From assembly GCF_032813545.1 (NCBI RefSeq), contig NZ_CP136520.1:3094001-3158000 (forward strand): 64,000 bases of DNA. The letters are read 5' to 3'. The first letter of the stretch is position 1. The number at the start of each line of letters is the position of its first letter. The notes beneath the pieces were generated by a model. It was not told the DNA's origin and did not search any database. It saw only the letters and a list, made by a program, of their open reading frames with translations. Source of the DNA: Nodosilinea sp. E11. GTDB lineage: Bacteria > Cyanobacteriota > Cyanobacteriia > Phormidesmidales > Phormidesmidaceae. Both the position numbers and the translations under genes were made by a program. Of this stretch, positions 1 to 64,000 are shown one piece after another.

Positions 1-199
1 CAATGTTGCTGTTGTCATGGATGAAGTCTAAATCCTTGATGCCAGGCTAACGGGAGCGATCTTCTATTAGCGAACATAAGGCTACTCAAAGTGCGATAGT
101 GGTAGATCTAACGGTTGCAGTCAGTGGTTACAATAAAATCGAATTAAGCACCAAAGTCTTTCGTCAATCCGCTGCACTGCAATTGCTAAATGCTAAAGA
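1..199. other. Window edge, no supported gene
   Basis: A short open frame (NVAVVMDEV then stop, bases 2-31) could be the last residues of a gene lying left of the window, but nothing confirms it. A 60-codon frame beginning at base 99 runs into the 3' end of the convergent gene at 200 and has no ribosome binding site, so I do not call it. Confidence 0.3.
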
Positions 200-1459
200 T
201 TATTGTTTCCTGAAAAGGGAAGGGTATGATTTTGTGAAACCAAATCCTGCACCTCTCCTAAACTTTGCTTCCCTCTCTTGAAGCTCAATAGTCTGAGCAC
301 CTATTTCTTTAACTTGTTGTAGAAACCAAACACCTCCCGCAACTAAAATTAATTCTGCACTGCCCATGCCATTACCTATCTGAGTGATTTCACCTACAAA
401 TTTTGGGGCAGCAGCAGTTGAAACAACACCAATTTCGCAAATCAACTTTAAACGAACTTTTTTCCATTCAGACTCGAGTTCTTCAGCCTCTGCTCTATAG
501 CTTTTGACCTGCTGTGTCGCTTCATTCATGAAATCATCATCATTTCTTGTGTTTAGTGCAATTTCTCGAAGCGATTCAAACAGTTTCTCTTTAGCTGTGA
601 AAGTTTTACCCCATACCTTGCTTCGGAGCTTTAATATTTCCTTTATACTCAGGCTTTCAAGAGCATCAGTATCGACAAAATCCTCATGAATCACATTTTG
701 AATGCGATTAAGTCGAACCCAAAAACTGTCGCTAGGCTCAACATTTTGCCTGATAATAGAAGAGCTGTTTTGAAGTAGGAGATTGGTGATTTTTTGATAG
801 CCTTCACTAGGCAAGACAGGTACTATATTTTTTTCATGGCAGTAGCCAATATATTTGACTACAGAACCCAGTCTTGCGTAGCTAATACGAGAGATTGCTT
901 GACGTAATTCTGCATCTTCGTGATATTTATCAGTGAGAGGCAACTCTTGTATGTCATTTATTTTGCCCTCTCCACATCCCTGAAGGGCAAGAGCTAGTAC
1001 ATCTTCTTTGTTAGTCAACGATGATAAGTATCGATCATGCAATACGGCATCAAGCAAAGCCTGATCTGAAGCCATTGACCTATAAATCCAGAAAACTGCT
1101 TGAGGATTAAGTGGATAATCTTCAATACCCACAGTGCCGAAAAGAATACTTCCCGGCGAGATCTCCTTGTAGGTTGAAATAATTTCAACTACTCCCTGAT
1201 CAATGGCATCCTTAAGGGTGCTAGCTAATTCATCAAAGTCGTTGTCATACCTCGCAGTTTTTCCCATGGGCTGAACGGGTCCCATATCCCACGTCATTAC
1301 TGGGGGTAATCCCATCGCAATCCCAAAGGTTCTTGAAGGTATTACATCTCTATCAGTAGGAGTTACCAGTAAAATCTTGTTGTAAGAAAGCAGTGCTCTC
1401 TTAATATCTATAGCTGATGGAACATATTCTGTTGGAACTATGAGTGTATCAGGAATCAC
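200..1459 (-). CDS. Hypothetical protein, 419 aa, orphan
   Basis: I do not recognise this protein. It is 419 residues from a GTG start that lacks an obvious ribosome binding site, so the true start may lie further in. The sequence is soluble-looking and helical, with a charged stretch around residues 250-340 that could form a coiled coil. A Gly/Ala-rich, mildly hydrophobic segment lies near residues 350-385, and the C-terminus is basic. The DNA is clearly richer in A and T than the genes from 2.4 kb onward and contains no HIP1 octamer, which fits a horizontally acquired gene. It sits beside an integrase scar. No catalytic motif is visible. The long uninterrupted frame and protein-like composition support a real gene; function unknown. 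Confidence 0.7.
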   Translation of the reverse strand: MIPDTLIVPTEYVPSAIDIKRALLSYNKILLVTPTDRDVIPSRTFGIAMGLPPVMTWDMGPVQPMGKTARYDNDFDELASTLKDAIDQGVVEIISTYKEISPGSILFGTVGIEDYPLNPQAVFWIYRSMASDQALLDAVLHDRYLSSLTNKEDVLALALQGCGEGKINDIQELPLTDKYHEDAELRQAISRISYARLGSVVKYIGYCHEKNIVPVLPSEGYQKITNLLLQNSSSIIRQNVEPSDSFWVRLNRIQNVIHEDFVDTDALESLSIKEILKLRSKVWGKTFTAKEKLFESLREIALNTRNDDDFMNEATQQVKSYRAEAEELESEWKKVRLKLICEIGVVSTAAAPKFVGEITQIGNGMGSAELILVAGGVWFLQQVKEIGAQTIELQEREAKFRRGAGFGFTKSYPSLFRKQ

Positions 1460-1739
1460 TTGACTGGAGACCTCATGGCTCTTGTGGCTCTAACCTACTG
1501 TATCTAACTATATATTAAGTGTCAGATCTGCTTGATAGGACTCTACATTTTCTGCATTATCTAGCGGTTTTACAGGATGAAACCCGAATTTAAGGAATTA
1601 AACAGAGTATTTGCTGGATAAGCCCGAGTTTTCGGTGTTTTATCCGGTAGATCTGATAGTTGATTCTAAAGATTGGGTTGCTTATCCGTCAAAAGTGCTG
1701 GATAACACTTTTTATATCGGGGTTAGCCAACATCTACCT

Positions 1740-1866
1740 ATGTCACCATCTCAACCGCCGCGTTTGCTTGACCAGGTTCGAGAGTCCATTCGACTCAAAC
1801 ATGTTCTACACCCATGTGCTTAATCGAGGGGGCAGAGGTGTCAAGAGTCCGTTAGATATCGGCTAG
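1740..1866 (+). pseudogene. Integron-type tyrosine recombinase remnant, middle deleted
   Basis: From the ATG at 1740 one frame reads MSPSQPPRLLDQVRESIRLK, which matches the usual N-terminus of integron/IntI-like integrases (PPRLLDQVR-IR-KHYS...). At about base 1800 the match jumps to another frame, which reads MFYTHVLNRGGRGVKSPLDI and then stops at 1866. That is the family's C-terminal signature, containing the catalytic Tyr of YTHVLNRGG-GV-SPLD. About 270 residues that normally lie between, including the Arg-His-Arg active-site residues, are missing, and the two ends are out of frame. This is a deletion scar, not a functional enzyme. Upstream, TGCTGGATAA occurs twice (1612-1621 and 1696-1705) with an inverted TTATCCGG between them, perhaps left from the element's own promoter or recombination region (inference). 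Recognition is from memory of the family motifs. Confidence 0.8.
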
Positions 1867-1930
1867 GCAATACGGTTGAACCCCCCGGCAAGTTCTTGTA
1901 GGGTAATGTTTGCGGGGAATGATTCTAGGC

Positions 1931-1964
1931 GGGGAAGAGAGAGGTTGCCGCCTCTCCAATCCCC
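1931..1964. other. Two-stem hairpin in intergenic DNA
   Basis: GGGGA (1931-1935) pairs with TCCCC (1960-1964), and inside it GAGAGG (1939-1944) pairs with CCTCTC (1951-1956). There is no T-run on the plus strand, so a classical terminator is not supported. It lies between the integrase scar and the small gene at 2092; role unknown. Confidence 0.45.
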
Positions 1965-2059
1965 TAATCATCCCAACTTAGGTTAGGTAAGCTGCGATGA
2001 CTGGGTTCATTCTAGATCCGGTCTCTCAACTCACCACAAAGAGGGATCTGGATAGTTCC

Positions 2060-2083
2060 CCGTTTTCTTTACCGAAAACGGAG
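2060..2083 (+). promoter_or_regulatory. Hairpin abutting the ribosome binding site of the 2092 gene
   Basis: CCGTTTTC (2060-2067) and GAAAACGG (2074-2081) form a perfect 8-bp stem with a 6-base loop. The only Shine-Dalgarno-like sequence for the ATG at 2092 is GGAG at 2080-2083, so its first two bases are locked in the stem. This arrangement could make translation depend on opening the hairpin, for example by temperature or ribosome traffic; that is inference from geometry alone. Confidence 0.45.
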
Positions 2084-2091
2084 TTACCCGT

Positions 2092-2331
2092 ATGTTTCAA
2101 GAGTTCGACCCTGGGGATGCCCTCCCCACCTCCTTTACCCTACCCACCTACCGCCAAGAGACTCTGCGCCACATTCTGCTCGGCGACTACGCCGCGCTGA
2201 TAGAAGCCATTAACCATATGGCCTCGCTAGGCTACTGCGACAAAGTTGCCTGGTCAAACCCCATACCCACCGGGCGCAGCGGCGAATACCTCAGCATCAT
2301 GACCCGCCGCCGAGGGGTGACCACGAGCTAA
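2092..2331 (+). CDS. Small conserved-looking hypothetical protein, 79 aa
   Basis: A 79-residue protein with an acidic N-terminal half (MFQEFDPGDALPTSF...), a predicted amphipathic helix around residues 20-45 (RQETLRHILLGDYAALIEA) and a short basic tail. No transmembrane segment, metal-binding cluster or catalytic motif is visible. A GGAG sequence 8 bases upstream supports the ATG, and a strong hairpin terminator follows immediately, so it is probably a monocistronic unit. GC content and codon choice resemble the core genes rather than the AT-rich neighbour on the left. I do not recognise a named family; it resembles short helical proteins common in cyanobacteria. Confidence 0.65.
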   Translation: MFQEFDPGDALPTSFTLPTYRQETLRHILLGDYAALIEAINHMASLGYCDKVAWSNPIPTGRSGEYLSIMTRRRGVTTS

Positions 2332-2339
2332 CCAATGCA

Positions 2340-2370
2340 AACGCCCCAGCGGGTTTTCAGCTGGGGCGTT
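2340..2370 (+). terminator. Rho-independent terminator, possibly bidirectional
   Basis: AACGCCCCAGC (2340-2350) pairs perfectly with GCTGGGGCGTT (2360-2370) across a 9-base loop, followed on the plus strand by TCGTTTATTT. It ends the gene at 2092-2331 and also lies just past the end of murJ on the minus strand, so it may serve both. Confidence 0.85.
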
Positions 2371-2426
2371 TCGTTTATTTCAATAGGCTCAATATGTAGC
2401 GCTGGCTATCCACCCATCCACTCCCC

Positions 2427-4085
2427 CTACCGCCTTACCCGCTCCCGCAGACGGGCGGCCAGCTGCTTTGCCTCCGGTATCGGCAGCAAAAATGCCCCCA
2501 CTGTAAACACCAGCAGCCCCACCCCTCCAGGGATCACCAGTTGCAGCGCCAGCACCCCCAAGCCCTCGGTGCCCAGCCAGATTTCGAGCCCTTGCAGGGT
2601 GCCCCAGGCGGCGGTGCCCGAGACAAAGCTTAAGAGGGTCAGGAGTGCGATCGCCCCTGCCCATTCCCCCAGCGGCAGCCCCCGCAGCTTGCGGTGCAAA
2701 ATCGCCGTCAGCGCCAGGGTCGAAAACACATTTACCCCCACCGTGGCCAACACCAGACCCGGTGCCCCCAGCCAGCGAATGAAGAAAAAGTCGAGCACCC
2801 CATTCAGCACAATGTTAATCAGGCTAATGCGAAAGGGGGTTTGGCCGTCGCCTATGGCATAAAACACCCGCACCAGCACGTCGCGGGCCAGGTACACAAA
2901 CATGCCAATGCCGTAGACCATCAGCAACGACGTCACCAGGTTTGAGGCGTCTTGGTCGAACGCTCCGCGCTCGTAGATCACTCGCACAATCGGCAGCGCC
3001 AGCACCACAAACAGCGCTCCCAGCGGCAGCATCGTTAGCGCCGTAAACAGCAGGCTCTGGCGAATGCGAGTCTTTAGCTCTGGCCAGTTTTCGGGTGCGG
3101 CCAGCCGGGCAAACATCGGCAAAAACGGCACCAAAATCACGTTCGAAATAATGCCCAAGGGCGTCTGCACCAGCAAATTTGCGTAGCTCAGCGCCGCTGC
3201 CGTGCCTGGTATAAACGAGGCAAAGAACAGGTCGGTAAACAGGTTGATTTGCAGCATCCCCGACGACAGCGTGGCGGGCACCAGCACCCGCATCACCTCA
3301 CGCACCCCCGGAATCGACCAGTCAAACCGCAGGCGTGGTCGCCCCAGCCCCGACTTCCACAGGGCTGGAATTTGGGCCAGCCACTGCAACACCGCGCCGC
3401 CCAGGGTGCTGGCGGCCAGCACCGCGCCGCCCAGCAGGTAAAACTCTGGATTGGTGATGTCGCCGCCGATCGCACCGTAGAGCAGCCCCAGCCCCACCAG
3501 CACCGCCCCGCTAGAGAATATTGGGCTGATCGAGGGCAGCCAAAACTGGCTATCGGCATTCAGCGCCCCAAAGCCAATGCCAATCAGCCCCGCCAGCAGC
3601 GCCATCGGCGACATAATCCGCAGTTGCAGCACGGCGATGTCTCGGGCCACTGTGTCGGTCAGCGACAAACCGGGGGCAATGGTATCGATAATTGGCCCCG
3701 CCAGCACCACCAGCAGCAGCGACACCCCGATCAAAATCAGCCCCACCAGGGTGTTGACCGCCTCGATCAGTTTGGCGGTGTCTTTGCGGTCTTGCCGCGC
3801 TACCACACTGACTATCGCACTGTGAAACGGCCCGTTGATGCCCCCCAGCAAAATCAGCAAAAAGCCAGGAATAATATAGGCAAAGCTGTAGGCGTCGGCC
3901 ACTGGCCCCACCGCAAAGGCCGCCCCGATCGCCTGCTGGCGAAACAGCCCCACAAACTTACTAATGATCGTAGCGACGGCCACAATGCCCGCAATGTTGG
4001 CGAGAGAACGAGAAGGTTTTGCGTCTGACACAGGGCCTCGGCGGGGGTAAACAGCATCTGAGCCACAGTCGGCCTCCAGAACCAT
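2427..4085 (-). CDS. murJ: Lipid II flippase MurJ (MviN family)
   Basis: An MOP-superfamily integral membrane protein of up to 552 residues, the usual MurJ length, with about 14 hydrophobic segments from residue 30 to 540. The N-terminal run SLANIAGIVAVATIISKFVG, then GLFRQQAIGAAFAVG and FAYIIPGFLLILLGG, is characteristic of MviN/MurJ, including the Arg of the first helix region needed for lipid II binding. The protein moves the peptidoglycan precursor lipid II across the cytoplasmic membrane. The start is uncertain: the ATG at 4085 has GAGGG just before it, while a GTG at 4031 would begin close to the conserved region. It is divergent from the Uma2-like gene, 51 bases away, so the two promoters must overlap. 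No MurJ key region looks damaged. Confidence 0.95.
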   Translation of the reverse strand: MVLEADCGSDAVYPRRGPVSDAKPSRSLANIAGIVAVATIISKFVGLFRQQAIGAAFAVGPVADAYSFAYIIPGFLLILLGGINGPFHSAIVSVVARQDRKDTAKLIEAVNTLVGLILIGVSLLLVVLAGPIIDTIAPGLSLTDTVARDIAVLQLRIMSPMALLAGLIGIGFGALNADSQFWLPSISPIFSSGAVLVGLGLLYGAIGGDITNPEFYLLGGAVLAASTLGGAVLQWLAQIPALWKSGLGRPRLRFDWSIPGVREVMRVLVPATLSSGMLQINLFTDLFFASFIPGTAAALSYANLLVQTPLGIISNVILVPFLPMFARLAAPENWPELKTRIRQSLLFTALTMLPLGALFVVLALPIVRVIYERGAFDQDASNLVTSLLMVYGIGMFVYLARDVLVRVFYAIGDGQTPFRISLINIVLNGVLDFFFIRWLGAPGLVLATVGVNVFSTLALTAILHRKLRGLPLGEWAGAIALLTLLSFVSGTAAWGTLQGLEIWLGTEGLGVLALQLVIPGGVGLLVFTVGAFLLPIPEAKQLAARLRERVRR

Positions 4086-4136
4086 CCCTCATTTAACTGC
4101 ATAATTGAACTAGGCCGAACTGGTGGGTAAACAACT

Positions 4137-4739
4137 ATGGTGCAAGCCCCATCTACATCCCTAACCCTAGAAGACTTTCTAGCTCGCTATGGCGATGACC
4201 CTCGCTACGAACTGATCGACGGAGAGCTGCGCGATTTGGAACCCACTGGCCCCCACGAGTCGGTCGCTGGCAAGGTAGTGGGCTACCTGTTCGCCGAAAT
4301 TCTGCGGCGTGGGGAGCGGTGGACGATTCCGAAGAACTGTTTGATTCAGCCCCCGGCTTATCAAGCCACCGCCCTGCGCCCAGACGTGATCATTCTGAAT
4401 GAACCAGCCCTAGAGGCAGAACCCCTGTGGCAGCGAGAGCCCATTGTGACCTCGGGCCAGCCCATTGTCATGGTGGTGGAGGTGGTCAGCACCAATTGGC
4501 AAGATGACTATGCCCGCAAGGTAGAAGACTATGCCCTGCTCGGCATCATCGAATACTAGATTCTGGATTTTCGGGGGTTAGGCGGGGTGGAATTTATTGG
4601 CCGACCCAAGCAGCCCAGCCTGACGGTGTGCCAACTGGCGGGGCCAGATTATAAAAAGCAGATTTATCGACAGGGGGATGCGATCGCATCCCACCAATTC
4701 CCTGACCTAAAGCTGCGGTTAGCCGACGTAATGCCCTAG
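4137..4739 (+). pseudogene. Uma2-family (DUF820) nuclease-like gene with in-frame amber codon
   Basis: The first 140 codons encode a typical Uma2/DUF820 restriction-nuclease-like fold: the N-terminal TLEDFLARYGDDPRYELIDG, the PHESVAGKVVGYLFAEI helix, then RPDVIILNE and VVEVVS, which hold the PD-(D/E)XK-type Asp and Glu residues. TAG at 4557-4559 stops the frame after IIEY, exactly where relatives have Trp in the EYW-I-D motif. The same frame then continues for 59 codons (ILDFRGLGGVEFIGRPKQPS...) to a natural stop at 4737-4739, with the family's normal C-terminus intact. A single TGG-to-TAG change therefore explains the break. These proteins are numerous in cyanobacteria and of uncertain function. 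It may be a recent pseudogene or a truncated product that keeps the catalytic core; a sequencing error is also possible. Confidence 0.85.
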
Positions 4740-4813
4740 GCCAAGGGTGTTCTCCCTTGTGACTTCAGAGCAAGTGTTAAAGTCTTACCACGCAAAGCTT
4801 TCTCCCTCGACCC

Positions 4814-5899
4814 ATGTATGACCTTGTTTCAGCCGCCCTGGGGGCACAGCAGCTGACCCAGGCGGCTCAGCTCATCAAGCAGTGGCAGCAAAAGAACCCT
4901 CAAGACCCGTGGCTTAAGCTGGCGATGGGGCAATACTGGGAGGCCAAAACCGAGCTAGAAAAAGCCCAGGTCATCTACACGCGGCTGCTGCAAAGCACTG
5001 CCAACCCCAAAGTGCTCAGCCAGGCCCGCGAGGGCGTGCAGCGGGTGCGCGATCGCCTAGCCCAGCAGCGAGAGCACGACCTCAGCGCCGCCAAGCAGCA
5101 GCCGGGGGCCGAGGCGGCAGCGGTACTGGTGCTAGAGCCGGTGACAGGCTCTGAACGCGAGGCGGCTGCCCAGGGCCTTGCCCGTGTCATGCAGATCGAC
5201 GCCTACACCGCCAGAACTCGACTGCCTAGCAAGCACTGGCGGCTGCTGCGGGTCGGGCCAGCGGGAGAACTCCAATACTTTTGCGAACAGCTCAAGGCCG
5301 GGGGCACTCCGGCCTGCTGGGCGACGGCCAAGCAGGTCAAGGAGCTATCGACCTTTCGGGTAGAGTCTATTCAAGCGGTAGACCCACAGCTCACCTTAGT
5401 TTGCCAAAGTAGCACCGGTCAGCGGGGCACTATTCAACTCGCCTGGCGCGACATTACCCAGTGGGTAGTAGGTCAACTGCCGATCTACGAATCGGTGGTT
5501 GACCTGGATGCCCGAGGCAAGCTCAAACGCAAAGATGCCACCCAAGACTATGGCGAAATTATCGATTGGCATTTGCACGGGCGGGGATGCATTTTGCGGT
5601 TCTGCGATCGCACCTACAAATACCGCGACGCCATACCGCTGCCGCCCGCTGAAGCTTTCCCATCACCACTGATTGCCGCCACCGCCTGGAAGGCCATGAA
5701 GCGCTACTTCGCCGACTGCATTTTGGCTGCGCCCAGAACCGACTTCAGTGGCTTTGGCGAGGGTGCCCTCGATTTTATTGATCTGCTGCCACCCTTTGAA
5801 ACCCATATAGAGCTGGGGCGATCGCTGCCTTCGCCCTGGGATGGGGCCTTTCACCTGTACAGCAGTCTGCGGTTTCTGGCGGCTAGCCCCACCCCCTAA
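4814..5899 (+). CDS. TPR-containing conserved cyanobacterial protein
   Basis: 361 residues. The first ~90 contain two or three degenerate tetratricopeptide helices (GAQQLTQAAQLIKQWQQKNP, DPWLKLAMGQYWEAKTELEK, AQVIYTRLLQ). A charged linker to about residue 120 follows, then a mixed alpha/beta domain to about residue 280 (HWRLLRVGPAGELQYFCEQL, VDLDARGKLKRKDATQDY, GCILRFCDRTYKYRDAIPLP). No signal peptide or membrane segment is visible, so it is probably cytoplasmic. TPRs usually mediate protein contacts; the C-terminal domain is not one I can name. It starts at ATG 4814 with no strong ribosome binding site and is convergent with the gene ending at 5998. Confidence 0.8.
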   Translation: MYDLVSAALGAQQLTQAAQLIKQWQQKNPQDPWLKLAMGQYWEAKTELEKAQVIYTRLLQSTANPKVLSQAREGVQRVRDRLAQQREHDLSAAKQQPGAEAAAVLVLEPVTGSEREAAAQGLARVMQIDAYTARTRLPSKHWRLLRVGPAGELQYFCEQLKAGGTPACWATAKQVKELSTFRVESIQAVDPQLTLVCQSSTGQRGTIQLAWRDITQWVVGQLPIYESVVDLDARGKLKRKDATQDYGEIIDWHLHGRGCILRFCDRTYKYRDAIPLPPAEAFPSPLIAATAWKAMKRYFADCILAAPRTDFSGFGEGALDFIDLLPPFETHIELGRSLPSPWDGAFHLYSSLRFLAASPTP

Positions 5900-5904
5900 A
5901 GACC

Positions 5905-5946
5905 AAGCAAAAACAAAGCCAGAGATACCAATGGCATCCCTGGCTT
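5905..5946 (-). terminator. Rho-independent terminator for the 5998-6408 gene
   Basis: Read on the minus strand, AAGCCAG (5946-5940) pairs with CTGGCTT (5922-5916), the stem being extended inward through a small bulge, and is followed by TGTTTTTG. It lies between two convergent genes and may also help stop the plus-strand TPR gene. Confidence 0.7.
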
Positions 5947-5997
5947 AGATAGGTACTGTAACCCGCTAATGTAGGCGCGATCGCACCTGTCTTAGAC

Positions 5998-6408
5998 CTA
6001 TCTTGCCTTAACCTGCTTAGCCATATCCATAAAGGGAGACAGGCTGGGGCCAGGGCGACGGCGGCGGGGCATGGCTGTCCCCACGCTGGTGAGGTAGTTG
6101 CTGGCAAAGCCGGTGGGCGCGGGCGCAATGGCGGTAGTTGCCACGGGCGCAAGAGCCGGAGCTGCTGGAGCCGCCGGAGCTTGGGTTTTAGCTGGTGTTT
6201 TAGTCGCGGCCTTGGCTGGGGCAGCGGCCACTGGCTCAGCCTTAGCTGCAGGAGCCGGGTCAGCGGAGGGCAGGCTATCGCTGACGGCTTCCTCTAGCTC
6301 CAAGAAAAACTCAGACTTTTTGCCCCCACTAACCAGACCAGCGACGGCCTTAAAGATGCCGCCCAGCAGTCCAAAGATAGTCCCAAAAATAGACTTGATT
6401 AAACCCAT
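5998..6408 (-). CDS. Small Ala/Pro-rich protein with amphipathic N-terminal helix
   Basis: 136 residues in three parts. Residues 1-28 (MGLIKSIFGTIFGLLGGIFK...) form a Gly- and Phe-rich hydrophobic/amphipathic helix suited to membrane association. Residues 29-100 are a low-complexity Ala/Pro/Lys linker. Residues 110-136 (RRRRPGPSLSPFMDMAKQVK) are a short conserved-looking motif that may dock a partner. I recall similar small proteins in many cyanobacteria, but without a function. The ATG at 6408 follows a GGACAT sequence with a weak ribosome binding site. The architecture (membrane anchor, flexible linker, C-terminal peptide) suggests a tether or adaptor; that is inference. Confidence 0.75.
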   Translation of the reverse strand: MGLIKSIFGTIFGLLGGIFKAVAGLVSGGKKSEFFLELEEAVSDSLPSADPAPAAKAEPVAAAPAKAATKTPAKTQAPAAPAAPALAPVATTAIAPAPTGFASNYLTSVGTAMPRRRRPGPSLSPFMDMAKQVKAR

Positions 6409-6713
6409 GGGTATGTCCTTGATGTATCTGCGTTTCTGCTTTGATTATCAAGTTCCGTTACGCCCTCTCACAAGGAAAGGCGACATCTAGACAAAAAAGT
6501 TAACACTGGCTCTCACATTCAATCGGCACGCCCGTGACGGGATAACCCGCAGCCCTACAGCCCACCCGCCTGAGCCCAAACACTCATTTCTTCGCCTCAA
6601 ACACCGCCAGAGCATTTTTTTGCCTAGGAAGCAAATCTGTATAAGCAGACCCTTTACTTTACTTAAAACTTCGTTACGATAACTAATAACGATGTTAACT
6701 TTTCTTAATCCCC
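6409..6713. promoter_or_regulatory. Divergent promoter region with inverted repeat CGTTA-N10-TAACG
   Basis: This 305-base gap separates two divergent genes. CGTTA (6672-6676) and TAACG (6687-6691) form an inverted repeat 23 bases before the DoxX-family start, downstream of TTTACT-like sequence at about 6654. It is a candidate operator for a redox or thiol-responsive regulator, but the match is short and no regulator gene adjoins it. No convincing gene lies in the gap. Confidence 0.3.
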
Positions 6714-7256
6714 ATGATTGCTCAGCAACGCATCCTATCCTTGGGCGGGCTTGCGCTTCAGCCCAATCAGTCCACCAACATGGCCTTTCAGATTTCTTGG
6801 ACAATTCTGAGAGTTGTGGCCGGTGTTGTGATGGTTCATAACGGTCTTGACAAGCTAGCTAACATTGAGAGCTTTGCCCAGGCCTACGTCGCCTACCTGG
6901 GTCTGCCCTTTCCCATTACCCTCAGCTACATGGCCGCTTTCACCGAGTTGATTGGGGCTCCCCTGGTGGCTCTAGGACTGTTTACCCGGCCTGCTGCTCT
7001 GGGTCTGTTTTTCACCATGACGGTGGCCATGTATCACCACATCAAGGTGGCGGGCTTTAGCATTCCTTACCTAGAACTGTCGGCCATCTACGCAGCTACC
7101 TTCCTGTTCTTTGTAATCAACGGCGGTGGTCGGTTTTCTGTGGATGCGCTGCTGGCCAATGTGCTCAACGGGCTGCGTACCAACCAGACCAACGGTAAGC
7201 GCGCTTCGTTAGAAGATGTGTTTCAGCGCTCGGACAAAGCCAAGTCTCCTCTGTAG
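6714..7256 (+). CDS. DoxX-family membrane protein
   Basis: From the second Met (base 6780) the protein is 158 residues with four hydrophobic helices: ISWTILRVVAGVVMVHNGLD, ITLSYMAAFTELIGAPLVAL, AALGLFFTMTVAMYHHIKVA and SAIYAATFLFFVINGGG. The R-x-x-x-G-x-x-x-x-H-N-G-x-D-K pattern in helix 1, the E in helix 2 and the HH pair are typical of the DoxX family. DoxX relatives are small quinone- or thiol-linked inner-membrane proteins whose substrates are mostly unknown. The first ATG at 6714 adds 22 polar residues that relatives usually lack, so 6780 is the more probable start although neither has a clear ribosome binding site. The tail (150-180 in the long form) is polar and basic. Confidence 0.85.
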   Translation: MIAQQRILSLGGLALQPNQSTNMAFQISWTILRVVAGVVMVHNGLDKLANIESFAQAYVAYLGLPFPITLSYMAAFTELIGAPLVALGLFTRPAALGLFFTMTVAMYHHIKVAGFSIPYLELSAIYAATFLFFVINGGGRFSVDALLANVLNGLRTNQTNGKRASLEDVFQRSDKAKSPL

Positions 7257-7379
7257 GCGATCGCGGCAATTTAGGTGATTTTTGGGAAACTTTCTCCCTA
7301 GTGCTGGGTCGTGCCCACCCTCCGGCAGCTACAGTCGCTAGACAAAGCCGGGATCGTGTTTTCTGGCGATCTCTTTAGC

Positions 7380-7415
7380 AGAACCCCCCGCGTATTCAGA
7401 TACGTAGGGGGTTCT
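7380..7415 (-). terminator. Hairpin terminator after the antiporter gene
   Basis: AGAACCCCC (7380-7388) pairs with GGGGGTTCT (7407-7415), and an inner CGTA/TACG pair extends the stem. It lies 10 bases beyond the stop of the minus-strand antiporter gene and also downstream of the plus-strand DoxX gene. The T-run is weak on both strands. Confidence 0.6.
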
Positions 7416-7424
7416 GTGTTGAGC

Positions 7425-9497
7425 TTAGGTGTGGGGTTCGCCAAACAGCACGAGAGAACAAGTGGCTTCGTCAATCACCTGGTGAGTGACATCGCTCACA
7501 GCCAACCCACCGGCGGTGCGCCGCCGCATCGATCGCAAGACAATCAAGTCGTGGTCGCGGGCAGTTTCAAGAATGATCTCGGCAGGGTTGTCGTGGATTT
7601 GGGTAATCAAGTTCCAGCTAATCTGGGGACCGCTGGCCATGACCTTGTTGAGGGCTGCTTCGAGGGCTTTGACTTGCTCGTCGGGGGTATGGCGATCGCA
7701 CACGTGCAGCAGCGTCACCGCAGCCTTGTGGGTATCGGCAAACATTTGGGCAAAGCGCACCGTCCGTGCCGCCTGGGGGGTAATGTTCTTCATCGGCACC
7801 AAAATGCGATGAATGTCGATCGGTTCGGCGAGCAGTCGGGCCACGGCTACCGGGCAGTGGCTTGACCAAAACACATCGTCCACCAGGGTGCCAAATAGCT
7901 TGGCCCGAAATCCCTGGCGGCTCCAGCCTAGCAAAATGAGACTGGCGTTTTGCTCACGGGCAGCGCGGGTAATGCCCTCTGACACGTCATCGTCGATGCG
8001 CAGCACCGAGTAGGCCTGGGCGTTAAACTCCTGGCTGAGGCTTTCGGCCTTTTGCAGCAGTTTGCGGCTCTGGCCCAAGGCATCGACCAAATTAGGATCA
8101 TCCATGTGCACATGGGCACGGGCCACGGTGACCGGGATGACATAGCCCCCTTCATGACTAGCCAGCAGAGCAGCCATTTCGATCAGGTATCGCTGAGTGA
8201 TGGGGTTATAGATCGGCACCACTACGGTAAACGGGCCGGTGATAGTCGAGTCAGCGCGGTTTTCGGGGGCAGATCCGTAGTCAAACCACAGAGAGGTTGA
8301 CTCAGGTCGAATTAGCTTAGGTGTCACCAGTCGTCCGGCAAAGCGGGAGGTTAGCAGTGGCCCGACCACTGAGGTGACCAGCATCATCACGATGACGGCG
8401 TTAAACTCTAGCTCGGAGATAATGCCTTGCTGTAGCCCTACTAAAGCGGCGGCCAAGGTAGCCGCTACCTGAGGCATCGACAGCGACCACATGGTCAAAA
8501 TTTGTGCCCAGCGGTAGCCAAAAAAGGGCTTGGTCACTAGGGCCGCCAAAAACTTGCTGGCGATTAGGGTGCTGGTCAGGGCCAGGGTAAAGGCCAGGTT
8601 GGTGGTAATTGACTCCATAAAGACCTGGAGGTTGAGCAGCAGCCCCATGCACACAAAGAAAAACGGGATGAACAGCACCCCGCCGACAAATTCCACCTTT
8701 TCTTTGACCGGGCCATGGCCGACTACGTCGTTGACCGCTAGCCCCGCCAAAAAGGCCCCCACAATTTTGTCTACGTTGATCAGCTGCGACCCCACCGCCG
8801 CTACAAACACCGCCGCCAGTACGAACAAAAACTGGTTGCCCTCGCGATCGCCGTTGCGCTTAAAGTACTGCTTGCCTGCCCAGTCAATGCCCACCAGCAC
8901 CGCCGTGGCAAACAGGCCCAGCATCACCAACTGGGTCACCACCGTTTGGGCCGAAAACTCACCGGCCTGGGCTGCCACACACATGGCCAACACCAGCAGC
9001 GCGCCAATATCGGTAAAAATTGTCGCCCCCACCGTGGCCGTGACTGAGGGTTCTTTGCTGATGCCTAGGCGCATCACAATCGGGTAGGCCAGCAGAGTGT
9101 GGGAAGCCAGCAATGAGCCGATCAGCACCGCCGCCACCCAGTCAAACCCAAAGGCCCGGCTGAGCAGCAGCCCCGCCGTTAGGGGCACCGCAAAGGTGGA
9201 AAAGCCAAACCCTAGAGAGCGGTTGCGGGTGCGCTTAAAGTCTTTGAGGTCGATTTCTAGCCCGGCTACAAACATCAGGTAGATTTTGCCCACGTCAGAA
9301 AGCAGGGTCTCGACCTCCCCAGCGGGGTTCAACAACCCCAGCACACTCGGGCCTAAAATTACCCCCGCTGCCAGCAGCCCCACCAGTCCCGGCAGCCGCA
9401 GCCGCTCAAAAATGGGCGGGATAATCAGCGTCACCAGCAGCAAAATTGTGAATGCGATGATCGGGCTGTTTGGCAATGTGCTTAAAAGTCCAACCAT
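7425..9497 (-). CDS. CPA2-type cation:proton antiporter with C-terminal Usp-like domains
   Basis: 690 residues from the ATG at 9497, which has AGGCGG nine bases upstream; an in-frame start at 9584 would add 29 residues lying inside a repeat and is unlikely. Residues 10-390 are a Na+/H+ exchanger domain with about 12 membrane helices, including LPGLVGLLAAGVILGPSVLG, FVAGLEIDLKDFKRTRN, LASHTLLAYPIVMRLG and ATIFTDIGALLVLAM, where the Thr-Asp pair lies at the usual ion-binding site. Residues 430-690 carry two universal-stress-protein-like repeats (GPFTVVVPIYNP..., IHRILVPMKNI...), probably cytoplasmic nucleotide-binding or regulatory modules. It exchanges Na+ or K+ for H+ and supports pH and ion balance. 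Antiporter-Usp fusions are common in cyanobacteria. The ion cannot be told from sequence. Confidence 0.93.
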   Translation of the reverse strand: MVGLLSTLPNSPIIAFTILLLVTLIIPPIFERLRLPGLVGLLAAGVILGPSVLGLLNPAGEVETLLSDVGKIYLMFVAGLEIDLKDFKRTRNRSLGFGFSTFAVPLTAGLLLSRAFGFDWVAAVLIGSLLASHTLLAYPIVMRLGISKEPSVTATVGATIFTDIGALLVLAMCVAAQAGEFSAQTVVTQLVMLGLFATAVLVGIDWAGKQYFKRNGDREGNQFLFVLAAVFVAAVGSQLINVDKIVGAFLAGLAVNDVVGHGPVKEKVEFVGGVLFIPFFFVCMGLLLNLQVFMESITTNLAFTLALTSTLIASKFLAALVTKPFFGYRWAQILTMWSLSMPQVAATLAAALVGLQQGIISELEFNAVIVMMLVTSVVGPLLTSRFAGRLVTPKLIRPESTSLWFDYGSAPENRADSTITGPFTVVVPIYNPITQRYLIEMAALLASHEGGYVIPVTVARAHVHMDDPNLVDALGQSRKLLQKAESLSQEFNAQAYSVLRIDDDVSEGITRAAREQNASLILLGWSRQGFRAKLFGTLVDDVFWSSHCPVAVARLLAEPIDIHRILVPMKNITPQAARTVRFAQMFADTHKAAVTLLHVCDRHTPDEQVKALEAALNKVMASGPQISWNLITQIHDNPAEIILETARDHDLIVLRSMRRRTAGGLAVSDVTHQVIDEATCSLVLFGEPHT

Positions 9498-9524
9498 AGC
9501 GCCGCCTCTACAACAACTGGTCTG

Positions 9525-9631
9525 ATACCAAATCCGACCCACAAAACACCGATTTGAAACCGATACCTCGTAGGGGCATTGCACTGCAATGCCCCTACAA
9601 ATCGGGGGTAGACAGATTAGGATTTGGTCTT
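9525..9631. repeat. MITE-like palindromic repeat, family 2, copy 1
   Basis: The core 9570-9598 is a perfect inverted repeat: two 14-base arms starting GTAGGGGCATTGCA and one central base. Outer inverted repeats ACCAAATCC (9527-9535) and GGATTTGGT (9620-9628) frame it, giving a ~105-bp hairpin element. The same core style and the adjoining AAATCGGGGGT recur at 51948, and a related GTAGGGGC palindrome occurs at 62744. It lies just upstream of the antiporter start. Confidence 0.8.
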
Positions 9632-9684
9632 AGCTCTAAGCCTATGCCATTTGAGTCGTTCTCTTTGGCTGCCGCGATCGCAGC

Positions 9685-10980
9685 CTAGATTCCCAGGCGT
9701 TGGTAGACCTGATCGAGGTTGCGCAGGTGGCGATCGGGGTCAAAGCAGGTGGCGATCTCCGCTGGGGAGAGGTTGGCCTTGACGCGATCGTCGGCCTCAA
9801 TCAGGTGGCGAAAATTGCCGTTGTCGGTGTTCCAGGCCTGGTGGGCGCACGACTGCACAATGGCGTAGGCCTCTTCGCGGGCCAACCCCTTGTCAACCAG
9901 CGCCAGCATCACCCCTTGGCTAAAGACTACGCCGCCGTAGACGTTCATATTGCGGGCCATATTTTCGGGGTAGACCAGCAGATTTTTAATCAGCCCGGTG
10001 GTTTCAACCAGCATAAAGTGGGTGAGAATGCAGCTGTCGGGAAAGGCCACCCGCTCAACCGAACTGTGGGAGATATCCCGCTCGTGCCACAGGGCCACGT
10101 TCTCTAGCGCCGCCATCGCGTTGCCCCGCAAAATTCTAGCCATCCCCGTCAACCGCTCTGAGCGAATGGGGTTGCGTTTGTGGGGCATGGCCGACGAGCC
10201 CTTTTGCTTCTTAGAGAAAAACTCCTCCACTTCCAGCACATCGCTGCGCTGGAGATTGCGAATTTCTACGGCGAACCGCTCAATCGAGGCTCCCAATAGC
10301 GCCAGCGCATTCATAAACTCAGCGTGAATATCGCGAGAAATGACCTGGGTGGAAGCCGTATCGGGACGCAGCCCCAAATTTTGGCAGGCCAGCGCCTCGA
10401 TTTTGGGGTCAATGTTGGCGTAGGTGCCTACCGCGCCGGAGATTTTGCCCACGGCGATCGCATCTTGTAGATGGGCCAACCGCTCCCGGTGGCGCAGCAT
10501 CTCAGCCAGCCAGCCAGCCAGCTTAAAGCCAAAGGTAATCGGTTCGGCGTGAATGCCGTGGGAACGACCGATCATCACCGTATCGCGGTGCTCCTGGGCC
10601 TTGTAGCGAATCGCCTGAATCAAGTTCTCCACGTGGGTCATAATCACCTGAAGACTGTCGACCATCTGCAGCGACAGCGCCGTATCCAGCATGTCAGAGC
10701 TGGTCATGCCCAGGTGAATGTAGCGCCCCGCATCGCCCACGTACTCATTGACGTTAGTGAGAAAGGCAATCACATCGTGGCGTACCTCAGCTTCGATCTC
10801 GAGAATGCGCTTGGGGTCAAACTTGGCTTTGGCCTTGATTTCGTCTACGGCCTCTTGGGGAATGTAGCCCAGTTCGGCCTGGGCTTCGCACACCGCAATT
10901 TCGACCCGCAGCCAGGTCTTAAACTTGTAGTCGTCGGTCCAGAGGTCGCCCATTTCGGGCAGGGTGTAGCGTTCAATCAA
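9685..10980 (-). CDS. purB: Adenylosuccinate lyase
   Basis: 431 residues, the normal length of bacterial PurB. The fumarase/aspartase-superfamily signature GSSAMPHKRNP is at residues 261-271, with the mobile catalytic Ser in it. GRSHGIHAEP at 138-147 holds His141, equivalent to the general acid in Bacillus PurB. YIHLGMTSSDMLDTA near residue 87 contributes to the substrate pocket. The enzyme removes fumarate from SAICAR and from adenylosuccinate, serving both the IMP pathway and the IMP-to-AMP step, as a homotetramer in the cytosol. The start MIERYTLPEMG is the canonical PurB N-terminus. It stands alone; purE lies 45 kb away, so the purine genes are dispersed, as is usual in cyanobacteria. Confidence 0.97.
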   Translation of the reverse strand: MIERYTLPEMGDLWTDDYKFKTWLRVEIAVCEAQAELGYIPQEAVDEIKAKAKFDPKRILEIEAEVRHDVIAFLTNVNEYVGDAGRYIHLGMTSSDMLDTALSLQMVDSLQVIMTHVENLIQAIRYKAQEHRDTVMIGRSHGIHAEPITFGFKLAGWLAEMLRHRERLAHLQDAIAVGKISGAVGTYANIDPKIEALACQNLGLRPDTASTQVISRDIHAEFMNALALLGASIERFAVEIRNLQRSDVLEVEEFFSKKQKGSSAMPHKRNPIRSERLTGMARILRGNAMAALENVALWHERDISHSSVERVAFPDSCILTHFMLVETTGLIKNLLVYPENMARNMNVYGGVVFSQGVMLALVDKGLAREEAYAIVQSCAHQAWNTDNGNFRHLIEADDRVKANLSPAEIATCFDPDRHLRNLDQVYQRLGI

Positions 10981-11128
10981 GGCTTTGGTCTGAATACAAC
11001 CGTCCCATTCTACCCGGCCACCCCAGGCTGTGGAAAATCACCGCCCGATCTTGACCTTGAAAGGTGGGTCAGGGGGGATGCTCGCTCCCGACCCACCTTA
11101 GAATCTCCCCAGCGATTGACTAGGCGAT

Positions 11129-14100
11129 CTACTGGAGCCGCTGCACATTTTGCTGAGCGTAGGCCAAATTGGGCTGGTACTCTACGGCCTTTTGCTGGGC
11201 GATCGCATAGTTGGGGTCAGTCTCGGGCACCTGCTGCATCAGGGCAATCGAGCTGGCCCAAGCGTCGGCTACGGCCTGCCAGTCAGCCGCCGTATTGGCA
11301 GTTTGAGCCTGGTTCGCGGCAGCCTGAGCCGCATTGACGGCCTGCCTAAAGAGGTCGGCCTCTTCTACCGCTGCCGGGTCAACTGGGGCGGGGGCGGGCG
11401 CCTCACCATCAGGGGCGGGGGCCTCACCACCCGGATCAGGGGTGGTAGGCTCAATGACCGCCGGGTCGCCGTCCCCAGGGGTAGGCTGTTGTGGGCGTCC
11501 CAGCAGGCTGTTGAGCAATAGCCCCGCCAATACCAGCGCCACGGCCCCCAGACCCAGCCCTAAAATTAACCGCATGGGCAGACCAGACCCCCCTGAGCGG
11601 CGCCCACGGCCATCGTCGTTAAACTGATCAGGAGCTAGCGAGACGTGGGTAGAGGGGTCTGAGCCAAATTCTTGAATGAAATCGTCGGTGGCGTCGGGTT
11701 CGTCATCAATGACTGCCGTTCCATTCGGAATGAAGCCGTTTGTCTCGGGGCGATCGCTAAACACGTCAGCATCAAACGCCCCGTCGTCAAACCCCTCATC
11801 ATCAAACCCTGCGTCGTCTATGCTGCGATCGCTAAAGTCTGCTTCACCAAAAGCCGGATCGCTAAACGCTGTATCCCCAAAGCCCTGCGATTCAAAACCC
11901 TCGTTGCTAAAGTCTGCTTCACCAAAACCAGGGGGCTTTAACTCATCGCCACCCCATTCGACCGATTCAAGCGCCAGCTCTTCGGCAGCGGCATTATCGA
12001 CCAATCGATCTGACGTTGGGTCAGCCGCTACGTAGATGTCAGGCGGCTCAAAGGCCAACTCATCGCTATAGTGACCCTGTTCTCCTAAGTCACCGTCAAA
12101 CCTCAGATCATCGGCGGGGGCATAGTCACCCCCCACAGTTTGATCTAGCTCCATAGTGGCAAAGGGCATATCAGCATCGGCCTCAAAGCCAAAGGCATCA
12201 GCCGTGCCTGCCTCTGCATCTAGCTCCAGGGTATCAATGCTAGTGAGCGTTTCGTCATCGGCCAAAAAGGCGTCAACTTCGAAGGGGTTAGGCGTGGCAT
12301 AGGCGCTGTCATCGAAATCGGCGGACGGGTCAAGCACCAAGCTGGGGTCAAAGTCCCCTGCTGATTCATCCCAGGAGGCGAAATCTGTGCTGCCGGGGTC
12401 AAAAACCTCAGCCTCAAACCCAGATGACTCGAAACCGAGCAGATCAGGGGACAGATCGTTGGGAGTAGTCAACTCCTCCCCATCGATCAACGGCATCTCA
12501 AACGATTCAGAAGATAGATCGGCATCGGCGACATCGAGATCAAAGTCAGTGGTGCCCTCGTCACCCAACTCTTCAACGCCTGCCCAATTCTCATCGGTAT
12601 CAAAGGCCATGTTGAGTTCTGTGCTCCCAGCCTCTGCCACTAGGCTATTGGGTTCAGCCGCTAGGTCAAGATCGGCGGCGGCCCCCAAGTCTTCGAAGGC
12701 TAGATCGTCTGGCACTAACAGTTCGGGAGGTAGGTCTTCTAGACCTGGGTCGAACGGGCCTGTGGTGGCATCGGTAGAGAGTCCGAGGTCAGAAAAGTCC
12801 GCATCGTTTGAGGTGGCTGCTTCTAGGTCAAATTCTTCGGTATCAAATCCCTCAGGTTCAAATCCCTCGGGTTCAAACTCTCCAAGTTCGAATCCTTCAG
12901 GTTCAAATCCTTCCGGTTCGAATTCTGCAGGTTCGGGCTCGTCGGTATCCCATCCTCCAACCGCCGAAGAATTGAGGTCTAGATCTAGACCCTGGCCATC
13001 GATGTCTAGATTGTCAGCGCCCATGTCGCTGAGGTTTAGATCATTGGAGTCGAGATCAGTGGGGTCGAGATTGTCGGAACTTGAGCTGTCAGCAGTCAAG
13101 TCGTCAAAGCCTAGGTTGTCAAAGCCCAGGTCGTCGGCAGGCGCGTCTAGATTGATCGGGTCACTGGGGGCATCGGACTCTAGCTCGAAGCCGTTGTCAA
13201 AGGCAGACATATCATCGATCGCCGGAAAATCGGCATCCTCCGACCAGGGGCTACTAACCCCTGGCACATCAGGGGCCGCATCGAAAGATAGGGCAGCGTT
13301 ATCCTCGCTATCGCCCCACAGATCATCTAGATCGTCACTAACGTCGGGCGCAGTGGCTGGCGCAGCCGGAGTCTCAAGGTCAAAGTCGATGCCGTCTAGC
13401 TCTACAGTGGCCGCGTCATCGGCTGCCATCAGATCGGCCTCGTCAGCCTCTTCACCTAAACCCAGAATAGCGTCAGCATCAAAATCGAAACCTAGATCAG
13501 TCGTAGACTCACTCGGATCGTCCTGATCAAAGCTCAAATCTAAGTCAGAAGTGCCATCATCAACATTTGAATCGAAGTCGAGAGCGGTGGCCTCGCTATT
13601 GTCAGCAGAGGCCTCGGTCAGGTTTAGATCAAGGTCGGGGGCAGCCTCGTCAAAACCTAAATCAAAGTCCAGGGCGTCAGTCGAGCTAACTCCAGATGGA
13701 TCTTCAGAGGGATCTTCGGTTAGACCCAGACCCAGATCCTCTACAGCCGTCGCTGCCGAATCATCCTCTAAGCTCAGATCAAAATCGAGCGTTGCCGCAG
13801 TTGTCTCGGCGGGGGCATTGTCGAACTCTAGGTCGAGATCAAAGTTGTCGTCGGTGAGATCCGCAGCTGATTCATCAACTAGATCCAGGTCTGCATTTCC
13901 AGGGGTATCCCCTAACCCCAGACCCACCTCTAAATCGTTGGACGAGGTAGCCTCAGCAGACGCATCGCCCAGCGCCAGGTCGAGATCAAAGTCGTCACTA
14001 GCCGCGTCACTGGGGCCTTCCCCTAGGTCCATGGCAAAATCGAGGTCGTCGGCAGCGTTCACTTCAGGCGCATCGCCCAAGGCCAGGTCCAGATCAAAGT

Positions 14101-15490
14101 CGTCACTAGCCACATCACCGGGCGCATCACTGGGGGCTTGCCCTAGGTCCATGGCCAAATCGAGGTCGTCGGCAGCGTTCACTTCAGGCGCATCGCCCAA
14201 GGCCAGGTCGAGATCAAAGTCGTCACTAGCCGCATCACCGGTCGCATCGCCGGGGGTTTGCCCTAGGTCCATAGCAAAATCGAGGTCGTCGGCAGCGTTC
14301 ACTTCAGGCGCATCGCCCAAGGCCAGGTCGAGATCAAAGTCGTTACTAGCCGCATCACCGGTCGCATCACTGGGGTTTTGCCCTAAGTCCATGGCAAAAT
14401 CGAAGTCGTCGGCAGCGTTCACTTCAGGCGCATCGCCCAAGGCCAGGTCAAGATCAAAGTCGTCACTAGCCGCGTCACTGGGGCCTTCCCCTAAGTCCAT
14501 GGCAAAATCGAAGTCGTCGGCAGTGTTTACTTCAGGTGCATCGCCTAAGGCCAGGTCGAGATCAAAGTCGTCATTGGTTGCATCACCGGTTGTATTGCTG
14601 GGGTCTTGTCCTAGGCCCATGGCGAAGTCGAAGTCGTCGGCAGCGTTAGCCGTAGGCGCGTTGTCCAATGCCAGATCAAGATCAAAGTCGTCACTAGCCG
14701 CGACACCGGTCGCATCACTTGGGGTTTCCCCTAGCTGATCAAAGTCGAAGTCGGCGGCAGGGGAAGTTGCATCGGCGGTATTATCTAACCCCAGATCGAA
14801 ACTCAGGTCAGCATCGGTAGCCGTATCGTCTAATCCCAAATCGAAATCTAGGTCGGCATTGGCATCGGGGCTAGTGCCAGTGTCGGCAAGGTCAAAGTCG
14901 CTGGTGCTATCGGCAAAGTTTAGATCAAAATCAGCGGTAGACCCGAGTCCGCCATCGTCGCCAAAGCCCAGATCAAGTTCCTCTCCGTTGAGGTTGCCAC
15001 CCAGGGCAGTGTCAAAATCTCCCAGGTCTAGATCGAGGTTGTCAGCAGGGTTTAGATCGAACCCTAGATCTAGATCGGCGTCAGTGCTGTCAGCAGTGTT
15101 TAGATCAAACCCGAGGTCTAGGTCAGGTGCGGCAGCTGTATTCGCGAGATCAAGATCTAGAGTGAAGTCGTCAGCGACGGCGGGGGCAACATCGTGCAGC
15201 ACCAGGTCTTCGCTCCACGCACTGGTGTCAGTGCCGATCTGTTTGCCACTCACAATCAGATGGTGAACAGCGGCTAGCTCTAGGCCAGTAATGCCTTTTT
15301 TAACGTAGGCCACCAGATCGTCCTGGTTGGGCACTTGGGCACTCTCCAGGCTAACCCGCAGGATATTCTCCTGCTGAGCCACATAGGCTGTAATGCCCTG
15401 GGCCTCTAGGTGGCGATTCATCAGAGCCGCGATCGCATCTGGGTTGCCCTGGCGGGCCATTTGCAGAACATTGGGGGGCGTATTAGACAT
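11129..15490 (-). CDS. Giant Asp-rich repeat protein with one C-terminal membrane helix
   Basis: 1453 residues. Residues 1-98 form a folded-looking domain (QMARQGNPDAIAALMNRHLE...VAYVKKGITGLELAAVHHLI). Residues 100-1290 are low complexity, dominated by Asp, Leu, Phe and Ala, with alternating Asp/hydrophobic runs such as DFDLDLALGDA. Within this, residues ~265-510 are seven tandem units of 40 (some 36) residues. Two tracts with period five centred on Phe occur near residues 845-882 (EPEGF repeats) and 1180-1250 (ADFSN, EGFES, QGFGD...). A single membrane helix follows at about 1307-1330 (LILGLGLGAVALVLAGLLLN), then a Pro-rich linker and a ~75-residue Ala/Gln-rich helical C-terminus. No signal peptide, so the acidic part is probably cytoplasmic with the C-terminus outside. 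Function unknown; cation binding or condensate formation are possible inferences. Confidence 0.9.
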   Translation of the reverse strand: MSNTPPNVLQMARQGNPDAIAALMNRHLEAQGITAYVAQQENILRVSLESAQVPNQDDLVAYVKKGITGLELAAVHHLIVSGKQIGTDTSAWSEDLVLHDVAPAVADDFTLDLDLANTAAAPDLDLGFDLNTADSTDADLDLGFDLNPADNLDLDLGDFDTALGGNLNGEELDLGFGDDGGLGSTADFDLNFADSTSDFDLADTGTSPDANADLDFDLGLDDTATDADLSFDLGLDNTADATSPAADFDFDQLGETPSDATGVAASDDFDLDLALDNAPTANAADDFDFAMGLGQDPSNTTGDATNDDFDLDLALGDAPEVNTADDFDFAMDLGEGPSDAASDDFDLDLALGDAPEVNAADDFDFAMDLGQNPSDATGDAASNDFDLDLALGDAPEVNAADDLDFAMDLGQTPGDATGDAASDDFDLDLALGDAPEVNAADDLDLAMDLGQAPSDAPGDVASDDFDLDLALGDAPEVNAADDLDFAMDLGEGPSDAASDDFDLDLALGDASAEATSSNDLEVGLGLGDTPGNADLDLVDESAADLTDDNFDLDLEFDNAPAETTAATLDFDLSLEDDSAATAVEDLGLGLTEDPSEDPSGVSSTDALDFDLGFDEAAPDLDLNLTEASADNSEATALDFDSNVDDGTSDLDLSFDQDDPSESTTDLGFDFDADAILGLGEEADEADLMAADDAATVELDGIDFDLETPAAPATAPDVSDDLDDLWGDSEDNAALSFDAAPDVPGVSSPWSEDADFPAIDDMSAFDNGFELESDAPSDPINLDAPADDLGFDNLGFDDLTADSSSSDNLDPTDLDSNDLNLSDMGADNLDIDGQGLDLDLNSSAVGGWDTDEPEPAEFEPEGFEPEGFELGEFEPEGFEPEGFDTEEFDLEAATSNDADFSDLGLSTDATTGPFDPGLEDLPPELLVPDDLAFEDLGAAADLDLAAEPNSLVAEAGSTELNMAFDTDENWAGVEELGDEGTTDFDLDVADADLSSESFEMPLIDGEELTTPNDLSPDLLGFESSGFEAEVFDPGSTDFASWDESAGDFDPSLVLDPSADFDDSAYATPNPFEVDAFLADDETLTSIDTLELDAEAGTADAFGFEADADMPFATMELDQTVGGDYAPADDLRFDGDLGEQGHYSDELAFEPPDIYVAADPTSDRLVDNAAAEELALESVEWGGDELKPPGFGEADFSNEGFESQGFGDTAFSDPAFGEADFSDRSIDDAGFDDEGFDDGAFDADVFSDRPETNGFIPNGTAVIDDEPDATDDFIQEFGSDPSTHVSLAPDQFNDDGRGRRSGGSGLPMRLILGLGLGAVALVLAGLLLNSLLGRPQQPTPGDGDPAVIEPTTPDPGGEAPAPDGEAPAPAPVDPAAVEEADLFRQAVNAAQAAANQAQTANTAADWQAVADAWASSIALMQQVPETDPNYAIAQQKAVEYQPNLAYAQQNVQRLQ
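13970..14692 (-). repeat. 120-bp tandem repeats inside the Asp-rich gene
   Basis: Blocks beginning at 14041, 14161, 14281 and 14401 are nearly identical over 120 bases. Related flanking units of 108 or 120 bases bring the array to about seven copies, each encoding 36-40 residues (DDFDLDLALGDAPEVNAADD plus a variable half). Unit lengths are always multiples of three, so gain or loss of units keeps the frame. The high nucleotide identity between units points to recent amplification. Confidence 0.9.
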
Positions 15491-15618
15491 AGGGGTCTAT
15501 TGAATTCGATGAATTCAGCGCACAGGCCGGAGAATTCCCTATAGTATGCCCGCGGTGGCTGATATTGACACATCATCCTGTAACCGCGTGTAAACCGGCT
15601 CTAATGTCACCCCAAATG

Positions 15619-18453
15619 TTACGGATTTTGTTGATCGAGCTGCCTCAAGATAGTTTCTAGCTGCTGCTGGGCTTCACCGTAGCGCTGCCAGTCACCCTGC
15701 TGAAGGGCCTGCTGACCCGCCTGGTAAGACTCTAGGGCGGCCTGAATCAAATTTGCCATGGTGTCTGGCAGGGGGGCTGCCTCACCAGGAGCGGTTGGGG
15801 TAGCGGCTTGGGGTGCGGGCGCATCGCCAAAGATTGCGTCTAGACCTTGGTCGAGGGTTTCGCGCATAACCACGCGATCGCCGTAGGCCAAAATAACTCG
15901 CCGCAGCTCAGGCAACTCGCCCTGGTCGGCCCGCAGATAAATCGGCTGCACGTACAGCAACGACTGCTCAACGGGAATTACCAGCAGCGTCCCTCGAATC
16001 ACCCCCGACCCCTGCTGGCTCCAGAGGGTAAGCTGTTCAGAAATTTCTGGGGTTTGGCTAATGCGGGCCTCGATCTGGGTGGGGCCAAACACCAGTTCTT
16101 GCTTAGGAAATTCGTAGAGCAACAGCCGACCGTAGTTTTCACCGTCAGAGCCGCCTGCCATCCAGGCGATCATGTTGTCGCGGTTGGCGGGGGTAAACGG
16201 CAAAATCTGCAAAAACTCCTCCTGGGCCAGCCTGGGGAGCTTCATGATGATGTAATAAGGCTCCATCGCCGTCACGACATCCTCTTCTACATGCTCCGGA
16301 AACCGCCACAGGTCTTCGCGGTTGTAAAACACCTCGGGGTTTTCCATGTGGTAAGCCCGGTACATCTGGGCCTGCACGGTGAAGATATCTTGGGGGTAGC
16401 GCAGGTGCTCACGGTAGGTGGCGGGCATCGCTTCGATGGGTTTAAACAGGTTGGGAAAGATGCGGCTGTAGGTCGCTAACAGGGGGTCTTGGTCGTCGCG
16501 GGCATAGAATTCTAGAGTGCCGTCGTAGGCATCGATGAAGACTTTGACAGCGTCACGAATGTAGTTGACGCCGTTGCGCATCAGCGGGTTGGCGCTGTCT
16601 ACGAGAGAAATCAGGTCGTTGCGCCGGTTGAGCGGTTCGGAGTAGGGGTAGCGATCGCTACTCGTATAGCCATCCAAAATCCATTTAATTCGCCCTTCGA
16701 CGAGGGCTGGATAAGGGTCGCTGTCAAAGGTGAGAAACGGGGCTACCTGACGCACTCGATCGGCAAGCAGGCGGTGATAGTGGATGCGGGTGTCGGGGCT
16801 GAAGTAGTTGGAGATTAAAATCCGAAAATTGCCCAGATCGTAGGCGTAGGCCAGCCGCCGTAGCCAAGAACCCAAAGGCACGCCGCCGACTCCGGTGTAG
16901 CGATAGGCGGCATTGGTATTGCTGAGGGGGTAGTCAAACTCGTCAGTGTTGGCTCCGGTAAAAATGTAGTTGCGTGTGCTTTCGCCGTAGTAAATGCGAG
17001 GCTGATCGAGGGGCACATCTACCGTCGAGACGGGGGGCACATTGCGAATAAAAAACTCAGGCAGTCCATTGGGGGTCACCTGGTTGACCGGGCTCATCAC
17101 CACTCCGAAGCCGTGGGTAAATTTGAGCTGGCGGTTGATCCAGTTTTGGGCCTCGGGGGGCAGTTGCTCGACCGGCAGTTCTCGGGCCGAGAGCGTTACC
17201 TGGCGGTAGTCGCCATTGAGGGTATAGCGATCGATATCAACATCTTCGAAGTTGTAGTAGAGGCGAATTTCTTGCAGCTGTTTGTAGGTGCTTAGCAGGG
17301 GAGCGTAGTCCCACAGGCGAATATTGCCAATGGTCGGCCCGTTGGCATCGACCACGGCCCGGCTGAGGTTATTTTCGGCGGGGAAGGGTTCTGAGATAAC
17401 GCTGGTGAGGTTATAAGCTTGCCGGGTAAAGGCAATGTTGTGCTCAATGTAGGGCCGCTCAATGGTGAGTTCGTTGGGCTCGACCACAAAGTTTTGCTGA
17501 AACCACGGGTACAGGCCGTTCACCAGCACCAGCACTCCCAGATAGATCACAATGCCAAAGATGGGTAGCGAAAAGCCGCTGCGCCCCAGGGCAATCAGAA
17601 ACAGCGCTGCCACGGCCAGGGTGACAAACCCCATGAGCCAGTAGGCCTGAAGCCGGGCATGAACATCGGTATAGCCTGCACCAAAAATCACTCCGCTGTC
17701 GGAGTACAGCAGCAGGTAGCGATCGAGCCAGAAGCCTACCGCCAGCATCACTGCGATCGCCGCTAGCAAAATACACAGGTGGGCCTTAGCTTCCCCGGTG
17801 AGAAAATACTTCCAGCCGCGTTCGGGGCGCACCTCGCCCTTGAGGGCATAGACGGTGGCGGCCAGCAGTAGGCCCCACACCAGCAGCCCTAACAGGTTCG
17901 CCTGTATCCCCTGCCACAGGGGTAGCCGAAAGACGTAAAAGCTAATATCGCGTCCAAAAATGGGGTCAGCCGTGCCGAAGGCGGTGGGGTTGAGGTATTG
18001 CAGCACCGTTTGCCAGGTCGCCGCCGATCGCAGCGCAACACCCAGGGCCAGCACAACAATTAGGCCCAGTGCCCCCAAGTTAAGCAAGCGTCCAATCTGC
18101 TCCCGCTGGTGCAGATCGCTATAGCGGCTCAAGAACCGGTAGGGGCGATCGCGGGTAATGCGTAGAGCTATGGCGTAGTTAGCCCACAGCACCCCGGCAT
18201 AGAGGGCAAAGGCGCCTAGCCCCAGAGCCAACTGCCACCGCAGGCGCAGCCAAAACACCGACTCATAGCCCACCGACTCAAACCACCATGACTCGGTGAG
18301 CAGATGCACTAGGCTGCCCGAAAACACCAGCAGTAGAGTAATGGCCACCACCCAGGGCAGCAATCGACGCGCTCGAAAAGACTTAGCGGGGGAATAGGTC
18401 ACAGGTATTGCAATTAAGGGCAGAGCGCACCGCCAGAGACACCTCTGGGGCAC
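15619..18453 (-). CDS. UPF0182 family membrane protein
   Basis: 944 residues, matching the large UPF0182 (COG1615) family. About seven hydrophobic helices lie between residues 30 and 320 (LLPWVVAITLLLVFSGSLVH, WQLALGLGAFALYAGVLWAN and others). A large domain to about residue 850 presumably lies outside the cytoplasm. Family landmarks include YPWFQQNFVVEPNELTIERP, YIEHNIAFTRQAY, IRLWDYAPLLSTYKQLQEIR, YYNFEDVDIDRY and GVVMSPVNQV. The last ~90 residues are Pro/Ala- and then Gln-rich. Function is not established for any member I know. The GTG at 18453 gives an N-terminal extension; another GTG at 18402 would start closer to the first helix. It is downstream of, and on the same strand as, the 44-residue membrane protein, and ends 128 bases before the Asp-rich gene starts. 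Confidence 0.92.
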   Translation of the reverse strand: MPQRCLWRCALPLIAIPVTYSPAKSFRARRLLPWVVAITLLLVFSGSLVHLLTESWWFESVGYESVFWLRLRWQLALGLGAFALYAGVLWANYAIALRITRDRPYRFLSRYSDLHQREQIGRLLNLGALGLIVVLALGVALRSAATWQTVLQYLNPTAFGTADPIFGRDISFYVFRLPLWQGIQANLLGLLVWGLLLAATVYALKGEVRPERGWKYFLTGEAKAHLCILLAAIAVMLAVGFWLDRYLLLYSDSGVIFGAGYTDVHARLQAYWLMGFVTLAVAALFLIALGRSGFSLPIFGIVIYLGVLVLVNGLYPWFQQNFVVEPNELTIERPYIEHNIAFTRQAYNLTSVISEPFPAENNLSRAVVDANGPTIGNIRLWDYAPLLSTYKQLQEIRLYYNFEDVDIDRYTLNGDYRQVTLSARELPVEQLPPEAQNWINRQLKFTHGFGVVMSPVNQVTPNGLPEFFIRNVPPVSTVDVPLDQPRIYYGESTRNYIFTGANTDEFDYPLSNTNAAYRYTGVGGVPLGSWLRRLAYAYDLGNFRILISNYFSPDTRIHYHRLLADRVRQVAPFLTFDSDPYPALVEGRIKWILDGYTSSDRYPYSEPLNRRNDLISLVDSANPLMRNGVNYIRDAVKVFIDAYDGTLEFYARDDQDPLLATYSRIFPNLFKPIEAMPATYREHLRYPQDIFTVQAQMYRAYHMENPEVFYNREDLWRFPEHVEEDVVTAMEPYYIIMKLPRLAQEEFLQILPFTPANRDNMIAWMAGGSDGENYGRLLLYEFPKQELVFGPTQIEARISQTPEISEQLTLWSQQGSGVIRGTLLVIPVEQSLLYVQPIYLRADQGELPELRRVILAYGDRVVMRETLDQGLDAIFGDAPAPQAATPTAPGEAAPLPDTMANLIQAALESYQAGQQALQQGDWQRYGEAQQQLETILRQLDQQNP

Positions 18454-18511
18454 CGTTGCTCTTAAAGTCTAGCGATCTCTCTCCCCCGGGACTGGCTTCA
18501 TACGGCTGGGC

Positions 18512-18541
18512 TTAACGTTTTTTAGCTGGGGCTAACGTTAA
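18512..18541. other. Inverted repeat upstream of the UPF0182 gene
   Basis: TTAACGTT (18512-18519) and AACGTTAA (18534-18541) form an 8-bp inverted repeat with a 14-base spacer, between the 44-residue gene and the UPF0182 start. It could be an operator or a hairpin in the intercistronic RNA; there is no T-run suggesting termination. Confidence 0.35.
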
Positions 18542-18602
18542 AGTAACCCGCCAAAAACCAGAAAACTCGACGAACAACCCTAGGTTCTATACCAAGTTCC
18601 GA

Positions 18603-18737
18603 TTATTGCCCTACTGCCAGTAGATCAATCAGTTCAGGATCCACCATGTAGCAATAGGCTAGAGCCAGCAAGAGCAACAGCAGGCTTCCCAGTAGCCATA
18701 GGGGCCAGCGGGGTCTTACCTCACTAGGGTCGCCCAT
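18603..18737 (-). CDS. 44-residue single-pass membrane protein
   Basis: A short gene supported by its start signal: AAGGAGA lies seven bases before the ATG at 18737, one of the best ribosome binding sites in the window. The product MGDPSEVRPRWPLWLLGSLL... has a charged N-terminus, one hydrophobic helix of about 17 residues (WPLWLLGSLLLLLLALAYCY, residues 11-30), and a short acidic C-terminus (MVDPELIDLLAVGQ). It resembles small cyanobacterial membrane peptides that attach to larger complexes, but I do not recognise it. It is on the same strand as, and 149 bases upstream of, UPF0182, so it could be cotranscribed with it. Confidence 0.65.
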   Translation of the reverse strand: MGDPSEVRPRWPLWLLGSLLLLLLALAYCYMVDPELIDLLAVGQ

Positions 18738-19052
18738 GGTGAAATCTCCTTAGCGTGATGGTAAGTTAGCTATCCAGGCCTGGGGCCTGCGGCTCATGAG
18801 ACGAGATCCGGGCTGAGATGGCCGTGACATTCTTAAATAATGCTCTACCAAAAGTAAAGTCATACCTGACTACCCCTAAGTCGCCCACCTAAACTGCTCA
18901 ATACCGACACCTTTGCCTCGCGCTCTAACCCAGCCAAAATTCTCTCCCTAAGGCATGGGTCGAGGTTGTTACAATTTTTAAGGGCAATTATTTGAGAGAT
19001 CCTTAAGAATCTCGATGCCCAAATGCTGAACTATGGGGATGAAATAGAGACT
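18738..19052. promoter_or_regulatory. Divergent intergenic region
   Basis: A 315-base gap between divergent genes. A candidate minus-10-like TTACAAT occurs at about 18969-18975, about 80 bases before the plus-strand gene at 19053, without a convincing minus-35. No tRNA or further gene is visible. Confidence 0.3.
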
Positions 19053-19256
19053 ATGGCGGTTAATTGCGCGGTAGATTGCAAAAACGGCTGTGTGCTGGGC
19101 AACGACTGCCCTAACCTGAAGTACACCGCAGAAGCCTCAAAATTTATTGCCGACACCTCCCTCGATGACATGCTGGCGATCGCCGATGAGGCCGTGCGGC
19201 GCAGGGTTATGGAGCGGGCCTCCCAGCCACCTAAATGGGTCTTGCCAGAAGATTAG
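19053..19256 (+). CDS. Conserved cyanobacterial small Cys-containing protein
   Basis: 67 residues from the ATG at 19053; an upstream in-frame ATG at 19023 would add ten residues that I do not remember in relatives. The N-terminus MAVNCAVDCKNGCVLGNDCP carries four Cys (C-x3-C-x3-C-x5-C), which could bind a metal or form disulfides. It is followed by a helical stretch (TAEASKFIADTSLDDMLAIA) and a C-terminal PPKWVLPED. The sequence closely resembles short hypothetical proteins widespread in cyanobacteria; no function is known to me. A hairpin follows the stop. Confidence 0.8.
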   Translation: MAVNCAVDCKNGCVLGNDCPNLKYTAEASKFIADTSLDDMLAIADEAVRRRVMERASQPPKWVLPED

Positions 19257-19268
19257 GCCCCTGGTTTA

Positions 19269-19317
19269 GACAACCCAGCTCAGTCAGCTACAGGTTGTAC
19301 CTCAACCAGGGTTGTCT
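19269..19317 (+). terminator. Stem-loop after the 19053 gene
   Basis: AGACAACCC (19269-19277) pairs with GGGTTGTCT (19309-19317), with a smaller GGTTG/CAACC stem inside. No T-run follows, so it may act as a 3' stabilising or factor-dependent end. Confidence 0.5.
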
Positions 19318-19344
19318 GACAGATCTATAACCAGGTCCACAAAG

Positions 19345-19465
19345 GCCCTATGCTATGGTGGGTAGAGCAAGTTTTTAGTTGCATTGCCAGCTTGGCTATC
19401 GTCTGAGTTTGGGTACATCTCCTATAACTTCATGCTCTCTTTCTCTTTGTTTCGGAGATGTAATC
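19345..19465 (+). promoter_or_regulatory. Long leader of the RNA-binding protein gene
   Basis: About 120 bases with a TATGCTATGG minus-10-like sequence near 19349 precede the rbp start at 19466. Genes of this family in cyanobacteria are cold-induced and have long 5' untranslated regions that take part in the response (established for Anabaena rbpA1). The pyrimidine-rich stretch CTCTCTTTCTCTTTG lies just before the GGAG ribosome binding site. Confidence 0.4.
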
Positions 19466-19759
19466 ATGTCAATTTACGTCGGCAACCTGGCTTTTAACGC
19501 CACCCAAGACCAAATCACTGAGGTCTTTGCCGAATACGGTGCCGTCAGCCGCGTTAGCCTACCCACCGATCGTGAAACCGGTCGGCCTCGTGGCTTTGCA
19601 TTCGTAGAGATGGAAAACGAGGCTGATGAAGATGCCGCTATTGAAGCTCTAGATGGGGCTGAGTGGATGGGTCGCGATTTGAAGGTTAACAAAGCTCGCC
19701 CCCGGGAGTCTCGGGGTGGCGGCAGTGGTGGTGGTGGTGGCTGGAACAGCCGCCGCTAG
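19466..19759 (+). CDS. RRM-type RNA-binding protein (cyanobacterial Rbp)
   Basis: 97 residues from the ATG at 19466, preceded by GGAG. One RNA-recognition motif fills residues 1-80. RNP2 is IYVGNLAF at residues 3-10 and RNP1 is RGFAFVEM in the middle strand, with the aromatic residues that stack on RNA intact. The tail is a Gly-rich GGGSGGGGGW segment. Such proteins are abundant, often cold-inducible RNA chaperones, and some take part in mRNA localisation. An rpsU gene follows 240 bases downstream on the same strand, the arrangement known from Anabaena rbpA-rpsU, which supports the assignment. In-frame sequence upstream of 19466 is leader. Confidence 0.95.
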   Translation: MSIYVGNLAFNATQDQITEVFAEYGAVSRVSLPTDRETGRPRGFAFVEMENEADEDAAIEALDGAEWMGRDLKVNKARPRESRGGGSGGGGGWNSRR

Positions 19760-19780
19760 GCCAAGGCCAGAGGTCAAGTT

Positions 19781-19808
19781 AGGATTCCATGGATTTCTAT
19801 GGAATCCT
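19781..19808 (+). terminator. Perfect hairpin between rbp and rpsU
   Basis: AGGATTCCAT (19781-19790) and ATGGAATCCT (19799-19808) form a 10-bp stem with an 8-base loop, 22 bases after the rbp stop. There is no T-run, so partial termination or mRNA 3'-end protection setting the rbp:rpsU ratio is more likely than full termination. Confidence 0.55.
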
Positions 19809-19998
19809 AGTAAGTCGGTTGACCCTAACACTGGGGTTAACGTGGTTAGTGGAATCCGTATGGGTTCAGCGCCGATGGCATGGGTAGATTGATTCGTCTT
19901 CTTCCCGTGCCTAAATAAGCTTTCAAGCTTTGTTTGTTGTTAGGCTGAGCTTGGGGAATGTCATCCCCATAGACCAGCAAAGATTTTCAGGAGTACAA

Positions 19999-20187
19999 AT
20001 GGCCCAAGTTGTTTTGGGAGAAGACGAAAATATTGAATCAGCCCTGCGTCGATTCAAGCGCAAGGTTTCCCGTGCAGGCATATTTTCTGACATGCGGAAA
20101 AACCGCCACTTTGAAACCCCCATCGAGAAGAAAAAGCGCAAGACCCTGGCCCGCCACAAGCAGCGCCGCTGGAGCTCAAAGCGTTAG
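19999..20187 (+). CDS. rpsU: 30S ribosomal protein S21
   Basis: 62 residues from the ATG at 19999, which has a TCAGGAG ribosome binding site. The S21 pattern is complete: [20 protein letters not shown] at the N-terminus, then [20 protein letters not shown] and the highly basic [19 protein letters not shown] tail that contacts 16S rRNA near the anti-Shine-Dalgarno region. The upstream in-frame sequence from 19930 is leader. It sits downstream of the RNA-binding protein gene, as in other cyanobacteria. Confidence 0.97.
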
Positions 20188-20232
20188 CGACTCCAGCGCT
20201 GATCGTCCAGGTGTTTACAATGGAGGCAAGCT

Positions 20233-20754
20233 ATGACCCCAGAGGTAACTCAGCAAGTTTCCAGACTGCGCAGCGAGTTTTATGCCCAGTTTGCCGACGC
20301 TCAAAATACTGCGGTCACTATCAACAAAGAAAAGTCCTACGCCAGTACACCACCCAAGGTGTCCTGGACAGACACCCAGCAACGGTTGAATTACCTTTGC
20401 ATCTACGCTTACTCTGCGCCCGATGTTTTGGTACCCGATCGCCCTTTGGTGTTGCGTATTGGGGTCAATCTGGGGGCAGAGGTGCTAGCGGGGGTAAGTC
20501 GTGGCAAAGGCATTCGCCGCTACAACCAAGCCTGTCAGTTTTATCTCACTCTGCTGCCAGACGAAGCCATGGCGCTGATGCCTTGGGTGCTTGATGCTTT
20601 AAACCGCGATGCCAAACCCCAACTGACTACGTTACCTCTGCCTTATCACAAGCTCGTTCCAGAGCTAGGCGGCAGTGTTGCACCCTCCTTTTGGACTCAC
20701 ACTGCTCAACGGGCCGTCAAATCACCCCTCTCCGCTGCCCTGAGCCCCAGCTAG
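20233..20754 (+). CDS. Conserved hypothetical protein, 173 aa
   Basis: 173 residues from an ATG with GGAGG seven bases upstream. It is soluble, with an N-terminal helix ([20 protein letters not shown]), a beta-rich middle ([20 protein letters not shown]) and a segment [21 protein letters not shown] recall similar proteins in cyanobacteria but no function. It lies 45 bases behind rpsU and may be cotranscribed. Its stop shares the four bases CTAG (20751-20754) with the stop of the convergent bioF. Confidence 0.75.
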
Positions 20755-21968
20755 GGCTGGTTGGCTAGGGCTCGTAGAGCAGTTGTCAGGTGGTCAAGAT
20801 GGGCTGGCTGATGAGTTGCCATCAGCGTAATGCGTAGGCGGCTGGTGGGCACTGTGGGGGGGCGTACTGCGGCTACCCACAGGCCAGCCCGCTGTAACTG
20901 TCGACTGGCTTCAACCACGGCGGCGGCAGAGGAAATTTGCAACCCAATGATAGGGGAGCCTGAGGGCAATCGTTTTAGCCCTAGGCTATTTTTTTTGGCC
21001 TCGGCCAAAATCTGATCGATCTGTTGCGTTAAGTGGTTAACGCTGCGCCACAGGGTGTCACGGCGTTGGGGTTCGTGCTGTACAATCTGCACCGCCGCTA
21101 GTGCCGCCGCTGTATCTGCCGGTGATAACCCGGTTGTATAAACCCATCCGGGAGCACGATTGCGCAAAAATTCTATCAGTGGCTTGGAACCAGCCACGTA
21201 GCCCCCCAGACTACCTAGAGCTTTGCTTAGGGTGCCAACGGTGATCAGCGGTCGTTTGGTGCAGTCTAGGTGCTCAACTACGCCACTGCCACCAGCGCCA
21301 AACACGCCGGTACCGTGGGCTTCATCGACCAGCACCATAGACTTGTAAGCTGCCGCTAGGTCAAGTATGGCTGGCAAGGGGCAGAGGTCTCCATCCATGC
21401 TGAACACGCTGTCGGTGGTGATCAGACAGCGGCGATGGCGATCGCGGTGCTCCTCCAGCAGTTGCTTCAGGTGGTCTGTATCGTTGTGGCGGTAGTCTAG
21501 TGTCGTTGCCCCACTCACTTTGCCCCCGGCTCGCAGGCTGGAGTGATTGTATTCGTCGCCCACGATCAGGTCTGGGGTGCCGACTAGAGCGGCGATCGCT
21601 CCCAGATTGGCCAAATAACCCGAGCTAAATACCAAAGCATCGTCAGTGCCCTTCAGGGTGGCGATCGCCTGTTCCAGTTCCTCATGGAGTTGGCGGTGAC
21701 CACTGAGCAAGCGGGAGCCAGTGCTGCCGGTGCCATAGGTCTGGATAGCGGCGATCGCTGCTGCCGCTAGTCTGGGGTCACTGGCTAGCCCCAGGTAGTC
21801 ATTGCTGGCAAAGTTGATCAGGGGCTGTCCTTGGCACTGAATCGTCGCCCCTGCCCTGCCCTCGATCGCCTGTACCGACCGGTAGCGATGGGCGCGGTGT
21901 AGGGCGGTCAACGAGTGATTCAACCAGTCGTAGGGGGCACTGCCCTCAGCCGAGCCATCTTTTACCAT
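20751..21968 (-). CDS. bioF: 8-amino-7-oxononanoate synthase
   Basis: 405 residues of the alpha-oxoamine synthase family (fold-type I PLP enzymes). The PLP-lysine motif [16 protein letters not shown] is intact. [15 protein letters not shown] carries the Asp and His that contact PLP, and [16 protein letters not shown] and [19 protein letters not shown] are hallmark segments. It condenses pimeloyl thioester with alanine, the first committed step of biotin ring assembly. No other biotin gene is nearby. AONS and 2-amino-3-ketobutyrate CoA ligase are hard to separate by motif, but this length and context-free form match cyanobacterial BioF. Confidence 0.92.
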
Positions 21969-22049
21969 CTCAACCCTAACCGTGCATCGGTCTGACCCAT
22001 TCCAGAGCAGTTCCAGCAGACTCCATCGAGCCTCCTCAAAAGCAACTCG

Positions 22050-23522
22050 CTAATATCGTTCCACATCGGGGAACGACTGTGCCGCAGGGCTATGGGCCGC
22101 TTCGCCACAGGTGCGGGGGGTAGGCAAGAGCTTGGTGGGGTTCGCTAGCCTAGCTGGGTCCAAAGCTTGGCGCACCCAGCCCATCGTTTCTAGGTCTGAG
22201 GGCGAAAACATATCGGGCATATAGCAGCGTTTGTCTGCCCCAATGCCGTGCTCGCCTGAAATGCTTCCGCCCACCCGCACGCAGAGTTTGAGAATGTTGC
22301 CGCCCAGTTCTTCCACCTGCTCTAGCTCGCCAGGGATGGCATTGTTGTAAAGAATGAGCGGGTGCAGGTTGCCATCCCCCGCGTGAAACACGTTGGCCAC
22401 CCGGTAGCCGTGCTTGTCGCCTAGGGCTTCAATCTCTTTGAGCACGTAGGGCAGCTGAGTGCGCGGAATCACGCCGTCCTGCACGTAGTAGTCGGGGCTG
22501 AGTTTGCCCATGGCGGCAAAGGCGGCTTTGCGGCCCTTCCACAGGCGCAGACGCTCCTCAGGATCGGTGGCGGTTGTGAGGGTGCGGGCACCGTTTTGGC
22601 GGCAGAGATCGGCGATGCGATCGCCCGTTGCCGTCACCTCTGCCGGCAGTCCATCGATCTCAATCAACAAAATTGCTGCCGCGTCGCGGGGGTAGCAGTT
22701 GGTCGCCACCACATCTTCCACCGCGTTGAGGCTGAAATTATCCATCATTTCCATCCCCGCCGGGATGATGCCCGCGCTGGTGATAGCCGATACCGCTGCC
22801 CCCGCCGCTTCCACCGAGGTGAAGTCGGCCAGCAGCACCTGAATCGACTGAGGCGCTTTGAGAATGCGCAAGGTAATTTCAGTGGCGATGCCCAGGGTGC
22901 CCTCGGAGCCGACAAACAGGCCGCAGAGGTCATAGCCAGGGGTTTCGGCCACCTCACCGCCGATGTCTACAATGTCACCATTGGGCAGCACTACCTTGAG
23001 TCCCAGCACGTGGTTGGTCGTAACGCCATATTTGAGGCAGTGCACCCCGCCCGAGTTTTCGGCCACATTCCCCCCTACCGAGCATACCGACTGGCTAGAG
23101 GGGTCAGGGGCATAGTAAAAACCCGCCCCACTCACCGCCTGGGTCACCCAGTTGTTGATCACTCCCGGCTGCACTACCACTTGCTGGTTATCAAAATCTA
23201 TCGAGAGTATCTGGTTCATCGTGGCGGTGACAATCAGCACCGAATCTTCGATCGGTAGCGCTCCCCCAGAGAGACCTGTGCCCGCGCCCCGCGCCACAAA
23301 GGGAACCTGGAACCGGTTGCAGATTTTTACCGCCGCCGCCACCTGCTCAGTGGTCTTAGGTAGCACCACTACGGCAGGGCGCTGGCGATAGCTGGTCAGC
23401 CCGTCGCACTCGTAGACCAAAATTTCTTCTTTGCGCCGCACCACTCGGCCCTCGCCTAAGGCCGCTGAAAAAGCGTCGAAAATCGGTGCCCAGTTGATGG
23501 CGGCTGGCGCTGCTACAGTCAT
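22050..23522 (-). CDS. glcD: Glycolate dehydrogenase FAD subunit
   Basis: 490 residues of the GlcD/FAD-linked oxidase family. An N-terminal FAD-binding-4 domain at about 40-220 has VPFVARGAGTGLSGGALPIE for pyrophosphate binding. The C-terminal cap at about 225-465 holds the flavin-side residues NVFHAGDGNLHP and GSISGEHGIGADK. It oxidises glycolate to glyoxylate in photorespiration, or a D-2-hydroxyacid such as D-lactate. In cyanobacteria a GlcD1-type glycolate dehydrogenase is established, and this is the likely role here. The iron-sulfur partner glcF is not adjacent. The start MTVAAPAAINWAPIF at 23522 lies just before the hmpE end region on the same strand. Confidence 0.88.
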   Translation of the reverse strand: MTVAAPAAINWAPIFDAFSAALGEGRVVRRKEEILVYECDGLTSYRQRPAVVVLPKTTEQVAAAVKICNRFQVPFVARGAGTGLSGGALPIEDSVLIVTATMNQILSIDFDNQQVVVQPGVINNWVTQAVSGAGFYYAPDPSSQSVCSVGGNVAENSGGVHCLKYGVTTNHVLGLKVVLPNGDIVDIGGEVAETPGYDLCGLFVGSEGTLGIATEITLRILKAPQSIQVLLADFTSVEAAGAAVSAITSAGIIPAGMEMMDNFSLNAVEDVVATNCYPRDAAAILLIEIDGLPAEVTATGDRIADLCRQNGARTLTTATDPEERLRLWKGRKAAFAAMGKLSPDYYVQDGVIPRTQLPYVLKEIEALGDKHGYRVANVFHAGDGNLHPLILYNNAIPGELEQVEELGGNILKLCVRVGGSISGEHGIGADKRCYMPDMFSPSDLETMGWVRQALDPARLANPTKLLPTPRTCGEAAHSPAAQSFPDVERY

Positions 23523-23619
23523 GGGTTTGAGTTGCTCAAGGTATTTTGATCCTATCGCGAATTACAGACTGTCCAGCTATATTGCAGCCAGCGTTATCTT
23601 GGGCGTGGGTTAGAGGCCG

Positions 23620-26600
23620 CTATTCAACCTTTTTGGGCACCATGTTTTCGCCGTTGAGCATGCGTTTAGCCGCATCCAGCAGCATTTCCTCTAGATAAGG
23701 CTTAGTAAAGTAGCCCTTGGCCCCTAGATCTACGGCCATCTGCCGGTGGCGATCGGCCCCCCGTGAAGTCAGCATTGCCGTAGGAATTTGGCTGAGAGCA
23801 CTGTCTTTCTGCATACGAGAGAGCAGTTCCAGGCCATCCATACGGGGCATTTCGATGTCGCAGAAGACTAGGTCGCAGGGTAGGCCAGAGCGCAGTTTTT
23901 CCCAGGCTTCCTGACCGTCGCGGGCCTGCTCGACTCGGTAGCCGACTTTGTTGAAGCTCATCGACAGCAGCTCGCGCACCGTAATTGAGTCGTCTACGAT
24001 CAGGACTGTTGGGTCAGTGTGAGCTACGACCTCAATGGGTTCCTCATCGACCGTCTGAGCCCACAGCGAAGTAGACGCGTCACGGCGCAGACGACCGCTA
24101 GCCAGGTCAATGAGCTCTAGCACATCGGCAATGGGCATGACGCGTCCGTCCCCAAGCACCGTCGCACCCGCGATGCCAATGGGCTTGGGCACCGGCCCTT
24201 CTAACTGTTTAATTACAATCTCCTGTTCACCAATTACCTGGTCAACCTGGAGGGCAATAAAGGTACTGGCGCTGCGCAGCACCACCATCGACACCACATC
24301 TTCGTCCTGGGGACCGCCGTAGACCCGACCCCGGCCCAGACTGCGGTTAAAGCGTAGCAGCTCACTCAGCGGACGGAAGGGCAGCAGGGTATCGCGCCAA
24401 AGAATGCAGGCATGGCCCTGGTCATCGGTTTGAATGCGCTCTTTGGGCACGTCGAACATGTCTTCGACCCCGTCCATCGGGAAGGCGATGCGGGCCTGGT
24501 TGTTGACACAGCTAAGCGCTTTGGTAATGCTGAGGGTAAGGGGCAGTCGAATGGTGAAGCTGGTGCCCTTGCCCACCTCAGACTCGATGGTGATCGAGCC
24601 GCGAATGTCGGATAGGGCAGTGCGCACCACGTCCATGCCCACGCCACGCCCCGAGAAGTCATCGGCCTGGTCGCGGGTGCTAAAGCCCGGCAAGAACAGT
24701 AGATCGTAGACCTCGATCTCGGTCATGGTCTGGGCTTCGGCGGGGGTGATCACCCCCTGCTTGAGTGCTTTGGCCTTAACCACTGCCGGATTAATACCGC
24801 CGCCGTTGTCGGCGATGTAGATCACGGTTTGGTTGCCTTGATAGAAAGCCCGCACCGTAATAATGCCTTCCCTCGGTTTGCCCGTGGCCATGCGCTCTTC
24901 CGGTGTCTCAATGCCGTGGGTAATGGCGTTGTTAACCAGGTGGGTCATCGGGTCGTAGAGGCGCTCCAGAATCATTTTGTCGATTAGGGTGTCGCGCCCT
25001 TCGACCACCAGCTGGGCCTCTTTGCCGCACTTGAGCGAAATGTCGCGCACAGCGCGGGGCAGGCGATCGGCGGTTTGGCCAAAGGGCACCATGCGCGCCT
25101 TGTTGAGCCCCTCCTGAAGCTGGGTGGTGACCTGACGAAACTGGCGGGCAATTTGGTCGGTAGAGTCGATGGTGAACTCAATGTCTGACGAGGCCTCCCG
25201 CACCCGGACGATTAACTCGATCATTTCCTGGGAGAGGGTGTGAAACCCGGTGAAGCGATCCATCTCTAGGGCGTCGAAGGTGGCTCCGGTGGCGTGGCTG
25301 CCGCCCCCCCGGTCAGAGGATGAAACCCCTAGGGCAAAGGCTTGACGGTTGGCAATTAAAGAGCTTTCCAGCAGCGATCGCTCGTAGAGGTCGCGCATCC
25401 GCTGGCCCACATCGTTGAGCTGTGACACCTGGTGTAGCAGGTTGTCGAGAAACTGCCGCAGACGCTCCTGGTCTTGCTCTAGGGAGTTGCGATTGACGAC
25501 CAGTTCTCCCACCAGGTTGCTGAGGTTGTCGAGGTGGCCTACCGAAACCCGCATGGTTTGGTCGTTGGTATTGGTCGCCCGCCGGGGCGATCGCCGAGAG
25601 GTCTGCCCCGTCGCCCGCCGCGACCCAAGTGATGGAGCTGACCCGCCTAGCTGGTCAGCTTCTTCCAAGAGCTTTTCCAAATCACCAAATTCATCGTCAC
25701 CGACTGGAGCGATCGCGCTATCCTCGGGCGGCCTCGGGGGTGAGGTGCGGCTTCTCATCCGCTCAGCGCTCAGATCGCTGCTACTGGAGAACCCTTCCCC
25801 CAGCAGCGCCTCTAGGTCGTCAAAGTCATCGTCGTCCAGTGCTTGAGAGGCAGATGCAAGTCCATGACTAGCTCCGTTTTCGAGATTATTTTGCTTGTCC
25901 TTAGCTACCTCCGGCACTGCTGGAGCTTCGTCCTCGGAACCCTCCATCAGAGGATCTAGAGTAAAACTGTCTGCCTGGTTTGCATCATCAGTTCCAGCCC
26001 CATCGAGCAAGCTGTCCAAGTCATCGAAACCAGCGTCATCAAAGTCACTGTCATCCTCCCAGAAGCTACTGCCATCGGCAGCGGTGACATCAGCCGTAGG
26101 AGTACCAAGGTCGTCTCCCCAATCCTCTACCGGAGCATCGAAACTAACATCTGCCTGGGCTTCAGACCTCTCAGGGGGATCGGCTGACTCCAGCGTTTGT
26201 TCTACCGAACTGTTTCCTAGAATCAATTCCCCAAAGGGGTCGTCCTCTAAAGGATCTGTTGCTGCGAAAAAGTTGCCAGTCGCTTCACCAAAAGCACTAG
26301 CACTCTCCGCTAGATCGGGATCTAGGGTATTGGAGGACGTCAAACTGTCTGCGAATAAGCCATGATCGGCCCCAACGGCAGGACCATCTGAGCTATCGGG
26401 GGCGAGCTCAAGGGTGAGTTCGGGCATGGCTTGGGCGTCATCATTGGCAAAAAAGTCGCCCTCAAAGTCGCCCTCGCCCTCAACGTCGTTCTCCTGAAGC
26501 GATGCAAAGAATCCATCCAGCTCGTCTGCGGTGACGGCATTGGTGGTCGCGGTGTCGGCCTCACTCAGATTAAAGAAATCATCGCCTTCGGGCACTGTAG

Positions 26601-28176
26601 GCCTCTCTGCCGAAGCCACAGGTAGCGGCTGATCGACAAGAAAATCAGCCAAGGGATCCGTAGTGACTTCAGCTTTTGCCTCTGCCCACGGTGCTGGCGC
26701 GTCAGCCATTAGCTCTGTCAAGGGAGCGGAGGGGGTGGCTGGGGTATGAGGGCGATCGCCCCCGCTCGTCATCTCCAGCTCCAAGTCGAGATCGTCAGCC
26801 GGTGCCGACGGTGGCCCAGCATCTAAATCGTAACCAAACAGACTGGCCATATCATCGCTGGCCTGGGCATCAGAATTGCCATCGTCACCATCGGCAGCCA
26901 GTAAATCGGCAAACTCTGCGTCTAAGTCTTCAGGTGTGTCGGCGTCATCGAGATCTAAATCATTCAGGGATACGTCAGAGAGGTCGTCTTCCCAAATACC
27001 ATCTAGACCGTCAGTCACTCCTTCAAACAGATCAGCTAGGCTATTGAGCTCGGCGGCTCCCACTTCTGGCCCTATGCTGCCAATCGACCGCTGGGGCACA
27101 GTCGGTTCAGTCGGTAAAGGTTCGTCTAACTGGCCAAATACCGACTCTAGGCTAGTATCAGTGATATTGTCGCTATCGACTAAATCTAGCTGTTCTAGCC
27201 AGCTGTCGGCATTGGTCAAGGCCAGGTCGTCAACCCCACCCTCTTCTGCGGACGCAAAGAGATCGGCTAGATCGGTTTCTCCAGAGTCATCGTTAAGGGC
27301 CTCGGCCAGCAGCGCGTCAAGGGCAGAGTCGTCGCTAATGGGTGGGGCAACGGGGATGGGTAGCAGGTCTTGCAGAGTGGTAGACGCACTAACCTGGCTG
27401 GTGGCCCCAGCCAGCACTTGGTCTTGGGCCTGCTTCAGGTCTCTAATGACTACCGGGGCTAGGGTACGGTAGGTTTGCTGCGAGTTTGTAATTGCCCCTT
27501 CAACAACCTGGGTTAGGGCACACCATGCATTCAGCTCAAACTGTTCGCCAATGCTGTGCAGGCGGTGACAGATCCGTCTCAACTCCTGACGGGAACTGCC
27601 ATTGTCGGGTTGCTTAAAGGCAGCCAGCATATCCCGCAGCAGTGCGGGAATATCACTGCGAAATACCAGCTGAAGGGCGCTGGTTTCGGGGTGGGGCGTG
27701 ACCACTGCCGGACGAGGCGGAGCGACCGGAGCAACCGGAGCGGTGGCTGGAGCTGCGGCTACTAACGCGTCGATATGGGCTTCGGCCTGGGCAAAAATAG
27801 GCTCTAGGGGAGCCATGATCTCTTGAGCCTGGTCGTTGGTCAGGCCAAAGGGGCTTTGCAACTGCTCTAGCTGCTCTTGCAGCCCGTCAAAAATTTGCAG
27901 CAGCATGGTCTCCAAGTCGCGATCGGGGCGCATGGGCGACTCTTTCATCACTTTGAAAAAGTCTTCCATGCGGTGGCTGGTGCGCTGAATGCTGTTCAGC
28001 CCCAGCATGGCCGCTCCCCCTTTCACCGAGTGGGCCGCCCGAAACACCTCATTCATCATCTCGGGGTCGTCGACGGTAGCCGCCAGGTTCAATAACCCCT
28101 GCTCGATGGTGTTGAGATGATCCTTGGCTTCTTCGATGAAGTACCCCAAGATTCGTTTTTGATCTTCAGGCGACAT
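23620..28176 (-). CDS. hmpE: CheA-type hybrid histidine kinase HmpE (PilL-like)
   Basis: 1518 residues. An Hpt domain at 1-110 has the phosphoacceptor His49 in AAHSVKGG. Residues ~275-850 are a very long acidic, low-complexity linker (LDDADTPEDLDAEFADLLAA and the like). The dimerisation helices start near 870 (MRVSVGHLDNLSNLVGELVV). The HATPase domain shows NNAITHG, ADNGGGI and GRGVGMDVV. A CheW-like domain follows, and a C-terminal receiver at ~1385-1510 has VFCDIEMPRMDG and TKPY. It phosphorylates the HmpB/HmpA receivers and controls type IV pilus motility, as shown for the Nostoc hmp locus and Synechocystis pil genes. It is the last gene of the five-gene operon, 61 bases after hmpD, with AGGGGAA as ribosome binding site. 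The linker is far longer than in most CheA proteins. Confidence 0.93.
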   Translation of the reverse strand: MSPEDQKRILGYFIEEAKDHLNTIEQGLLNLAATVDDPEMMNEVFRAAHSVKGGAAMLGLNSIQRTSHRMEDFFKVMKESPMRPDRDLETMLLQIFDGLQEQLEQLQSPFGLTNDQAQEIMAPLEPIFAQAEAHIDALVAAAPATAPVAPVAPPRPAVVTPHPETSALQLVFRSDIPALLRDMLAAFKQPDNGSSRQELRRICHRLHSIGEQFELNAWCALTQVVEGAITNSQQTYRTLAPVVIRDLKQAQDQVLAGATSQVSASTTLQDLLPIPVAPPISDDSALDALLAEALNDDSGETDLADLFASAEEGGVDDLALTNADSWLEQLDLVDSDNITDTSLESVFGQLDEPLPTEPTVPQRSIGSIGPEVGAAELNSLADLFEGVTDGLDGIWEDDLSDVSLNDLDLDDADTPEDLDAEFADLLAADGDDGNSDAQASDDMASLFGYDLDAGPPSAPADDLDLELEMTSGGDRPHTPATPSAPLTELMADAPAPWAEAKAEVTTDPLADFLVDQPLPVASAERPTVPEGDDFFNLSEADTATTNAVTADELDGFFASLQENDVEGEGDFEGDFFANDDAQAMPELTLELAPDSSDGPAVGADHGLFADSLTSSNTLDPDLAESASAFGEATGNFFAATDPLEDDPFGELILGNSSVEQTLESADPPERSEAQADVSFDAPVEDWGDDLGTPTADVTAADGSSFWEDDSDFDDAGFDDLDSLLDGAGTDDANQADSFTLDPLMEGSEDEAPAVPEVAKDKQNNLENGASHGLASASQALDDDDFDDLEALLGEGFSSSSDLSAERMRSRTSPPRPPEDSAIAPVGDDEFGDLEKLLEEADQLGGSAPSLGSRRATGQTSRRSPRRATNTNDQTMRVSVGHLDNLSNLVGELVVNRNSLEQDQERLRQFLDNLLHQVSQLNDVGQRMRDLYERSLLESSLIANRQAFALGVSSSDRGGGSHATGATFDALEMDRFTGFHTLSQEMIELIVRVREASSDIEFTIDSTDQIARQFRQVTTQLQEGLNKARMVPFGQTADRLPRAVRDISLKCGKEAQLVVEGRDTLIDKMILERLYDPMTHLVNNAITHGIETPEERMATGKPREGIITVRAFYQGNQTVIYIADNGGGINPAVVKAKALKQGVITPAEAQTMTEIEVYDLLFLPGFSTRDQADDFSGRGVGMDVVRTALSDIRGSITIESEVGKGTSFTIRLPLTLSITKALSCVNNQARIAFPMDGVEDMFDVPKERIQTDDQGHACILWRDTLLPFRPLSELLRFNRSLGRGRVYGGPQDEDVVSMVVLRSASTFIALQVDQVIGEQEIVIKQLEGPVPKPIGIAGATVLGDGRVMPIADVLELIDLASGRLRRDASTSLWAQTVDEEPIEVVAHTDPTVLIVDDSITVRELLSMSFNKVGYRVEQARDGQEAWEKLRSGLPCDLVFCDIEMPRMDGLELLSRMQKDSALSQIPTAMLTSRGADRHRQMAVDLGAKGYFTKPYLEEMLLDAAKRMLNGENMVPKKVE

Positions 28177-28237
28177 GACGATTCCCCTCTGAACACTTTT
28201 CTACCGTGACCAGTTCACTCCCGTTTGCTAACTCCAC

Positions 28238-30862
28238 CTAGTTATCTTTGTTCACCTTAAAGCGCTCCACTGATGTGAGTAGGTCGCGAGCCACTCCTAC
28301 TAGGTTTTGCAGTGACCCCGACACCCGTTGGGCCTCCTGGGAGGTTTCCTGAGCGGTGAGTTCTACCGATTGCATCACCTGGGCCACCGCGCGTGACGTC
28401 TCGGTTTGTTCCACGGTATCAGCGGTGATCGATCGCACCAGCACGTCAATGCGGTTTGACACTTGAATAATGTCTTCGAGCGATCGCTTCGCCTGTTCCG
28501 CCAGGCGGGTGCCTTCAATCACCTGCTGCGTGCCCTCTTCCATCGCGGTCATGACCCCGCCCGTCTCACTTTGAATTTGCAGCACAATCTGCTCAATTTC
28601 CTTCGAGGCCTTCGCGGCTCGGTCAGCTAGTTGCCGCACTTCGTCCGCCACGATGGCAAAGCCTCGCCCTGCTTCCCCAGCTCGGGCTGCCTCAATACTG
28701 GCGTTGAGGGCCAACAGGTTCGTACGGGAAGCAATCTGTGAAATCAACGCCACAATTTTAGAAATCTCTTGGGACGACTCCGCCAGACGCTTCACCTTGC
28801 GGGTCGTTTCCGCCACCGTTTCGCGAATCTCTAGAATCCCCGCCACTGTGCGCTCTACCGACTCGCCGCCCTTGAGCGCCGTAGACGATGCCGTCCGCGC
28901 CACTTCCTCTGCCTCGCGAGCGCTCTCGGCCACCCGCTGAATCGAGTCGGTCATCACCTGTACCGAGTTCAGCGTCACTGCTAATTCCTCGGCCTGGCGC
29001 AAGGCGTCTGCCGATAGGCTGCGGGCAAAAATCTCGTTTTCGGTAGAGCCTTTGCTGACCTGGCGAGCGGCCACACTCACCTGTTCTACAATTTCCCGCA
29101 GGTTTTGAATGGTGAGGTTGAACGAGTCGGCGACAGCCCCCAGCACGTCGGCGGTGACCTCCGCCTGTACGGTTAGGTCGCCTCGTGCCGCGCCCTCTAC
29201 GTCATCTAGCAGGCGAATAACCTGGCGCTGTAAGTCTTCTTTGGCCTGCTCCTGCTCTTGGGCTTTGCGCTGGGCCTCACTGGTGGTGGTTAAAATCACC
29301 CGCGACATTTTGTTAAAGCTGCTGGCCAGACGACCAAACTCATCTTCGGTGAAGACCGTGGCTCGGGCAGTCAAGTTGCCCTGAATGACGGTGTCAAACT
29401 GATGCTGTAGATCATCGACGCTCTTTTTCATCTGGCGGTTGGCCAGGTGGCTCGCTCCGAAGGCTGCGCCAAATCCAGCAACGCCACCGGCTAAAGCCAT
29501 GGCCGCGTGTACATCCTTAGGCATCGACTGACCCGGCCGCAGGGTAGAGGCGGCAAAGTTAATCACTCCGACCGCCAAGGCCGAAGCGACTCCAGCGGCG
29601 ATCGCCACGATAATTTCTTTATGGGGCAAAGGAGCATTGTCTAAAAAGCCCAGCCAGTCTTGCTCAGCCGACACCGCCTCTACCTCATGACTGTCGCCCT
29701 GGGTAAAGACCGGCAGGCTATCGGTAGCCCCGGCAATACTAAAGATATCGTCATCGCTAATCGCCGCCTGATCGCCCATATCACTCAGGTCAAAGGCTGA
29801 AGTGCCGTTGCTGTAACCGCCGTTATCATCGGTAGAACTAAGGCCTGAAGTACCCACGGACGGGGTAGTAAAGCCGGCGGAGCTATCTGACAGCTCAAAG
29901 TCAGGCAAGTTACCAAGATCGTCAAAATCGCTAAATTCGTCTAGAAAATCGACGTTGCTGCTGGGCTGGACACTGTCGTCTAGCTCTAGCGCCGATGGGT
30001 AGCCATTTTCGGCGTAGGCGTCGTAGTCGGCGATACTATCGCTGGCGGTATCCAAATCATCGGTCAGTAGATCGGGCTCAGGGGCAAAGACGGTCATATC
30101 GTCGCCACCATCGTCGGCTGGGGGCCAGTCTTGATCAAACGACTGGGAGGCTAGGCCGCCGCCATAGAGGTCCTCGCCATGGAGGACTGTCCCGCCAAAG
30201 GGGTCATCACTATCATCGACAATTTCTAAGGAGTCAAAGGGGGGATCGTCATCGAAGGTGATGTCGCTAAGGCCGTTTTGTCCGGCTGCCCAGCGATTGT
30301 TCTGCGCCGCGTCGCTCCCAAAGTTATCCTCTGTGCCTATACCTGGTGTGCCGAAGGGGTCACGAGAACTGCTAGAAAAGGGATCGGCTAGACCCGCGCC
30401 AGTTTCGGCGATGGAGGCAGGAAAATCGTCCTCTAGGCTGAAGTCGTCCAGCTCGAGATGGCTGTCTGATAGGTCGGCGTCGCTCATTGGCCCAAGACCA
30501 CTTTCTAAATCCATCGACAGCGAAGTACCCGCGTCGAAGAAGGTTTCTCCTGCATCAGTTTCGTAGTCTACGGCTGAGCCATTGGCTGCGAACTGGTTGG
30601 CATAATCAAGCCCATTGCTGGCATAGTCAACGTACTCCGGCTCGGAGGTGAGGTCGAGCACCGCGCTGTATTGAGCCGCTGCCACCTCGTACTGCTGCAA
30701 GCCATAGCAGTAGATGTGGCCTCGCAGCAGCAGCACACTGGGGTCTTCGGGGTAATCGGTAGCGAGCTGATCGATAACCGCCGCGGCCTCTGGATAGTTG
30801 CCCTGTACGTAGGCTCGTTCTGCTTTTTGATAGGCTTGAGAGTAATCGATGCCTGAAGCCAT
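28238..30862 (-). CDS. hmpD: Methyl-accepting chemotaxis protein HmpD (PilJ-like)
   Basis: 874 residues from the ATG at 30862, which has AGGAGAA upstream; the frame's earlier Met is not preceded by one. Residues 1-95 are TPR-like ([20 protein letters not shown]...). Residues ~95-410 are an Asp/Ser-rich acidic linker. Two hydrophobic segments follow at about 420-480 ([40 protein letters not shown]). HAMP-like helices occupy 490-600. The signalling domain occupies 600-870 with the conserved tip [20 protein letters not shown] that binds CheA and CheW. There is no periplasmic ligand-binding domain, so input probably comes through the TPR/acidic region or the membrane. It belongs to the motility operon between hmpC and hmpE. 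Confidence 0.92.
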
Positions 30863-30914
30863 GGTCTTCTCCTGCCGGTGCAAGTGTCCTAAGGGGGTGA
30901 GGATGGGCTAGGCC

Positions 30915-31445
30915 CTAGGTGGCCCAGCGAGCTGAGCGAATGACAGCAACGTGGTCGAGCAACCTGAGAGTCTTATTCTCTTCGGCGTCAATGACCCATT
31001 CACCGCGCAAAAACGGGGCCATGGTGTCTGGGCTGCTGTCTGATGCCTGGGTTTTGTCAGGGTTGAGCCAGCGAGTGCCCACAATTCGGTTGACGGCCAA
31101 CCCTAACATAGTTCCCTGGTCTTCGATGGCAATGACCGAAATCTCTGGGCGATCGGTGTTCAGAATGGCAGAATAGCCGAGAAACTGACCCAGATCGGCC
31201 ACCCATACTACCCGCCCCTGCTCGTTGAGAGTACCCAGCAGCAGGTGGGAAACGTTAGGAATCGGTGTGATGCGATCGGGGGGTTGCTCAATAATGCGAC
31301 GAATGCCGGTGGCGGGTAGAGCAAACTCGTCTTCGGCTGTGACAAAAAAACGCAGAAATAATTCGCCGTCAGGTGTTTCCAGTTCTTGCAGCTCTGGATC
31401 TTGGTCTTGTCCGGTCTGGGTGAGAAAGTCAGGATTGCCTACCAT
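30915..31445 (-). CDS. hmpC: CheW-like coupling protein HmpC
   Basis: 176 residues consisting of one CheW domain (about 25-165): LFLRFFVTAEDEFALPATGI, then RIIEQPPDRITPIPNVSHLL, LGTLNEQGRVVWVADLGQFL and AVNRIVGTRW. It couples the receptor HmpD to the kinase HmpE. Its start lies 12 bases after the hmpB stop and its stop 52 bases before hmpD, a typical operon. Synechocystis calls the equivalent PilI. Confidence 0.93.
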   Translation of the reverse strand: MVGNPDFLTQTGQDQDPELQELETPDGELFLRFFVTAEDEFALPATGIRRIIEQPPDRITPIPNVSHLLLGTLNEQGRVVWVADLGQFLGYSAILNTDRPEISVIAIEDQGTMLGLAVNRIVGTRWLNPDKTQASDSSPDTMAPFLRGEWVIDAEENKTLRLLDHVAVIRSARWAT

Positions 31446-31457
31446 AGCCCTCTTAGA

Positions 31458-31823
31458 TTATCCCCTCAGTAATTGCTTGACCGTACCTACTAGCTCGGTC
31501 GGCTGAAACGGTTTGGCAATGTAAGCGTCTGCCCCCTGCTTCATACCCCAGTAGCGATCAAACTCTTCGCCCTTGGATGAACACATGACTATCGGCACGT
31601 TCTGGGTAGAGGGATCGGCTTTGATGCGACGGCAAAGCTCGTAGCCATTCATGCGGGGCATAACAATGTCAAGCACAACCATATCGGGGCGCTGGTTTTT
31701 CATCTGTTCTAGGGCTTCCATGCCATCGCTGGCGACGGTTACCGTCAGGCCAACCCCTCGCAGTAGCTTTGTAATCATTTCCCGCTGGGGAACGCTATCT
31801 TCTACCACCAGAACTGTACTCAT
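31458..31823 (-). CDS. hmpB: CheY-like response regulator HmpB (PilH-like)
   Basis: 121 residues from the ATG at 31823, giving MSTVLVVEDSVPQREMITKL, the normal start of the family; a longer frame from 31877 adds 18 residues. It is a single receiver domain with the acidic pocket Glu8-Asp9, the phosphorylation site Asp52 in VVLDIVMPRMNG, the conserved Ser in VMCSSKGEE and Lys in YIAKPFQ. There is no output domain, so it acts by protein contact or as a phosphate sink in the pilus motility pathway. It is the second gene of the operon, 243 bases downstream of hmpA; the gap may hold an internal promoter. Confidence 0.93.
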   Translation of the reverse strand: MSTVLVVEDSVPQREMITKLLRGVGLTVTVASDGMEALEQMKNQRPDMVVLDIVMPRMNGYELCRRIKADPSTQNVPIVMCSSKGEEFDRYWGMKQGADAYIAKPFQPTELVGTVKQLLRG

Positions 31824-32066
31824 AGGTTGATTTAAGAAGGCCTGCTCAATGGCCAGAGACGTACCGGCAGATAGCATCGCTAGGGGTTAGAGGTGCAAAT
31901 TGTCTGTCTTTCTAGGGACAGTGACTGCCACGCAAAGTCCTGTGACTCTAACGTACCCTCAAACGCAAACTCTGCCGTAGGTTGAGACAAATTAACCAAC
32001 CTGATTGTTTAGATTATGGCGAATCTTATCGAAATTGATCCAAAACCGTTTCTAATCTAAGGAATG

Positions 32067-33338
32067 TTACCGAGGCAGGGAGGCTTCACTGAAGTCAATG
32101 TCAAACTCATCTTCGATGGCTTCAGCCAGTAGCGTGTCGGGGCGGGGGCGGTTGCGATCGCCCGGGCCAACATATTTCTCAACTAGGGCCAGTAGTTCGC
32201 CAGAGCCAAAGGGTTTGGTAAGGTAGTCAGTCGCTCCTACCATTCTGGCCTTGACTCGGTCTAAAAATCCGTCTTTGCCCGTCAGCATGACAATCGGGGT
32301 CTGCCGAAAGGCACTGGAGTGCCGCAGCATAGCGCACAGCTCGTAACCATCCAGCTCGGGCATGGTAATGTCGCAGAGAATCAGGTTGGGCTGGAGCTGA
32401 AACAACAGCCCCAGAGCCTTAAGCGGGTTGCCAATGGAGGTGGCTTCGTAGCCCTGGCCATCCAAAATTTTCTCTACCGACTGGCGCACAGTGGTGCTGT
32501 CATCGACACAGACAATTCGGGGTAAACGGTTTGGATCGGGGCGTTGGCTGTTTAGGGCCGGGCTTGCCTCCGTTGAGTTGTATACGAGGCTAATCTGACC
32601 CTGTTGAATGGCGGGTACCAGGCTGCGAGCCACGCTCAGCAGATCGCGACTCAGATAGCGAGCAATTCGCCGAATTGACGTTTTGCCGTCCATCCAGGTG
32701 ACCATACGGCGGTAGACCTGATCAGATACACTGGCGCGAAAAGCCTCAGGCGCTAGCAGCACCGGGCATTGGTCGGGAGATTGCAGGTGAGGGTGCAGCT
32801 GATGCCAGGTTTGAATTTGCTGGGTTAGCCCAGCCACCAAGTTACTAATCGTGTGAGTCATCAGCTGAGGACTGAGGGCTGAGCTGAGCTGAAAGACAAA
32901 GGCCCCATGGTGTAGGCTCAGCAAGTCGAATAGGGTTTCGTGAACCATATGGCTGAGAATGGTTCGCCCTTGGTCGGGGGTGATGACGTGTTGCTCTAGC
33001 AAAGCCCACAGGGTGCCGTATTCGAGAGAGTTAAAGGCGGCGATCGCAGCAGTAGTCGTGGGATCAGGCAATGCCTTATCAATGCCGTAGCGGTGTAAAT
33101 GGTCCCGTAGGCGATCGAGTTTGTTGTCGGTGGTGCCAGCATAAACAAGCTGACCGTTGGCCAAAAACACAATCCAAGACGGGGGATCACTCACCATCAA
33201 AGCGCCGTCAAAGGGCTGTCCGAGGGGCTGATTGCTATTGCTGCCGTAGCTCTCCAAGTAAAGCTCGCCAGTGCGCTGCCCCAGTTCGATGAGCTGCAAG
33301 ATGCTGCGAATATCAATTTCTGACAAATAACCCTGCAT
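32067..33338 (-). CDS. hmpA: PatA-like response regulator HmpA (PATAN-REC)
   Basis: 423 residues from the ATG at 33338 (MQGYLSEIDIRSILQLIELG), the usual PATAN start; an in-frame ATG at 33365 would add nine residues. Residues 1-~260 are the PATAN/DUF4388-like domain, including SWIVFLANGQLVYAG. A receiver occupies ~285-400 with IVCVDDSTTVRQ, the phosphoacceptor Asp in ILCDITMPELDG and Lys in YLTKPFGSG. PATAN-REC proteins of the PatA, PixG and PilG/HmpA type influence pilus placement or phototaxis direction. It heads the five-gene operon. The tail is acidic (EDEFDIDFSEA). Confidence 0.92.
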   Translation of the reverse strand: MQGYLSEIDIRSILQLIELGQRTGELYLESYGSNSNQPLGQPFDGALMVSDPPSWIVFLANGQLVYAGTTDNKLDRLRDHLHRYGIDKALPDPTTTAAIAAFNSLEYGTLWALLEQHVITPDQGRTILSHMVHETLFDLLSLHHGAFVFQLSSALSPQLMTHTISNLVAGLTQQIQTWHQLHPHLQSPDQCPVLLAPEAFRASVSDQVYRRMVTWMDGKTSIRRIARYLSRDLLSVARSLVPAIQQGQISLVYNSTEASPALNSQRPDPNRLPRIVCVDDSTTVRQSVEKILDGQGYEATSIGNPLKALGLLFQLQPNLILCDITMPELDGYELCAMLRHSSAFRQTPIVMLTGKDGFLDRVKARMVGATDYLTKPFGSGELLALVEKYVGPGDRNRPRPDTLLAEAIEDEFDIDFSEASLPR

Positions 33339-34227
33339 GAAGCAACCCAAGGATGGGAACAACACCTGATTAACCAGGCATGGCGGAAAAACGCCAGCTT
33401 GGCTCAGAATGCCCTAACTAGAAACTTAATCCTACCCCTTTGTCTAATGAGCTTCACACATGCCCCTGTCATGGGCGGCCGGCCTGACCCTTGAAGCTAC
33501 GGGGGCTAGGGCTTTAATCCTTTGCATCTGCTCCCAGTATAAAGCGCACAATTGATGATTTTTGGGCCAAGGCGCTATCACCGCCTGCTCGACCTTAGGG
33601 CTGCTTGGGCACTATCAAGATTAAGTGTAGCGGCGTGCCGCTGCGAAGGCTCTAGGGTTAAGCCATGGCTACCCCCAAAACTGCCGCTGTCCCATAAAAA
33701 TTAGCTAAGATGCCAAATAGCTTTGGCAGCAAAACTAAACATACAATTGGGGGCAATGGCTTGAAATAGTCAACTGTTGGCAGTAGTCGCGCAAGGGGTA
33801 GCAGCGTAATTGCCTGGGGGTATTCATTAGCACTTTGTATAGCCCTGTGCCCTGATCGCTTGGCACAACTCAACTCCTTCATATGGAAGGTGGGCTAAGA
33901 AGGCGTCAGAAACCCTAGTTTAAGACTAGGATAGGCAGTAGATTAGTGTGTGAGCTCAGTCCTTGAGATTCAAGCTCTGGCCCCTTGAGAGTTGGTAGCT
34001 TGTCATCTAGGGCACATTTGTTAGGTCCTTAAATGGTTTAAGTAATCTAGCCAGTGAGCTGATCTACAGCGCCTAGCCTGTCGGGCGAAACATCATTTAA
34101 AAATGAGGTCAAGCGACTTTCTCTTGCTCGTGCCTTATTCATCTTGTTGACCGCTGACCCCGCTAACTTCACTCTCTAGCCGTTTTAACCCCTAAAGTTG
34201 ACCTTCTAAGCCACGAGGACCACCAGC
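33339..34227. promoter_or_regulatory. 889-base divergent region between hmpA and hmpF
   Basis: No convincing gene. A hairpin CCTAG/CTAGG at 33914-33930 and a palindromic GCGGCGTGCCGCTGC at about 33631-33645 are visible, and base composition is ordinary. The length suggests long leaders for one or both transcripts and a shared regulatory region for the motility module. A 74-codon minus-strand frame at 33658-33882 lacks a ribosome binding site and is not called. Confidence 0.4.
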
Positions 34228-35979
34228 GTGCTGTACCTAGCAGAAGTCCAAAAAAAGACCGGATTTATCGGCAGCGGCAAGCCTGAATTTAAGCTGTTGG
34301 CCTGCCAGCGTAGTGAAAATAGCTGGAGTGCTGTGACGGGTGACGAAAGTCTCACCGCTCCTGACGATGCTTCCTACAATGCCGGTGCCCTGGTGATGGT
34401 AGAAGTAAGCGGCAACCGCCAGATACAGCGTCACTATGAAGCTGGACGCACGCTTACCAGCATTTTGCAGAATTTTTCTAACCTAAGCAAGAAATCTAAA
34501 ACTCAGGAAGAAGAAATTGAGCAGTGGAAGCAGTCGCTGACCTTTCAAAGTCAGGAGCTGAACCGACGTGAGCTAGATTTAGAAGCCCGCCAGGAGCAAG
34601 TTGAGCAGGCTGAAGCAGACGTTGAGCAGCTCGACGCCCAACGTCAGGAACTAGAGCAACTCCGCCAAGCCCTAGAGCAGCAGCAGGAGGAGTTAACCCG
34701 TAAAAACCAGGACTTAGAAGGAGCATGGGCTCACCTGAATGGCGAAATGCGCCGCCTAGAAGAACAGCGGGCTGAGACCAATCCAGTGGCTGGCCTGGAT
34801 CCAAGCCAGGTGGCTAATCTTCAGGGAGCGCTCAATCGTCTCACCGAGGCTGTTATGCCCGTTGAGGCGCTGCGGGAACCGCTCACTCACGCAACTGATG
34901 GTTTGAACTATCATCAGGGGCTGCTGGGCGACTATCGGCAATCTCTTGAAGATCAGCGTCAGGGTTTAGAGCAGCGTCAGCAGGAGCTAGATCAGCAGGC
35001 TGGCCAGCTAAAACAGCGCTGGGCCGATTGGCGCCAGGCCGAAGCCCAATTGGTGGCCAAACGAGAAGATTTGAAGCTTCGGCAGCAGGTGATTAAGAGC
35101 CATCAAGATCAGGTTCAGGCGCTGTCGATTACCCTACAAGCCCAGGGTAACCTGCACCAAAAAATTTATGATTTGCTCAACACAACCGACAAGGTGCGGT
35201 TGAGCAAAAAGGTAAATGTAGCGGCTCTAGAGGCGATGGATCTAGAGCAACTCCAAACGATGGTCAGGGACTTGGAAACAGATTTGGAGAAAATGTCGCA
35301 CTTTGTCTCTGATCAAGAAGAAGAGCTGACTCTGGAGCAGCAGGCCCTAGAAGAGATTCAGGCCAAAATGGAACAGGCTAGTGAGTTCGATCGCCTTCAG
35401 TTGGGTACAGAACTGGCTGAGGAGGAAGACCGCTACCAAATGCTCAATGCAACTCTGGTGGGACAGCGCCGCAACTTAATTGAGCGGGAAGAGGTGCTGA
35501 GCCAACACCAGGCGGTACTGCGGCGACGTCAGGGCCTAGCGGTGGAAGAAACTCCGGTCAGCGCCATTGATCTAGAACCGTTGCTCAACACCATTGATCT
35601 TCAGCGTCAGCAGACCACAGATACTATTCAGGCCTTAGAAGCGGAGATCAATCAAATTCAAACAGCTGTTAGCCAGCTCAAAAAAGACATTGAGAGCAGT
35701 GAGGTGGCTTTGGCTACCCAACGTACCGAGGTTGAGTCTTTTGAGGCTGATCTGCACCAGCAGCATCGAGATTTGGCGGGGCTCATGGGTAAGGTCGCGG
35801 TGTGCGAAGAGTTGATCAACCCGGCGCAGGAAAGCGTCAACGGTTTGCGGCAGTCCTTAGACAACTTAGCCGGTGCCGTGACCAAGCTTCAGGAAGTGAA
35901 CGATTATCAACTCCAGGCGATCGCCGAACTTAGACAGACTGTAGTCAGCGTGGGCGCACCACAAATGGCGGCATCCTGA
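34228..35979 (+). CDS. hmpF: Coiled-coil motility protein HmpF
   Basis: 583 residues from a GTG at 34228 with GAGG about ten bases upstream. Residues 1-80 form a small domain (MLYLAEVQKKTGFIGSGKPE, FKLLACQRSENSWSAVTGDE). Most of the rest (~85-570) is heptad-rich coiled coil loaded with Gln, Glu and Leu, broken near residues 185-235 (AGLDPSQVANLQGALNRLTE). This matches HmpF, which in Nostoc punctiforme sits next to the hmp genes, localises to cell poles and is needed for type IV pilus function; it is reported only from filamentous cyanobacteria. Here it is divergent from hmpA-E rather than in line with them. The adjacency makes the assignment firm even though coiled coils alone are unspecific. 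Confidence 0.88.
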   Translation: MLYLAEVQKKTGFIGSGKPEFKLLACQRSENSWSAVTGDESLTAPDDASYNAGALVMVEVSGNRQIQRHYEAGRTLTSILQNFSNLSKKSKTQEEEIEQWKQSLTFQSQELNRRELDLEARQEQVEQAEADVEQLDAQRQELEQLRQALEQQQEELTRKNQDLEGAWAHLNGEMRRLEEQRAETNPVAGLDPSQVANLQGALNRLTEAVMPVEALREPLTHATDGLNYHQGLLGDYRQSLEDQRQGLEQRQQELDQQAGQLKQRWADWRQAEAQLVAKREDLKLRQQVIKSHQDQVQALSITLQAQGNLHQKIYDLLNTTDKVRLSKKVNVAALEAMDLEQLQTMVRDLETDLEKMSHFVSDQEEELTLEQQALEEIQAKMEQASEFDRLQLGTELAEEEDRYQMLNATLVGQRRNLIEREEVLSQHQAVLRRRQGLAVEETPVSAIDLEPLLNTIDLQRQQTTDTIQALEAEINQIQTAVSQLKKDIESSEVALATQRTEVESFEADLHQQHRDLAGLMGKVAVCEELINPAQESVNGLRQSLDNLAGAVTKLQEVNDYQLQAIAELRQTVVSVGAPQMAAS

Positions 35980-36035
35980 TCTCTGAGCGCCGGTAGAGAT
36001 GCTAGAGTCGGCTGGTGATGTCTAGGGAGCTACGC

Positions 36036-36242
36036 ATGATCTGGGTCAACGAGCAAATTGATCCGTCTGGGATTATTTATTCCTGCATTGCCTGCTGTGA
36101 TGAGGCTCAGGCTCAGGCCTGTCACCAAGAATTTCAAGACAACCTAACCGACGAGCAACGGGCAACGGGCTGGATTGCCCAACTGCGTCAGGTAGAGTCG
36201 TGGGAAGATGTGCCCGTCAATGCGCTGAAGCTAAGCTATTAG
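36036..36242 (+). CDS. Conserved cyanobacterial small protein, 68 aa
   Basis: 68 residues from the ATG at 36036 (MIWVNEQIDPSGIIYSCIAC); an upstream ATG at 36015 would add seven residues. It has a CIACC cysteine cluster at residues 17-21, an acidic helix (QACHQEFQDNLTDEQRATGW) and a conserved-looking C-terminus WIAQLRQVESWEDVPVNALK. I recall near-identical short proteins from other cyanobacteria, without function. It follows hmpF by 56 bases and may be in the same transcript. Confidence 0.72.
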   Translation: MIWVNEQIDPSGIIYSCIACCDEAQAQACHQEFQDNLTDEQRATGWIAQLRQVESWEDVPVNALKLSY

Positions 36243-36274
36243 ACTGCCTCCAGCGCTACAGGCTAGACCCGTCT

Positions 36275-36616
36275 CTAGCGGCTTGACTGCCGCCACCGCC
36301 ACCGCTGATCGAGGAGGGTGCGGCTTAACACTCTGACCGGGTCATGGGTTTCACCAGAGAACAGGGCAAAATCTACAGGCCCCCAGGTTTGTTCAGCTTC
36401 TTCTGCTAGGGCCAGCAAGAACGGATCGTCAAGGGCGATGCGATGATCAAAGCGCAGGGTGAGTAGCGGCAGTCCTCGGTGACCGGCCCCCGTGACAATC
36501 CCCCAATCGTGCTGGTCTAACATCGCCTGAAGTGATTTACCGGCAGCGCGGCGAAAATGCTCTAGCTGCTGTTGTTTTTGTCTTAGTTCTTGCAGGAGTT
36601 GGTGGTTGGTCAACAT
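36275..36616 (-). CDS. Conserved hypothetical protein, 113 aa
   Basis: 113 residues: an N-terminal helix rich in Gln and Leu (LLQELRQKQQQLEHFRRAAG) that could be a short coiled coil, then an alpha/beta part with DWGIVTGAGHRGLPLLTLRF and EQTWGPVDFALFSGETHDPV, and a basic end. No signal peptide or membrane helix. I do not recognise the family. It is convergent with the 36036 gene (32 bases apart) and divergent from the S4 gene. Confidence 0.7.
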   Translation of the reverse strand: MLTNHQLLQELRQKQQQLEHFRRAAGKSLQAMLDQHDWGIVTGAGHRGLPLLTLRFDHRIALDDPFLLALAEEAEQTWGPVDFALFSGETHDPVRVLSRTLLDQRWRWRQSSR

Positions 36617-36751
36617 CGTGCCTCTTCGCTAGTGGCAAGGGTAAAAACACCCTATATCCTGAGTGTAAGGGGCAGCCTAGCCTGTAGAGTTGAAGACTTT
36701 CTATTACTCTGTTGTTGTTGACTGTGTCGTTACTATTTTCTTTTTAGCGCT

Positions 36752-36961
36752 ATGCCCAGTATTGAGTACATCAAACTTGACCAGTTCTTAAAGCAAATGC
36801 AGGCGGTTGGCACGGGAGGGCAGGCTAAGCTGATGATTCAGGATGGCGTGGTCAGGGTCAACGGCGATATTGAGACGCGGCGGGGACGCAAACTGGTGAC
36901 GGGCGATCGCATTGAGCTAGAGGGGCAGACCTGGGTGGTTGACCTGGCTAACCTAGGGTAG
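36752..36961 (+). CDS. S4-domain RNA-binding protein (YbcJ/RqcP-like size class)
   Basis: 69 residues, almost entirely one S4 domain: IKLDQFLKQMQAVGTGGQAK, then LMIQDGVVRVNGDIETRRGR and KLVTGDRIELEGQTW. The Gly-x-Ala-Lys and VxVNGxxETRRGRKL positions match the small YbcJ-like group. Such proteins bind structured RNA, often on the ribosome. No partner gene is adjacent. The ATG at 36752 lacks a strong ribosome binding site but fits the family length exactly. Confidence 0.85.
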   Translation: MPSIEYIKLDQFLKQMQAVGTGGQAKLMIQDGVVRVNGDIETRRGRKLVTGDRIELEGQTWVVDLANLG

Positions 36962-37130
36962 TCGAGGCTGGCGGTGGGAAGAGGGCGATCGCCGTTGCTT
37001 GAGTAAAGTTCATAGATCTGTTAAGCCCCCTCGAATCTGGCCAGGAAAATGGGGATTGGATTGAGCGGGTATGAACAATAGAGCTAGATAAACTCGTCTA
37101 AAAACTGTTATTGGCTTTAAGAGTACTGTT

Positions 37131-37574
37131 ATGGCGTTAAGCGATATTACAAAGGATCCAGCGGTTAAGGACAGAGTGGTGGCGGACTGTGCCCAACTCA
37201 TCGATCGTCAGGTGGCGACCAAGGGCGGCCTAGGCGGCATGGCCCTTAAGGCCACCTATGGTGTGGTAAAAGGGGTAGGCGCAGGCTATATTCCTGGGGC
37301 GATTGAGCGCATCTTGCCGGAGGTTGTGGCCGCCCTAGAGCCAATGTGGGCCGAAGGGGTGCAGGCCGGCGATCCGGTGGCGTATTTGAGCCAAAATCAA
37401 GTTCAGGCCGCCGATGTCATTCTTGGTGTGACCGACAGCCGCATCGCCAATACCAACAATGGGTTGGTGAAGTCGTCGTACAGCAAACTGCGCCAGTCAG
37501 TCAAAGGCGATGTGGCGGGGGCCGTACCTGATCTGGCCCAGATTTTGGGTGCCTACAGCACGGTTGCCCAATAA
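37131..37574 (+). CDS. Conserved hypothetical protein, 147 aa
   Basis: 147 residues beginning MALSDITKDPAVKDRVVADC. It has Gly-rich segments (KGGLGGMALKATYGVVKGVG), an Ala-rich helical core (RILPEVVAALEPMWAEGVQA) and a repeated-looking tail (ADVILGVTDSRIANTNNGLV, KSSYSKLRQSVKGDV). No signal peptide or membrane helix. Similar proteins occur in cyanobacteria and actinobacteria as an unnamed domain family; I know of no function. It stands alone behind a 169-base gap. Confidence 0.78.
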   Translation: MALSDITKDPAVKDRVVADCAQLIDRQVATKGGLGGMALKATYGVVKGVGAGYIPGAIERILPEVVAALEPMWAEGVQAGDPVAYLSQNQVQAADVILGVTDSRIANTNNGLVKSSYSKLRQSVKGDVAGAVPDLAQILGAYSTVAQ

Positions 37575-37614
37575 TCTAACTCTCAATGGGCTGAGAGCCA
37601 AGCCTGCCTTAGCC

Positions 37615-39210
37615 TTAGCCCATTGTTTGATAAAGCTGATCCCAGTAGGGCTCTGCAAATTTTACCAGCCAGTCTTTGATGTGATAGGTGGCGCGGCAGT
37701 CGTCTTCGTTGTAGCGCAGAATGGCGTCGAGATAGGTGCGATCGCCGGTTTCGGCCCAAGCGTTATACCAGCAGATCGACTGGGCTCCATTGGCTCCCTG
37801 ATCGCGCCAGTCAAAGCCCATCCAGCGGGCGATGTGTTTGAGGGCGTAGCTCTCAATGGGTAGCGTCACCCCGTCGGTAATACATTTATGTATGTCAAAG
37901 AAGCGATCGAGCAGAGCCTCTATTTGGCGGTGGGGAGTGCCGTAGAGCTGCCCTAGCTTGCGCACCGTCTGTGCTTCGTAGGGGCAGAAGTGGTAGACCG
38001 GGGCGTGGGGATACGTGTGCACCAGATCGAGAAAATCATTCCAGGCGCGGCGCTCTTCGTGGTGGCTTTCGGCCAGTAGGGCATGAAAGTTGGTTTCGCC
38101 AGTGCGATGGTTAACCACCAGCACCCCATGGAGGTAGATCAGGTTTTGGTCAGGGGCCGCTTCGATGTCGAAGTAAAGTTCGATCTCACCTTCGGGCAAA
38201 TCTTCAGGCCACAGGGGAAAGCCGTGGGGGGCGTGGGGGGCACTGCGGGGAATAGCCCGGTTGTCGCGCAGGGCCTGGGCCTGGTGTACCAGTTTTTCGG
38301 CTACCTGTTCGCCAAAGCCCGTTAGAGGAGCTAGGTAGGCGGGGCTGGCTTGGGCCAGGGCGGCCACGGTTGTGAGGTTGTGCTGTTTGAGAAACTCGTA
38401 GCGGGCCGGAGTGACGCCGGGCAGCAACGATAGGTGGCGGGTGGCTTGGGCTTCGGTGTAGCAGTGGCTAAACCAGTGGCACAGGTCGCAGCGACTGTGG
38501 GAAATAAACAATTCTGGGACGGTAACACCGCGTAGGTCGCGCAGGCAGTCGCTCAGCACCGTTTGTAGCTTAAGCACTAAGCGCCCGAGATCGATGCTGT
38601 ACATTTGGCCACCACGGAGGGCCAAACAGCTGGCATCGGGCCAGACCCCTTGCACCCGCGACAACACGTAGGCGTGGTAGGCAGCGACTATTTGGTAGTC
38701 GAGCTTGGGTTTTTTACCAAGCTTAATATCGACGGGAACGTATACCCAGTTGCCCCAGCAAGACCAGCCAGGCTGCTTGATGAGTAGGTCGGGCTGGCTA
38801 ACCAGCTGCACCCCGGGCAGGGCGGCATCGGCTACTAACACCCCTTGCTGAATGGCCTCAACTCCTTCTGCCATCAGATCTAGGGTGGCTTTGGCTCCGG
38901 TAGCCCAATCGCCGGAGTCAAATTCGGGTCGGTAGAGGGGGGAGTAGTCGGCAAACACTCGCTCTCGATGGCTCAGGCTGTCTTGGCGCAGTTTGAGCAG
39001 ATAGTCAGAGGGAGGGGCTTGTTGGGCGCGATCGCCGTAAAGATCTAAAAACGCCCGCCGACTACAGCGCTGATAGTGAAACAGCACATCGTCGGTGATC
39101 CAGCGAATCAGCGGAAGATTGGGCGTGGTTACCTCAGGCGGAAGCTTCAGGGGACTGAGTGAGCCATCCCCTGAACTAAAACGTGACGGCAGGGGGTAAC
39201 TAGCAGACAA
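37615..39210 (-). CDS. TM0106-family RecB-like putative nuclease
   Basis: 531 residues. The N-terminal half (~30-260) is RecB/PD-(D/E)XK-like: PDLLIKQPG..., then YVPVDIKLGKKPKLDYQIVA, where the Asp and Lys of the catalytic motif stand, and a possible Cys cluster at CDLCHWFSHC. A helix-hairpin-like region at ~265-310 (LTTVAALAQASPAYLAPLTG) follows. The C-terminal half (~335-525) is an RNase H/DnaQ-like exonuclease domain with ELYFDIEAAPDQNLIYLHGV and YNEDDCRATYHIKDWL holding DE-D-D residues. Proteins of this build are putative DNA repair or defence nucleases; the exact substrate is unknown. It is convergent with the 37131 gene, with no operon partner. Confidence 0.85.
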   Translation of the reverse strand: MSASYPLPSRFSSGDGSLSPLKLPPEVTTPNLPLIRWITDDVLFHYQRCSRRAFLDLYGDRAQQAPPSDYLLKLRQDSLSHRERVFADYSPLYRPEFDSGDWATGAKATLDLMAEGVEAIQQGVLVADAALPGVQLVSQPDLLIKQPGWSCWGNWVYVPVDIKLGKKPKLDYQIVAAYHAYVLSRVQGVWPDASCLALRGGQMYSIDLGRLVLKLQTVLSDCLRDLRGVTVPELFISHSRCDLCHWFSHCYTEAQATRHLSLLPGVTPARYEFLKQHNLTTVAALAQASPAYLAPLTGFGEQVAEKLVHQAQALRDNRAIPRSAPHAPHGFPLWPEDLPEGEIELYFDIEAAPDQNLIYLHGVLVVNHRTGETNFHALLAESHHEERRAWNDFLDLVHTYPHAPVYHFCPYEAQTVRKLGQLYGTPHRQIEALLDRFFDIHKCITDGVTLPIESYALKHIARWMGFDWRDQGANGAQSICWYNAWAETGDRTYLDAILRYNEDDCRATYHIKDWLVKFAEPYWDQLYQTMG

Positions 39211-39409
39211 AGCGCGTTGTGTGACAGAAAGTAAAACGAGAACCGAACGGGCTGATTGGCAGAGGCCTGTAAAAACCGGTGCGGAGCATGAGGTGGCAAA
39301 GAATGGCGCGCAAAGCGTGACTCAGCGATTTCTGTCGCTGATGCGTGTCAAACCAAAGCCAAAGAAGACCACAAGTCATGCCAACATTTAGGTCGTATAG
39401 ACCAAAAAG

Positions 39410-39640
39410 ACAGCGTTTACAACTACTCTAAAAGCTATGGTATACCCTATCGAGGTTTCCGGGGAGGCCGAGGTGGTTGTGGCCCAGCCAGGAGTCCTGG
39501 ATGAGGGTGGCTGTGCGGTCGTTTAGACCGGTGAGGTGCCAAGCATGCTAAAAGACTGTGCTTGAAACAGCGGGTTCAAAAGGGCGATCGCCTACCTTAG
39601 AACTCCTAAAGGGGCTAAGGCAGTCCCTGTGGTATAGGGT
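39410..39640 (+). promoter_or_regulatory. Structured leader or small RNA candidate upstream of the C-DES-like gene
   Basis: A promoter-like pair, TTTACA (about 39415) and TATACC (about 39440), is followed by ~200 bases without a gene but with several local hairpins. These are CCAGGAGTCCTGG, CGGTC-GTTTA-GACCG, AAGCA-N13-TGCTT, and CCTTAG-N14-CTAAGG just before the coding region. No known riboswitch core (cobalamin, TPP, SAM, guanidine) could be matched by eye. It may be a leader of the PLP-enzyme gene or an independent RNA. Confidence 0.35.
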
Positions 39641-39669
39641 TGAAAAGACCCCGAACCGAAGTCTTCAGC

Positions 39670-40890
39670 GTGAGCAATTCTCTGTCTAACCCATCGGTCG
39701 ATAGCCTTGTGGCCCATCGCCAGCAGTTTCCGGCCCTAGTCGGCAAACAGTACTTCAACTATGGCGGTCAGGGGCCGATGGCCCAGGCTACCCTAGAGGC
39801 TATTTTTCAGGCCCACCGACAAATTCAAGCTGTGGGGCCGTTTTCAGGAGCGGCTAACCAGTGGATAAGCGCTGAAGCGGCCCAGACCAGAGCCGCGATC
39901 GCCAGTGAGCTAAACACCACCGCTGACACCATTGCCCTCACTGAAGATGTCACGGTGGGGTGTAACATTCCCCTTTGGGGGCTGGCGTGGCATGCTGGCG
40001 ATCACATCTTGCTGTCAGACTGCGAACACCCTGGTGTGATCGCTGCCGTACAGGAAATCTGCCGTCGGTTTGGCGTCACCTACAGCACCTGCCCTTTGCT
40101 GGAAACCGTCAACGGTGGCGATCCGGCGGCGGTAGTGGCCCAGCATCTGCAACCCAACACCCGGCTGTTGGTGATTAGCCACATTTTTTGGAATACAGGC
40201 CAGGTGCTGCCGCTGTCGGCCATTGTGGCAGCCTGTAGCGATCGCCCCCAACCCGTGCTCACCCTGGTAGATGCGGCCCAGTCGGTTGGCTCATTGCCCC
40301 TAGATTTGCCTGCCCTTGGTGTCGATTTCTATGCCTTTACCGGCCACAAGTGGTGGTGTGGCGCAGCCGGTCTGGGAGGCCTTTACATCCGCCCAGAGGC
40401 CATGGCGCAGATGGCTCCGACCTTTATTGGCTGGCGGGGCATTGCCACCGATGCCGCTGCCAACCCCACTGGCTGGAAGCCCAATGCCCAGCGCTATGAG
40501 GTGGCCACCTCTAACTACCCGCTGCTGGCGGGGTTGCGAACTGCGATCGCCCATCAGACTGAATGGGGCACTGCTGCCCAGCGATACCAGCGCCTGGTAG
40601 ACCTCAGCCAGCGGCTGTGGTCACAGCTGCAAGAACTGCCTGAGATTTGCCCGGTGCGGCAAACCCCGCCCGATTCTGGCCTAGTCTCGTTTTGGGTTTT
40701 GGAGAACGGTCAACCTTCCCCAGCCTGGCACAAGCGGCTGGTGGATGAGCTAGAAACCCAGGGCGTGTTTTTGCGCACTCTACAAGCGCCCAACTGTGTG
40801 CGAGCCTGCACCCACTACCTGACGCTGGAGTCGGAGGTAGACGAACTGGTAGAAAGCCTCAAAACTACGCTGCAAAGGGGGCTGAGCTAA
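39670..40890 (+). CDS. Cysteine/cystine C-S lyase-like aminotransferase class V
   Basis: About 406 residues from GTG 39670; a TTG at 39640 opens the frame ten codons earlier and neither has a clear ribosome binding site. It is a fold-type I PLP enzyme of the NifS/isopenicillin-epimerase class: the N-terminal KQYFNYGGQGPMAQATLEAI, the aromatic and Asp residues in LTLVDAAQSVGSLPLDL, and the PLP-lysine motif FYAFTGHKWWCGAAGLGGLY. The sequence best matches Synechocystis C-DES, which releases persulfide sulfur from cystine or cysteine for iron-sulfur clusters. IscS/SufS-type cysteine desulfurases carry a catalytic Cys loop not obvious here. No suf genes adjoin it. A strong inverted repeat follows the stop. 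Confidence 0.82.
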   Translation: MSNSLSNPSVDSLVAHRQQFPALVGKQYFNYGGQGPMAQATLEAIFQAHRQIQAVGPFSGAANQWISAEAAQTRAAIASELNTTADTIALTEDVTVGCNIPLWGLAWHAGDHILLSDCEHPGVIAAVQEICRRFGVTYSTCPLLETVNGGDPAAVVAQHLQPNTRLLVISHIFWNTGQVLPLSAIVAACSDRPQPVLTLVDAAQSVGSLPLDLPALGVDFYAFTGHKWWCGAAGLGGLYIRPEAMAQMAPTFIGWRGIATDAAANPTGWKPNAQRYEVATSNYPLLAGLRTAIAHQTEWGTAAQRYQRLVDLSQRLWSQLQELPEICPVRQTPPDSGLVSFWVLENGQPSPAWHKRLVDELETQGVFLRTLQAPNCVRACTHYLTLESEVDELVESLKTTLQRGLS

Positions 40891-40891
40891 C

Positions 40892-40955
40892 GATCCCAGG
40901 GTTCTAGCCGCGTTCTTGGCTGCAACCCATCAGCTCGGAGCAGAACCCTGGGATC
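40892..40955 (+). terminator. Long-armed stem-loop after the C-DES-like gene
   Basis: GATCCCAGGGTTCT (40892-40905) and AGAACCCTGGGATC (40942-40955) are perfectly complementary over 14 bases with a 36-base loop. It starts two bases after the stop codon. No T-run follows, so it is either a terminator of unusual form or a repeat remnant. Confidence 0.6.
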
Positions 40956-41099
40956 TGAGGTTCCTAACTACTTCAGCAACACCCGGTTTTGGTCAGAATT
41001 ACCATCTAGGTGTCTACGCTCTGGGCTGTGGGCGATCGCGACGATGATCAACCTGCCCTGCCTGCTGGCGCTGAGTCTGTGAGGTTGGTTGTAGTAAAT

Positions 41100-41201
41100 A
41101 TAGCCATGATCACCTGGGTTAGGACATCCAGAAGCCCTAAGAACGTTTGAACGTTCAAACGTTCTTAAAGGAGATGTCTTGATTAGGCTGACCACAGCTA
41201 T
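41100..41201. repeat. Hairpin MITE, family 1, copy 1
   Basis: A ~102-bp element beginning ATAGCCATGATCA and ending in the complement ATAGCTGTGGTCA, so its ends are imperfect inverted repeats. The centre is a perfect 28-base palindrome (41139-41166) with half AAGAACGTTTGAAC. The arms share CACCTGGGTTAGG and CATCCAG with the copy at 47909-48003, which lies in the opposite orientation. Non-coding, hairpin-forming and bounded by TA/TATAGC-type ends, it resembles a Tc1/IS630-type MITE (inference). Confidence 0.82.
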
Positions 41202-41353
41202 GGTAATTTTTTTAACCTAATCAATCTCTGGGTAGATTTGAGCTGACGTATTCCTATGCTAATCGTCTTTACAGAGACCCTAGGCAGCTAAGTTTACACC
41301 CACTCCTGAAGTATCGTTCCTCTATGCTTAAACCGTTCTCAACAGAGGGATCG

Positions 41354-42532
41354 ATGCGACTGGCAGACTTTATTCTGGGGAACGTCGAGCCGATCTTGGC
41401 AGAATGGGAAATGTTTGCGCGCAGCCTCGAGTCTGGGGCAAAGATGACCAAGCCCGCCCTGCGGGACGATGCCGAAGCGATGCTGCGGGCAACCGCACGG
41501 GATATGCAAGTCGGCCAAAGCTCTGCGCAGCAGGTAAGCAAGTCTAAGGGGCACGGTGGCGCTGGCGGCGGCGCGAGCAACCCGCTCGACCACGCCTCGG
41601 TACGGCACGGTGTGGCCCGTGTGGGCTCAGGATTTGACATTGTGGAGGTCGTCGCTGAATACCGCGCCCTGCGCGCCAGCGTGCTCCGCCTGTGGTACCT
41701 TAGCGACCCGCAGCTCGACCTCAGTGCCATCGACGACATCACCCGCTTCAACGAGTCGCTCGATCAATCTCTTGCAGAGGCCGTCGGCAGCTACACCAGC
41801 CGTGTCGATCAGTCGCGCCGCATGTTTCTGGCTATTCTCGGCCACGACCTACGCAACCCGCTGAACTGCATCAGCATGGCCGCTCAACTGGTTTCGCGCA
41901 CCACAGCCGCAGGCCCTGGCTCTGCCAGAGCGCTGGCGATGATCCAGACGAACACGCAGGCGATCACGCGGTTGATTAGCGACTTGATCGATTTCGCGTC
42001 GACAGGGCTAGGCAGCGCGATGCCGCTGACGTGCGGTCCGGTTGATTTGGAAGAACTTTGCTGCAAAGTCTGCGACGAATTTTGCCTTGCCTACCCGCAG
42101 CGCACGCTGCGCTTTCATCCAAACGGCGACCTCACAGGTGACTGGGATGCGGCCCGACTGCGCCAGGTTGTCTCTAACCTGATAGGCAACGCCCTGCAGC
42201 ACGGGGCAACTGAAAGGCCAGTTGACTTATCGATCTCTTCAAATACATCAACCGTAGTCTTGAGCGTGCATAACGAAGGGCCGCCGATTCCGCCAGAGAT
42301 GCTGGCCACGATCTTTGATCCGCTCATGCGCCATACCCTGCCAGAATCGACAGCGCAGCGGGTGCCAGGTAGCATTGGCCTGGGGTTGTACATTGTGCGC
42401 GAGATTGTCGTTGCTCACGGGGGTACGGTAGAGGTTGTCTCGACGGCGCAGGCAGGCACCACTTTTACCGTTCGTATGCCGCGATCGCACCCTGAAGACA
42501 ACTCTCATGTCGACGCTCCAGCCGCGAGATAA
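41354..42532 (+). CDS. RsbRD-N histidine kinase, possibly acquired
   Basis: 392 residues from the ATG at 41354 (AGAGGGA five bases upstream); an in-frame ATG at 41324 adds ten residues. Residues 1-150 are an RsbRD-like sensory domain (MRLADFILGNVEPILAEWEM, GFDIVEVVAEYRALRASVLR). A HisKA dimerisation helix has the phosphoacceptor His in AILGHDLRNPLNCI. The HATPase domain shows NLIGNALQHG, the degenerate SVHNEGPPIP and GSIGLGLYIVREIV. It has no membrane segment. The composition (many CGC, GCG and CAG codons) and domain set are closer to proteobacterial kinases than to the other cyanobacterial kinases in this window. It lies 150 bases from a MITE and has no receiver beside it, so its partner is unknown. 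One HIP1 site near the end tempers the transfer idea. Confidence 0.88.
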   Translation: MRLADFILGNVEPILAEWEMFARSLESGAKMTKPALRDDAEAMLRATARDMQVGQSSAQQVSKSKGHGGAGGGASNPLDHASVRHGVARVGSGFDIVEVVAEYRALRASVLRLWYLSDPQLDLSAIDDITRFNESLDQSLAEAVGSYTSRVDQSRRMFLAILGHDLRNPLNCISMAAQLVSRTTAAGPGSARALAMIQTNTQAITRLISDLIDFASTGLGSAMPLTCGPVDLEELCCKVCDEFCLAYPQRTLRFHPNGDLTGDWDAARLRQVVSNLIGNALQHGATERPVDLSISSNTSTVVLSVHNEGPPIPPEMLATIFDPLMRHTLPESTAQRVPGSIGLGLYIVREIVVAHGGTVEVVSTAQAGTTFTVRMPRSHPEDNSHVDAPAAR

Positions 42533-42709
42533 CCCACCGCTGGAGCGAACCGTCAGGCGGGTTTATTGGCTCCTACCAACGATCTTTGCCCATACGCTGC
42601 TGCCACTGACAACCATGGCAGAGCCTAATGCCGCAGTGTTGGCTCCACCGACCCGCTAAAATTGATCATGTCTGGCCCTAATTGCGTCACCCATTGAGTA
42701 GCCGCCTGC

Positions 42710-44632
42710 ATGAACGCTTCTGTAGAGTTTTTAGATGAATACGATGTCGTCGTCGTGGGGGCGGGCCACTCTGGCTGTGAAGCAGCCCTGGCCTCGGCGC
42801 GGCTAGGCTGCCGCACGTTGCTAATTACCCTCAACCTCGACAAAATTGCCTGGCAGCCCTGTAACCCTGCCGTTGGTGGCCCCGCCAAGTCGCAGCTCAC
42901 CCACGAGGTCGATGCCTTAGGGGGCGAAATTGGCAAAATGGCCGATCGCACCTACCTACAAAAGCGCGTGCTCAATAGCTCACGCGGTCCCGCCGTGTGG
43001 GCCTTGCGGGCGCAGACCGACAAGCGTGAATACGCCACCGTGATGAAAACCATCGTCGAAAACCAGGAAAATCTGGTGATCCGCGAGGGCATGGTGACCG
43101 ACCTGGTGCTCGGCCCCAACGACGAAGTCATCGGGGTTGAAACCTACTTTGGTATGGCTTTTAAGTGCAAAGCTGTAATTTTGACCACCGGCACCTTTTT
43201 GGGTGGCACGATCTGGATTGGGGCCAAATCGATGGCGGCGGGCCGAGCGGGCGAATTTGCTGCCACTGGGTTAACTGATACCCTCAACCGCCTGGGCTTT
43301 GAGACCGGGCGGCTGAAGACGGGCACTCCAGCCCGGGTCGATCGCCGCTCGATCAACTTTGACGCGCTAGAACCTCAGCCCGGTGACGAAGACGTGCGTT
43401 GGTTTAGCTTTGACCCCGAGGCCTGGGTCGAGCGTGAGCAAATGCCCTGTCACCTCACCCGCACCACCGCAGAGACTCACCAGCTGATTCGCGACAACCT
43501 GCACCTGTCGCCGATCTACGGCGGCTGGGTCGACTCTAAAGGCCCCCGCTACTGCCCTAGCATCGAAGACAAAATCGTTCGCTTTGCCGACAAAGACAGC
43601 CACCAGATTTTTCTAGAACCCGAAGGGCGCGACATTCCTGAGATCTATGTGCAGGGCTTTTCTACTGGCCTACCTGAGACGTTGCAGCTGGCGATGCTGC
43701 GCACCCTGCCAGGGCTAGAGCGCTGCACCATGCTGCGCCCTGCCTACGCTGTGGAGTATGACTATCTGCCCGCTACCCAGTGCTACCCGACCATGATGAC
43801 CAAGCGCGTCGAGGGGCTATTTTGTGCGGGCCAGGTGAATGGCACCACCGGCTATGAGGAGGCGGCGGCCCAGGGCTTTGTGGCCGGGGTAAATGCGGCC
43901 CGACTGGTGCGGGGGCAAGAGCTACTGGTGCTGCCCCGCGAAGGCAGCTACATTGGTACCCTGCTCGATGACCTCTGCACCAAAGACCTGCGAGAACCCT
44001 ACCGGATGCTAACCTCGCGCTCTGAGTATCGGCTGCTGCTGCGATCGGACAATGCCGATCAGCGCCTCACTCCCCTGGGTCGAGAGATTGGGCTCATTGA
44101 CGATCGCCGTTGGGAGACGTTTACCGACAAATATGCCAACATTGCCGCCGAAAAAGAGCGCCTGCACGTCACTCGTATCAAAGAGCATGATGCCCTCGGC
44201 CAGCAAATTGCGGCGGATACCGATCAGCGCATCAAAGGCTCGATTACCCTATCCGATTTGTTACGACGTCCTGGTTTTCACTACGGGACGCTAGAACACT
44301 ATGGGTTGGGCCATGGCGATCTGCTGCGGGAAGAGAAAGAAGGAGCCGAGATCGATATCAAGTACTCGGGCTATATTCAGCGACAGCAGAACCAAATTGA
44401 TCAGGTGGCTAAAAACACTAACCGCAAACTGCCCGAATCGTTGGACTACATGACCATAGAAACCCTCTCTAAAGAGGCGCGAGAAAAACTGAACCAGATT
44501 AAGCCTCTCACCATTGGCCAAGCCTCGCGCATTGGCGGTGTCAACCCCGCCGATGTGAATGCGCTGCTGGTGTATTTGGAGATGCGATCGCGCCGCGATC
44601 ACTTACCTGAGCCTGTCGGTGCAAAACCCTAA
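42710..44632 (+). CDS. mnmG: tRNA uridine 5-carboxymethylaminomethyl modification enzyme
   Basis: 640 residues, standard MnmG/GidA length. The FAD Rossmann motif [20 protein letters not shown] is at about residues 14-33. [20 protein letters not shown] and [20 protein letters not shown] are family signatures. The C-terminal helical domain ends [12 protein letters not shown]. With MnmE it installs the cmnm5 group at the wobble uridine (U34) of certain tRNAs. The catalytic Cys region PCHLTRTT is present. The start [20 protein letters not shown] is typical. It is convergent with the fructosamine kinase gene, 8 bases from its end. Confidence 0.97.
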
Positions 44633-44640
44633 GCAGCTGA

Positions 44641-45501
44641 CTAGCGCAGCAGCTGGTCGATCATCCGATTGGCCTGGGCTTCGTAGCTGCCGCCAAACAA
44701 ATTGAAGTGGTTAATGACGTGATACAGGTTGTACAAAATTTTGCGGGTAGCGTAGCCTCCCTCTAAGGGGTAGGCTGCATTGTAAGCGCGATAAAACGCC
44801 TCCGGGAAGCGGCCAAACAGCTCGGTCATGGCCAGATCGACTTCGCGATCGCCATAGTAAGTCGCCGGATCTAAAATCACCGGTTCACCCTCGGCAGTCA
44901 CTGCCGCATTGCCCGACCACAGGTCGCCATGCACCAAGGCTGGAGCTGGGTGGTGACTAGCTAACAAATCGGGGAGCGCCATCAGCAGCTCGTGCTGTCG
45001 CGGAAACCGCCCGCCGCGACGACCCGCCAGGCGAAACTGGTGGCGCAGACGCTGTTCTCGGTAAAACTCCAGCCAGGTCTCAGTCCAGGGGTTGGGCTGG
45101 GGGGTAGCCCCAATGGTGTTAGTTTGCCGCCAGCCAAAGCCTTGGTCGCTCGTGACCCGGTGCATAGCAGCTAGAGCGCTGCCCATCGGCCCCCAGGCCT
45201 CGCCACTGCCGCCCAGGTCGAGCCATTCCATCACGATATAGGCTGAACCATCTACGGTGCCCCAGCACAGGGGTTTGGGCACCCGAATCGTCTGGCTATC
45301 ATACATCTCGCTGAGGCCCAGGGCTTCGGCCTCAAACATAGCTACCTGCGATGCCTGGTTGAGCTTGATAAAAAACGCCTGGGCACCGTCGTTGATCTGG
45401 TAGGCCTGGTTAATGCACCCACCACTCACCGATCGCCGTTCTTGAATGGTGAAGGCTTGCCCGGTTTTGGCGCTGATATGCTGAGCGATCGCAGTCCACA
45501 T
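44641..45501 (-). CDS. Fructosamine/ketosamine-3-kinase family protein
   Basis: 286 residues, the normal length of the FN3K family, with the kinase-like fold. RRSVSGGCINQAYQI is the nucleotide loop, FIKLNQ carries the ATP-binding Lys, LVHGDLWSGNAAV is the catalytic loop with Asp and Asn, and VILDPATYYGDREVDLAMTE the metal-binding Asp. These kinases phosphorylate sugar adducts on proteins or small molecules so that the adduct falls off (deglycation). The bacterial in vivo substrate is uncertain. It lies 27 bases downstream of the M16 peptidase gene on the same strand, probably one transcript, linking two protein-quality functions. Confidence 0.93.
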   Translation of the reverse strand: MWTAIAQHISAKTGQAFTIQERRSVSGGCINQAYQINDGAQAFFIKLNQASQVAMFEAEALGLSEMYDSQTIRVPKPLCWGTVDGSAYIVMEWLDLGGSGEAWGPMGSALAAMHRVTSDQGFGWRQTNTIGATPQPNPWTETWLEFYREQRLRHQFRLAGRRGGRFPRQHELLMALPDLLASHHPAPALVHGDLWSGNAAVTAEGEPVILDPATYYGDREVDLAMTELFGRFPEAFYRAYNAAYPLEGGYATRKILYNLYHVINHFNLFGGSYEAQANRMIDQLLR

Positions 45502-45528
45502 GCTCTCCTCACCTGATGATCGATTGGC

Positions 45529-46851
45529 CTAAGCTGGGTGCACCGCGAGAACCCCGTAGGCCTCGCTCGAGAGATGGCTCTGGGCGGCCTCTAGTACCTC
45601 GTCTACGCCCAGCTGCTGAATATAGGCCGGGTAGTTGATGCCGTCGGCAATATCGCCCGTGAGGGTGTGGTAGTAGCCGTATAGCCCGGCGCGATCGCTG
45701 GGAGTTTCGTTAGCAAAGATAAACCGGTTAGCCACCTGGGTCTGAACCCGGCGCAGCTCTGTCGAACTGACCCGTTGCTGGGTCACGGTGGCAATGTGCT
45801 GAGCGATCGCTGCCTCTGCCACCTCTAAGTGCTCAGCCGGCAACTGCGCCGAGATCAGAAACGCCCCCTGGTGAGCCAGGGTCATGTTGTTGCAGCTGAT
45901 GCTAGTCACCAACTTGCGGTCTTCTCTCAAGTCGCGCACCAGGCGTGAGGTTAGCCCTCGCCCCAAAATTGAGGCCAAAATATCGAGCCCGTAGGTGTCG
46001 TCTAGCTGGGCCACGCCCGGTACTCGCCAAGCCATCACCAATCGAGCCTGGGTGAGCGAGACATCGGTATGGACCGCCCGCTGCACAGTGGTAAACGCAG
46101 GCTCTAGGTCGCCGGGCAATAGCGGCTTAAACCGCTCCATCGAATTAGACTGCGTGGCTGCTGCCGCCGTGGCTCTCTCGGCCATAGCTCGCTCAAAGCC
46201 TTCTGCCACTGTTGCAATCAACGTCTCGACGGGTAGGTTGCCCACCGCGATCGCCGTCATGCTCTGGGGCTGGTACCAGGTGCTATGAAACTCACGCATT
46301 TGCTGGGCAGTTAGCCCCTCCACCACCGCTGCTGGCCCTAGCACCGGCCGGTGGTAGGGTAGACGCTCAAACACCAGCTCCATGGTGCGGGCGTAGTTGC
46401 GGCGACGCGGGTTGTCGTCGGCCCGGCGAATTTCTTCTAAAATGACGGGGCGTTCTCGCTCAAAGTCTTCGTCGCTAAGGCGGGGAGCCATCACCATCTG
46501 AATTTGCAGGGGTGCTAGAGCGGCAAAATCTTGCGGTGCCGTAGTGACGTAGTACTGGGTGTAGTCTTGGCTGGTTGCGGCATTGGTAAAGGCCCCTCGA
46601 TCCTCGACCCGGCGCTCAAACTCGCCGCACTGAAGTTGCTGAGTGCCCTTGAAGATCATGTGCTCTAGAAAGTGAGCCATCCCGTTGATGGCATCGCTTT
46701 CCACTGCCGAACCCACTCGCAGCCACAGGCTTAGATTGACCACATCTAACGGCATTTGCTCAGCAATCACGGTCAATCCGTTGGGCAGACGGCGAATCGT
46801 AGGCGACACCAGACGAGAAGGCAGATCAGCGGTCGCAGCGAGCAAAGCCAT
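45529..46851 (-). CDS. M16 family zinc metallopeptidase (processing-protease-like)
   Basis: 440 residues. The inverted zinc motif HFLEH in MAHFLEHMIFKGT is intact in the N-terminal half, with the third ligand Glu in the ERPVILEEIRRADDNPR helix region. The C-terminal half is the structurally similar inactive M16C domain (RLVMAWRVPGVAQLDDTYGL, LREDRKLVTSISCNNM). Such enzymes cleave short peptides, signal or transit peptides in a closed chamber. Cyanobacteria often carry a tandem pair of M16 genes; only one is here, so it may work as a homodimer. No signal peptide. It is upstream of the fructosamine kinase gene. Confidence 0.93.
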   Translation of the reverse strand: MALLAATADLPSRLVSPTIRRLPNGLTVIAEQMPLDVVNLSLWLRVGSAVESDAINGMAHFLEHMIFKGTQQLQCGEFERRVEDRGAFTNAATSQDYTQYYVTTAPQDFAALAPLQIQMVMAPRLSDEDFERERPVILEEIRRADDNPRRRNYARTMELVFERLPYHRPVLGPAAVVEGLTAQQMREFHSTWYQPQSMTAIAVGNLPVETLIATVAEGFERAMAERATAAAATQSNSMERFKPLLPGDLEPAFTTVQRAVHTDVSLTQARLVMAWRVPGVAQLDDTYGLDILASILGRGLTSRLVRDLREDRKLVTSISCNNMTLAHQGAFLISAQLPAEHLEVAEAAIAQHIATVTQQRVSSTELRRVQTQVANRFIFANETPSDRAGLYGYYHTLTGDIADGINYPAYIQQLGVDEVLEAAQSHLSSEAYGVLAVHPA

Positions 46852-47094
46852 AGAAATAATTAGGACCCTGGCAAAACGTTAAGCTTCGAATATCTTAACG
46901 ACTGAATCGCCTGGCTGGGAAAATCTGCCGGATTCTGCCCAGGTCTGGTTGAGCGCGAACCGGCGATCGCCAGCCTGAAAAGAGATTGAATTGGGGCATT
47001 GTTCTGTGAATGGGGCACAATCCTAGAACTAAATGATTCATAAGTCTGAAAGTATTGTAGATTCCTGGTATGCGGACTGTTCCGGGGAGGTTAC
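46852..47094. other. Divergent gap with small inverted repeat
   Basis: CGTTAAG (46878-46884) and CTTAACG (46894-46900) form an inverted repeat with a 9-base spacer close to the M16 start, a candidate operator. No gene is seen in the gap. Confidence 0.3.
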
Positions 47095-47811
47095 ATGGGA
47101 ACCTGGATAAAAGAGACAGACATTGCGATTTACCTAATGCAGGGAGGTTATTGGATCTCTCGCATCACCAAGTATCCCTCTACCAGCAACCCTAAGGAGC
47201 AGGTAGTCAATATTGGCAGTCTTAAAACGTGGTTTTTGCGGGACGATTATCCCCGTGCCATGACTGTGTCCATTGGCACGGGTGCGCCAGAACCTCAGCC
47301 TATGCCGCCACCGCCGCCACCGCCGCCGCCTTCTACAGGCAACACCATTAACGCTGCCGGGCTAGAGATTATTAAGGGGTTTGAAGGGCTGGGCCTCACA
47401 GCCTACCCCGACCCTGGTACTGGGGGAGAGCCTTGGACTATTGGCTATGGCCACACCTCGGCAGCGGGGCCGCCCCAAGTCTTTCCAGGGCTCACCATCA
47501 CCCGTGCTGAGGCCGAAGATATTCTCAAGCGTGACCTTACTAAATACGAAAAGGCGGTCGCTACTGCCGTCACTCGCCCGCTGACCAGTGACCAGTTTTC
47601 GGCCCTGGTGTCGTTTACCTTTAACGTTGGCGCGGGCAACCTTCAGGCGTCGACGTTGCTGAAAAAAGTCAATGCTGGCGATTTCGCGGGAGCAGCTGAG
47701 GAGTTTGGTCGCTGGGTCTATGCGGGGGGGAATGTGATGCCCGGTTTACAGCGGCGGCGGCGCGCCGAGCGGGCGCTATTTCGCAGCGAAAACTGGCGAC
47801 AGTTCCTGTAG
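47095..47811 (+). CDS. Phage-type lysozyme (GH24) with N-terminal extra domain
   Basis: 238 residues. Residues 1-65 (MGTWIKETDIAIYLMQGGYW...) are a small domain of unknown role. Residues 66-85 are a Pro-rich linker with about nine prolines in a row. Residues ~88-235 are a T4-like glycoside hydrolase 24 domain. Its catalytic Glu lies in IKGFEGLGLTAYPDPG with Asp eight residues on; the Thr of WTIGYGHTS lies eight residues after the Asp, where T4 lysozyme has five. The end RRRRAERALFRS is typical. It cleaves peptidoglycan. No signal peptide is seen and no other phage gene adjoins it, so it may be a domesticated endolysin; export might need a holin-like or signal-arrest route. The ATG at 47095 has GGGGAGG upstream. 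Confidence 0.9.
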   Translation: MGTWIKETDIAIYLMQGGYWISRITKYPSTSNPKEQVVNIGSLKTWFLRDDYPRAMTVSIGTGAPEPQPMPPPPPPPPPSTGNTINAAGLEIIKGFEGLGLTAYPDPGTGGEPWTIGYGHTSAAGPPQVFPGLTITRAEAEDILKRDLTKYEKAVATAVTRPLTSDQFSALVSFTFNVGAGNLQASTLLKKVNAGDFAGAAEEFGRWVYAGGNVMPGLQRRRRAERALFRSENWRQFL

Positions 47812-48144
47812 GGTTGCATAATTTTTCGGCAACACTGCAAAATACGGTGTGGATCTGGGGGCAGCCCAAGGGGGGCTAGGTGTGCGCCGATAAAATGCGA
47901 ATATTAGGTATAGCTGTAGCCAGGCCGGTTAAGTCATTTTCCCTAAGCACGTTCGAACGTGCTTAGGGTGCTGGATGGCCTAACCCAGGTGACTATGGCT
48001 ATATCGGACAAGCTAAAAAGCATTAAGAGCTGTGAATCTGTACGGCAGTCCGTGGTCTCATGCTGGGAAAAATAAATGGGAGAAGCTTAGGGTGGTAGTG
48101 CAGCATGTCCCGCTCGGGCTGCTTTTTCTCCCAGAGCTGAGTCT
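47812..48144. other. Intergenic region carrying a MITE
   Basis: Between the lysozyme and the GGDEF/EAL gene. Apart from the MITE at 47909-48003 nothing gene-like is seen; the last ~100 bases should hold the promoter of the downstream gene. Confidence 0.5.
47909..48003. repeat. Hairpin MITE, family 1, copy 2
   Basis: A 95-bp element with ends TATAGC and GCTATA. Its centre is the perfect palindrome CCCTAAGCACGTTC with its complement (47941-47968). The right arm, read on the minus strand, shares CACCTGGGTTAGG and CATCCAG with copy 1 at 41100-41201. The two copies are inverted relative to each other and bracket 6.7 kb. Confidence 0.82.
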
Positions 48145-51100
48145 ATGACCGATGACTGGCCACCAAGTTGCCCCTATGCTTTAACGCCTCTTGTCAGCGA
48201 TCGCAATGCAGAGCCGGTCAATAGCCAAATGGTTACTTTTCAGGCATCAGAACAACATTTTCAAGCCGTACTTAAGACTATGGCCCTAGCTGGGCTAGTC
48301 GTTGATCCTGAAGGCACAATTTTGCTCTGCAATGACTACCTGTTGAGTCTCACAGGGTGGCAGCGCCACGAGGTGGTTGGGGGCAACTGGCTGGACTTGT
48401 TTATTCCTCTCGAAGACCAGCAGCCCTTGCGGGTATTGTTTGAAGCCGCCATGGCTCGGGGTGAAAGCATCGCTCAGCACGAACATGAAATTGTCACCCG
48501 CAGTGGCGATCGCCGCCTGATGGCCTGGAACAACACCCTACGGACTCACCCAGACGGCACTGTTCACAGCATGACCAGCATTGGTCAAGACATTACCAAT
48601 CAGCGCCGGGCTGAACAGCTCTCCCAAGCCAGCGAAGCGCGACTGCGGCAGTTTACGACCAACTTGCCGGGAGGTCTCATTTGCCACGTTTCCTGCCCTT
48701 CAGGAGTAGAGGAGATTGTATACATCAGCCAGGGGTGTGCTGAGCTTTGGGAATTGTCGGTTGAGCAACTTCATGCGCAGCCCCATCTGCTGTGGGAGGC
48801 TATTCATCTGGGCGATCGCAGTAGATTGCAGAGCCTACTGCACCAGTCTGCTGTGTCCCTAGCCCCCTGGTTTGGCGAATGGCGCATTGTTGCGCCCTCG
48901 GGGCGGCAAAAGTGGCTCCAGGGTATGGGGCGATTGGCTCGTCTGGCTGACAACCGCATCGCCTGGGATACGATGGTGCTCGATGTGAGCGATCGCAAAC
49001 AGGCCGAGCAGGTGTTAGTCCACACCAGTCAGCAGATGCAGGCCTTTATCGACAACACCCCGGCCCTGGTTAGCCTGTTTGATGCCACTGGGCGCTACCT
49101 GCGCGTTAACCAAGCCACCGCTGACCAATTTGGCCTCAGCCCTGAGGAAATGGCTGGCCAGCAGTTTGCCGATCTGCTGCCGCCCTCGGCTCACAACACC
49201 TTTATGCAGCGGGTGCAGCAGATTGTGGCCACCCAAACCCCCATCACCGTTAAAGATTCGCTGTATCTAGAGGGACAGCGCAAGGTGTTTAGCTCGGTGC
49301 TATTTCCGGTCAGCACTGGGGAAGATGGCATTTTAATCTTGGGTTCAGTCGCGACCGACGTCACTCCCCTGGTTGACGCTCAAGAGGCCCTGCGCCGCCA
49401 GGCCAAAGAAGAACGCCTGATTCGCACCATTACTCAGCACATTCATCAATCGCTAGATCTCGACCAAATTTTGCAGACTACGGTATCTGAGATCAGGCAG
49501 TTTTTACAAACCGATCGGGTGCTGATCTATCGTTTGAACCCCAATGGTAGTGGCACCATGGTCGTCGAAGCGGTGCTGCCGCCTTGGACCGCTATCCTCG
49601 GCAAGACGATTGAAGATACCTGCTTGATCAACAACCCCACCCTGGTAGAACAGTATCGTCAGGGGCGCACCCACCACACCGACACGGTTCATGGGGCTAG
49701 CATTAACCCCTGCTATCGCGATTTGCTGGTGGGGTTTCAAGTGCAGGCCAACCTGGTGGTGCCGATCAACTGCGGCGGCGACCTGTGGGGGCTGCTGTGT
49801 GTGCATCACTGTCGCGGCCCTCGGCAGTGGCAGCCCAAGGAAATTTCTCTGGCCAGCCAACTCGCTGACCAGGTTGCGATTGCTCTCCAGCAGAGTCAGT
49901 TATTGACTCAAACTGCTGTGCTGGCCCAGCAAGAAAAGCTGCTCAACGATATCATTAGCGCCATTAGCGACAGCTCAGATTTGGCGGCCCTGCTACAACG
50001 GACCGCTGACAAGATGTTGCATACCTTTAACGCTAGCCGCAGCATGGTGATTCTCTGTCAGAGCACCGATACCGAACTGGAGCATACCGCCACCGCCACC
50101 GTCTCTGGCTACCAAGATCTTAAACATCAGGTGATTCCGATTGAGGGCAATCCCCACGCCCAGAAAATCTTAGCTGAGGAAGCGCCAGTGGTGGTCGATG
50201 ACGTGACCCAATCACCTGATTTGGCCCCCATGCTGCCCCTGGCCCAGTCGCTAGAAATTGGGGCTATTTTAGCCGTTTCTATCCGCTATCGGGGCGTTGT
50301 CAAAGGTATTCTCAGCGTGCACCAGTGCGCTGGCCCCCGCGTCTGGAGTGAGGCTGAAATCAAGCTGATTAAGCGCCTGGCCGATCATTTGGCGATCGCC
50401 ATTCACCAGGCCGAATTATATGCCCAGGCTCAGACCGAGCTAGCTGAACGCAAACGTCTCGAAGCACAACTCCGCTACGATGCCTCCCACGATCGCCTCA
50501 CCGGCCTGCCCAATCGAGTTCTGTTTACAGAACGGTTGACCGATGCCCTGGCGCTGCTACACGAGCGTTGCCATCAACATCCTGGCCTCAGCGATTCAAC
50601 CTTGGCAGATCGCCTACCCTCCGACCTTGAAGCCGAGTGCTGCTCTCAGCAATTTGCGGTGCTGTTTTTAGATCTAGATCGCTTTAAGGTAATCAACGAT
50701 AGTCTCGGTCATGCCATTGGCGACCAGCTCCTGCAGGTGGTGGCCCAGCGGCTACAAACCTGCTTGCGCCCGGTAGATGTAGCGGCCCGTTTGGGGGGTG
50801 ACGAGTTTGTGGTGTTGCTGACTGACCTCAGCGATGCCACCGTAGCGATTCACCTGGCTCAGCGAATTCATGCCATTCTCGAAGCCCCCGTGCTGTTGGA
50901 GGGCCATGAGGTGTTTGTGCATGCCAGCATTGGTATTGCCCTCAGCGCTAATACCTACACTGACCCCAACCAGGTGCTGCGCGACGCCGACATCGCCATG
51001 TACAAAGCCAAGGGCAGCAACCGTGAGTACGCCATCTTTAACGCCCCCATGCACACCCTAGTGGTGCAGCAAATGGAGTTGGAAAACGACCTGCGCCGCG

Positions 51101-51951
51101 CTCTCGAACGCGATGAACTGCGGCTGCATTACCAACCCATTATTGACTTGGCCACCAGCCAGGTGCAGGGGTTTGAGGCCCTAGTGCGCTGGCAACATCC
51201 TCGGCGAGGGCTGGTGTCGCCTCTCGAGTTTATTCCCATGGCCGAGAATACTGGGTTGATTACCCTGCTTGATCTGTGGACCTTGAATGAAGCCTGTCGT
51301 CAGCTCAGCCAGTGGCGCGATCGCTTTGCCCACAGCCGTCAGCTGGCCTTAAATGTCAACCTTTCCGGCAAGCAGTTTGTGCGCCCTGACCTGATTCAGC
51401 AGATCGACGCCGCCTTGGCCCGCAACGGTATCCAGGGGCAGCACCTCAAGATTGAAATTACCGAGAGCGTGCTGATTCAAAATGCTCAGCTGGCGATCGA
51501 TCTGCTCAAGCAGCTGCGTCAGCGCCACATTCAGGTATGTATGGATGACTTTGGCACCGGCTATTCGTCGCTGAGCTACTTGCACCGCTTTCCCATCGAC
51601 ATTCTCAAAATTGATAAGTCGTTTATCACCAATTTGCACAGCCCGAACCCCTGTCCGGGTGACTACGAAATTGTCAAAGCGATTCTGAGTTTGGCTACTA
51701 GCCTGAATCTCTCGGTGGTGGCTGAAGGTATCGAGACCGTCGAACAAATGCGTTATCTGCAAATGAACCATTGCCAGGGGGGGCAGGGTTACTATTTCTC
51801 GAAGCCCATGGCCGTAGCCGCCGCCACAGAGTTCATTGCTCAACTCAAGCCAGCGGCGATCTCAGTGGATGCCGCTTACCCTGAGCCTTCTGGGCTGATT
51901 TATAGCAAATCCGAATGGCATAACCCCGATGCTCAAGCAGCCAACCCGTAG
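48145..51951 (+). CDS. PAS/GAF sensor with GGDEF and EAL domains (c-di-GMP turnover)
   Basis: 1268 residues, soluble. Three PAS-like domains lie at about 30-155, 165-290 and 295-420 (QHFQAVLKTMALAGLVVDPE, MQAFIDNTPALVSLFDATGR). Two GAF domains lie at about 430-590 and 610-770; VLIYRLNPNGSGTMVVEAVL is the phytochrome-like first one, without an obvious chromophore Cys. A GGDEF domain follows with intact GGDEF at residues 884-888, then an EAL domain with EAL at 1011-1013 and DDFGTGYSSL. Both catalytic motifs are intact, so it could make and break c-di-GMP with inputs choosing between them. In cyanobacteria c-di-GMP controls motility and aggregation, in keeping with the nearby hmp locus. The stop TAG at 51949-51951 lies inside a palindromic repeat. 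Confidence 0.95.
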   Translation: MTDDWPPSCPYALTPLVSDRNAEPVNSQMVTFQASEQHFQAVLKTMALAGLVVDPEGTILLCNDYLLSLTGWQRHEVVGGNWLDLFIPLEDQQPLRVLFEAAMARGESIAQHEHEIVTRSGDRRLMAWNNTLRTHPDGTVHSMTSIGQDITNQRRAEQLSQASEARLRQFTTNLPGGLICHVSCPSGVEEIVYISQGCAELWELSVEQLHAQPHLLWEAIHLGDRSRLQSLLHQSAVSLAPWFGEWRIVAPSGRQKWLQGMGRLARLADNRIAWDTMVLDVSDRKQAEQVLVHTSQQMQAFIDNTPALVSLFDATGRYLRVNQATADQFGLSPEEMAGQQFADLLPPSAHNTFMQRVQQIVATQTPITVKDSLYLEGQRKVFSSVLFPVSTGEDGILILGSVATDVTPLVDAQEALRRQAKEERLIRTITQHIHQSLDLDQILQTTVSEIRQFLQTDRVLIYRLNPNGSGTMVVEAVLPPWTAILGKTIEDTCLINNPTLVEQYRQGRTHHTDTVHGASINPCYRDLLVGFQVQANLVVPINCGGDLWGLLCVHHCRGPRQWQPKEISLASQLADQVAIALQQSQLLTQTAVLAQQEKLLNDIISAISDSSDLAALLQRTADKMLHTFNASRSMVILCQSTDTELEHTATATVSGYQDLKHQVIPIEGNPHAQKILAEEAPVVVDDVTQSPDLAPMLPLAQSLEIGAILAVSIRYRGVVKGILSVHQCAGPRVWSEAEIKLIKRLADHLAIAIHQAELYAQAQTELAERKRLEAQLRYDASHDRLTGLPNRVLFTERLTDALALLHERCHQHPGLSDSTLADRLPSDLEAECCSQQFAVLFLDLDRFKVINDSLGHAIGDQLLQVVAQRLQTCLRPVDVAARLGGDEFVVLLTDLSDATVAIHLAQRIHAILEAPVLLEGHEVFVHASIGIALSANTYTDPNQVLRDADIAMYKAKGSNREYAIFNAPMHTLVVQQMELENDLRRALERDELRLHYQPIIDLATSQVQGFEALVRWQHPRRGLVSPLEFIPMAENTGLITLLDLWTLNEACRQLSQWRDRFAHSRQLALNVNLSGKQFVRPDLIQQIDAALARNGIQGQHLKIEITESVLIQNAQLAIDLLKQLRQRHIQVCMDDFGTGYSSLSYLHRFPIDILKIDKSFITNLHSPNPCPGDYEIVKAILSLATSLNLSVVAEGIETVEQMRYLQMNHCQGGQGYYFSKPMAVAAATEFIAQLKPAAISVDAAYPEPSGLIYSKSEWHNPDAQAANP

Positions 51952-51982
51952 GGACGCATAGTCTATGCCCTACTAAATCGGG
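51948..51982. repeat. Palindromic repeat, family 2, copy 2 (overlaps stop codon)
   Basis: GTAGGG-N2-GCATA pairs with TATGCCCTAC (51948-51973), with a two-base bulge, and is followed by AAATCGGGGGT, the same sequence that follows the core of the repeat at 9570-9598. The first bases provide the TAG that ends the GGDEF/EAL reading frame. Confidence 0.7.
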
Positions 51983-51997
51983 GGTGAATCATCCAGG

Positions 51998-52705
51998 CTA
52001 GAAGGGAAATGGCTTGTAGGGAATCCACTGTGCCCATAGCTTAGCCAGGGTGCCGTCGACTATGAGCTGGTTGAGCGCCTGGTTAAGCGCTTCTAGCAGC
52101 TCTCGGTTGCCCGGCAGGACTCCAATGCCAAACGGGTGCTGGCTGGGCAGCTGGAAGGCCACCCGTAGGCTGGTGGTGTCAGCCTCGGCGGTGAGCAACA
52201 GCAGCGCGTCGCCCACCAGGGCATCGACGGTGCCCTGGCTGAGGGCCGATAGCACGTTGGGTAGGGTTTGCTCCGCTCCGGCAAAGCAGACCCATTCTAG
52301 CTCAGGTAGGGCTTCGGCTAGGGCCATGGGAGCGCTGCCAGCTAGGGTGCCCAGGCGCTTGCCCGCTAGATCTGAGAGGGTGCGAATGGGGCTGGCTTTG
52401 AGCACCAGCACGGCCTCGTCAAAACGACCGTAGGGTCGGGTAAAGTCGGCCCAGGCACGGCGATCTTGGGTGATGGCCTGGCTAAACCAGACGACGTCAT
52501 AGTCGCCAGTGCTCAGGGTAGGGTAGAACTGGTCGGGGGGATGGTCAAACCATGCCAGGGTGAGGCCCAGCACCTCGCCGAGGGCGCGGGCAACGGCGGG
52601 CTCGTATCCCAGACGCTCGCCATCTTGTACAAAGCTCATGGGCCGGGCGTCAAAATCGCTAGCTATAATCGAAAGCTGACCCGGGTGAACGGTGGTGAAA
52701 TCCAT
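51998..52705 (-). CDS. Solute-binding-protein-3-like protein lacking a signal peptide
   Basis: 235 residues of the amino-acid ABC transporter binding-protein fold (SBP family 3): an early strand LSIIASDFDARPMSFVQDGE, GYEPAVARALGEVLGL, YPTLSTGDYDVVWFSQAIT, DFTRPYGRFDEAVLVLK, LSDLAGKRLGTLAGSAPMAL and a C-terminal LNQALNQLIVDGTLAKLWAQ. Relatives are periplasmic and start with a signal peptide or lipobox; here the fold begins about ten residues after the Met at 52705 and no upstream in-frame signal is apparent. No transporter genes adjoin it. It may be a cytoplasmic sensor or a gene that lost its export signal; another unrecognised start could also explain it. Confidence 0.85.
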   Translation of the reverse strand: MDFTTVHPGQLSIIASDFDARPMSFVQDGERLGYEPAVARALGEVLGLTLAWFDHPPDQFYPTLSTGDYDVVWFSQAITQDRRAWADFTRPYGRFDEAVLVLKASPIRTLSDLAGKRLGTLAGSAPMALAEALPELEWVCFAGAEQTLPNVLSALSQGTVDALVGDALLLLTAEADTTSLRVAFQLPSQHPFGIGVLPGNRELLEALNQALNQLIVDGTLAKLWAQWIPYKPFPF

Positions 52706-52824
52706 GGCTATGCCAAAAAACCTAGGGTTATTGTGACATCAAACTCGTTTTGACCACGGGGGTTATCTCCCCCCACCGCCCCGCCCTTGAAATCGCCCTC
52801 TTTTCGTGAAATGGTAAAGGGGGT

Positions 52825-53262
52825 ATGACAAGAGTACGCGAGAGCTGCATGACTGTTGGTAACCCTGCTTCTGACCCGGCCTTTGCCCCCCTGCGGGAGC
52901 TGCGGCCTCTGCTGCTGAAGGCCCACAAAATTTTGATGGATGCTGAGAAAGATCGCTACGAGGCTAACCATGGGGCGATCGCCAACAAAGGCGATTACCT
53001 GCGTCTAGTGCTCAGCCATGAGCAGTTTAGCTGGCTGCGGCCCATTTCTCAGCTAATCGTACAGATGGATGAAGTGCTGATGGCTAAACAACCTCAGCCC
53101 CTAGAGCGTGCCCCTGAGTTACTCGACCAGGCGCGGCATTTGCTCTACGATACCGAAATTGGGCAAGCATTTCAGGCTCGCACTGAGAGCACCGCCCGCA
53201 GCAATCCCGAGATGGCCGCGATGGCCCAGCGCCTGCATGAATTGATGCAGCCTACCGACTAG
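52825..53262 (+). CDS. Conserved hypothetical helical protein, 145 aa
   Basis: 145 residues (or 137 from the ATG at 52849). It is all-helical and soluble, with FAPLRELRPLLLKAHKILMD, AEKDRYEANHGAIANKGDYL, LSHEQFSWLRPISQLIVQMD and a helical tail. GGGGG just before the 52825 ATG is closely spaced. I recall related short proteins in cyanobacteria but no function. It is divergent from the binding-protein gene. Confidence 0.75.
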   Translation: MTRVRESCMTVGNPASDPAFAPLRELRPLLLKAHKILMDAEKDRYEANHGAIANKGDYLRLVLSHEQFSWLRPISQLIVQMDEVLMAKQPQPLERAPELLDQARHLLYDTEIGQAFQARTESTARSNPEMAAMAQRLHELMQPTD

Positions 53263-53404
53263 CTTTGGCGCGACGGCTGGTCTAATCTGCGGAGCCTGAT
53301 CTGGGGTACGGGAGCCATCCTGTGCAAAGATAATAGGATTGAAATTGAATTTCCACCTAGAGTGCTAGGCGCTAGGGAGGACTGAGTAAGAGCGAGTGTG
53401 TGCT

Positions 53405-53641
53405 ATGAATGTTGGTGAACGCGTCCGGATCAAAGAATCAGTTATCTTTTATCACCACCCGCTGCACCGCAACGAAGCTTTCGATGCCAAGGGTCTCGAA
53501 GGAACTGTGGTGAACATTCTGACCGATTACAAGGGTCGCCCTATCAGCCCCAATTTTCCGGTGCAAGTCGAGTTTGAGATCGAAGGGGCAAAGCGCCCTA
53601 TGCGGGCTCACCTCAAAAAAGATGAGCTAGAAACCCTGTAG
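53405..53641 (+). CDS. ftrV: Ferredoxin-thioredoxin reductase, variable chain
   Basis: 78 residues from the ATG at 53405 (MNVGERVRIKESVIFYHHPL), the normal FtrV start; a GTG at 53396 would add three residues. The small SH3-like beta barrel is recognisable: KGLEGTVVNILTDYKGRPIS, PNFPVQVEFEIEGAKRPMRA and HLKKDELE. FtrV stabilises the catalytic FtrC subunit, which passes electrons from photosynthetic ferredoxin to thioredoxin through a 4Fe-4S cluster. ftrC is not in this window. This gene alone marks the host as an oxygenic phototroph. Confidence 0.95.
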   Translation: MNVGERVRIKESVIFYHHPLHRNEAFDAKGLEGTVVNILTDYKGRPISPNFPVQVEFEIEGAKRPMRAHLKKDELETL

Positions 53642-53772
53642 CTTATCTAGCCAAGATTTCAGGTTCACGACCAGCCTTGAACCGTGCACCGCAAACCTTG
53701 AACCCGCACTCATCTGTCATCTTTGGCTTGGCAGACTATTAGTCTGATCGTGAGCACAGGTTTGGACTGTAA

Positions 53773-54006
53773 TTAAGGTGATCGGCGGTTAAAAAGGGTC
53801 AATAAATTGACTTCTAATCGCATGTGCTCCAAGTCGCGCTGGTTTTCGGCGGCCATTTGGTCATACCACTGGCAGTAGGCCGCTAAATTGTCGCGGTGCT
53901 CTAGCTCTAGGCGAAACTCTTGGGCTGCCTGGTGAAGCTCCAAATAGTCAATGATCTCCTGGTGTGTAGCCAGCGATCGCGGCGATGGCGATAGGTAGTC
54001 AAACAT
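53773..54006 (-). CDS. Small conserved hypothetical protein, 77 aa
   Basis: 77 residues from the Met at 54006 (MFDYLSPSPRSLATHQEIID); the frame opens six codons earlier at 54024. Two or three helices rich in Glu, Gln and Leu (LELHQAAQEFRLELEHRDNL, AAYCQWYDQMAAENQRDLEH) could form a helical hairpin. No signal or membrane segment. Similar short proteins occur in cyanobacteria; function unknown. Confidence 0.65.
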   Translation of the reverse strand: MFDYLSPSPRSLATHQEIIDYLELHQAAQEFRLELEHRDNLAAYCQWYDQMAAENQRDLEHMRLEVNLLTLFNRRSP

Positions 54007-54121
54007 ATAAGCCCGACGGAACACAGGGCTATCATAGCTTGCTCTTTTAGGGTCTGCTGGGGGCTAGGGGAGTGGATGGGGTTGGTCGATTAACTCGCTG
54101 GTTCGTCGGGGTGAGTTCACT

Positions 54122-54514
54122 TTAGGACTTCGCTGCTCCTAGCAGACCGGCTGCCAGCAGGCAGCTCCACCCTGCGATCAGTGCTGCGCCGCCCACCGGG
54201 GCTACAGCGCCCAAAATGGTCTGTCCGCTCAGGGCCAGGGCATAGAGACTGCCCGAAAACACGGCTGTACCGGCAATAAAAGCCCAGCCTGCGGCGGTCA
54301 ACCAGCCCGAAGCACCCAGCCCCTGGCTGCGAATCAGGACCACTAGTAGCAGAGCCAGGGCATGATACATCTGATAGCGAGCGGCGGTTTCAAACACTGC
54401 CAGCAGGCGATCGCTGAGTTGGGGCTTGAGGGCATGGGTCGCAAAGGCTCCAGCCGCTACGGCGGTGCCGCCGAGCACTGCTGCGATCGCTATCCACAGT
54501 CGTTCTAAGGTCAT
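54122..54514 (-). CDS. DUF423 family membrane protein
   Basis: 130 residues with four membrane helices: LWIAIAAVLGGTAVAAGAFA, YQMYHALALLLVVLIRSQ, AAGWAFIAGTAVFSGSLYAL and GGAALIAGWSCLLAAGLLGA. The pattern GAFATHALK...FETAARYQMYHALALL is diagnostic of DUF423 (YgdD-like). Function unknown. It starts 28 bases after the chlM stop on the same strand and is likely cotranscribed. Confidence 0.92.
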   Translation of the reverse strand: MTLERLWIAIAAVLGGTAVAAGAFATHALKPQLSDRLLAVFETAARYQMYHALALLLVVLIRSQGLGASGWLTAAGWAFIAGTAVFSGSLYALALSGQTILGAVAPVGGAALIAGWSCLLAAGLLGAAKS

Positions 54515-54542
54515 GGCTGCGCTACCCCATCAGACGTCAGGT

Positions 54543-55232
54543 TTACTTGTCTTTGACCGCTTCTACCAGCCGGGAGAAGTAGAACTGGGTCTTGGTCATG
54601 GCGCGACGCTCAATTCGCCAGCCATCGGCCTCTAGCGCTTTGATAATATCGGCCTCGCGGTGCAGGTAAGCGCGGGTAGCTTTGCTTGGCCCCGGAAAAA
54701 ACTCACCCACTTTCTTGAGGGCGCTGTAAAACACCGTCTTTGGCGCAAAACTCATGATCAACCGCGACTCAGCTAGGGAACTCAGGTGGCTAATCATGCC
54801 CTGCATTTTGTCTTGGGGGTAGTGAATCAGCACGTCTAAACAAATCACCGTGTGGTAACTGCCCGCTAGCTCTTCTAAGTCTTTGACCTCAAAGGTCGGC
54901 AGGTTTTTGCCCTCTAGGGTGACCTCGGCGCGGCGCTGGGCCTCTTCGACCATTTTGGCGGAGATATCGCTGGCGTAAACCTTAGCCCCGGCCTGAGCTA
55001 GAGGAATAGACAGACTGCCAACCCCACAGCCCGCATCGCAGCAGGTCAGCCCATCTAAGTTGCCGTCGGCATTCAGCCAGCCCAAGAGCGTGTCTACCGT
55101 GCGCTGGTGGCCCTTGCGAATATCGAGTTGAACTTTGTTGACTTCGCCATCACCGTAGATACGCTGCCAGCGGTCAAAGCCCGTGGCATTAAAATATTCG
55201 CGAACTACGGTCTTATCGTCAGTGGCAGTCAT
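54543..55232 (-). CDS. chlM: Mg-protoporphyrin IX methyltransferase
   Basis: 229 residues, the usual ChlM length. The start has KTVVREYFNATGFDRWQRIY, characteristic of ChlM. The SAM-binding motif I is CCDAGCGVGSLSIPLAQAGA, followed by VYASDIS. ICLDVLIHYPQDKMQGMISH and MSFAPKTVFYSALKKVGEFF are family segments. It methylates the 13-propionate of Mg-protoporphyrin IX, a dedicated chlorophyll step at the membrane surface. It is upstream of a DUF423 gene and divergent from purE; the 185-base gap holds both promoters. Confidence 0.97.
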   Translation of the reverse strand: MTATDDKTVVREYFNATGFDRWQRIYGDGEVNKVQLDIRKGHQRTVDTLLGWLNADGNLDGLTCCDAGCGVGSLSIPLAQAGAKVYASDISAKMVEEAQRRAEVTLEGKNLPTFEVKDLEELAGSYHTVICLDVLIHYPQDKMQGMISHLSSLAESRLIMSFAPKTVFYSALKKVGEFFPGPSKATRAYLHREADIIKALEADGWRIERRAMTKTQFYFSRLVEAVKDK

Positions 55233-55417
55233 GGGTGGGCTTGGGGATTTGCTAACTTCTGTAAAATTCTATGATGTTTTGCTGCGTCAAAACGACCCGC
55301 AACGAAACTCAACCTTTCCTGGCGATCGCCAATCGTCGAGTCTAGAACTGCTCGGTGAACCGCTCAGGGTCGGGCCAGTGGGATGATAGGAGGGCAAGTT
55401 TAGCAGCGGTTTAGGCT

Positions 55418-55960
55418 ATGACTATTTCTGACGTTGGTCCCGAAGTTGGCATCATTATGGGTAGCGACTCAGACCTGCCCACCATGGCGGCAGCCATAGA
55501 GATCTGCGCTGAGTTTGGGGTAGCCCACGAGGTGGCGATTGTGTCGGCCCACCGCACCCCAGAGCGCATGGTCACCTACGCTCAGACGGCCCGCGATCGC
55601 GGGCTCAAGATCATTATTGCTGGCGCAGGTGGGGCGGCCCACCTGCCGGGCATGGTGGCCGCCCTCACCCCGCTGCCGGTAATCGGGGTGCCCGTAGTCA
55701 GTCGCACCATGCAGGGACTAGATTCGCTCTACTCAATTGTGCAAATGCCCGCAGGCATTCCAGTTGCTACGGTGGCCATTGGCAACGCCAAAAATGCTGG
55801 ACTGCTTGCCGTGCAAATCTTGGCCTGCGATCGCCCTTCCCTGCTTGACAAAATAGAGCAATATCGCCGCGATCTGAGTGCATCGGTCATGACCAAGCAA
55901 AATGAGCTGGAACGCCTCGGCCCCCAAAGCTACCTGCAAGCCCATCGTCCGCCGGTTTAG
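55418..55960 (+). CDS. purE: N5-carboxyaminoimidazole ribonucleotide mutase
   Basis: 180 residues, class I Pur[21 protein letters not shown] binds the phosphate, [20 protein letters not shown] carries the catalytic His, [20 protein letters not shown] is the Gly-rich loop and [20 protein letters not shown] the conserved end of the fold. It moves the carboxyl group of N5-CAIR to carbon 4 in de novo purine synthesis. purK is not adjacent. The 20 residues past the core ([16 protein letters not shown]) are a lineage tail. Confidence 0.96.
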
Positions 55961-56250
55961 CTGCAATCTGGCTGGACTCCATGTACTCCCATAAAAGAGT
56001 CCTCTCAAAAAGGACTGTCCCCGAACCATTGACCCCAGGAAAACCAATCCCAGAAAACGTCGCTAAAAACCCTTTTAACCCAAAATCATTCTCAAGATCT
56101 TCTTTAGCCGTACAGAGTGAACGCACCTGACCCGACTGCTGAGGGACGCAATTTTCTGACAGTGCCTCTTTTTAGAAGACAATTTTGTGGTCAATTTGTC
56201 CTCTGTTTTCAAGGCTATACAAGGCAGATAGCGTCTTTACAGTACATTGT
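55961..56250. other. Gap between purE and the amt promoter
   Basis: No gene is supported. Short AT-rich stretches and CCCATAAAAGAG-type sequence are present, but no strong hairpin or terminator was found after purE. Confidence 0.35.
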
Positions 56251-56292
56251 GTATCCCTCGATACAGATTGACTGACTCAGAATTGATGGAAT
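56251..56292 (+). promoter_or_regulatory. NtcA-activated promoter of amt
   Basis: GTATCCCTCGATAC (56251-56264) fits the NtcA consensus GTA-N8-TAC exactly, and the flanks TGTA/TACA extend the palindrome. Exactly 22 bases downstream stands TGGAAT (56287-56292), a fair minus-10, the spacing of class II NtcA promoters. Transcription would start near 56299, leaving a ~265-base leader before the ammonium transporter gene. Control of amt genes by NtcA is well established in cyanobacteria. Confidence 0.85.
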
Positions 56293-56563
56293 CGTTTTGT
56301 TCTGAGTATGCGCAAATACATCTGCCTGCTAACGCCATAGAAGTGCCAGGGCAGTTGAGCGTAAATTTCCACAGCCATCACCTTGTTGATGTCCATGCCA
56401 GTAGAAGTTTGCGTTCTTGGCATATCGGTCCTCGGGCTTAATTAAGTCCTGGTGGCCCTAGCTCCCATACTGGTCTGTCTCGCCGCGCTGCGGTGGAGGG
56501 TTCAGGTCTAACACCGTTAAGCCGTGTTCACTGTCTGATTGTGTTGAAGGAACGTCTGTTGAG

Positions 56564-58063
56564 ATGTCTAACTTAGTGTTGCGTAACCGTTCTAGGTTTC
56601 GGAAACGGTCTAAGACCGGCTTCTGGGACTCCAGCGTGCCGCCTTTTGACAAGGCGTTTAAGCGTCTGTTTAGCCGCATTGGCGGCTGGGCTTGGGTAGC
56701 CTGTATTCCTCTAACGCTAGCTATTCTGGCCATCTGGGGAGTTGCGGCCCAGGCTCAAGAAGAGCTGACTGTCGATGATCTGCAAAATACCTTAGATAAC
56801 ATCTGGGTACTGATTGCCGCTTTCCTCGTTATTTTCATGAATGCCGGCTTCGGCATGCTAGAGACCGGCTTTTGTCGGCAAAAGAATGCCGTCAACGTGC
56901 TGACCAAGAACCTGATCGTTTTTGCTTTGGCCACGTTGTCGTTTTGGTTCGTTGGCTTTTCGCTGATGTTTGGCGGCGGCAACGGCTGGGTTGGCTGGGG
57001 CAACTTCTTCCTCGGTGGTGCGCCTGAGCTCTACGGTCTTGATTCTGCTGGTGGCCTCACGAAGGACACGTTCTTTCTGTTTCAAGCCGCCTTTGCGGGC
57101 ACCGCTGCCACCATTGTGTCGGGGGCTGTGGCTGAGCGCATCAAGCTGGTTGACTTTATTGTCTTTAGCGTTTTACTCACGGCTATTGCCTACCCCATCA
57201 CTGGCCATTGGCTATGGGGTGGCGGTTGGTTGGCTGAAATGGGCTTCCACGACTTTGCTGGCTCGACCATTGTGCACTCCGTTGGCGGCTGGGCCGCGCT
57301 CATGGGCGCTGCATTTCTTGGCCCTCGCATGGGCAAGTACACCGCCGAAGGGCAAGTTAGCGCTCTGCCGGGGCACAACCTCAGCATTGCTACTCTGGGC
57401 TGTCTAATTCTTTGGTTGGGCTGGTTTGGGTTTAACCCCGGCTCTCAACTAGCAGCAGACTTGGCCGTTCCCTACATTGCAGTCACGACCAACCTTGCAG
57501 CAGCAGCTGGTGGTGTGGCCGCCACCTTTACCTCCTGGGCTCTCAGCGGCAAGCCTGACCTATCGATGACGATCAACGGCATTCTGGCTGGTCTCGTAGG
57601 CGTTACTGCTGGCTGCTTTGTTGTGGGTTACGCCGGTGCTTTCTGGATTGGCTTGGTGGCAGGCATCCTGGTGGTGTTCTCGGTGGGCTTCTTTGACAGC
57701 ATCAAAATTGATGACCCCGTGGGCGCTACCTCCGTGCACCTGGTGTGCGGCATCTGGGGCACCCTGGCTGTAGGTCTGTTTGCTAATCCCAACAACTTCA
57801 CCCAAGCGGGTGATCCTGATGCGATCAGCGGCCTGTTTTACGGCGGTGGTATTGGCCAGCTAGGAGCTCAAATCCTCGGCGTTCTGTCGGTTGGGTTGTT
57901 TACCGTAGTAATTTCCAGCATTTTCTGGCTAATCCTCAAGTCCACCATGGGCCTGCGGGTAAGTGCCGAAGAAGAAATGAAGGGTCTGGATATTGGCGAA
58001 CACGGCATGGAAGCCTACAGCGGTTTCCTGAAAGACACCAGCGATATGAGCGGTGTGATGTAG
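56564..58063 (+). CDS. amt: Ammonium transporter
   Basis: 499 residues. The N-terminus is a basic stretch of about 45 residues followed by a hydrophobic signal-like helix ending [12 protein letters not shown], typical of cyanobacterial and other Amt precursors. Eleven membrane helices follow with Amt signatures FVIFM-like [59 protein letters not shown] and [20 protein letters not shown], the last carrying one of the paired pore His. The trimeric channel takes up ammonium when nitrogen is scarce. An NtcA promoter lies upstream and a strong terminator downstream, so it is monocistronic. No glnB/glnK adjoins it. Confidence 0.96.
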
Positions 58064-58113
58064 CTTTACGCTATACCATCTAGTTCATTACTCCGGTTCA
58101 ACGCGGAGATTGT

Positions 58114-58151
58114 CTAGGCACCCGAGTCACTGGCTCGGGTGCCTAGTTTTT
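58114..58151 (+). terminator. Strong Rho-independent terminator after amt
   Basis: CTAGGCACCCGAG (58114-58126) pairs perfectly with CTCGGGTGCCTAG (58134-58146) around a 7-base loop, followed by TTTTT (58147-58151), 50 bases after the amt stop. Confidence 0.93.
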
Positions 58152-58350
58152 GGGAAGTCACGAATTTGAGTTTTAGTAAATGTGAACGGGGCAAGGACTG
58201 ATCTTGGCAAATGGTTACAAAGTGCCGTAGATAGAGAGGCAACTGGTAGTCTAGGTGAAAGTAACTGCTGCCGAGGCACCTGGTCTCTGTGGTTTCTATT
58301 TTGAGTTCCAGTGCAGCATCTTTGAATTGACAGTTCCCTAACCCTGAACG

Positions 58351-60378
58351 ATGAGCAATTCCACATCCGTGGTGGAAGAATTGCTGAGCGCAATTCCCCA
58401 GCTTAGGCCTAGCCTCTATTTCAAAACCTCGCTGACGGCGTTGTCCCACGCGATGGAAGATCACGTGCTGGCGGGCACGGCGAAGTCGCTGGTGATTGCC
58501 AGTTTTCAGCAGGAGCGGTTTTATTTGCAGGAGGCCAATCGCTACCTACGCATTGCCGAACTGAGTGACCAGGTCTACGTGCTGTCGGCCCTGGGTACCA
58601 GCTTTGTGAGCCGCTCTGAGAACTACGAAACAATCGCTTTTGATGCTGACGACGCTCTCACCCAGGAGTGGCATCTAGTTGTCATTGGAGACGATTACAA
58701 CGCCTGTTTAATCTGCCGGGAGCGATCGCCTGAGCCCTTGATCCATGGCGGGTCTACCCTCGACCAAACCCGACGGTTTGAAGGCATTTGGACCCAAGAC
58801 CGCTTTGTCAGTCAGCAAGCGGCGGCGCTGCTGCTCGATCGCATCGTCGGATATCGCCCTGACCTGAGCGATAAAATTGCGATCGCCCGGCAGGCCTACA
58901 TTGATCCCACCCTGGCCTCCACCGCGCGGCTAGACGGCAGCGGCGGCCCCGACCCGTTTACCCAGAGGTTAGTGACCTACCTCCAGGCGGGGCAGTACAA
59001 GTTGCTCAAAGCCTATAAAGCGATCTCCGCCCAAGAGCGTCGCGAACGCCTGGTCAACTCAATTACCTCGGTGGTGCGTCAGTCGTTAAACGCTGACGAA
59101 ATTTTTGCCAAGGCGGCTCGAGAACTGGGTCAGGCCCTGCAGGTTTGTCGCTGCCTGATCTATCCCTGTAGTGCCACCGATGCCACGCTGGTGATCGCAC
59201 ACCAACACCTCAACAACGGAGTCGAATCTCTGCTGGGCGAGACCTGGCCCCTGGCAACCAATCCTCTATTTGACTATGTGCAAGACACGAAAGAAATTGT
59301 TGCCATTGCTGACACCCAGGCCCGCGATTCTCCCTTTCGCCAAGAGCTAGACGCGATTCAGCCGTTGATTGAGCGGTGGCAAATTTTGTCGTGGCTGATT
59401 GTGCCCCTCACCTACCAGGGGCGACTGGTGGGCCTGATTGAGCTGCACCACTGCCAACCCCAACCCTATGAGTGGAGCGAAGACGATACCGCTCTGGTCG
59501 ATGCGATCGCCACTCAGCTCAGCGTTGCCATCATTCAGGCCGAAGCCTACGCCAACCTCCAAGACCTCAACCAGCAGCTGGCCGCCCTCGATCGAACCCG
59601 CGCCAACCTGATCGCGATCACGGGGCATGAACTGCGCACCCCCCTCTCCACCATTCAGGTCTGCCTCGAAAGCCTCGCCACCGAGCCAGATATGCCCAAC
59701 GAGCTTCGCCAGATCATGCTGCAATCGGCCCTCGAAGATGCCGAGCGCATGCGCAAGCTGGTGCAAGACTTTCTCACCCTGTCAAGGCTGGAGAGTGGAC
59801 GGGTCGAGTGGAATCTGGAGTCGCTATCGATTCAAGAATGTGTAGACTTGGCCCTCAGCAGCATCCACGGTAGCCAAGATAACGCTAAAACCCCGACCAT
59901 TAAGGTCAAAATCCCGAAGCAGGTTCCTCTGGTGCGGGCCGATGGTGAGTGGCTGGTTGAGGTGCTAGCCAAACTGCTCGACAATGCCCAAAAATTTACG
60001 CCTCCCACCGGCAAAATTACGATTCAAGTTACCCGGTCTAGCCCTACCCACCTCCAGGTCACCGTGGCCGACACCGGGCGTGGCATTGAACCCAGCCGCC
60101 TCAACATCGTATTTGACCGGTTCTATCAAGAGGAGGGCGCGCTCCGCCGCACCACCGGGGGCACGGGCCTGGGTTTGGCGATGTGTCGCCAGATCGTCGA
60201 GGGGCTGGGGGGAACGATCTGGGCTGAGTCTGAAGGCAAAAACAAAGGTAGTCAGTTTCACTTTACGGTGCCCATTGCCCAGGGCAAACTCGACGGTCGC
60301 AACCATCGATCGGCAGGGAGCACCAAACGACAGCCCGCTACCCTGCCGGGCAATCCCTCGGTGCTGCTTGACGACTAA
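58351..60378 (+). CDS. DICT-domain sensor histidine kinase
   Basis: 675 residues. Residues ~12-130 form a DICT sensory domain (LRPSLYFKTSLTALSHAMED, SLVIASFQQERFYLQEANRY). A GAF domain lies at about 235-395 (LNADEIFAKAARELGQALQV, VPLTYQGRLVGLIELHHCQP). HisKA has the phosphoacceptor His426 in AITGHELRTPLSTIQ. The HATPase domain shows KLLDNAQKFTPP, VADTGRGI and GGTGLGLAMCRQIVEGLGG. DICT is linked by association to light and redox sensing in cyanobacteria. It has no membrane segment or receiver, so its partner is elsewhere. It follows the amt terminator and is transcribed separately. Confidence 0.94.
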   Translation: MSNSTSVVEELLSAIPQLRPSLYFKTSLTALSHAMEDHVLAGTAKSLVIASFQQERFYLQEANRYLRIAELSDQVYVLSALGTSFVSRSENYETIAFDADDALTQEWHLVVIGDDYNACLICRERSPEPLIHGGSTLDQTRRFEGIWTQDRFVSQQAAALLLDRIVGYRPDLSDKIAIARQAYIDPTLASTARLDGSGGPDPFTQRLVTYLQAGQYKLLKAYKAISAQERRERLVNSITSVVRQSLNADEIFAKAARELGQALQVCRCLIYPCSATDATLVIAHQHLNNGVESLLGETWPLATNPLFDYVQDTKEIVAIADTQARDSPFRQELDAIQPLIERWQILSWLIVPLTYQGRLVGLIELHHCQPQPYEWSEDDTALVDAIATQLSVAIIQAEAYANLQDLNQQLAALDRTRANLIAITGHELRTPLSTIQVCLESLATEPDMPNELRQIMLQSALEDAERMRKLVQDFLTLSRLESGRVEWNLESLSIQECVDLALSSIHGSQDNAKTPTIKVKIPKQVPLVRADGEWLVEVLAKLLDNAQKFTPPTGKITIQVTRSSPTHLQVTVADTGRGIEPSRLNIVFDRFYQEEGALRRTTGGTGLGLAMCRQIVEGLGGTIWAESEGKNKGSQFHFTVPIAQGKLDGRNHRSAGSTKRQPATLPGNPSVLLDD

Positions 60379-60512
60379 ACCGCCACGCCACAACACCCGT
60401 CACCTATTCTGAGCAGACGAACCCTGATGGTGGCTCACCCTGGCGAAACTCAGCCCTAGCAGTAGGATACAAGGAGGTTGTTTTAGCCAGTAAACCATGG
60501 TAAATCAGGGGC

Positions 60513-61814
60513 ATGGGCGATTCTAAACCAGCTAACTCACCAGACCAACCCTCGGCGAAGGCGTCTTTTTTGACGGGGGTATGGCAGCAAATGCGCGATC
60601 GCACCCGCAAACTCAGACCCGCGGAACAACTCAACCGGTGGTTTAACGTTGACGACGACAAGGTCGCCACTATTTTGGCGGCGGTGCGAGAGCAGTTGCC
60701 CACCACCGAGGCCCTACTGATCGGCAAGCCCCAAGCCGGCAAAAGCTCCATTGTCCGAGGGCTAACCGGTGTTTCTGCCGACATCATTGGCCAGGGGTTT
60801 AAGCCCCACACCCAGCATACTCAGCGCTATGCCTACCCCTCAGAAGATCTGCCGTTGCTGATCTTCACCGACACGGTGGGTCTGGGCGATGTAACCCAAG
60901 CCACTGACGACATCATTGCTGAATTAGTAAATGATCTTAGTGCGAGTACTAGCCCGGGGCGCATTCTCATCCTGACCGTCAAAATTAATGACTTCGCTAC
61001 CGACACCCTCAGGCAGATCGCCCTGCGCCTGCGCCAGCAGTTTCCCACAATACCCTGCTTGCTGGTGGTGACCTCTAGCCACGAGGTCTACCCCCCCAGT
61101 CTCGACAACCATCTCCCTTATCCCCCCACGGACGAATCTGTCGATCGCCCCTTTGCGGCGGTGCAAGCCAATTTTGAGGGGCTGGCCGATCGCAGCGTCC
61201 TAATTGATTTCACCCTAGAAGAAGACGGCTTTGACCCCGTATTCTATGGTCTTGAGGCCCTGCGGGATGCCCTGGCTGACCTGCTACCCGAGGCCGAAGC
61301 CCAAGCTCTCTACCAGCTGCTAGATGAGCAAGCCGAAGCCACCGAACAGCTGGGCAATCTCTACCGAGATGTGGGGCGACATTATATCTCCGCCTTTGCG
61401 GTCATGGCCGCTACCCTGGCCGCTGTGCCCCTGCCCTTTGCCACCATGCCCGTATTGACGTCGCTGCAGGTGTCGATGGTTGTGCTGCTGGGCAAACTCT
61501 ACGGCCAAACCCTCAGCCCTTCTCAGGCGGGCGGTCTGATTAGCGCGATCGCGGGTGGATTTTTTGCCCAAGCCGTGGGGCGAGAGTTGGTCAAATTCAT
61601 TCCTGGCTTTGGTAGTGTGATCGCAGCCTCGTGGGCCGCTGCCTACACCTGGGGACTCGGGGAAGGGGCCTGTGTCTACTTTGGCGATCTAATGGGGGGC
61701 AAAAAACCCGATCCTCAGAAGATTCAATCGGCTATGCAAGACGCCTTTACTGCGGCTAAAGAACGGTTTACTGGCAGCGCTGGGGCCCCTAACCCGCCGC
61801 CAGAAACCTTCTGA
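60513..61814 (+). CDS. Membrane-associated GTPase with DUF697-like C-terminus
   Basis: 433 residues. The G domain (~60-260) has Walker A LLIGKPQAGKSSIVRGLTG, G3 DTVGLGD and strand LLVVTSSHEVYPP where G4 is expected (the NKxD motif is not evident). Residues ~285-400 are hydrophobic and Ala/Gly-rich (YISAFAVMAATLAAVPLPFA, AGGLISAIAGGFFAQAVGRE, FGSVIAASWAAAYTWGLGEG), matching the DUF697 region found after YcjF/Era-like GTPases in cyanobacteria. Probably a membrane-tethered switch; the process is unknown. The first 40 residues are Pro/Ser-rich and basic. Loss of a standard G4 motif could alter nucleotide specificity. Confidence 0.88.
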   Translation: MGDSKPANSPDQPSAKASFLTGVWQQMRDRTRKLRPAEQLNRWFNVDDDKVATILAAVREQLPTTEALLIGKPQAGKSSIVRGLTGVSADIIGQGFKPHTQHTQRYAYPSEDLPLLIFTDTVGLGDVTQATDDIIAELVNDLSASTSPGRILILTVKINDFATDTLRQIALRLRQQFPTIPCLLVVTSSHEVYPPSLDNHLPYPPTDESVDRPFAAVQANFEGLADRSVLIDFTLEEDGFDPVFYGLEALRDALADLLPEAEAQALYQLLDEQAEATEQLGNLYRDVGRHYISAFAVMAATLAAVPLPFATMPVLTSLQVSMVVLLGKLYGQTLSPSQAGGLISAIAGGFFAQAVGRELVKFIPGFGSVIAASWAAAYTWGLGEGACVYFGDLMGGKKPDPQKIQSAMQDAFTAAKERFTGSAGAPNPPPETF

Positions 61815-61845
61815 TCAGACTGGATGAACTGATTCGCTAGCCCGC

Positions 61846-62457
61846 TTAAGCCTGGCCACGCCGTTGGCGCAAGATCGCTAGCCCCATACCCATGAGTCCC
61901 GGTAGCAAGGCCGGAGTGGGAATCGGGATCGGTTCCACAGTGAGATCAACGCGGAAGCCGAGTTGCCCAGGAATGGCTGTTAAATTGGGTTGAGTTCCAG
62001 GGGCGAACCCCAGGGGAAACACAATATCAATCCAGTTGTTTCCCCTCTGCCTGACTATGGGATTAATGGCAAACTCTAGGCTGTTCTCTTGGGGAATAAC
62101 GGTGAACCCGGTCACTGCATACTGACCAGGTTCACCAAAATCAGTAGCGAGGAACCGGTAGATGTCGTTGCCGGACGTAACATTGCCAAAGAGTGAGTTG
62201 AGGGTAAATGAAATCGACCGATCGCCGAGATCGATATCCCAGATACCGCCGAACTGGCTGAGTTCTACTTCGTCACCAATCACTACGACATCGGTGGGGC
62301 CCTGAAAAATATCAGATCCTAAAGCGCCTCTATCGAGGATATTGGTGACGGTAACCGGGGTGCCAAGGGAAAAGGCTTGAGCGGAGTCTGGCCATAGAGC
62401 ACCCAGAGTAAGCAAGGCAACGGCCCCCAGGCCGATACCGATCGATCTCTCCTTCAT
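61846..62457 (-). CDS. PTPA-CTERM sorting-signal exported protein
   Basis: 203 residues from the ATG at 62457, with GGAGAAG four bases upstream; a TTG at 62469 is an unlikely start. Residues 1-28 form a signal peptide (MKERSIGIGLGAVALLTLGA... ending DSAQAFS). The middle is a beta-rich extracellular domain with no Cys. The C-terminus is a sorting module: PIPTPALLPGLMGMGLAILR then RQRRGQA, that is a PTPA motif, one membrane helix and a basic tail, as in PEP-CTERM-like proteins handled by an exosortase-type enzyme. It is probably anchored or secreted into the envelope or sheath. No exosortase gene is nearby. Confidence 0.88.
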   Translation of the reverse strand: MKERSIGIGLGAVALLTLGALWPDSAQAFSLGTPVTVTNILDRGALGSDIFQGPTDVVVIGDEVELSQFGGIWDIDLGDRSISFTLNSLFGNVTSGNDIYRFLATDFGEPGQYAVTGFTVIPQENSLEFAINPIVRQRGNNWIDIVFPLGFAPGTQPNLTAIPGQLGFRVDLTVEPIPIPTPALLPGLMGMGLAILRQRRGQA

Positions 62458-62693
62458 CTGCTTCTCCAAAACGGGGGGCTTTAAATAATTACGAGAGGCA
62501 GATGCACAGTCCGGGTAGCTCGCGGGCCAAGGTTAAACGTTTGGCAAAACTCATACTCCGTTCACGTTTTAACAAAAGAAACTGAGGCGTTGCCGAGCCT
62601 AATGTATAAACTTTACTAAGCCTTGACAAATGTGTCTTTCTTCTGAGCGGTTACCCTTCTGTGAAGTTTGATAAATTCACCAACCGAAAACGG

Positions 62694-62733
62694 GCTGCCT
62701 GTCATTCCCGCAGAGGCGGGAATGACAGGCAGC
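62694..62733. repeat. Perfect 18-bp-stem hairpin (GTCATTCCCGC type)
   Basis: The arm 62694-62711, containing TGTCATTCCCGC, is the exact complement of 62716-62733, with an AGAG loop. This GTCATTCCCGC-type palindrome is a familiar dispersed repeat in many bacteria. Confidence 0.85.
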
Positions 62734-62743
62734 AATGTCTCTC

Positions 62744-62771
62744 GTAGGGGCAAACGGTCGTTTGCCCCTAC
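62744..62771. repeat. GTAGGGGC palindrome, family 2, copy 3
   Basis: GTAGGGGCAAACG and its complement flank a central GT. The GTAGGGGC/GCCCCTAC arms match those of the repeat at 9570-9598, while the centre differs. Confidence 0.75.
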
Positions 62772-62950
62772 CCACATTCATGCTTCAATTCGGCAACACC
62801 ATCAGGCTTCAATTTAGCAACGCCGTTTCATGGGTTGAGCCATGTTTATTCAGGAAACGCCTTGATTGGCTTAGCTATCGCTATAAAAGCCTCTAAACCG
62901 TGTTGGCCGATACAGAGGATTGTGAAGGTTCAATTCACCCTATAGGGGAT

Positions 62951-64000
62951 ATGGCTCAAACACCCGTGAGTTCTGCCCCCGTCGGCGTGGATAGTTCCAG
63001 AGCTGCTTTGCCCAGTCAGGCCCGGCTGCTGCTCAATTTACAGCGGGTTAATAAAATTGCCCAGCGGCTCTCTGGCTGTCTTGAGATTGAGACGATTGCG
63101 CGCTTTGTTACCGATGGCTTAGTCGATCAGTTTGGTTGCGCTTTTGCCCGCATCTGGGTGGTGGAACCCAATCAGACCATGCTGCGCTTGGTGGCCTCCT
63201 CTGGGTTATATACCCACACCGACGGCTCCTTTGCTCAGGTGCCCATGGGGGCCTATAAGGTGGGCAAAATTGCTCAAAATCGGGTACCCTTTCTCAGCAA
63301 CCACCTGGCCGATGAGGCTTGGGTCAAAGACCGAGACTGGGCGATCGCCAACAACATCCAGGGGTTTGCAGGCTATCCGCTGATGACGGGCGATCGCGTG
63401 ATTGGTGTGCTGGCTACCTTTAGCCATAGCCCCATGGCCGCAGAATTTCTAGAGGTGTTGCAGGTGCTCTGCATGACTGCCACCGTTGCCCTTGATGCTG
63501 CCCTCAGTGTAAAAGTCAAGTCGCCTGGATCGGCGGTAAGCGCTGCTCTCAGCCAACCCTTGCCCCTCTCCGATCAGCTGGCCACGATTCTCAAGTCCAC
63601 CACGATGGCGTTGGTGGGCACCGAAGTGCTGTTGCCGGTTTCCATTAACCATATTTTTGTGCAGCTAGCCGAACTGCTAGACGCACTGTACTGTGATTAT
63701 GCTCGGTTGGTCTATGGCTCAACCGGAGTTTTGTTAGAAGCCATTGTGGCCGTGCCTGAGGCTGAGGGCGACCCCTCGGCTCAGCAACTGGCGGCGCGCT
63801 GGCGATCGCGCTGTCACCAGCTACAATTTATGGCCACTTGTCTCGGGGGCGGTTTGCAAACCCAGCCTGGTCCTCAGCAGCAGCTGGTGCAAATTACGCT
63901 CCAGGTTCCCTACAGTGGCGGACCGTACGGCCCTAAGGTCAGCATTCAGTGCGAGGCGGTTCTGGTGCAGGTTGCTCTGACCTGTCTCGTCTACAAAGCT
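62951..64000 (+). CDS. GAF-domain protein, truncated by the window end
   Basis: 350 codons are open from the ATG at 62951 to the last base, so the 3' end is missing. AGGGG lies just before the start. A GAF domain occupies about residues 25-185 (RLLLNLQRVNKIAQRLSGCL, DQFGCAFARIWVVEPNQTML, YPLMTGDRVIGVLATFSHSP). A second region of unclear fold follows (PVSINHIFVQLAELLDALYC, DYARLVYGSTGVLLEAIVAV). No kinase, HTH or enzymatic domain is seen up to the edge. It could be a sensor protein with an output domain beyond the window. Confidence 0.88.
   Translation, partial: MAQTPVSSAPVGVDSSRAALPSQARLLLNLQRVNKIAQRLSGCLEIETIARFVTDGLVDQFGCAFARIWVVEPNQTMLRLVASSGLYTHTDGSFAQVPMGAYKVGKIAQNRVPFLSNHLADEAWVKDRDWAIANNIQGFAGYPLMTGDRVIGVLATFSHSPMAAEFLEVLQVLCMTATVALDAALSVKVKSPGSAVSAALSQPLPLSDQLATILKSTTMALVGTEVLLPVSINHIFVQLAELLDALYCDYARLVYGSTGVLLEAIVAVPEAEGDPSAQQLAARWRSRCHQLQFMATCLGGGLQTQPGPQQQLVQITLQVPYSGGPYGPKVSIQCEAVLVQVALTCLVYKA

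Follow-up and report, generated by a model that had tools for sequence, protein, structure and literature searches.

The window analysed here (64,000 nucleotides of the 6.1-Mb genome of the filamentous cyanobacterium Nodosilinea sp. E11; G000:C7:3094001-3158000) harbours a gene for a protein of which 19.3% of all residues are Asp. The locus raises the question what such a protein, apparently held in the membrane by one helix, does in the cell, and which of its properties are maintained by selection. A first-pass annotation of the sequence stated that no function has been described for this protein. Indeed, none was found in the open-licence literature, in which no paper describing the acidic-protein family was encountered, judged by title and start of abstract, and a Pfam search with the whole protein at E up to 1 matched no family. 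The same annotation missed that the protein is part of a conserved family, that its N-terminal domain is folded and that short motifs are conserved; it also missed the probable cytoplasmic side of the acidic part, the relatives across cyanobacteria, and HubP/FimV as a functional analogue.

Architecture and genomic neighbourhood

The protein consists, in this order, of a folded N-terminal domain, an Asp-rich linker of ~1,190 residues, a single membrane helix and a C-terminal domain that is helical (Table 1). The membrane helix and the helical C-terminus had both been proposed in the first-pass annotation and were confirmed as predictions, by the presence of one hydropathy peak and by an AlphaFold2 model, respectively.

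Table 1 Coordinates of the acidic-protein gene, its parts, its neighbours and the compact sister protein (window positions unless a contig is named)
Feature	Residues	Position	Strand	Basis or remark
purB, adenylosuccinate lyase (downstream neighbour)		9685..10980	-	NCBIfam TIGR00928
Acidic membrane-anchored protein gene	1453 aa	11129..15490	-	ATG 15490, stop 11129
N-terminal domain	1-100	15191..15490	-	AlphaFold2 model; 59-row alignment
Acidic linker (predicted disordered, cytoplasmic)	about 106-1290	11621..15175	-	Composition, charge-hydropathy
Seven-unit DFDLDLAL array, 36/40-residue units	268-539	13874..14689	-	Head spacing
Five near-identical units	308-499	13994..14569	-	84-nt cores 90-98% identical
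First Phe-every-five tract, FEPEG-type	857-890	12821..12922	-	
Second Phe-every-five tract	about 1189-1244	11759..11926	-	
Juxtamembrane motif DATDDFIQEF	1266-1275	11666..11695	-	Conserved across orthologues
Predicted single membrane helix	about 1306-1331	11498..11575	-	Hydropathy peak 2.68; wider limits about 1302-1333
C-terminal helical domain (predicted periplasmic)	1373-1453	11132..11374	-	AlphaFold2 model
UPF0182 membrane protein (upstream neighbour)		15619..18453	-	Pfam PF03699
Compact sister protein (L183)	about 284 residues	G000:C7:1826945-1827793		

The flanking genes are largely conserved within the genus. Of 23 genus loci, 20 have the UPF0182 gene next to the acidic-protein gene; the exceptions, in which it was not found, are L054, L055 and L058 (the last covered up to its contig end only). 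The purB gene adjoins it in 21 of 23, being not found in L038 and in L053, which is cut by a contig end. A search for a domain shared with the C-terminus of UPF0182 gave no match, and no open-licence paper was found that names UPF0182 together with cyanobacteria. A defence library also gave no match. Between the stop codon of the gene and purB a long stable hairpin is present (11058-11098), without a strong T-run; the 92-nt stretch at 11040-11131 folds at -38 kcal/mol (z -2.7) and may be a terminator or attenuator. Promoter and terminator scans near the gene yielded little above shuffles.

A CheA-type hybrid kinase and a methyl-accepting receptor are encoded at 23620-30883 on the reverse strand, and by eye their Asp-rich linkers show DFDDL-like runs. 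The receptor has an acidic stretch before its membrane segment, as does the 1453-residue protein. Linkage with chemotaxis was considered and rejected. The receptor gene lies about 13 kb away here and 32-121 kb away in 7 of 10 relatives; in the other three it is located on another contig (two) or at about 1 Mb (one). Because of this variable distance the chemotaxis genes are regarded as loose regional synteny only.

Composition, repeats and conserved motifs of the linker

Orthologues, defined by a match to the N-terminal domain at E up to 1e-20, were found in 25 of 57 genomes, i.e. in 24 of the 26 genomes of the genus (its own included) and in 1 of 31 others. The two genus genomes without orthologue are 83 and 84% complete. 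The nearest named relatives include Nodosilinea nodulosa PCC 7104, with 85% identity over the N-terminal domain. Besides the gene's own locus, 24 orthologous loci were available; L053 (cut by the contig end) and L060 (from another family) were set aside, leaving 23 proteins, the window protein included, for analysis of composition and motifs.

Residues 106-1310 of the window protein comprise 22% Asp, 7.3% Glu, 0.1% Lys and 0.7% Arg, resulting in a net charge of -344; Asp and Glu together make up 29.6% of residues 106-1290. Lys, Arg and His are absent from residues 100-1129, a stretch of 1030 positions, while the next-longest basic-free run among 29 ORFs picked of the 44 in the window, the acidic protein included, is 163 residues. 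The alternation of Asp and hydrophobic residues noted in the first-pass annotation is well beyond chance, with 37 acid/hydrophobic alternating runs in residues 106-1310 versus 6.7 in shuffles (sd 2.4, maximum 15; 500 shuffles). Linker length ranges from 395 to 1359 residues over the 23 complete proteins (coefficient of variation 0.23). Net charge per residue is -0.290 (sd 0.027) and Asp+Glu content 29.4% (sd 2.3) over the same set, with L056 (395 residues, -0.185) and L055 (1196 residues, -0.341) as charge extremes. By the charge-hydropathy criterion every one of the 23 linkers is on the disordered side, which suggests that the linker is disordered. The first-pass annotation had considered that homologues might turn out to be non-acidic. 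This was not observed: the linkers are acidic in all 25 orthologous sequences tabulated.

Part of the linker is repetitive. Tandem Repeats Finder (TRF) detected a 120-bp array at 14003-14760, and DFDLDLAL heads occur at residues 268, 308, 344, 384, 424, 464 and 500, spaced by 36 or 40 residues. The first-pass annotation had described about seven nearly identical units. All seven heads are present, but only the five starting from 308 to 464 are closely similar, the first and last units being diverged. The core sequences of these five show a mean dN of 0.031 and a mean dS of 0.188 (10 non-independent pairs). The repeats are real, in frame and recently expanded, as had been proposed; dN is well below dS. 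Assembly duplication, which the same annotation had named as a possible error, is unlikely because the longest exact repeat is 67 nt (read depth unchecked), and the copies indeed differ from one another.

TRF analysis of the 25 orthologous coding sequences (window, L037-L060) gave 71 rows, all with periods divisible by three. Tandem repeats are present in 21 of the 25, with varying period and copy number, and none were detected in L052, L056, L057 and L060. The period of the best-scoring repeat ranges from 15 to 492 bp between species; a period of 132 bp is common to L043, L044, L045 and L047. Since four of the 25 sequences lack tandem repeats, these are the usual but not a universal route to the acidic composition. 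The two Phe-centred tracts had been said to recall pentapeptide repeats. Their period of five is real, the longest Phe-every-five run being 7, while none of 1000 shuffles went beyond 5, but they are not pentapeptide repeats: the protein has no Pfam match of this kind, and four A(D/N)Lxx-type units in a row do not occur.

Furthermore, short motifs are conserved within the variable linkers. Ten patterns were compared with 200 shuffle rounds of the linkers over the 23 proteins, and nine of them exceeded every round. Three patterns, each with a shuffle maximum of 1, were DDFIxxF-type (DATDDFIxxF; 21 of 23 proteins), FxTMxL[DE] (17/23) and FExVEF (13/23). The DDFIxxF-type motif sits 31-41 residues before the hydropathy peak. 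The other six were [DE][DE]LW (19/23, shuffle maximum 6), FDPx[LV] (21/23, maximum 8), NPF (17/23, maximum 7), FEDL (15/23, maximum 8), NGF (22/23, maximum 9) and DFI, which overlaps with the DDFIxxF-type (22/23, maximum 9). A PxEL-type pattern was at chance (8/23 versus a shuffle maximum of 13). The excess is descriptive, because the patterns were chosen after inspection of the sequences. The last 550 residues of the linker gave alignments well above shuffled controls in all 6 orthologues tested (22 available), with identities of 29-43% versus 25-28% for shuffles.

End domains, topology and the wider family

The modelled N-terminal domain has the order helix-helix-strand-strand-helix-strand-strand (AlphaFold2 pLDDT 84.1, pTM 0.71). 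Comparison of its 59-row alignment with Pfam yielded 14 families, each matched by at most 3 rows, and identification by solved structure was abandoned, the best sequence match having an E of 0.052. In structural comparisons with VIA-align the model resembled alpha-beta-beta-alpha-beta proteins, namely the prodomain-like 4hlb (Z 8.6), RimP (7.4) and KhpB (7.1). All these Z scores are middling, and therefore no function was assigned from the fold. With Foldseek neither the N-terminal nor the C-terminal domain had a match at E up to 0.001.

The C-terminal domain was modelled as a helical bundle (pLDDT 94.7, pTM 0.84). Its fold resembles that of MIT domains, as in Vps4 and spastin (Z 10.9 and rmsd 1.9 over 76 residues to 9bl8), although for helical bundles scores below about 13 may show a common arrangement only. 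Unlike MIT domains, it is predicted to lie on the other side of the membrane. MIT was not among the 18 Pfam families listed for the 34-row C-terminal alignment at E up to 0.1, nor was a sequence match to it present among the PDB matches listed for that alignment. The Pfam Tri-helical domain PF24465 scored 15.1 bits against the window C-terminal domain, with a cut-off of 27; 14 of the 34 alignment members match it at E up to 0.1 (best 2e-4). Two other identifications were rejected. An extrinsic photosystem II protein was too weak a candidate for the C-terminal domain (best solved-structure match E 0.012). The gliding protein GltJ gave NCBIfam E values of 0.048 with the window protein and 6.4e-5 with a Laspinema relative, far under the cut-offs, and was dismissed because the match was judged to reflect composition around the helix; FliL models also match that Laspinema relative (1.4e-4 and 0.0019).

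The side of the membrane occupied by the acidic arm may be deduced from the charges flanking the helix. According to the positive-inside rule the basic flank of a membrane helix lies in the cytoplasm. Within ~20 positions, basic residues are more numerous before than after the helix in 22 of 23 proteins and equal in one. The difference is modest, with means of 3.3 before and 1.8 after (n=23). As basic residues are commoner on the N-terminal side of the helix, the acidic arm probably faces the cytoplasm. The C-terminal domain is predicted to be located outside the cytoplasm, and its other copies agree with this placement: of the seven found elsewhere in the same genome, five are preceded by a membrane segment or lipobox, one by a borderline segment (peak 1.43) and one by none. 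In another family (L060, L101) more than 100 additional residues follow the C-terminal helical domain.

The N-terminal domain is not restricted to the genus. It was found at E up to 1e-12 in 54 of 292 genomes of the phylum, and in a scan of named genomes, which covered at least 80 loci, 98 candidates encoded a relative. In a tree of 98 rows, 21 form a genus clade (support 100/98). Outside this clade, 12 have long acidic linkers, by our own thresholds of 300 or more residues and a charge under -0.2 per residue, and 14 have short ones. The genus clade and the other giants are in separate clades of the best tree, which is based on short domains and has many unresolved forks, and which is compatible with a single origin of the acidic linker as well as with several.

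Among the 80 loci listed, 29 carry within flanks of at most 6 kb a gene for a 529-residue protein resembling 1,4-alpha-glucan branching enzyme, a name that denotes likeness, the scores being below NCBIfam cut-offs. This very conserved gene, for which phosphoglycerate dehydrogenase had been considered and rejected when it was found to be branching-enzyme-like, is mostly located head to head with the N-domain gene. Among the loci listed it accompanies all 12 giants, 11 of the 14 short acidic loci and 6 others, and none of the 20 genus loci. Loci L095, L097, L104, L107, L113, L121-L123, L127 and L129 are examples; most of the N-domain proteins at the 29 loci are acidic. The acidic proteins encoded next to the branching-enzyme-like gene share the N-terminal domain, an acidic linker and one helix with the window protein, and some of them also the C-terminal domain; they differ in locus and in linker length (about 70 to 1436 residues). 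Among giant relatives outside the genus a helix was detected in nine, of which seven are without C-terminal domain by profile. In all 5 genus genomes read, the ~12-kb stretches around the branching-enzyme-like gene held no N- or C-domain gene. A simple account, though not proven, would be that of one old gene lineage that was relocated in this genus.

A compact sister protein is encoded in the same genome as well; it combines the N-terminal domain (profile E 5e-9) with a single membrane helix and, by profile, the same C-terminal domain. Unlike that of the acidic protein, its linker is short and basic, with a net charge of +8 over 40 residues. It was matched in 25 of 26 genus genomes and in 45 of 57 overall (E up to 1e-30), in 7 of which the match stops before the C-terminal domain; 23 of the 26 genus genomes harbour both proteins. 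The sister matched no NCBIfam family at E up to 0.01. It shares 45% identity over 284 alignment positions with a basic-linker paralogue from Laspinema, and six Laspinema-group relatives of the sister have linkers of net +6 to +7. In Laspinema and relatives (L129, L131, L132, L134, L135 and L140) three paralogues with the N-domain are clustered, of which one has an acidic linker and another a basic one. The opposite linker charge on otherwise matching proteins gives a hint that sister and acidic protein may be paired.

Possible functions of the acidic protein

Of the functions considered, we tentatively prefer that of a membrane-anchored docking scaffold facing the cytoplasm and working in the manner of HubP/FimV, which we hold to be possible though somewhat short of probable. 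In such a scaffold the single helix would anchor the protein to the membrane and leave its N-terminus on the cytoplasmic side, and the disordered polyanionic arm would extend from the helix into the cytoplasm with the folded domain at its tip, while the small helical C-terminal domain on the opposite side of the membrane would place the protein. The DFDLDL and Phe-every-five motifs could provide many weak, interchangeable sites for basic or hydrophobic surfaces of client proteins, and the few conserved motifs, chiefly DATDDFIxxF near the membrane, could bind specific partners. In-frame gain and loss of repeats would alter reach and valency at unchanged charge density. This proposal builds on the architecture of the sequence, on its conserved composition and motifs and on repeat arrays that differ between orthologues, all of which were shown by computation; the topology and the disorder of the arm are deduced from sequence.

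The analogy is with the polar organizers HubP and FimV of Vibrio, Shewanella and Pseudomonas. One source attributes to HubP a large cytosolic domain that is highly acidic and contains Asp/Glu-rich repeats, and states that its known partners interact chiefly with acidic cytosolic modules (PMC8789113). A second source describes a cytoplasmic region that is acidic, largely unstructured and carried by a single helix, with acidic repeats that differ in composition, length and number even among close species (PMC12918733). The cyanobacterial protein resembles these proteins in its single membrane helix, in a helical domain at one end and in a long acidic region, which is predicted to be disordered and the cytoplasmic side of which is here suggested by the flanking basic residues. 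Its acidic share is comparable (29.6% in the linker versus 25% in the cytoplasmic region of P. putida FimV; PMC12918733), and its repeats likewise vary between close species (present in 21 of 25 orthologous sequences). An argument against the analogy is that the second source regards the FimV domain as the likely principal interface with clients (PMC12918733).

The characteristic domains of the HubP/FimV family were not detected in our protein: no LysM-like domain was matched in Pfam at E up to 1, and neither FimV_core nor the TPR-containing FimV_Cterm in NCBIfam at E up to 1. Genome-wide, the best E values of FimV_core (0.455) and FimV_Cterm (0.611) were under the cut-off, in searches that had no positive control (for FimV_core, 0 of 14 control genomes passed). 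Furthermore, the order appears to be inverted, with the N-terminal domain in the cytoplasm and the C-terminal domain outside, and the host is a cyanobacterium. Because LysM and FimV domains were not found and the orientation is apparently inverted, the protein at most works like HubP and is not filed as a member of that family.

Our estimate is held at this level because the motif islands argue for partners, while the constant charge density would suit a polyelectrolyte brush or entropic spacer equally well. The bulk charge and size of such a brush would hold ribosomes, DNA or other membranes at a distance from the membrane, or would space the N-terminal domain from it. This reading is unlikely but a serious contender. 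It is favoured by the maintenance of charge density while sequence and length drift, and by the complete absence of basic residues over 1030 positions, which maximises extension. However, a brush needs neither motif islands conserved beyond shuffles nor the above-shuffle alignments of the 550 residues before the helix. Several other points also count against a docking scaffold. Both folded domains are without functional match, and the MIT-like score is within the range of common bundles. A physical role alone would yield the same composition, and shared ancestry could partly explain the conservation. The positive-inside difference is modest, 4 of the 25 sequences lack tandem repeats, the PxEL-type pattern is at chance, most giants outside the genus (7/9) are without the C-terminal domain, and the chemotaxis cluster is not tightly linked.

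It is rather improbable that the protein is a former of condensates, in which the arm and a basic partner, with the basic-linker sister as candidate, would demix into a membrane-bound droplet. The high charge, low complexity and repeats would fit, as would a sister with both end domains by profile and a basic linker, its presence in nearly all genus genomes, mostly together with the acidic protein, and the similar linker charge of its Laspinema-group relatives. On the other hand, the arm alone would be strongly self-repelling, the sister gene is not a neighbour of the acidic-protein gene, and a charge of +8 is small against -345.

A role as cation buffer or mineral binder, with the carboxylates holding Mg, Ca or Mn at the membrane, is distinctly improbable as well. 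The high Asp+Glu content of the linker would suit it, and a loose EF-loop-like pattern occurs 21 times, a count that had no shuffle control and that such a composition would yield freely. Calcium binding by a known motif, for which the first-pass annotation had left room, found no support: the protein has no Pfam match at E up to 1, and 0 matches each to the D-x-[DNS]-x-[DNSG]-G loop and the RTX nonapeptide GGxGxDxUx. Moreover, the acidic part is predicted to be cytoplasmic, and simple buffering does not need conserved motifs.

A pentapeptide-repeat or amyloid-like beta array is very unlikely, since beyond the Phe-every-five run there is no Pfam pentapeptide match and no A(D/N)Lxx run, and the charge density would oppose stacking. 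An assembly duplication or non-coding artefact is hardly credible: the repeats are long and similar, but the copies differ and the frame is maintained in 22 further complete orthologues, most of which carry different repeat arrays.

Returning to the docking scaffold, the wider proposal, put forward with still more reserve, is that of a cyanobacterial family of membrane-tethered polyanionic scaffolds resembling HubP reversed. In such a family selection would maintain charge density together with a few motifs, not the sequence as such, and in-frame turnover of repeats would act as a fast dial for reach and valency; by this means linkers of more than 1,000 residues would have been formed in two or more clades of the N-domain tree. 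If the protein is a hub, it would be a cyanobacterial membrane organiser comparable with HubP/FimV, with inverted topology and other domains at its ends. The 23 complete orthologues amount to an experiment done by nature: their length and repeats differ, whereas their charge density is almost the same. With these orthologues it is directly testable which property of a disordered protein is visible to selection: charge, valency, motifs or length.
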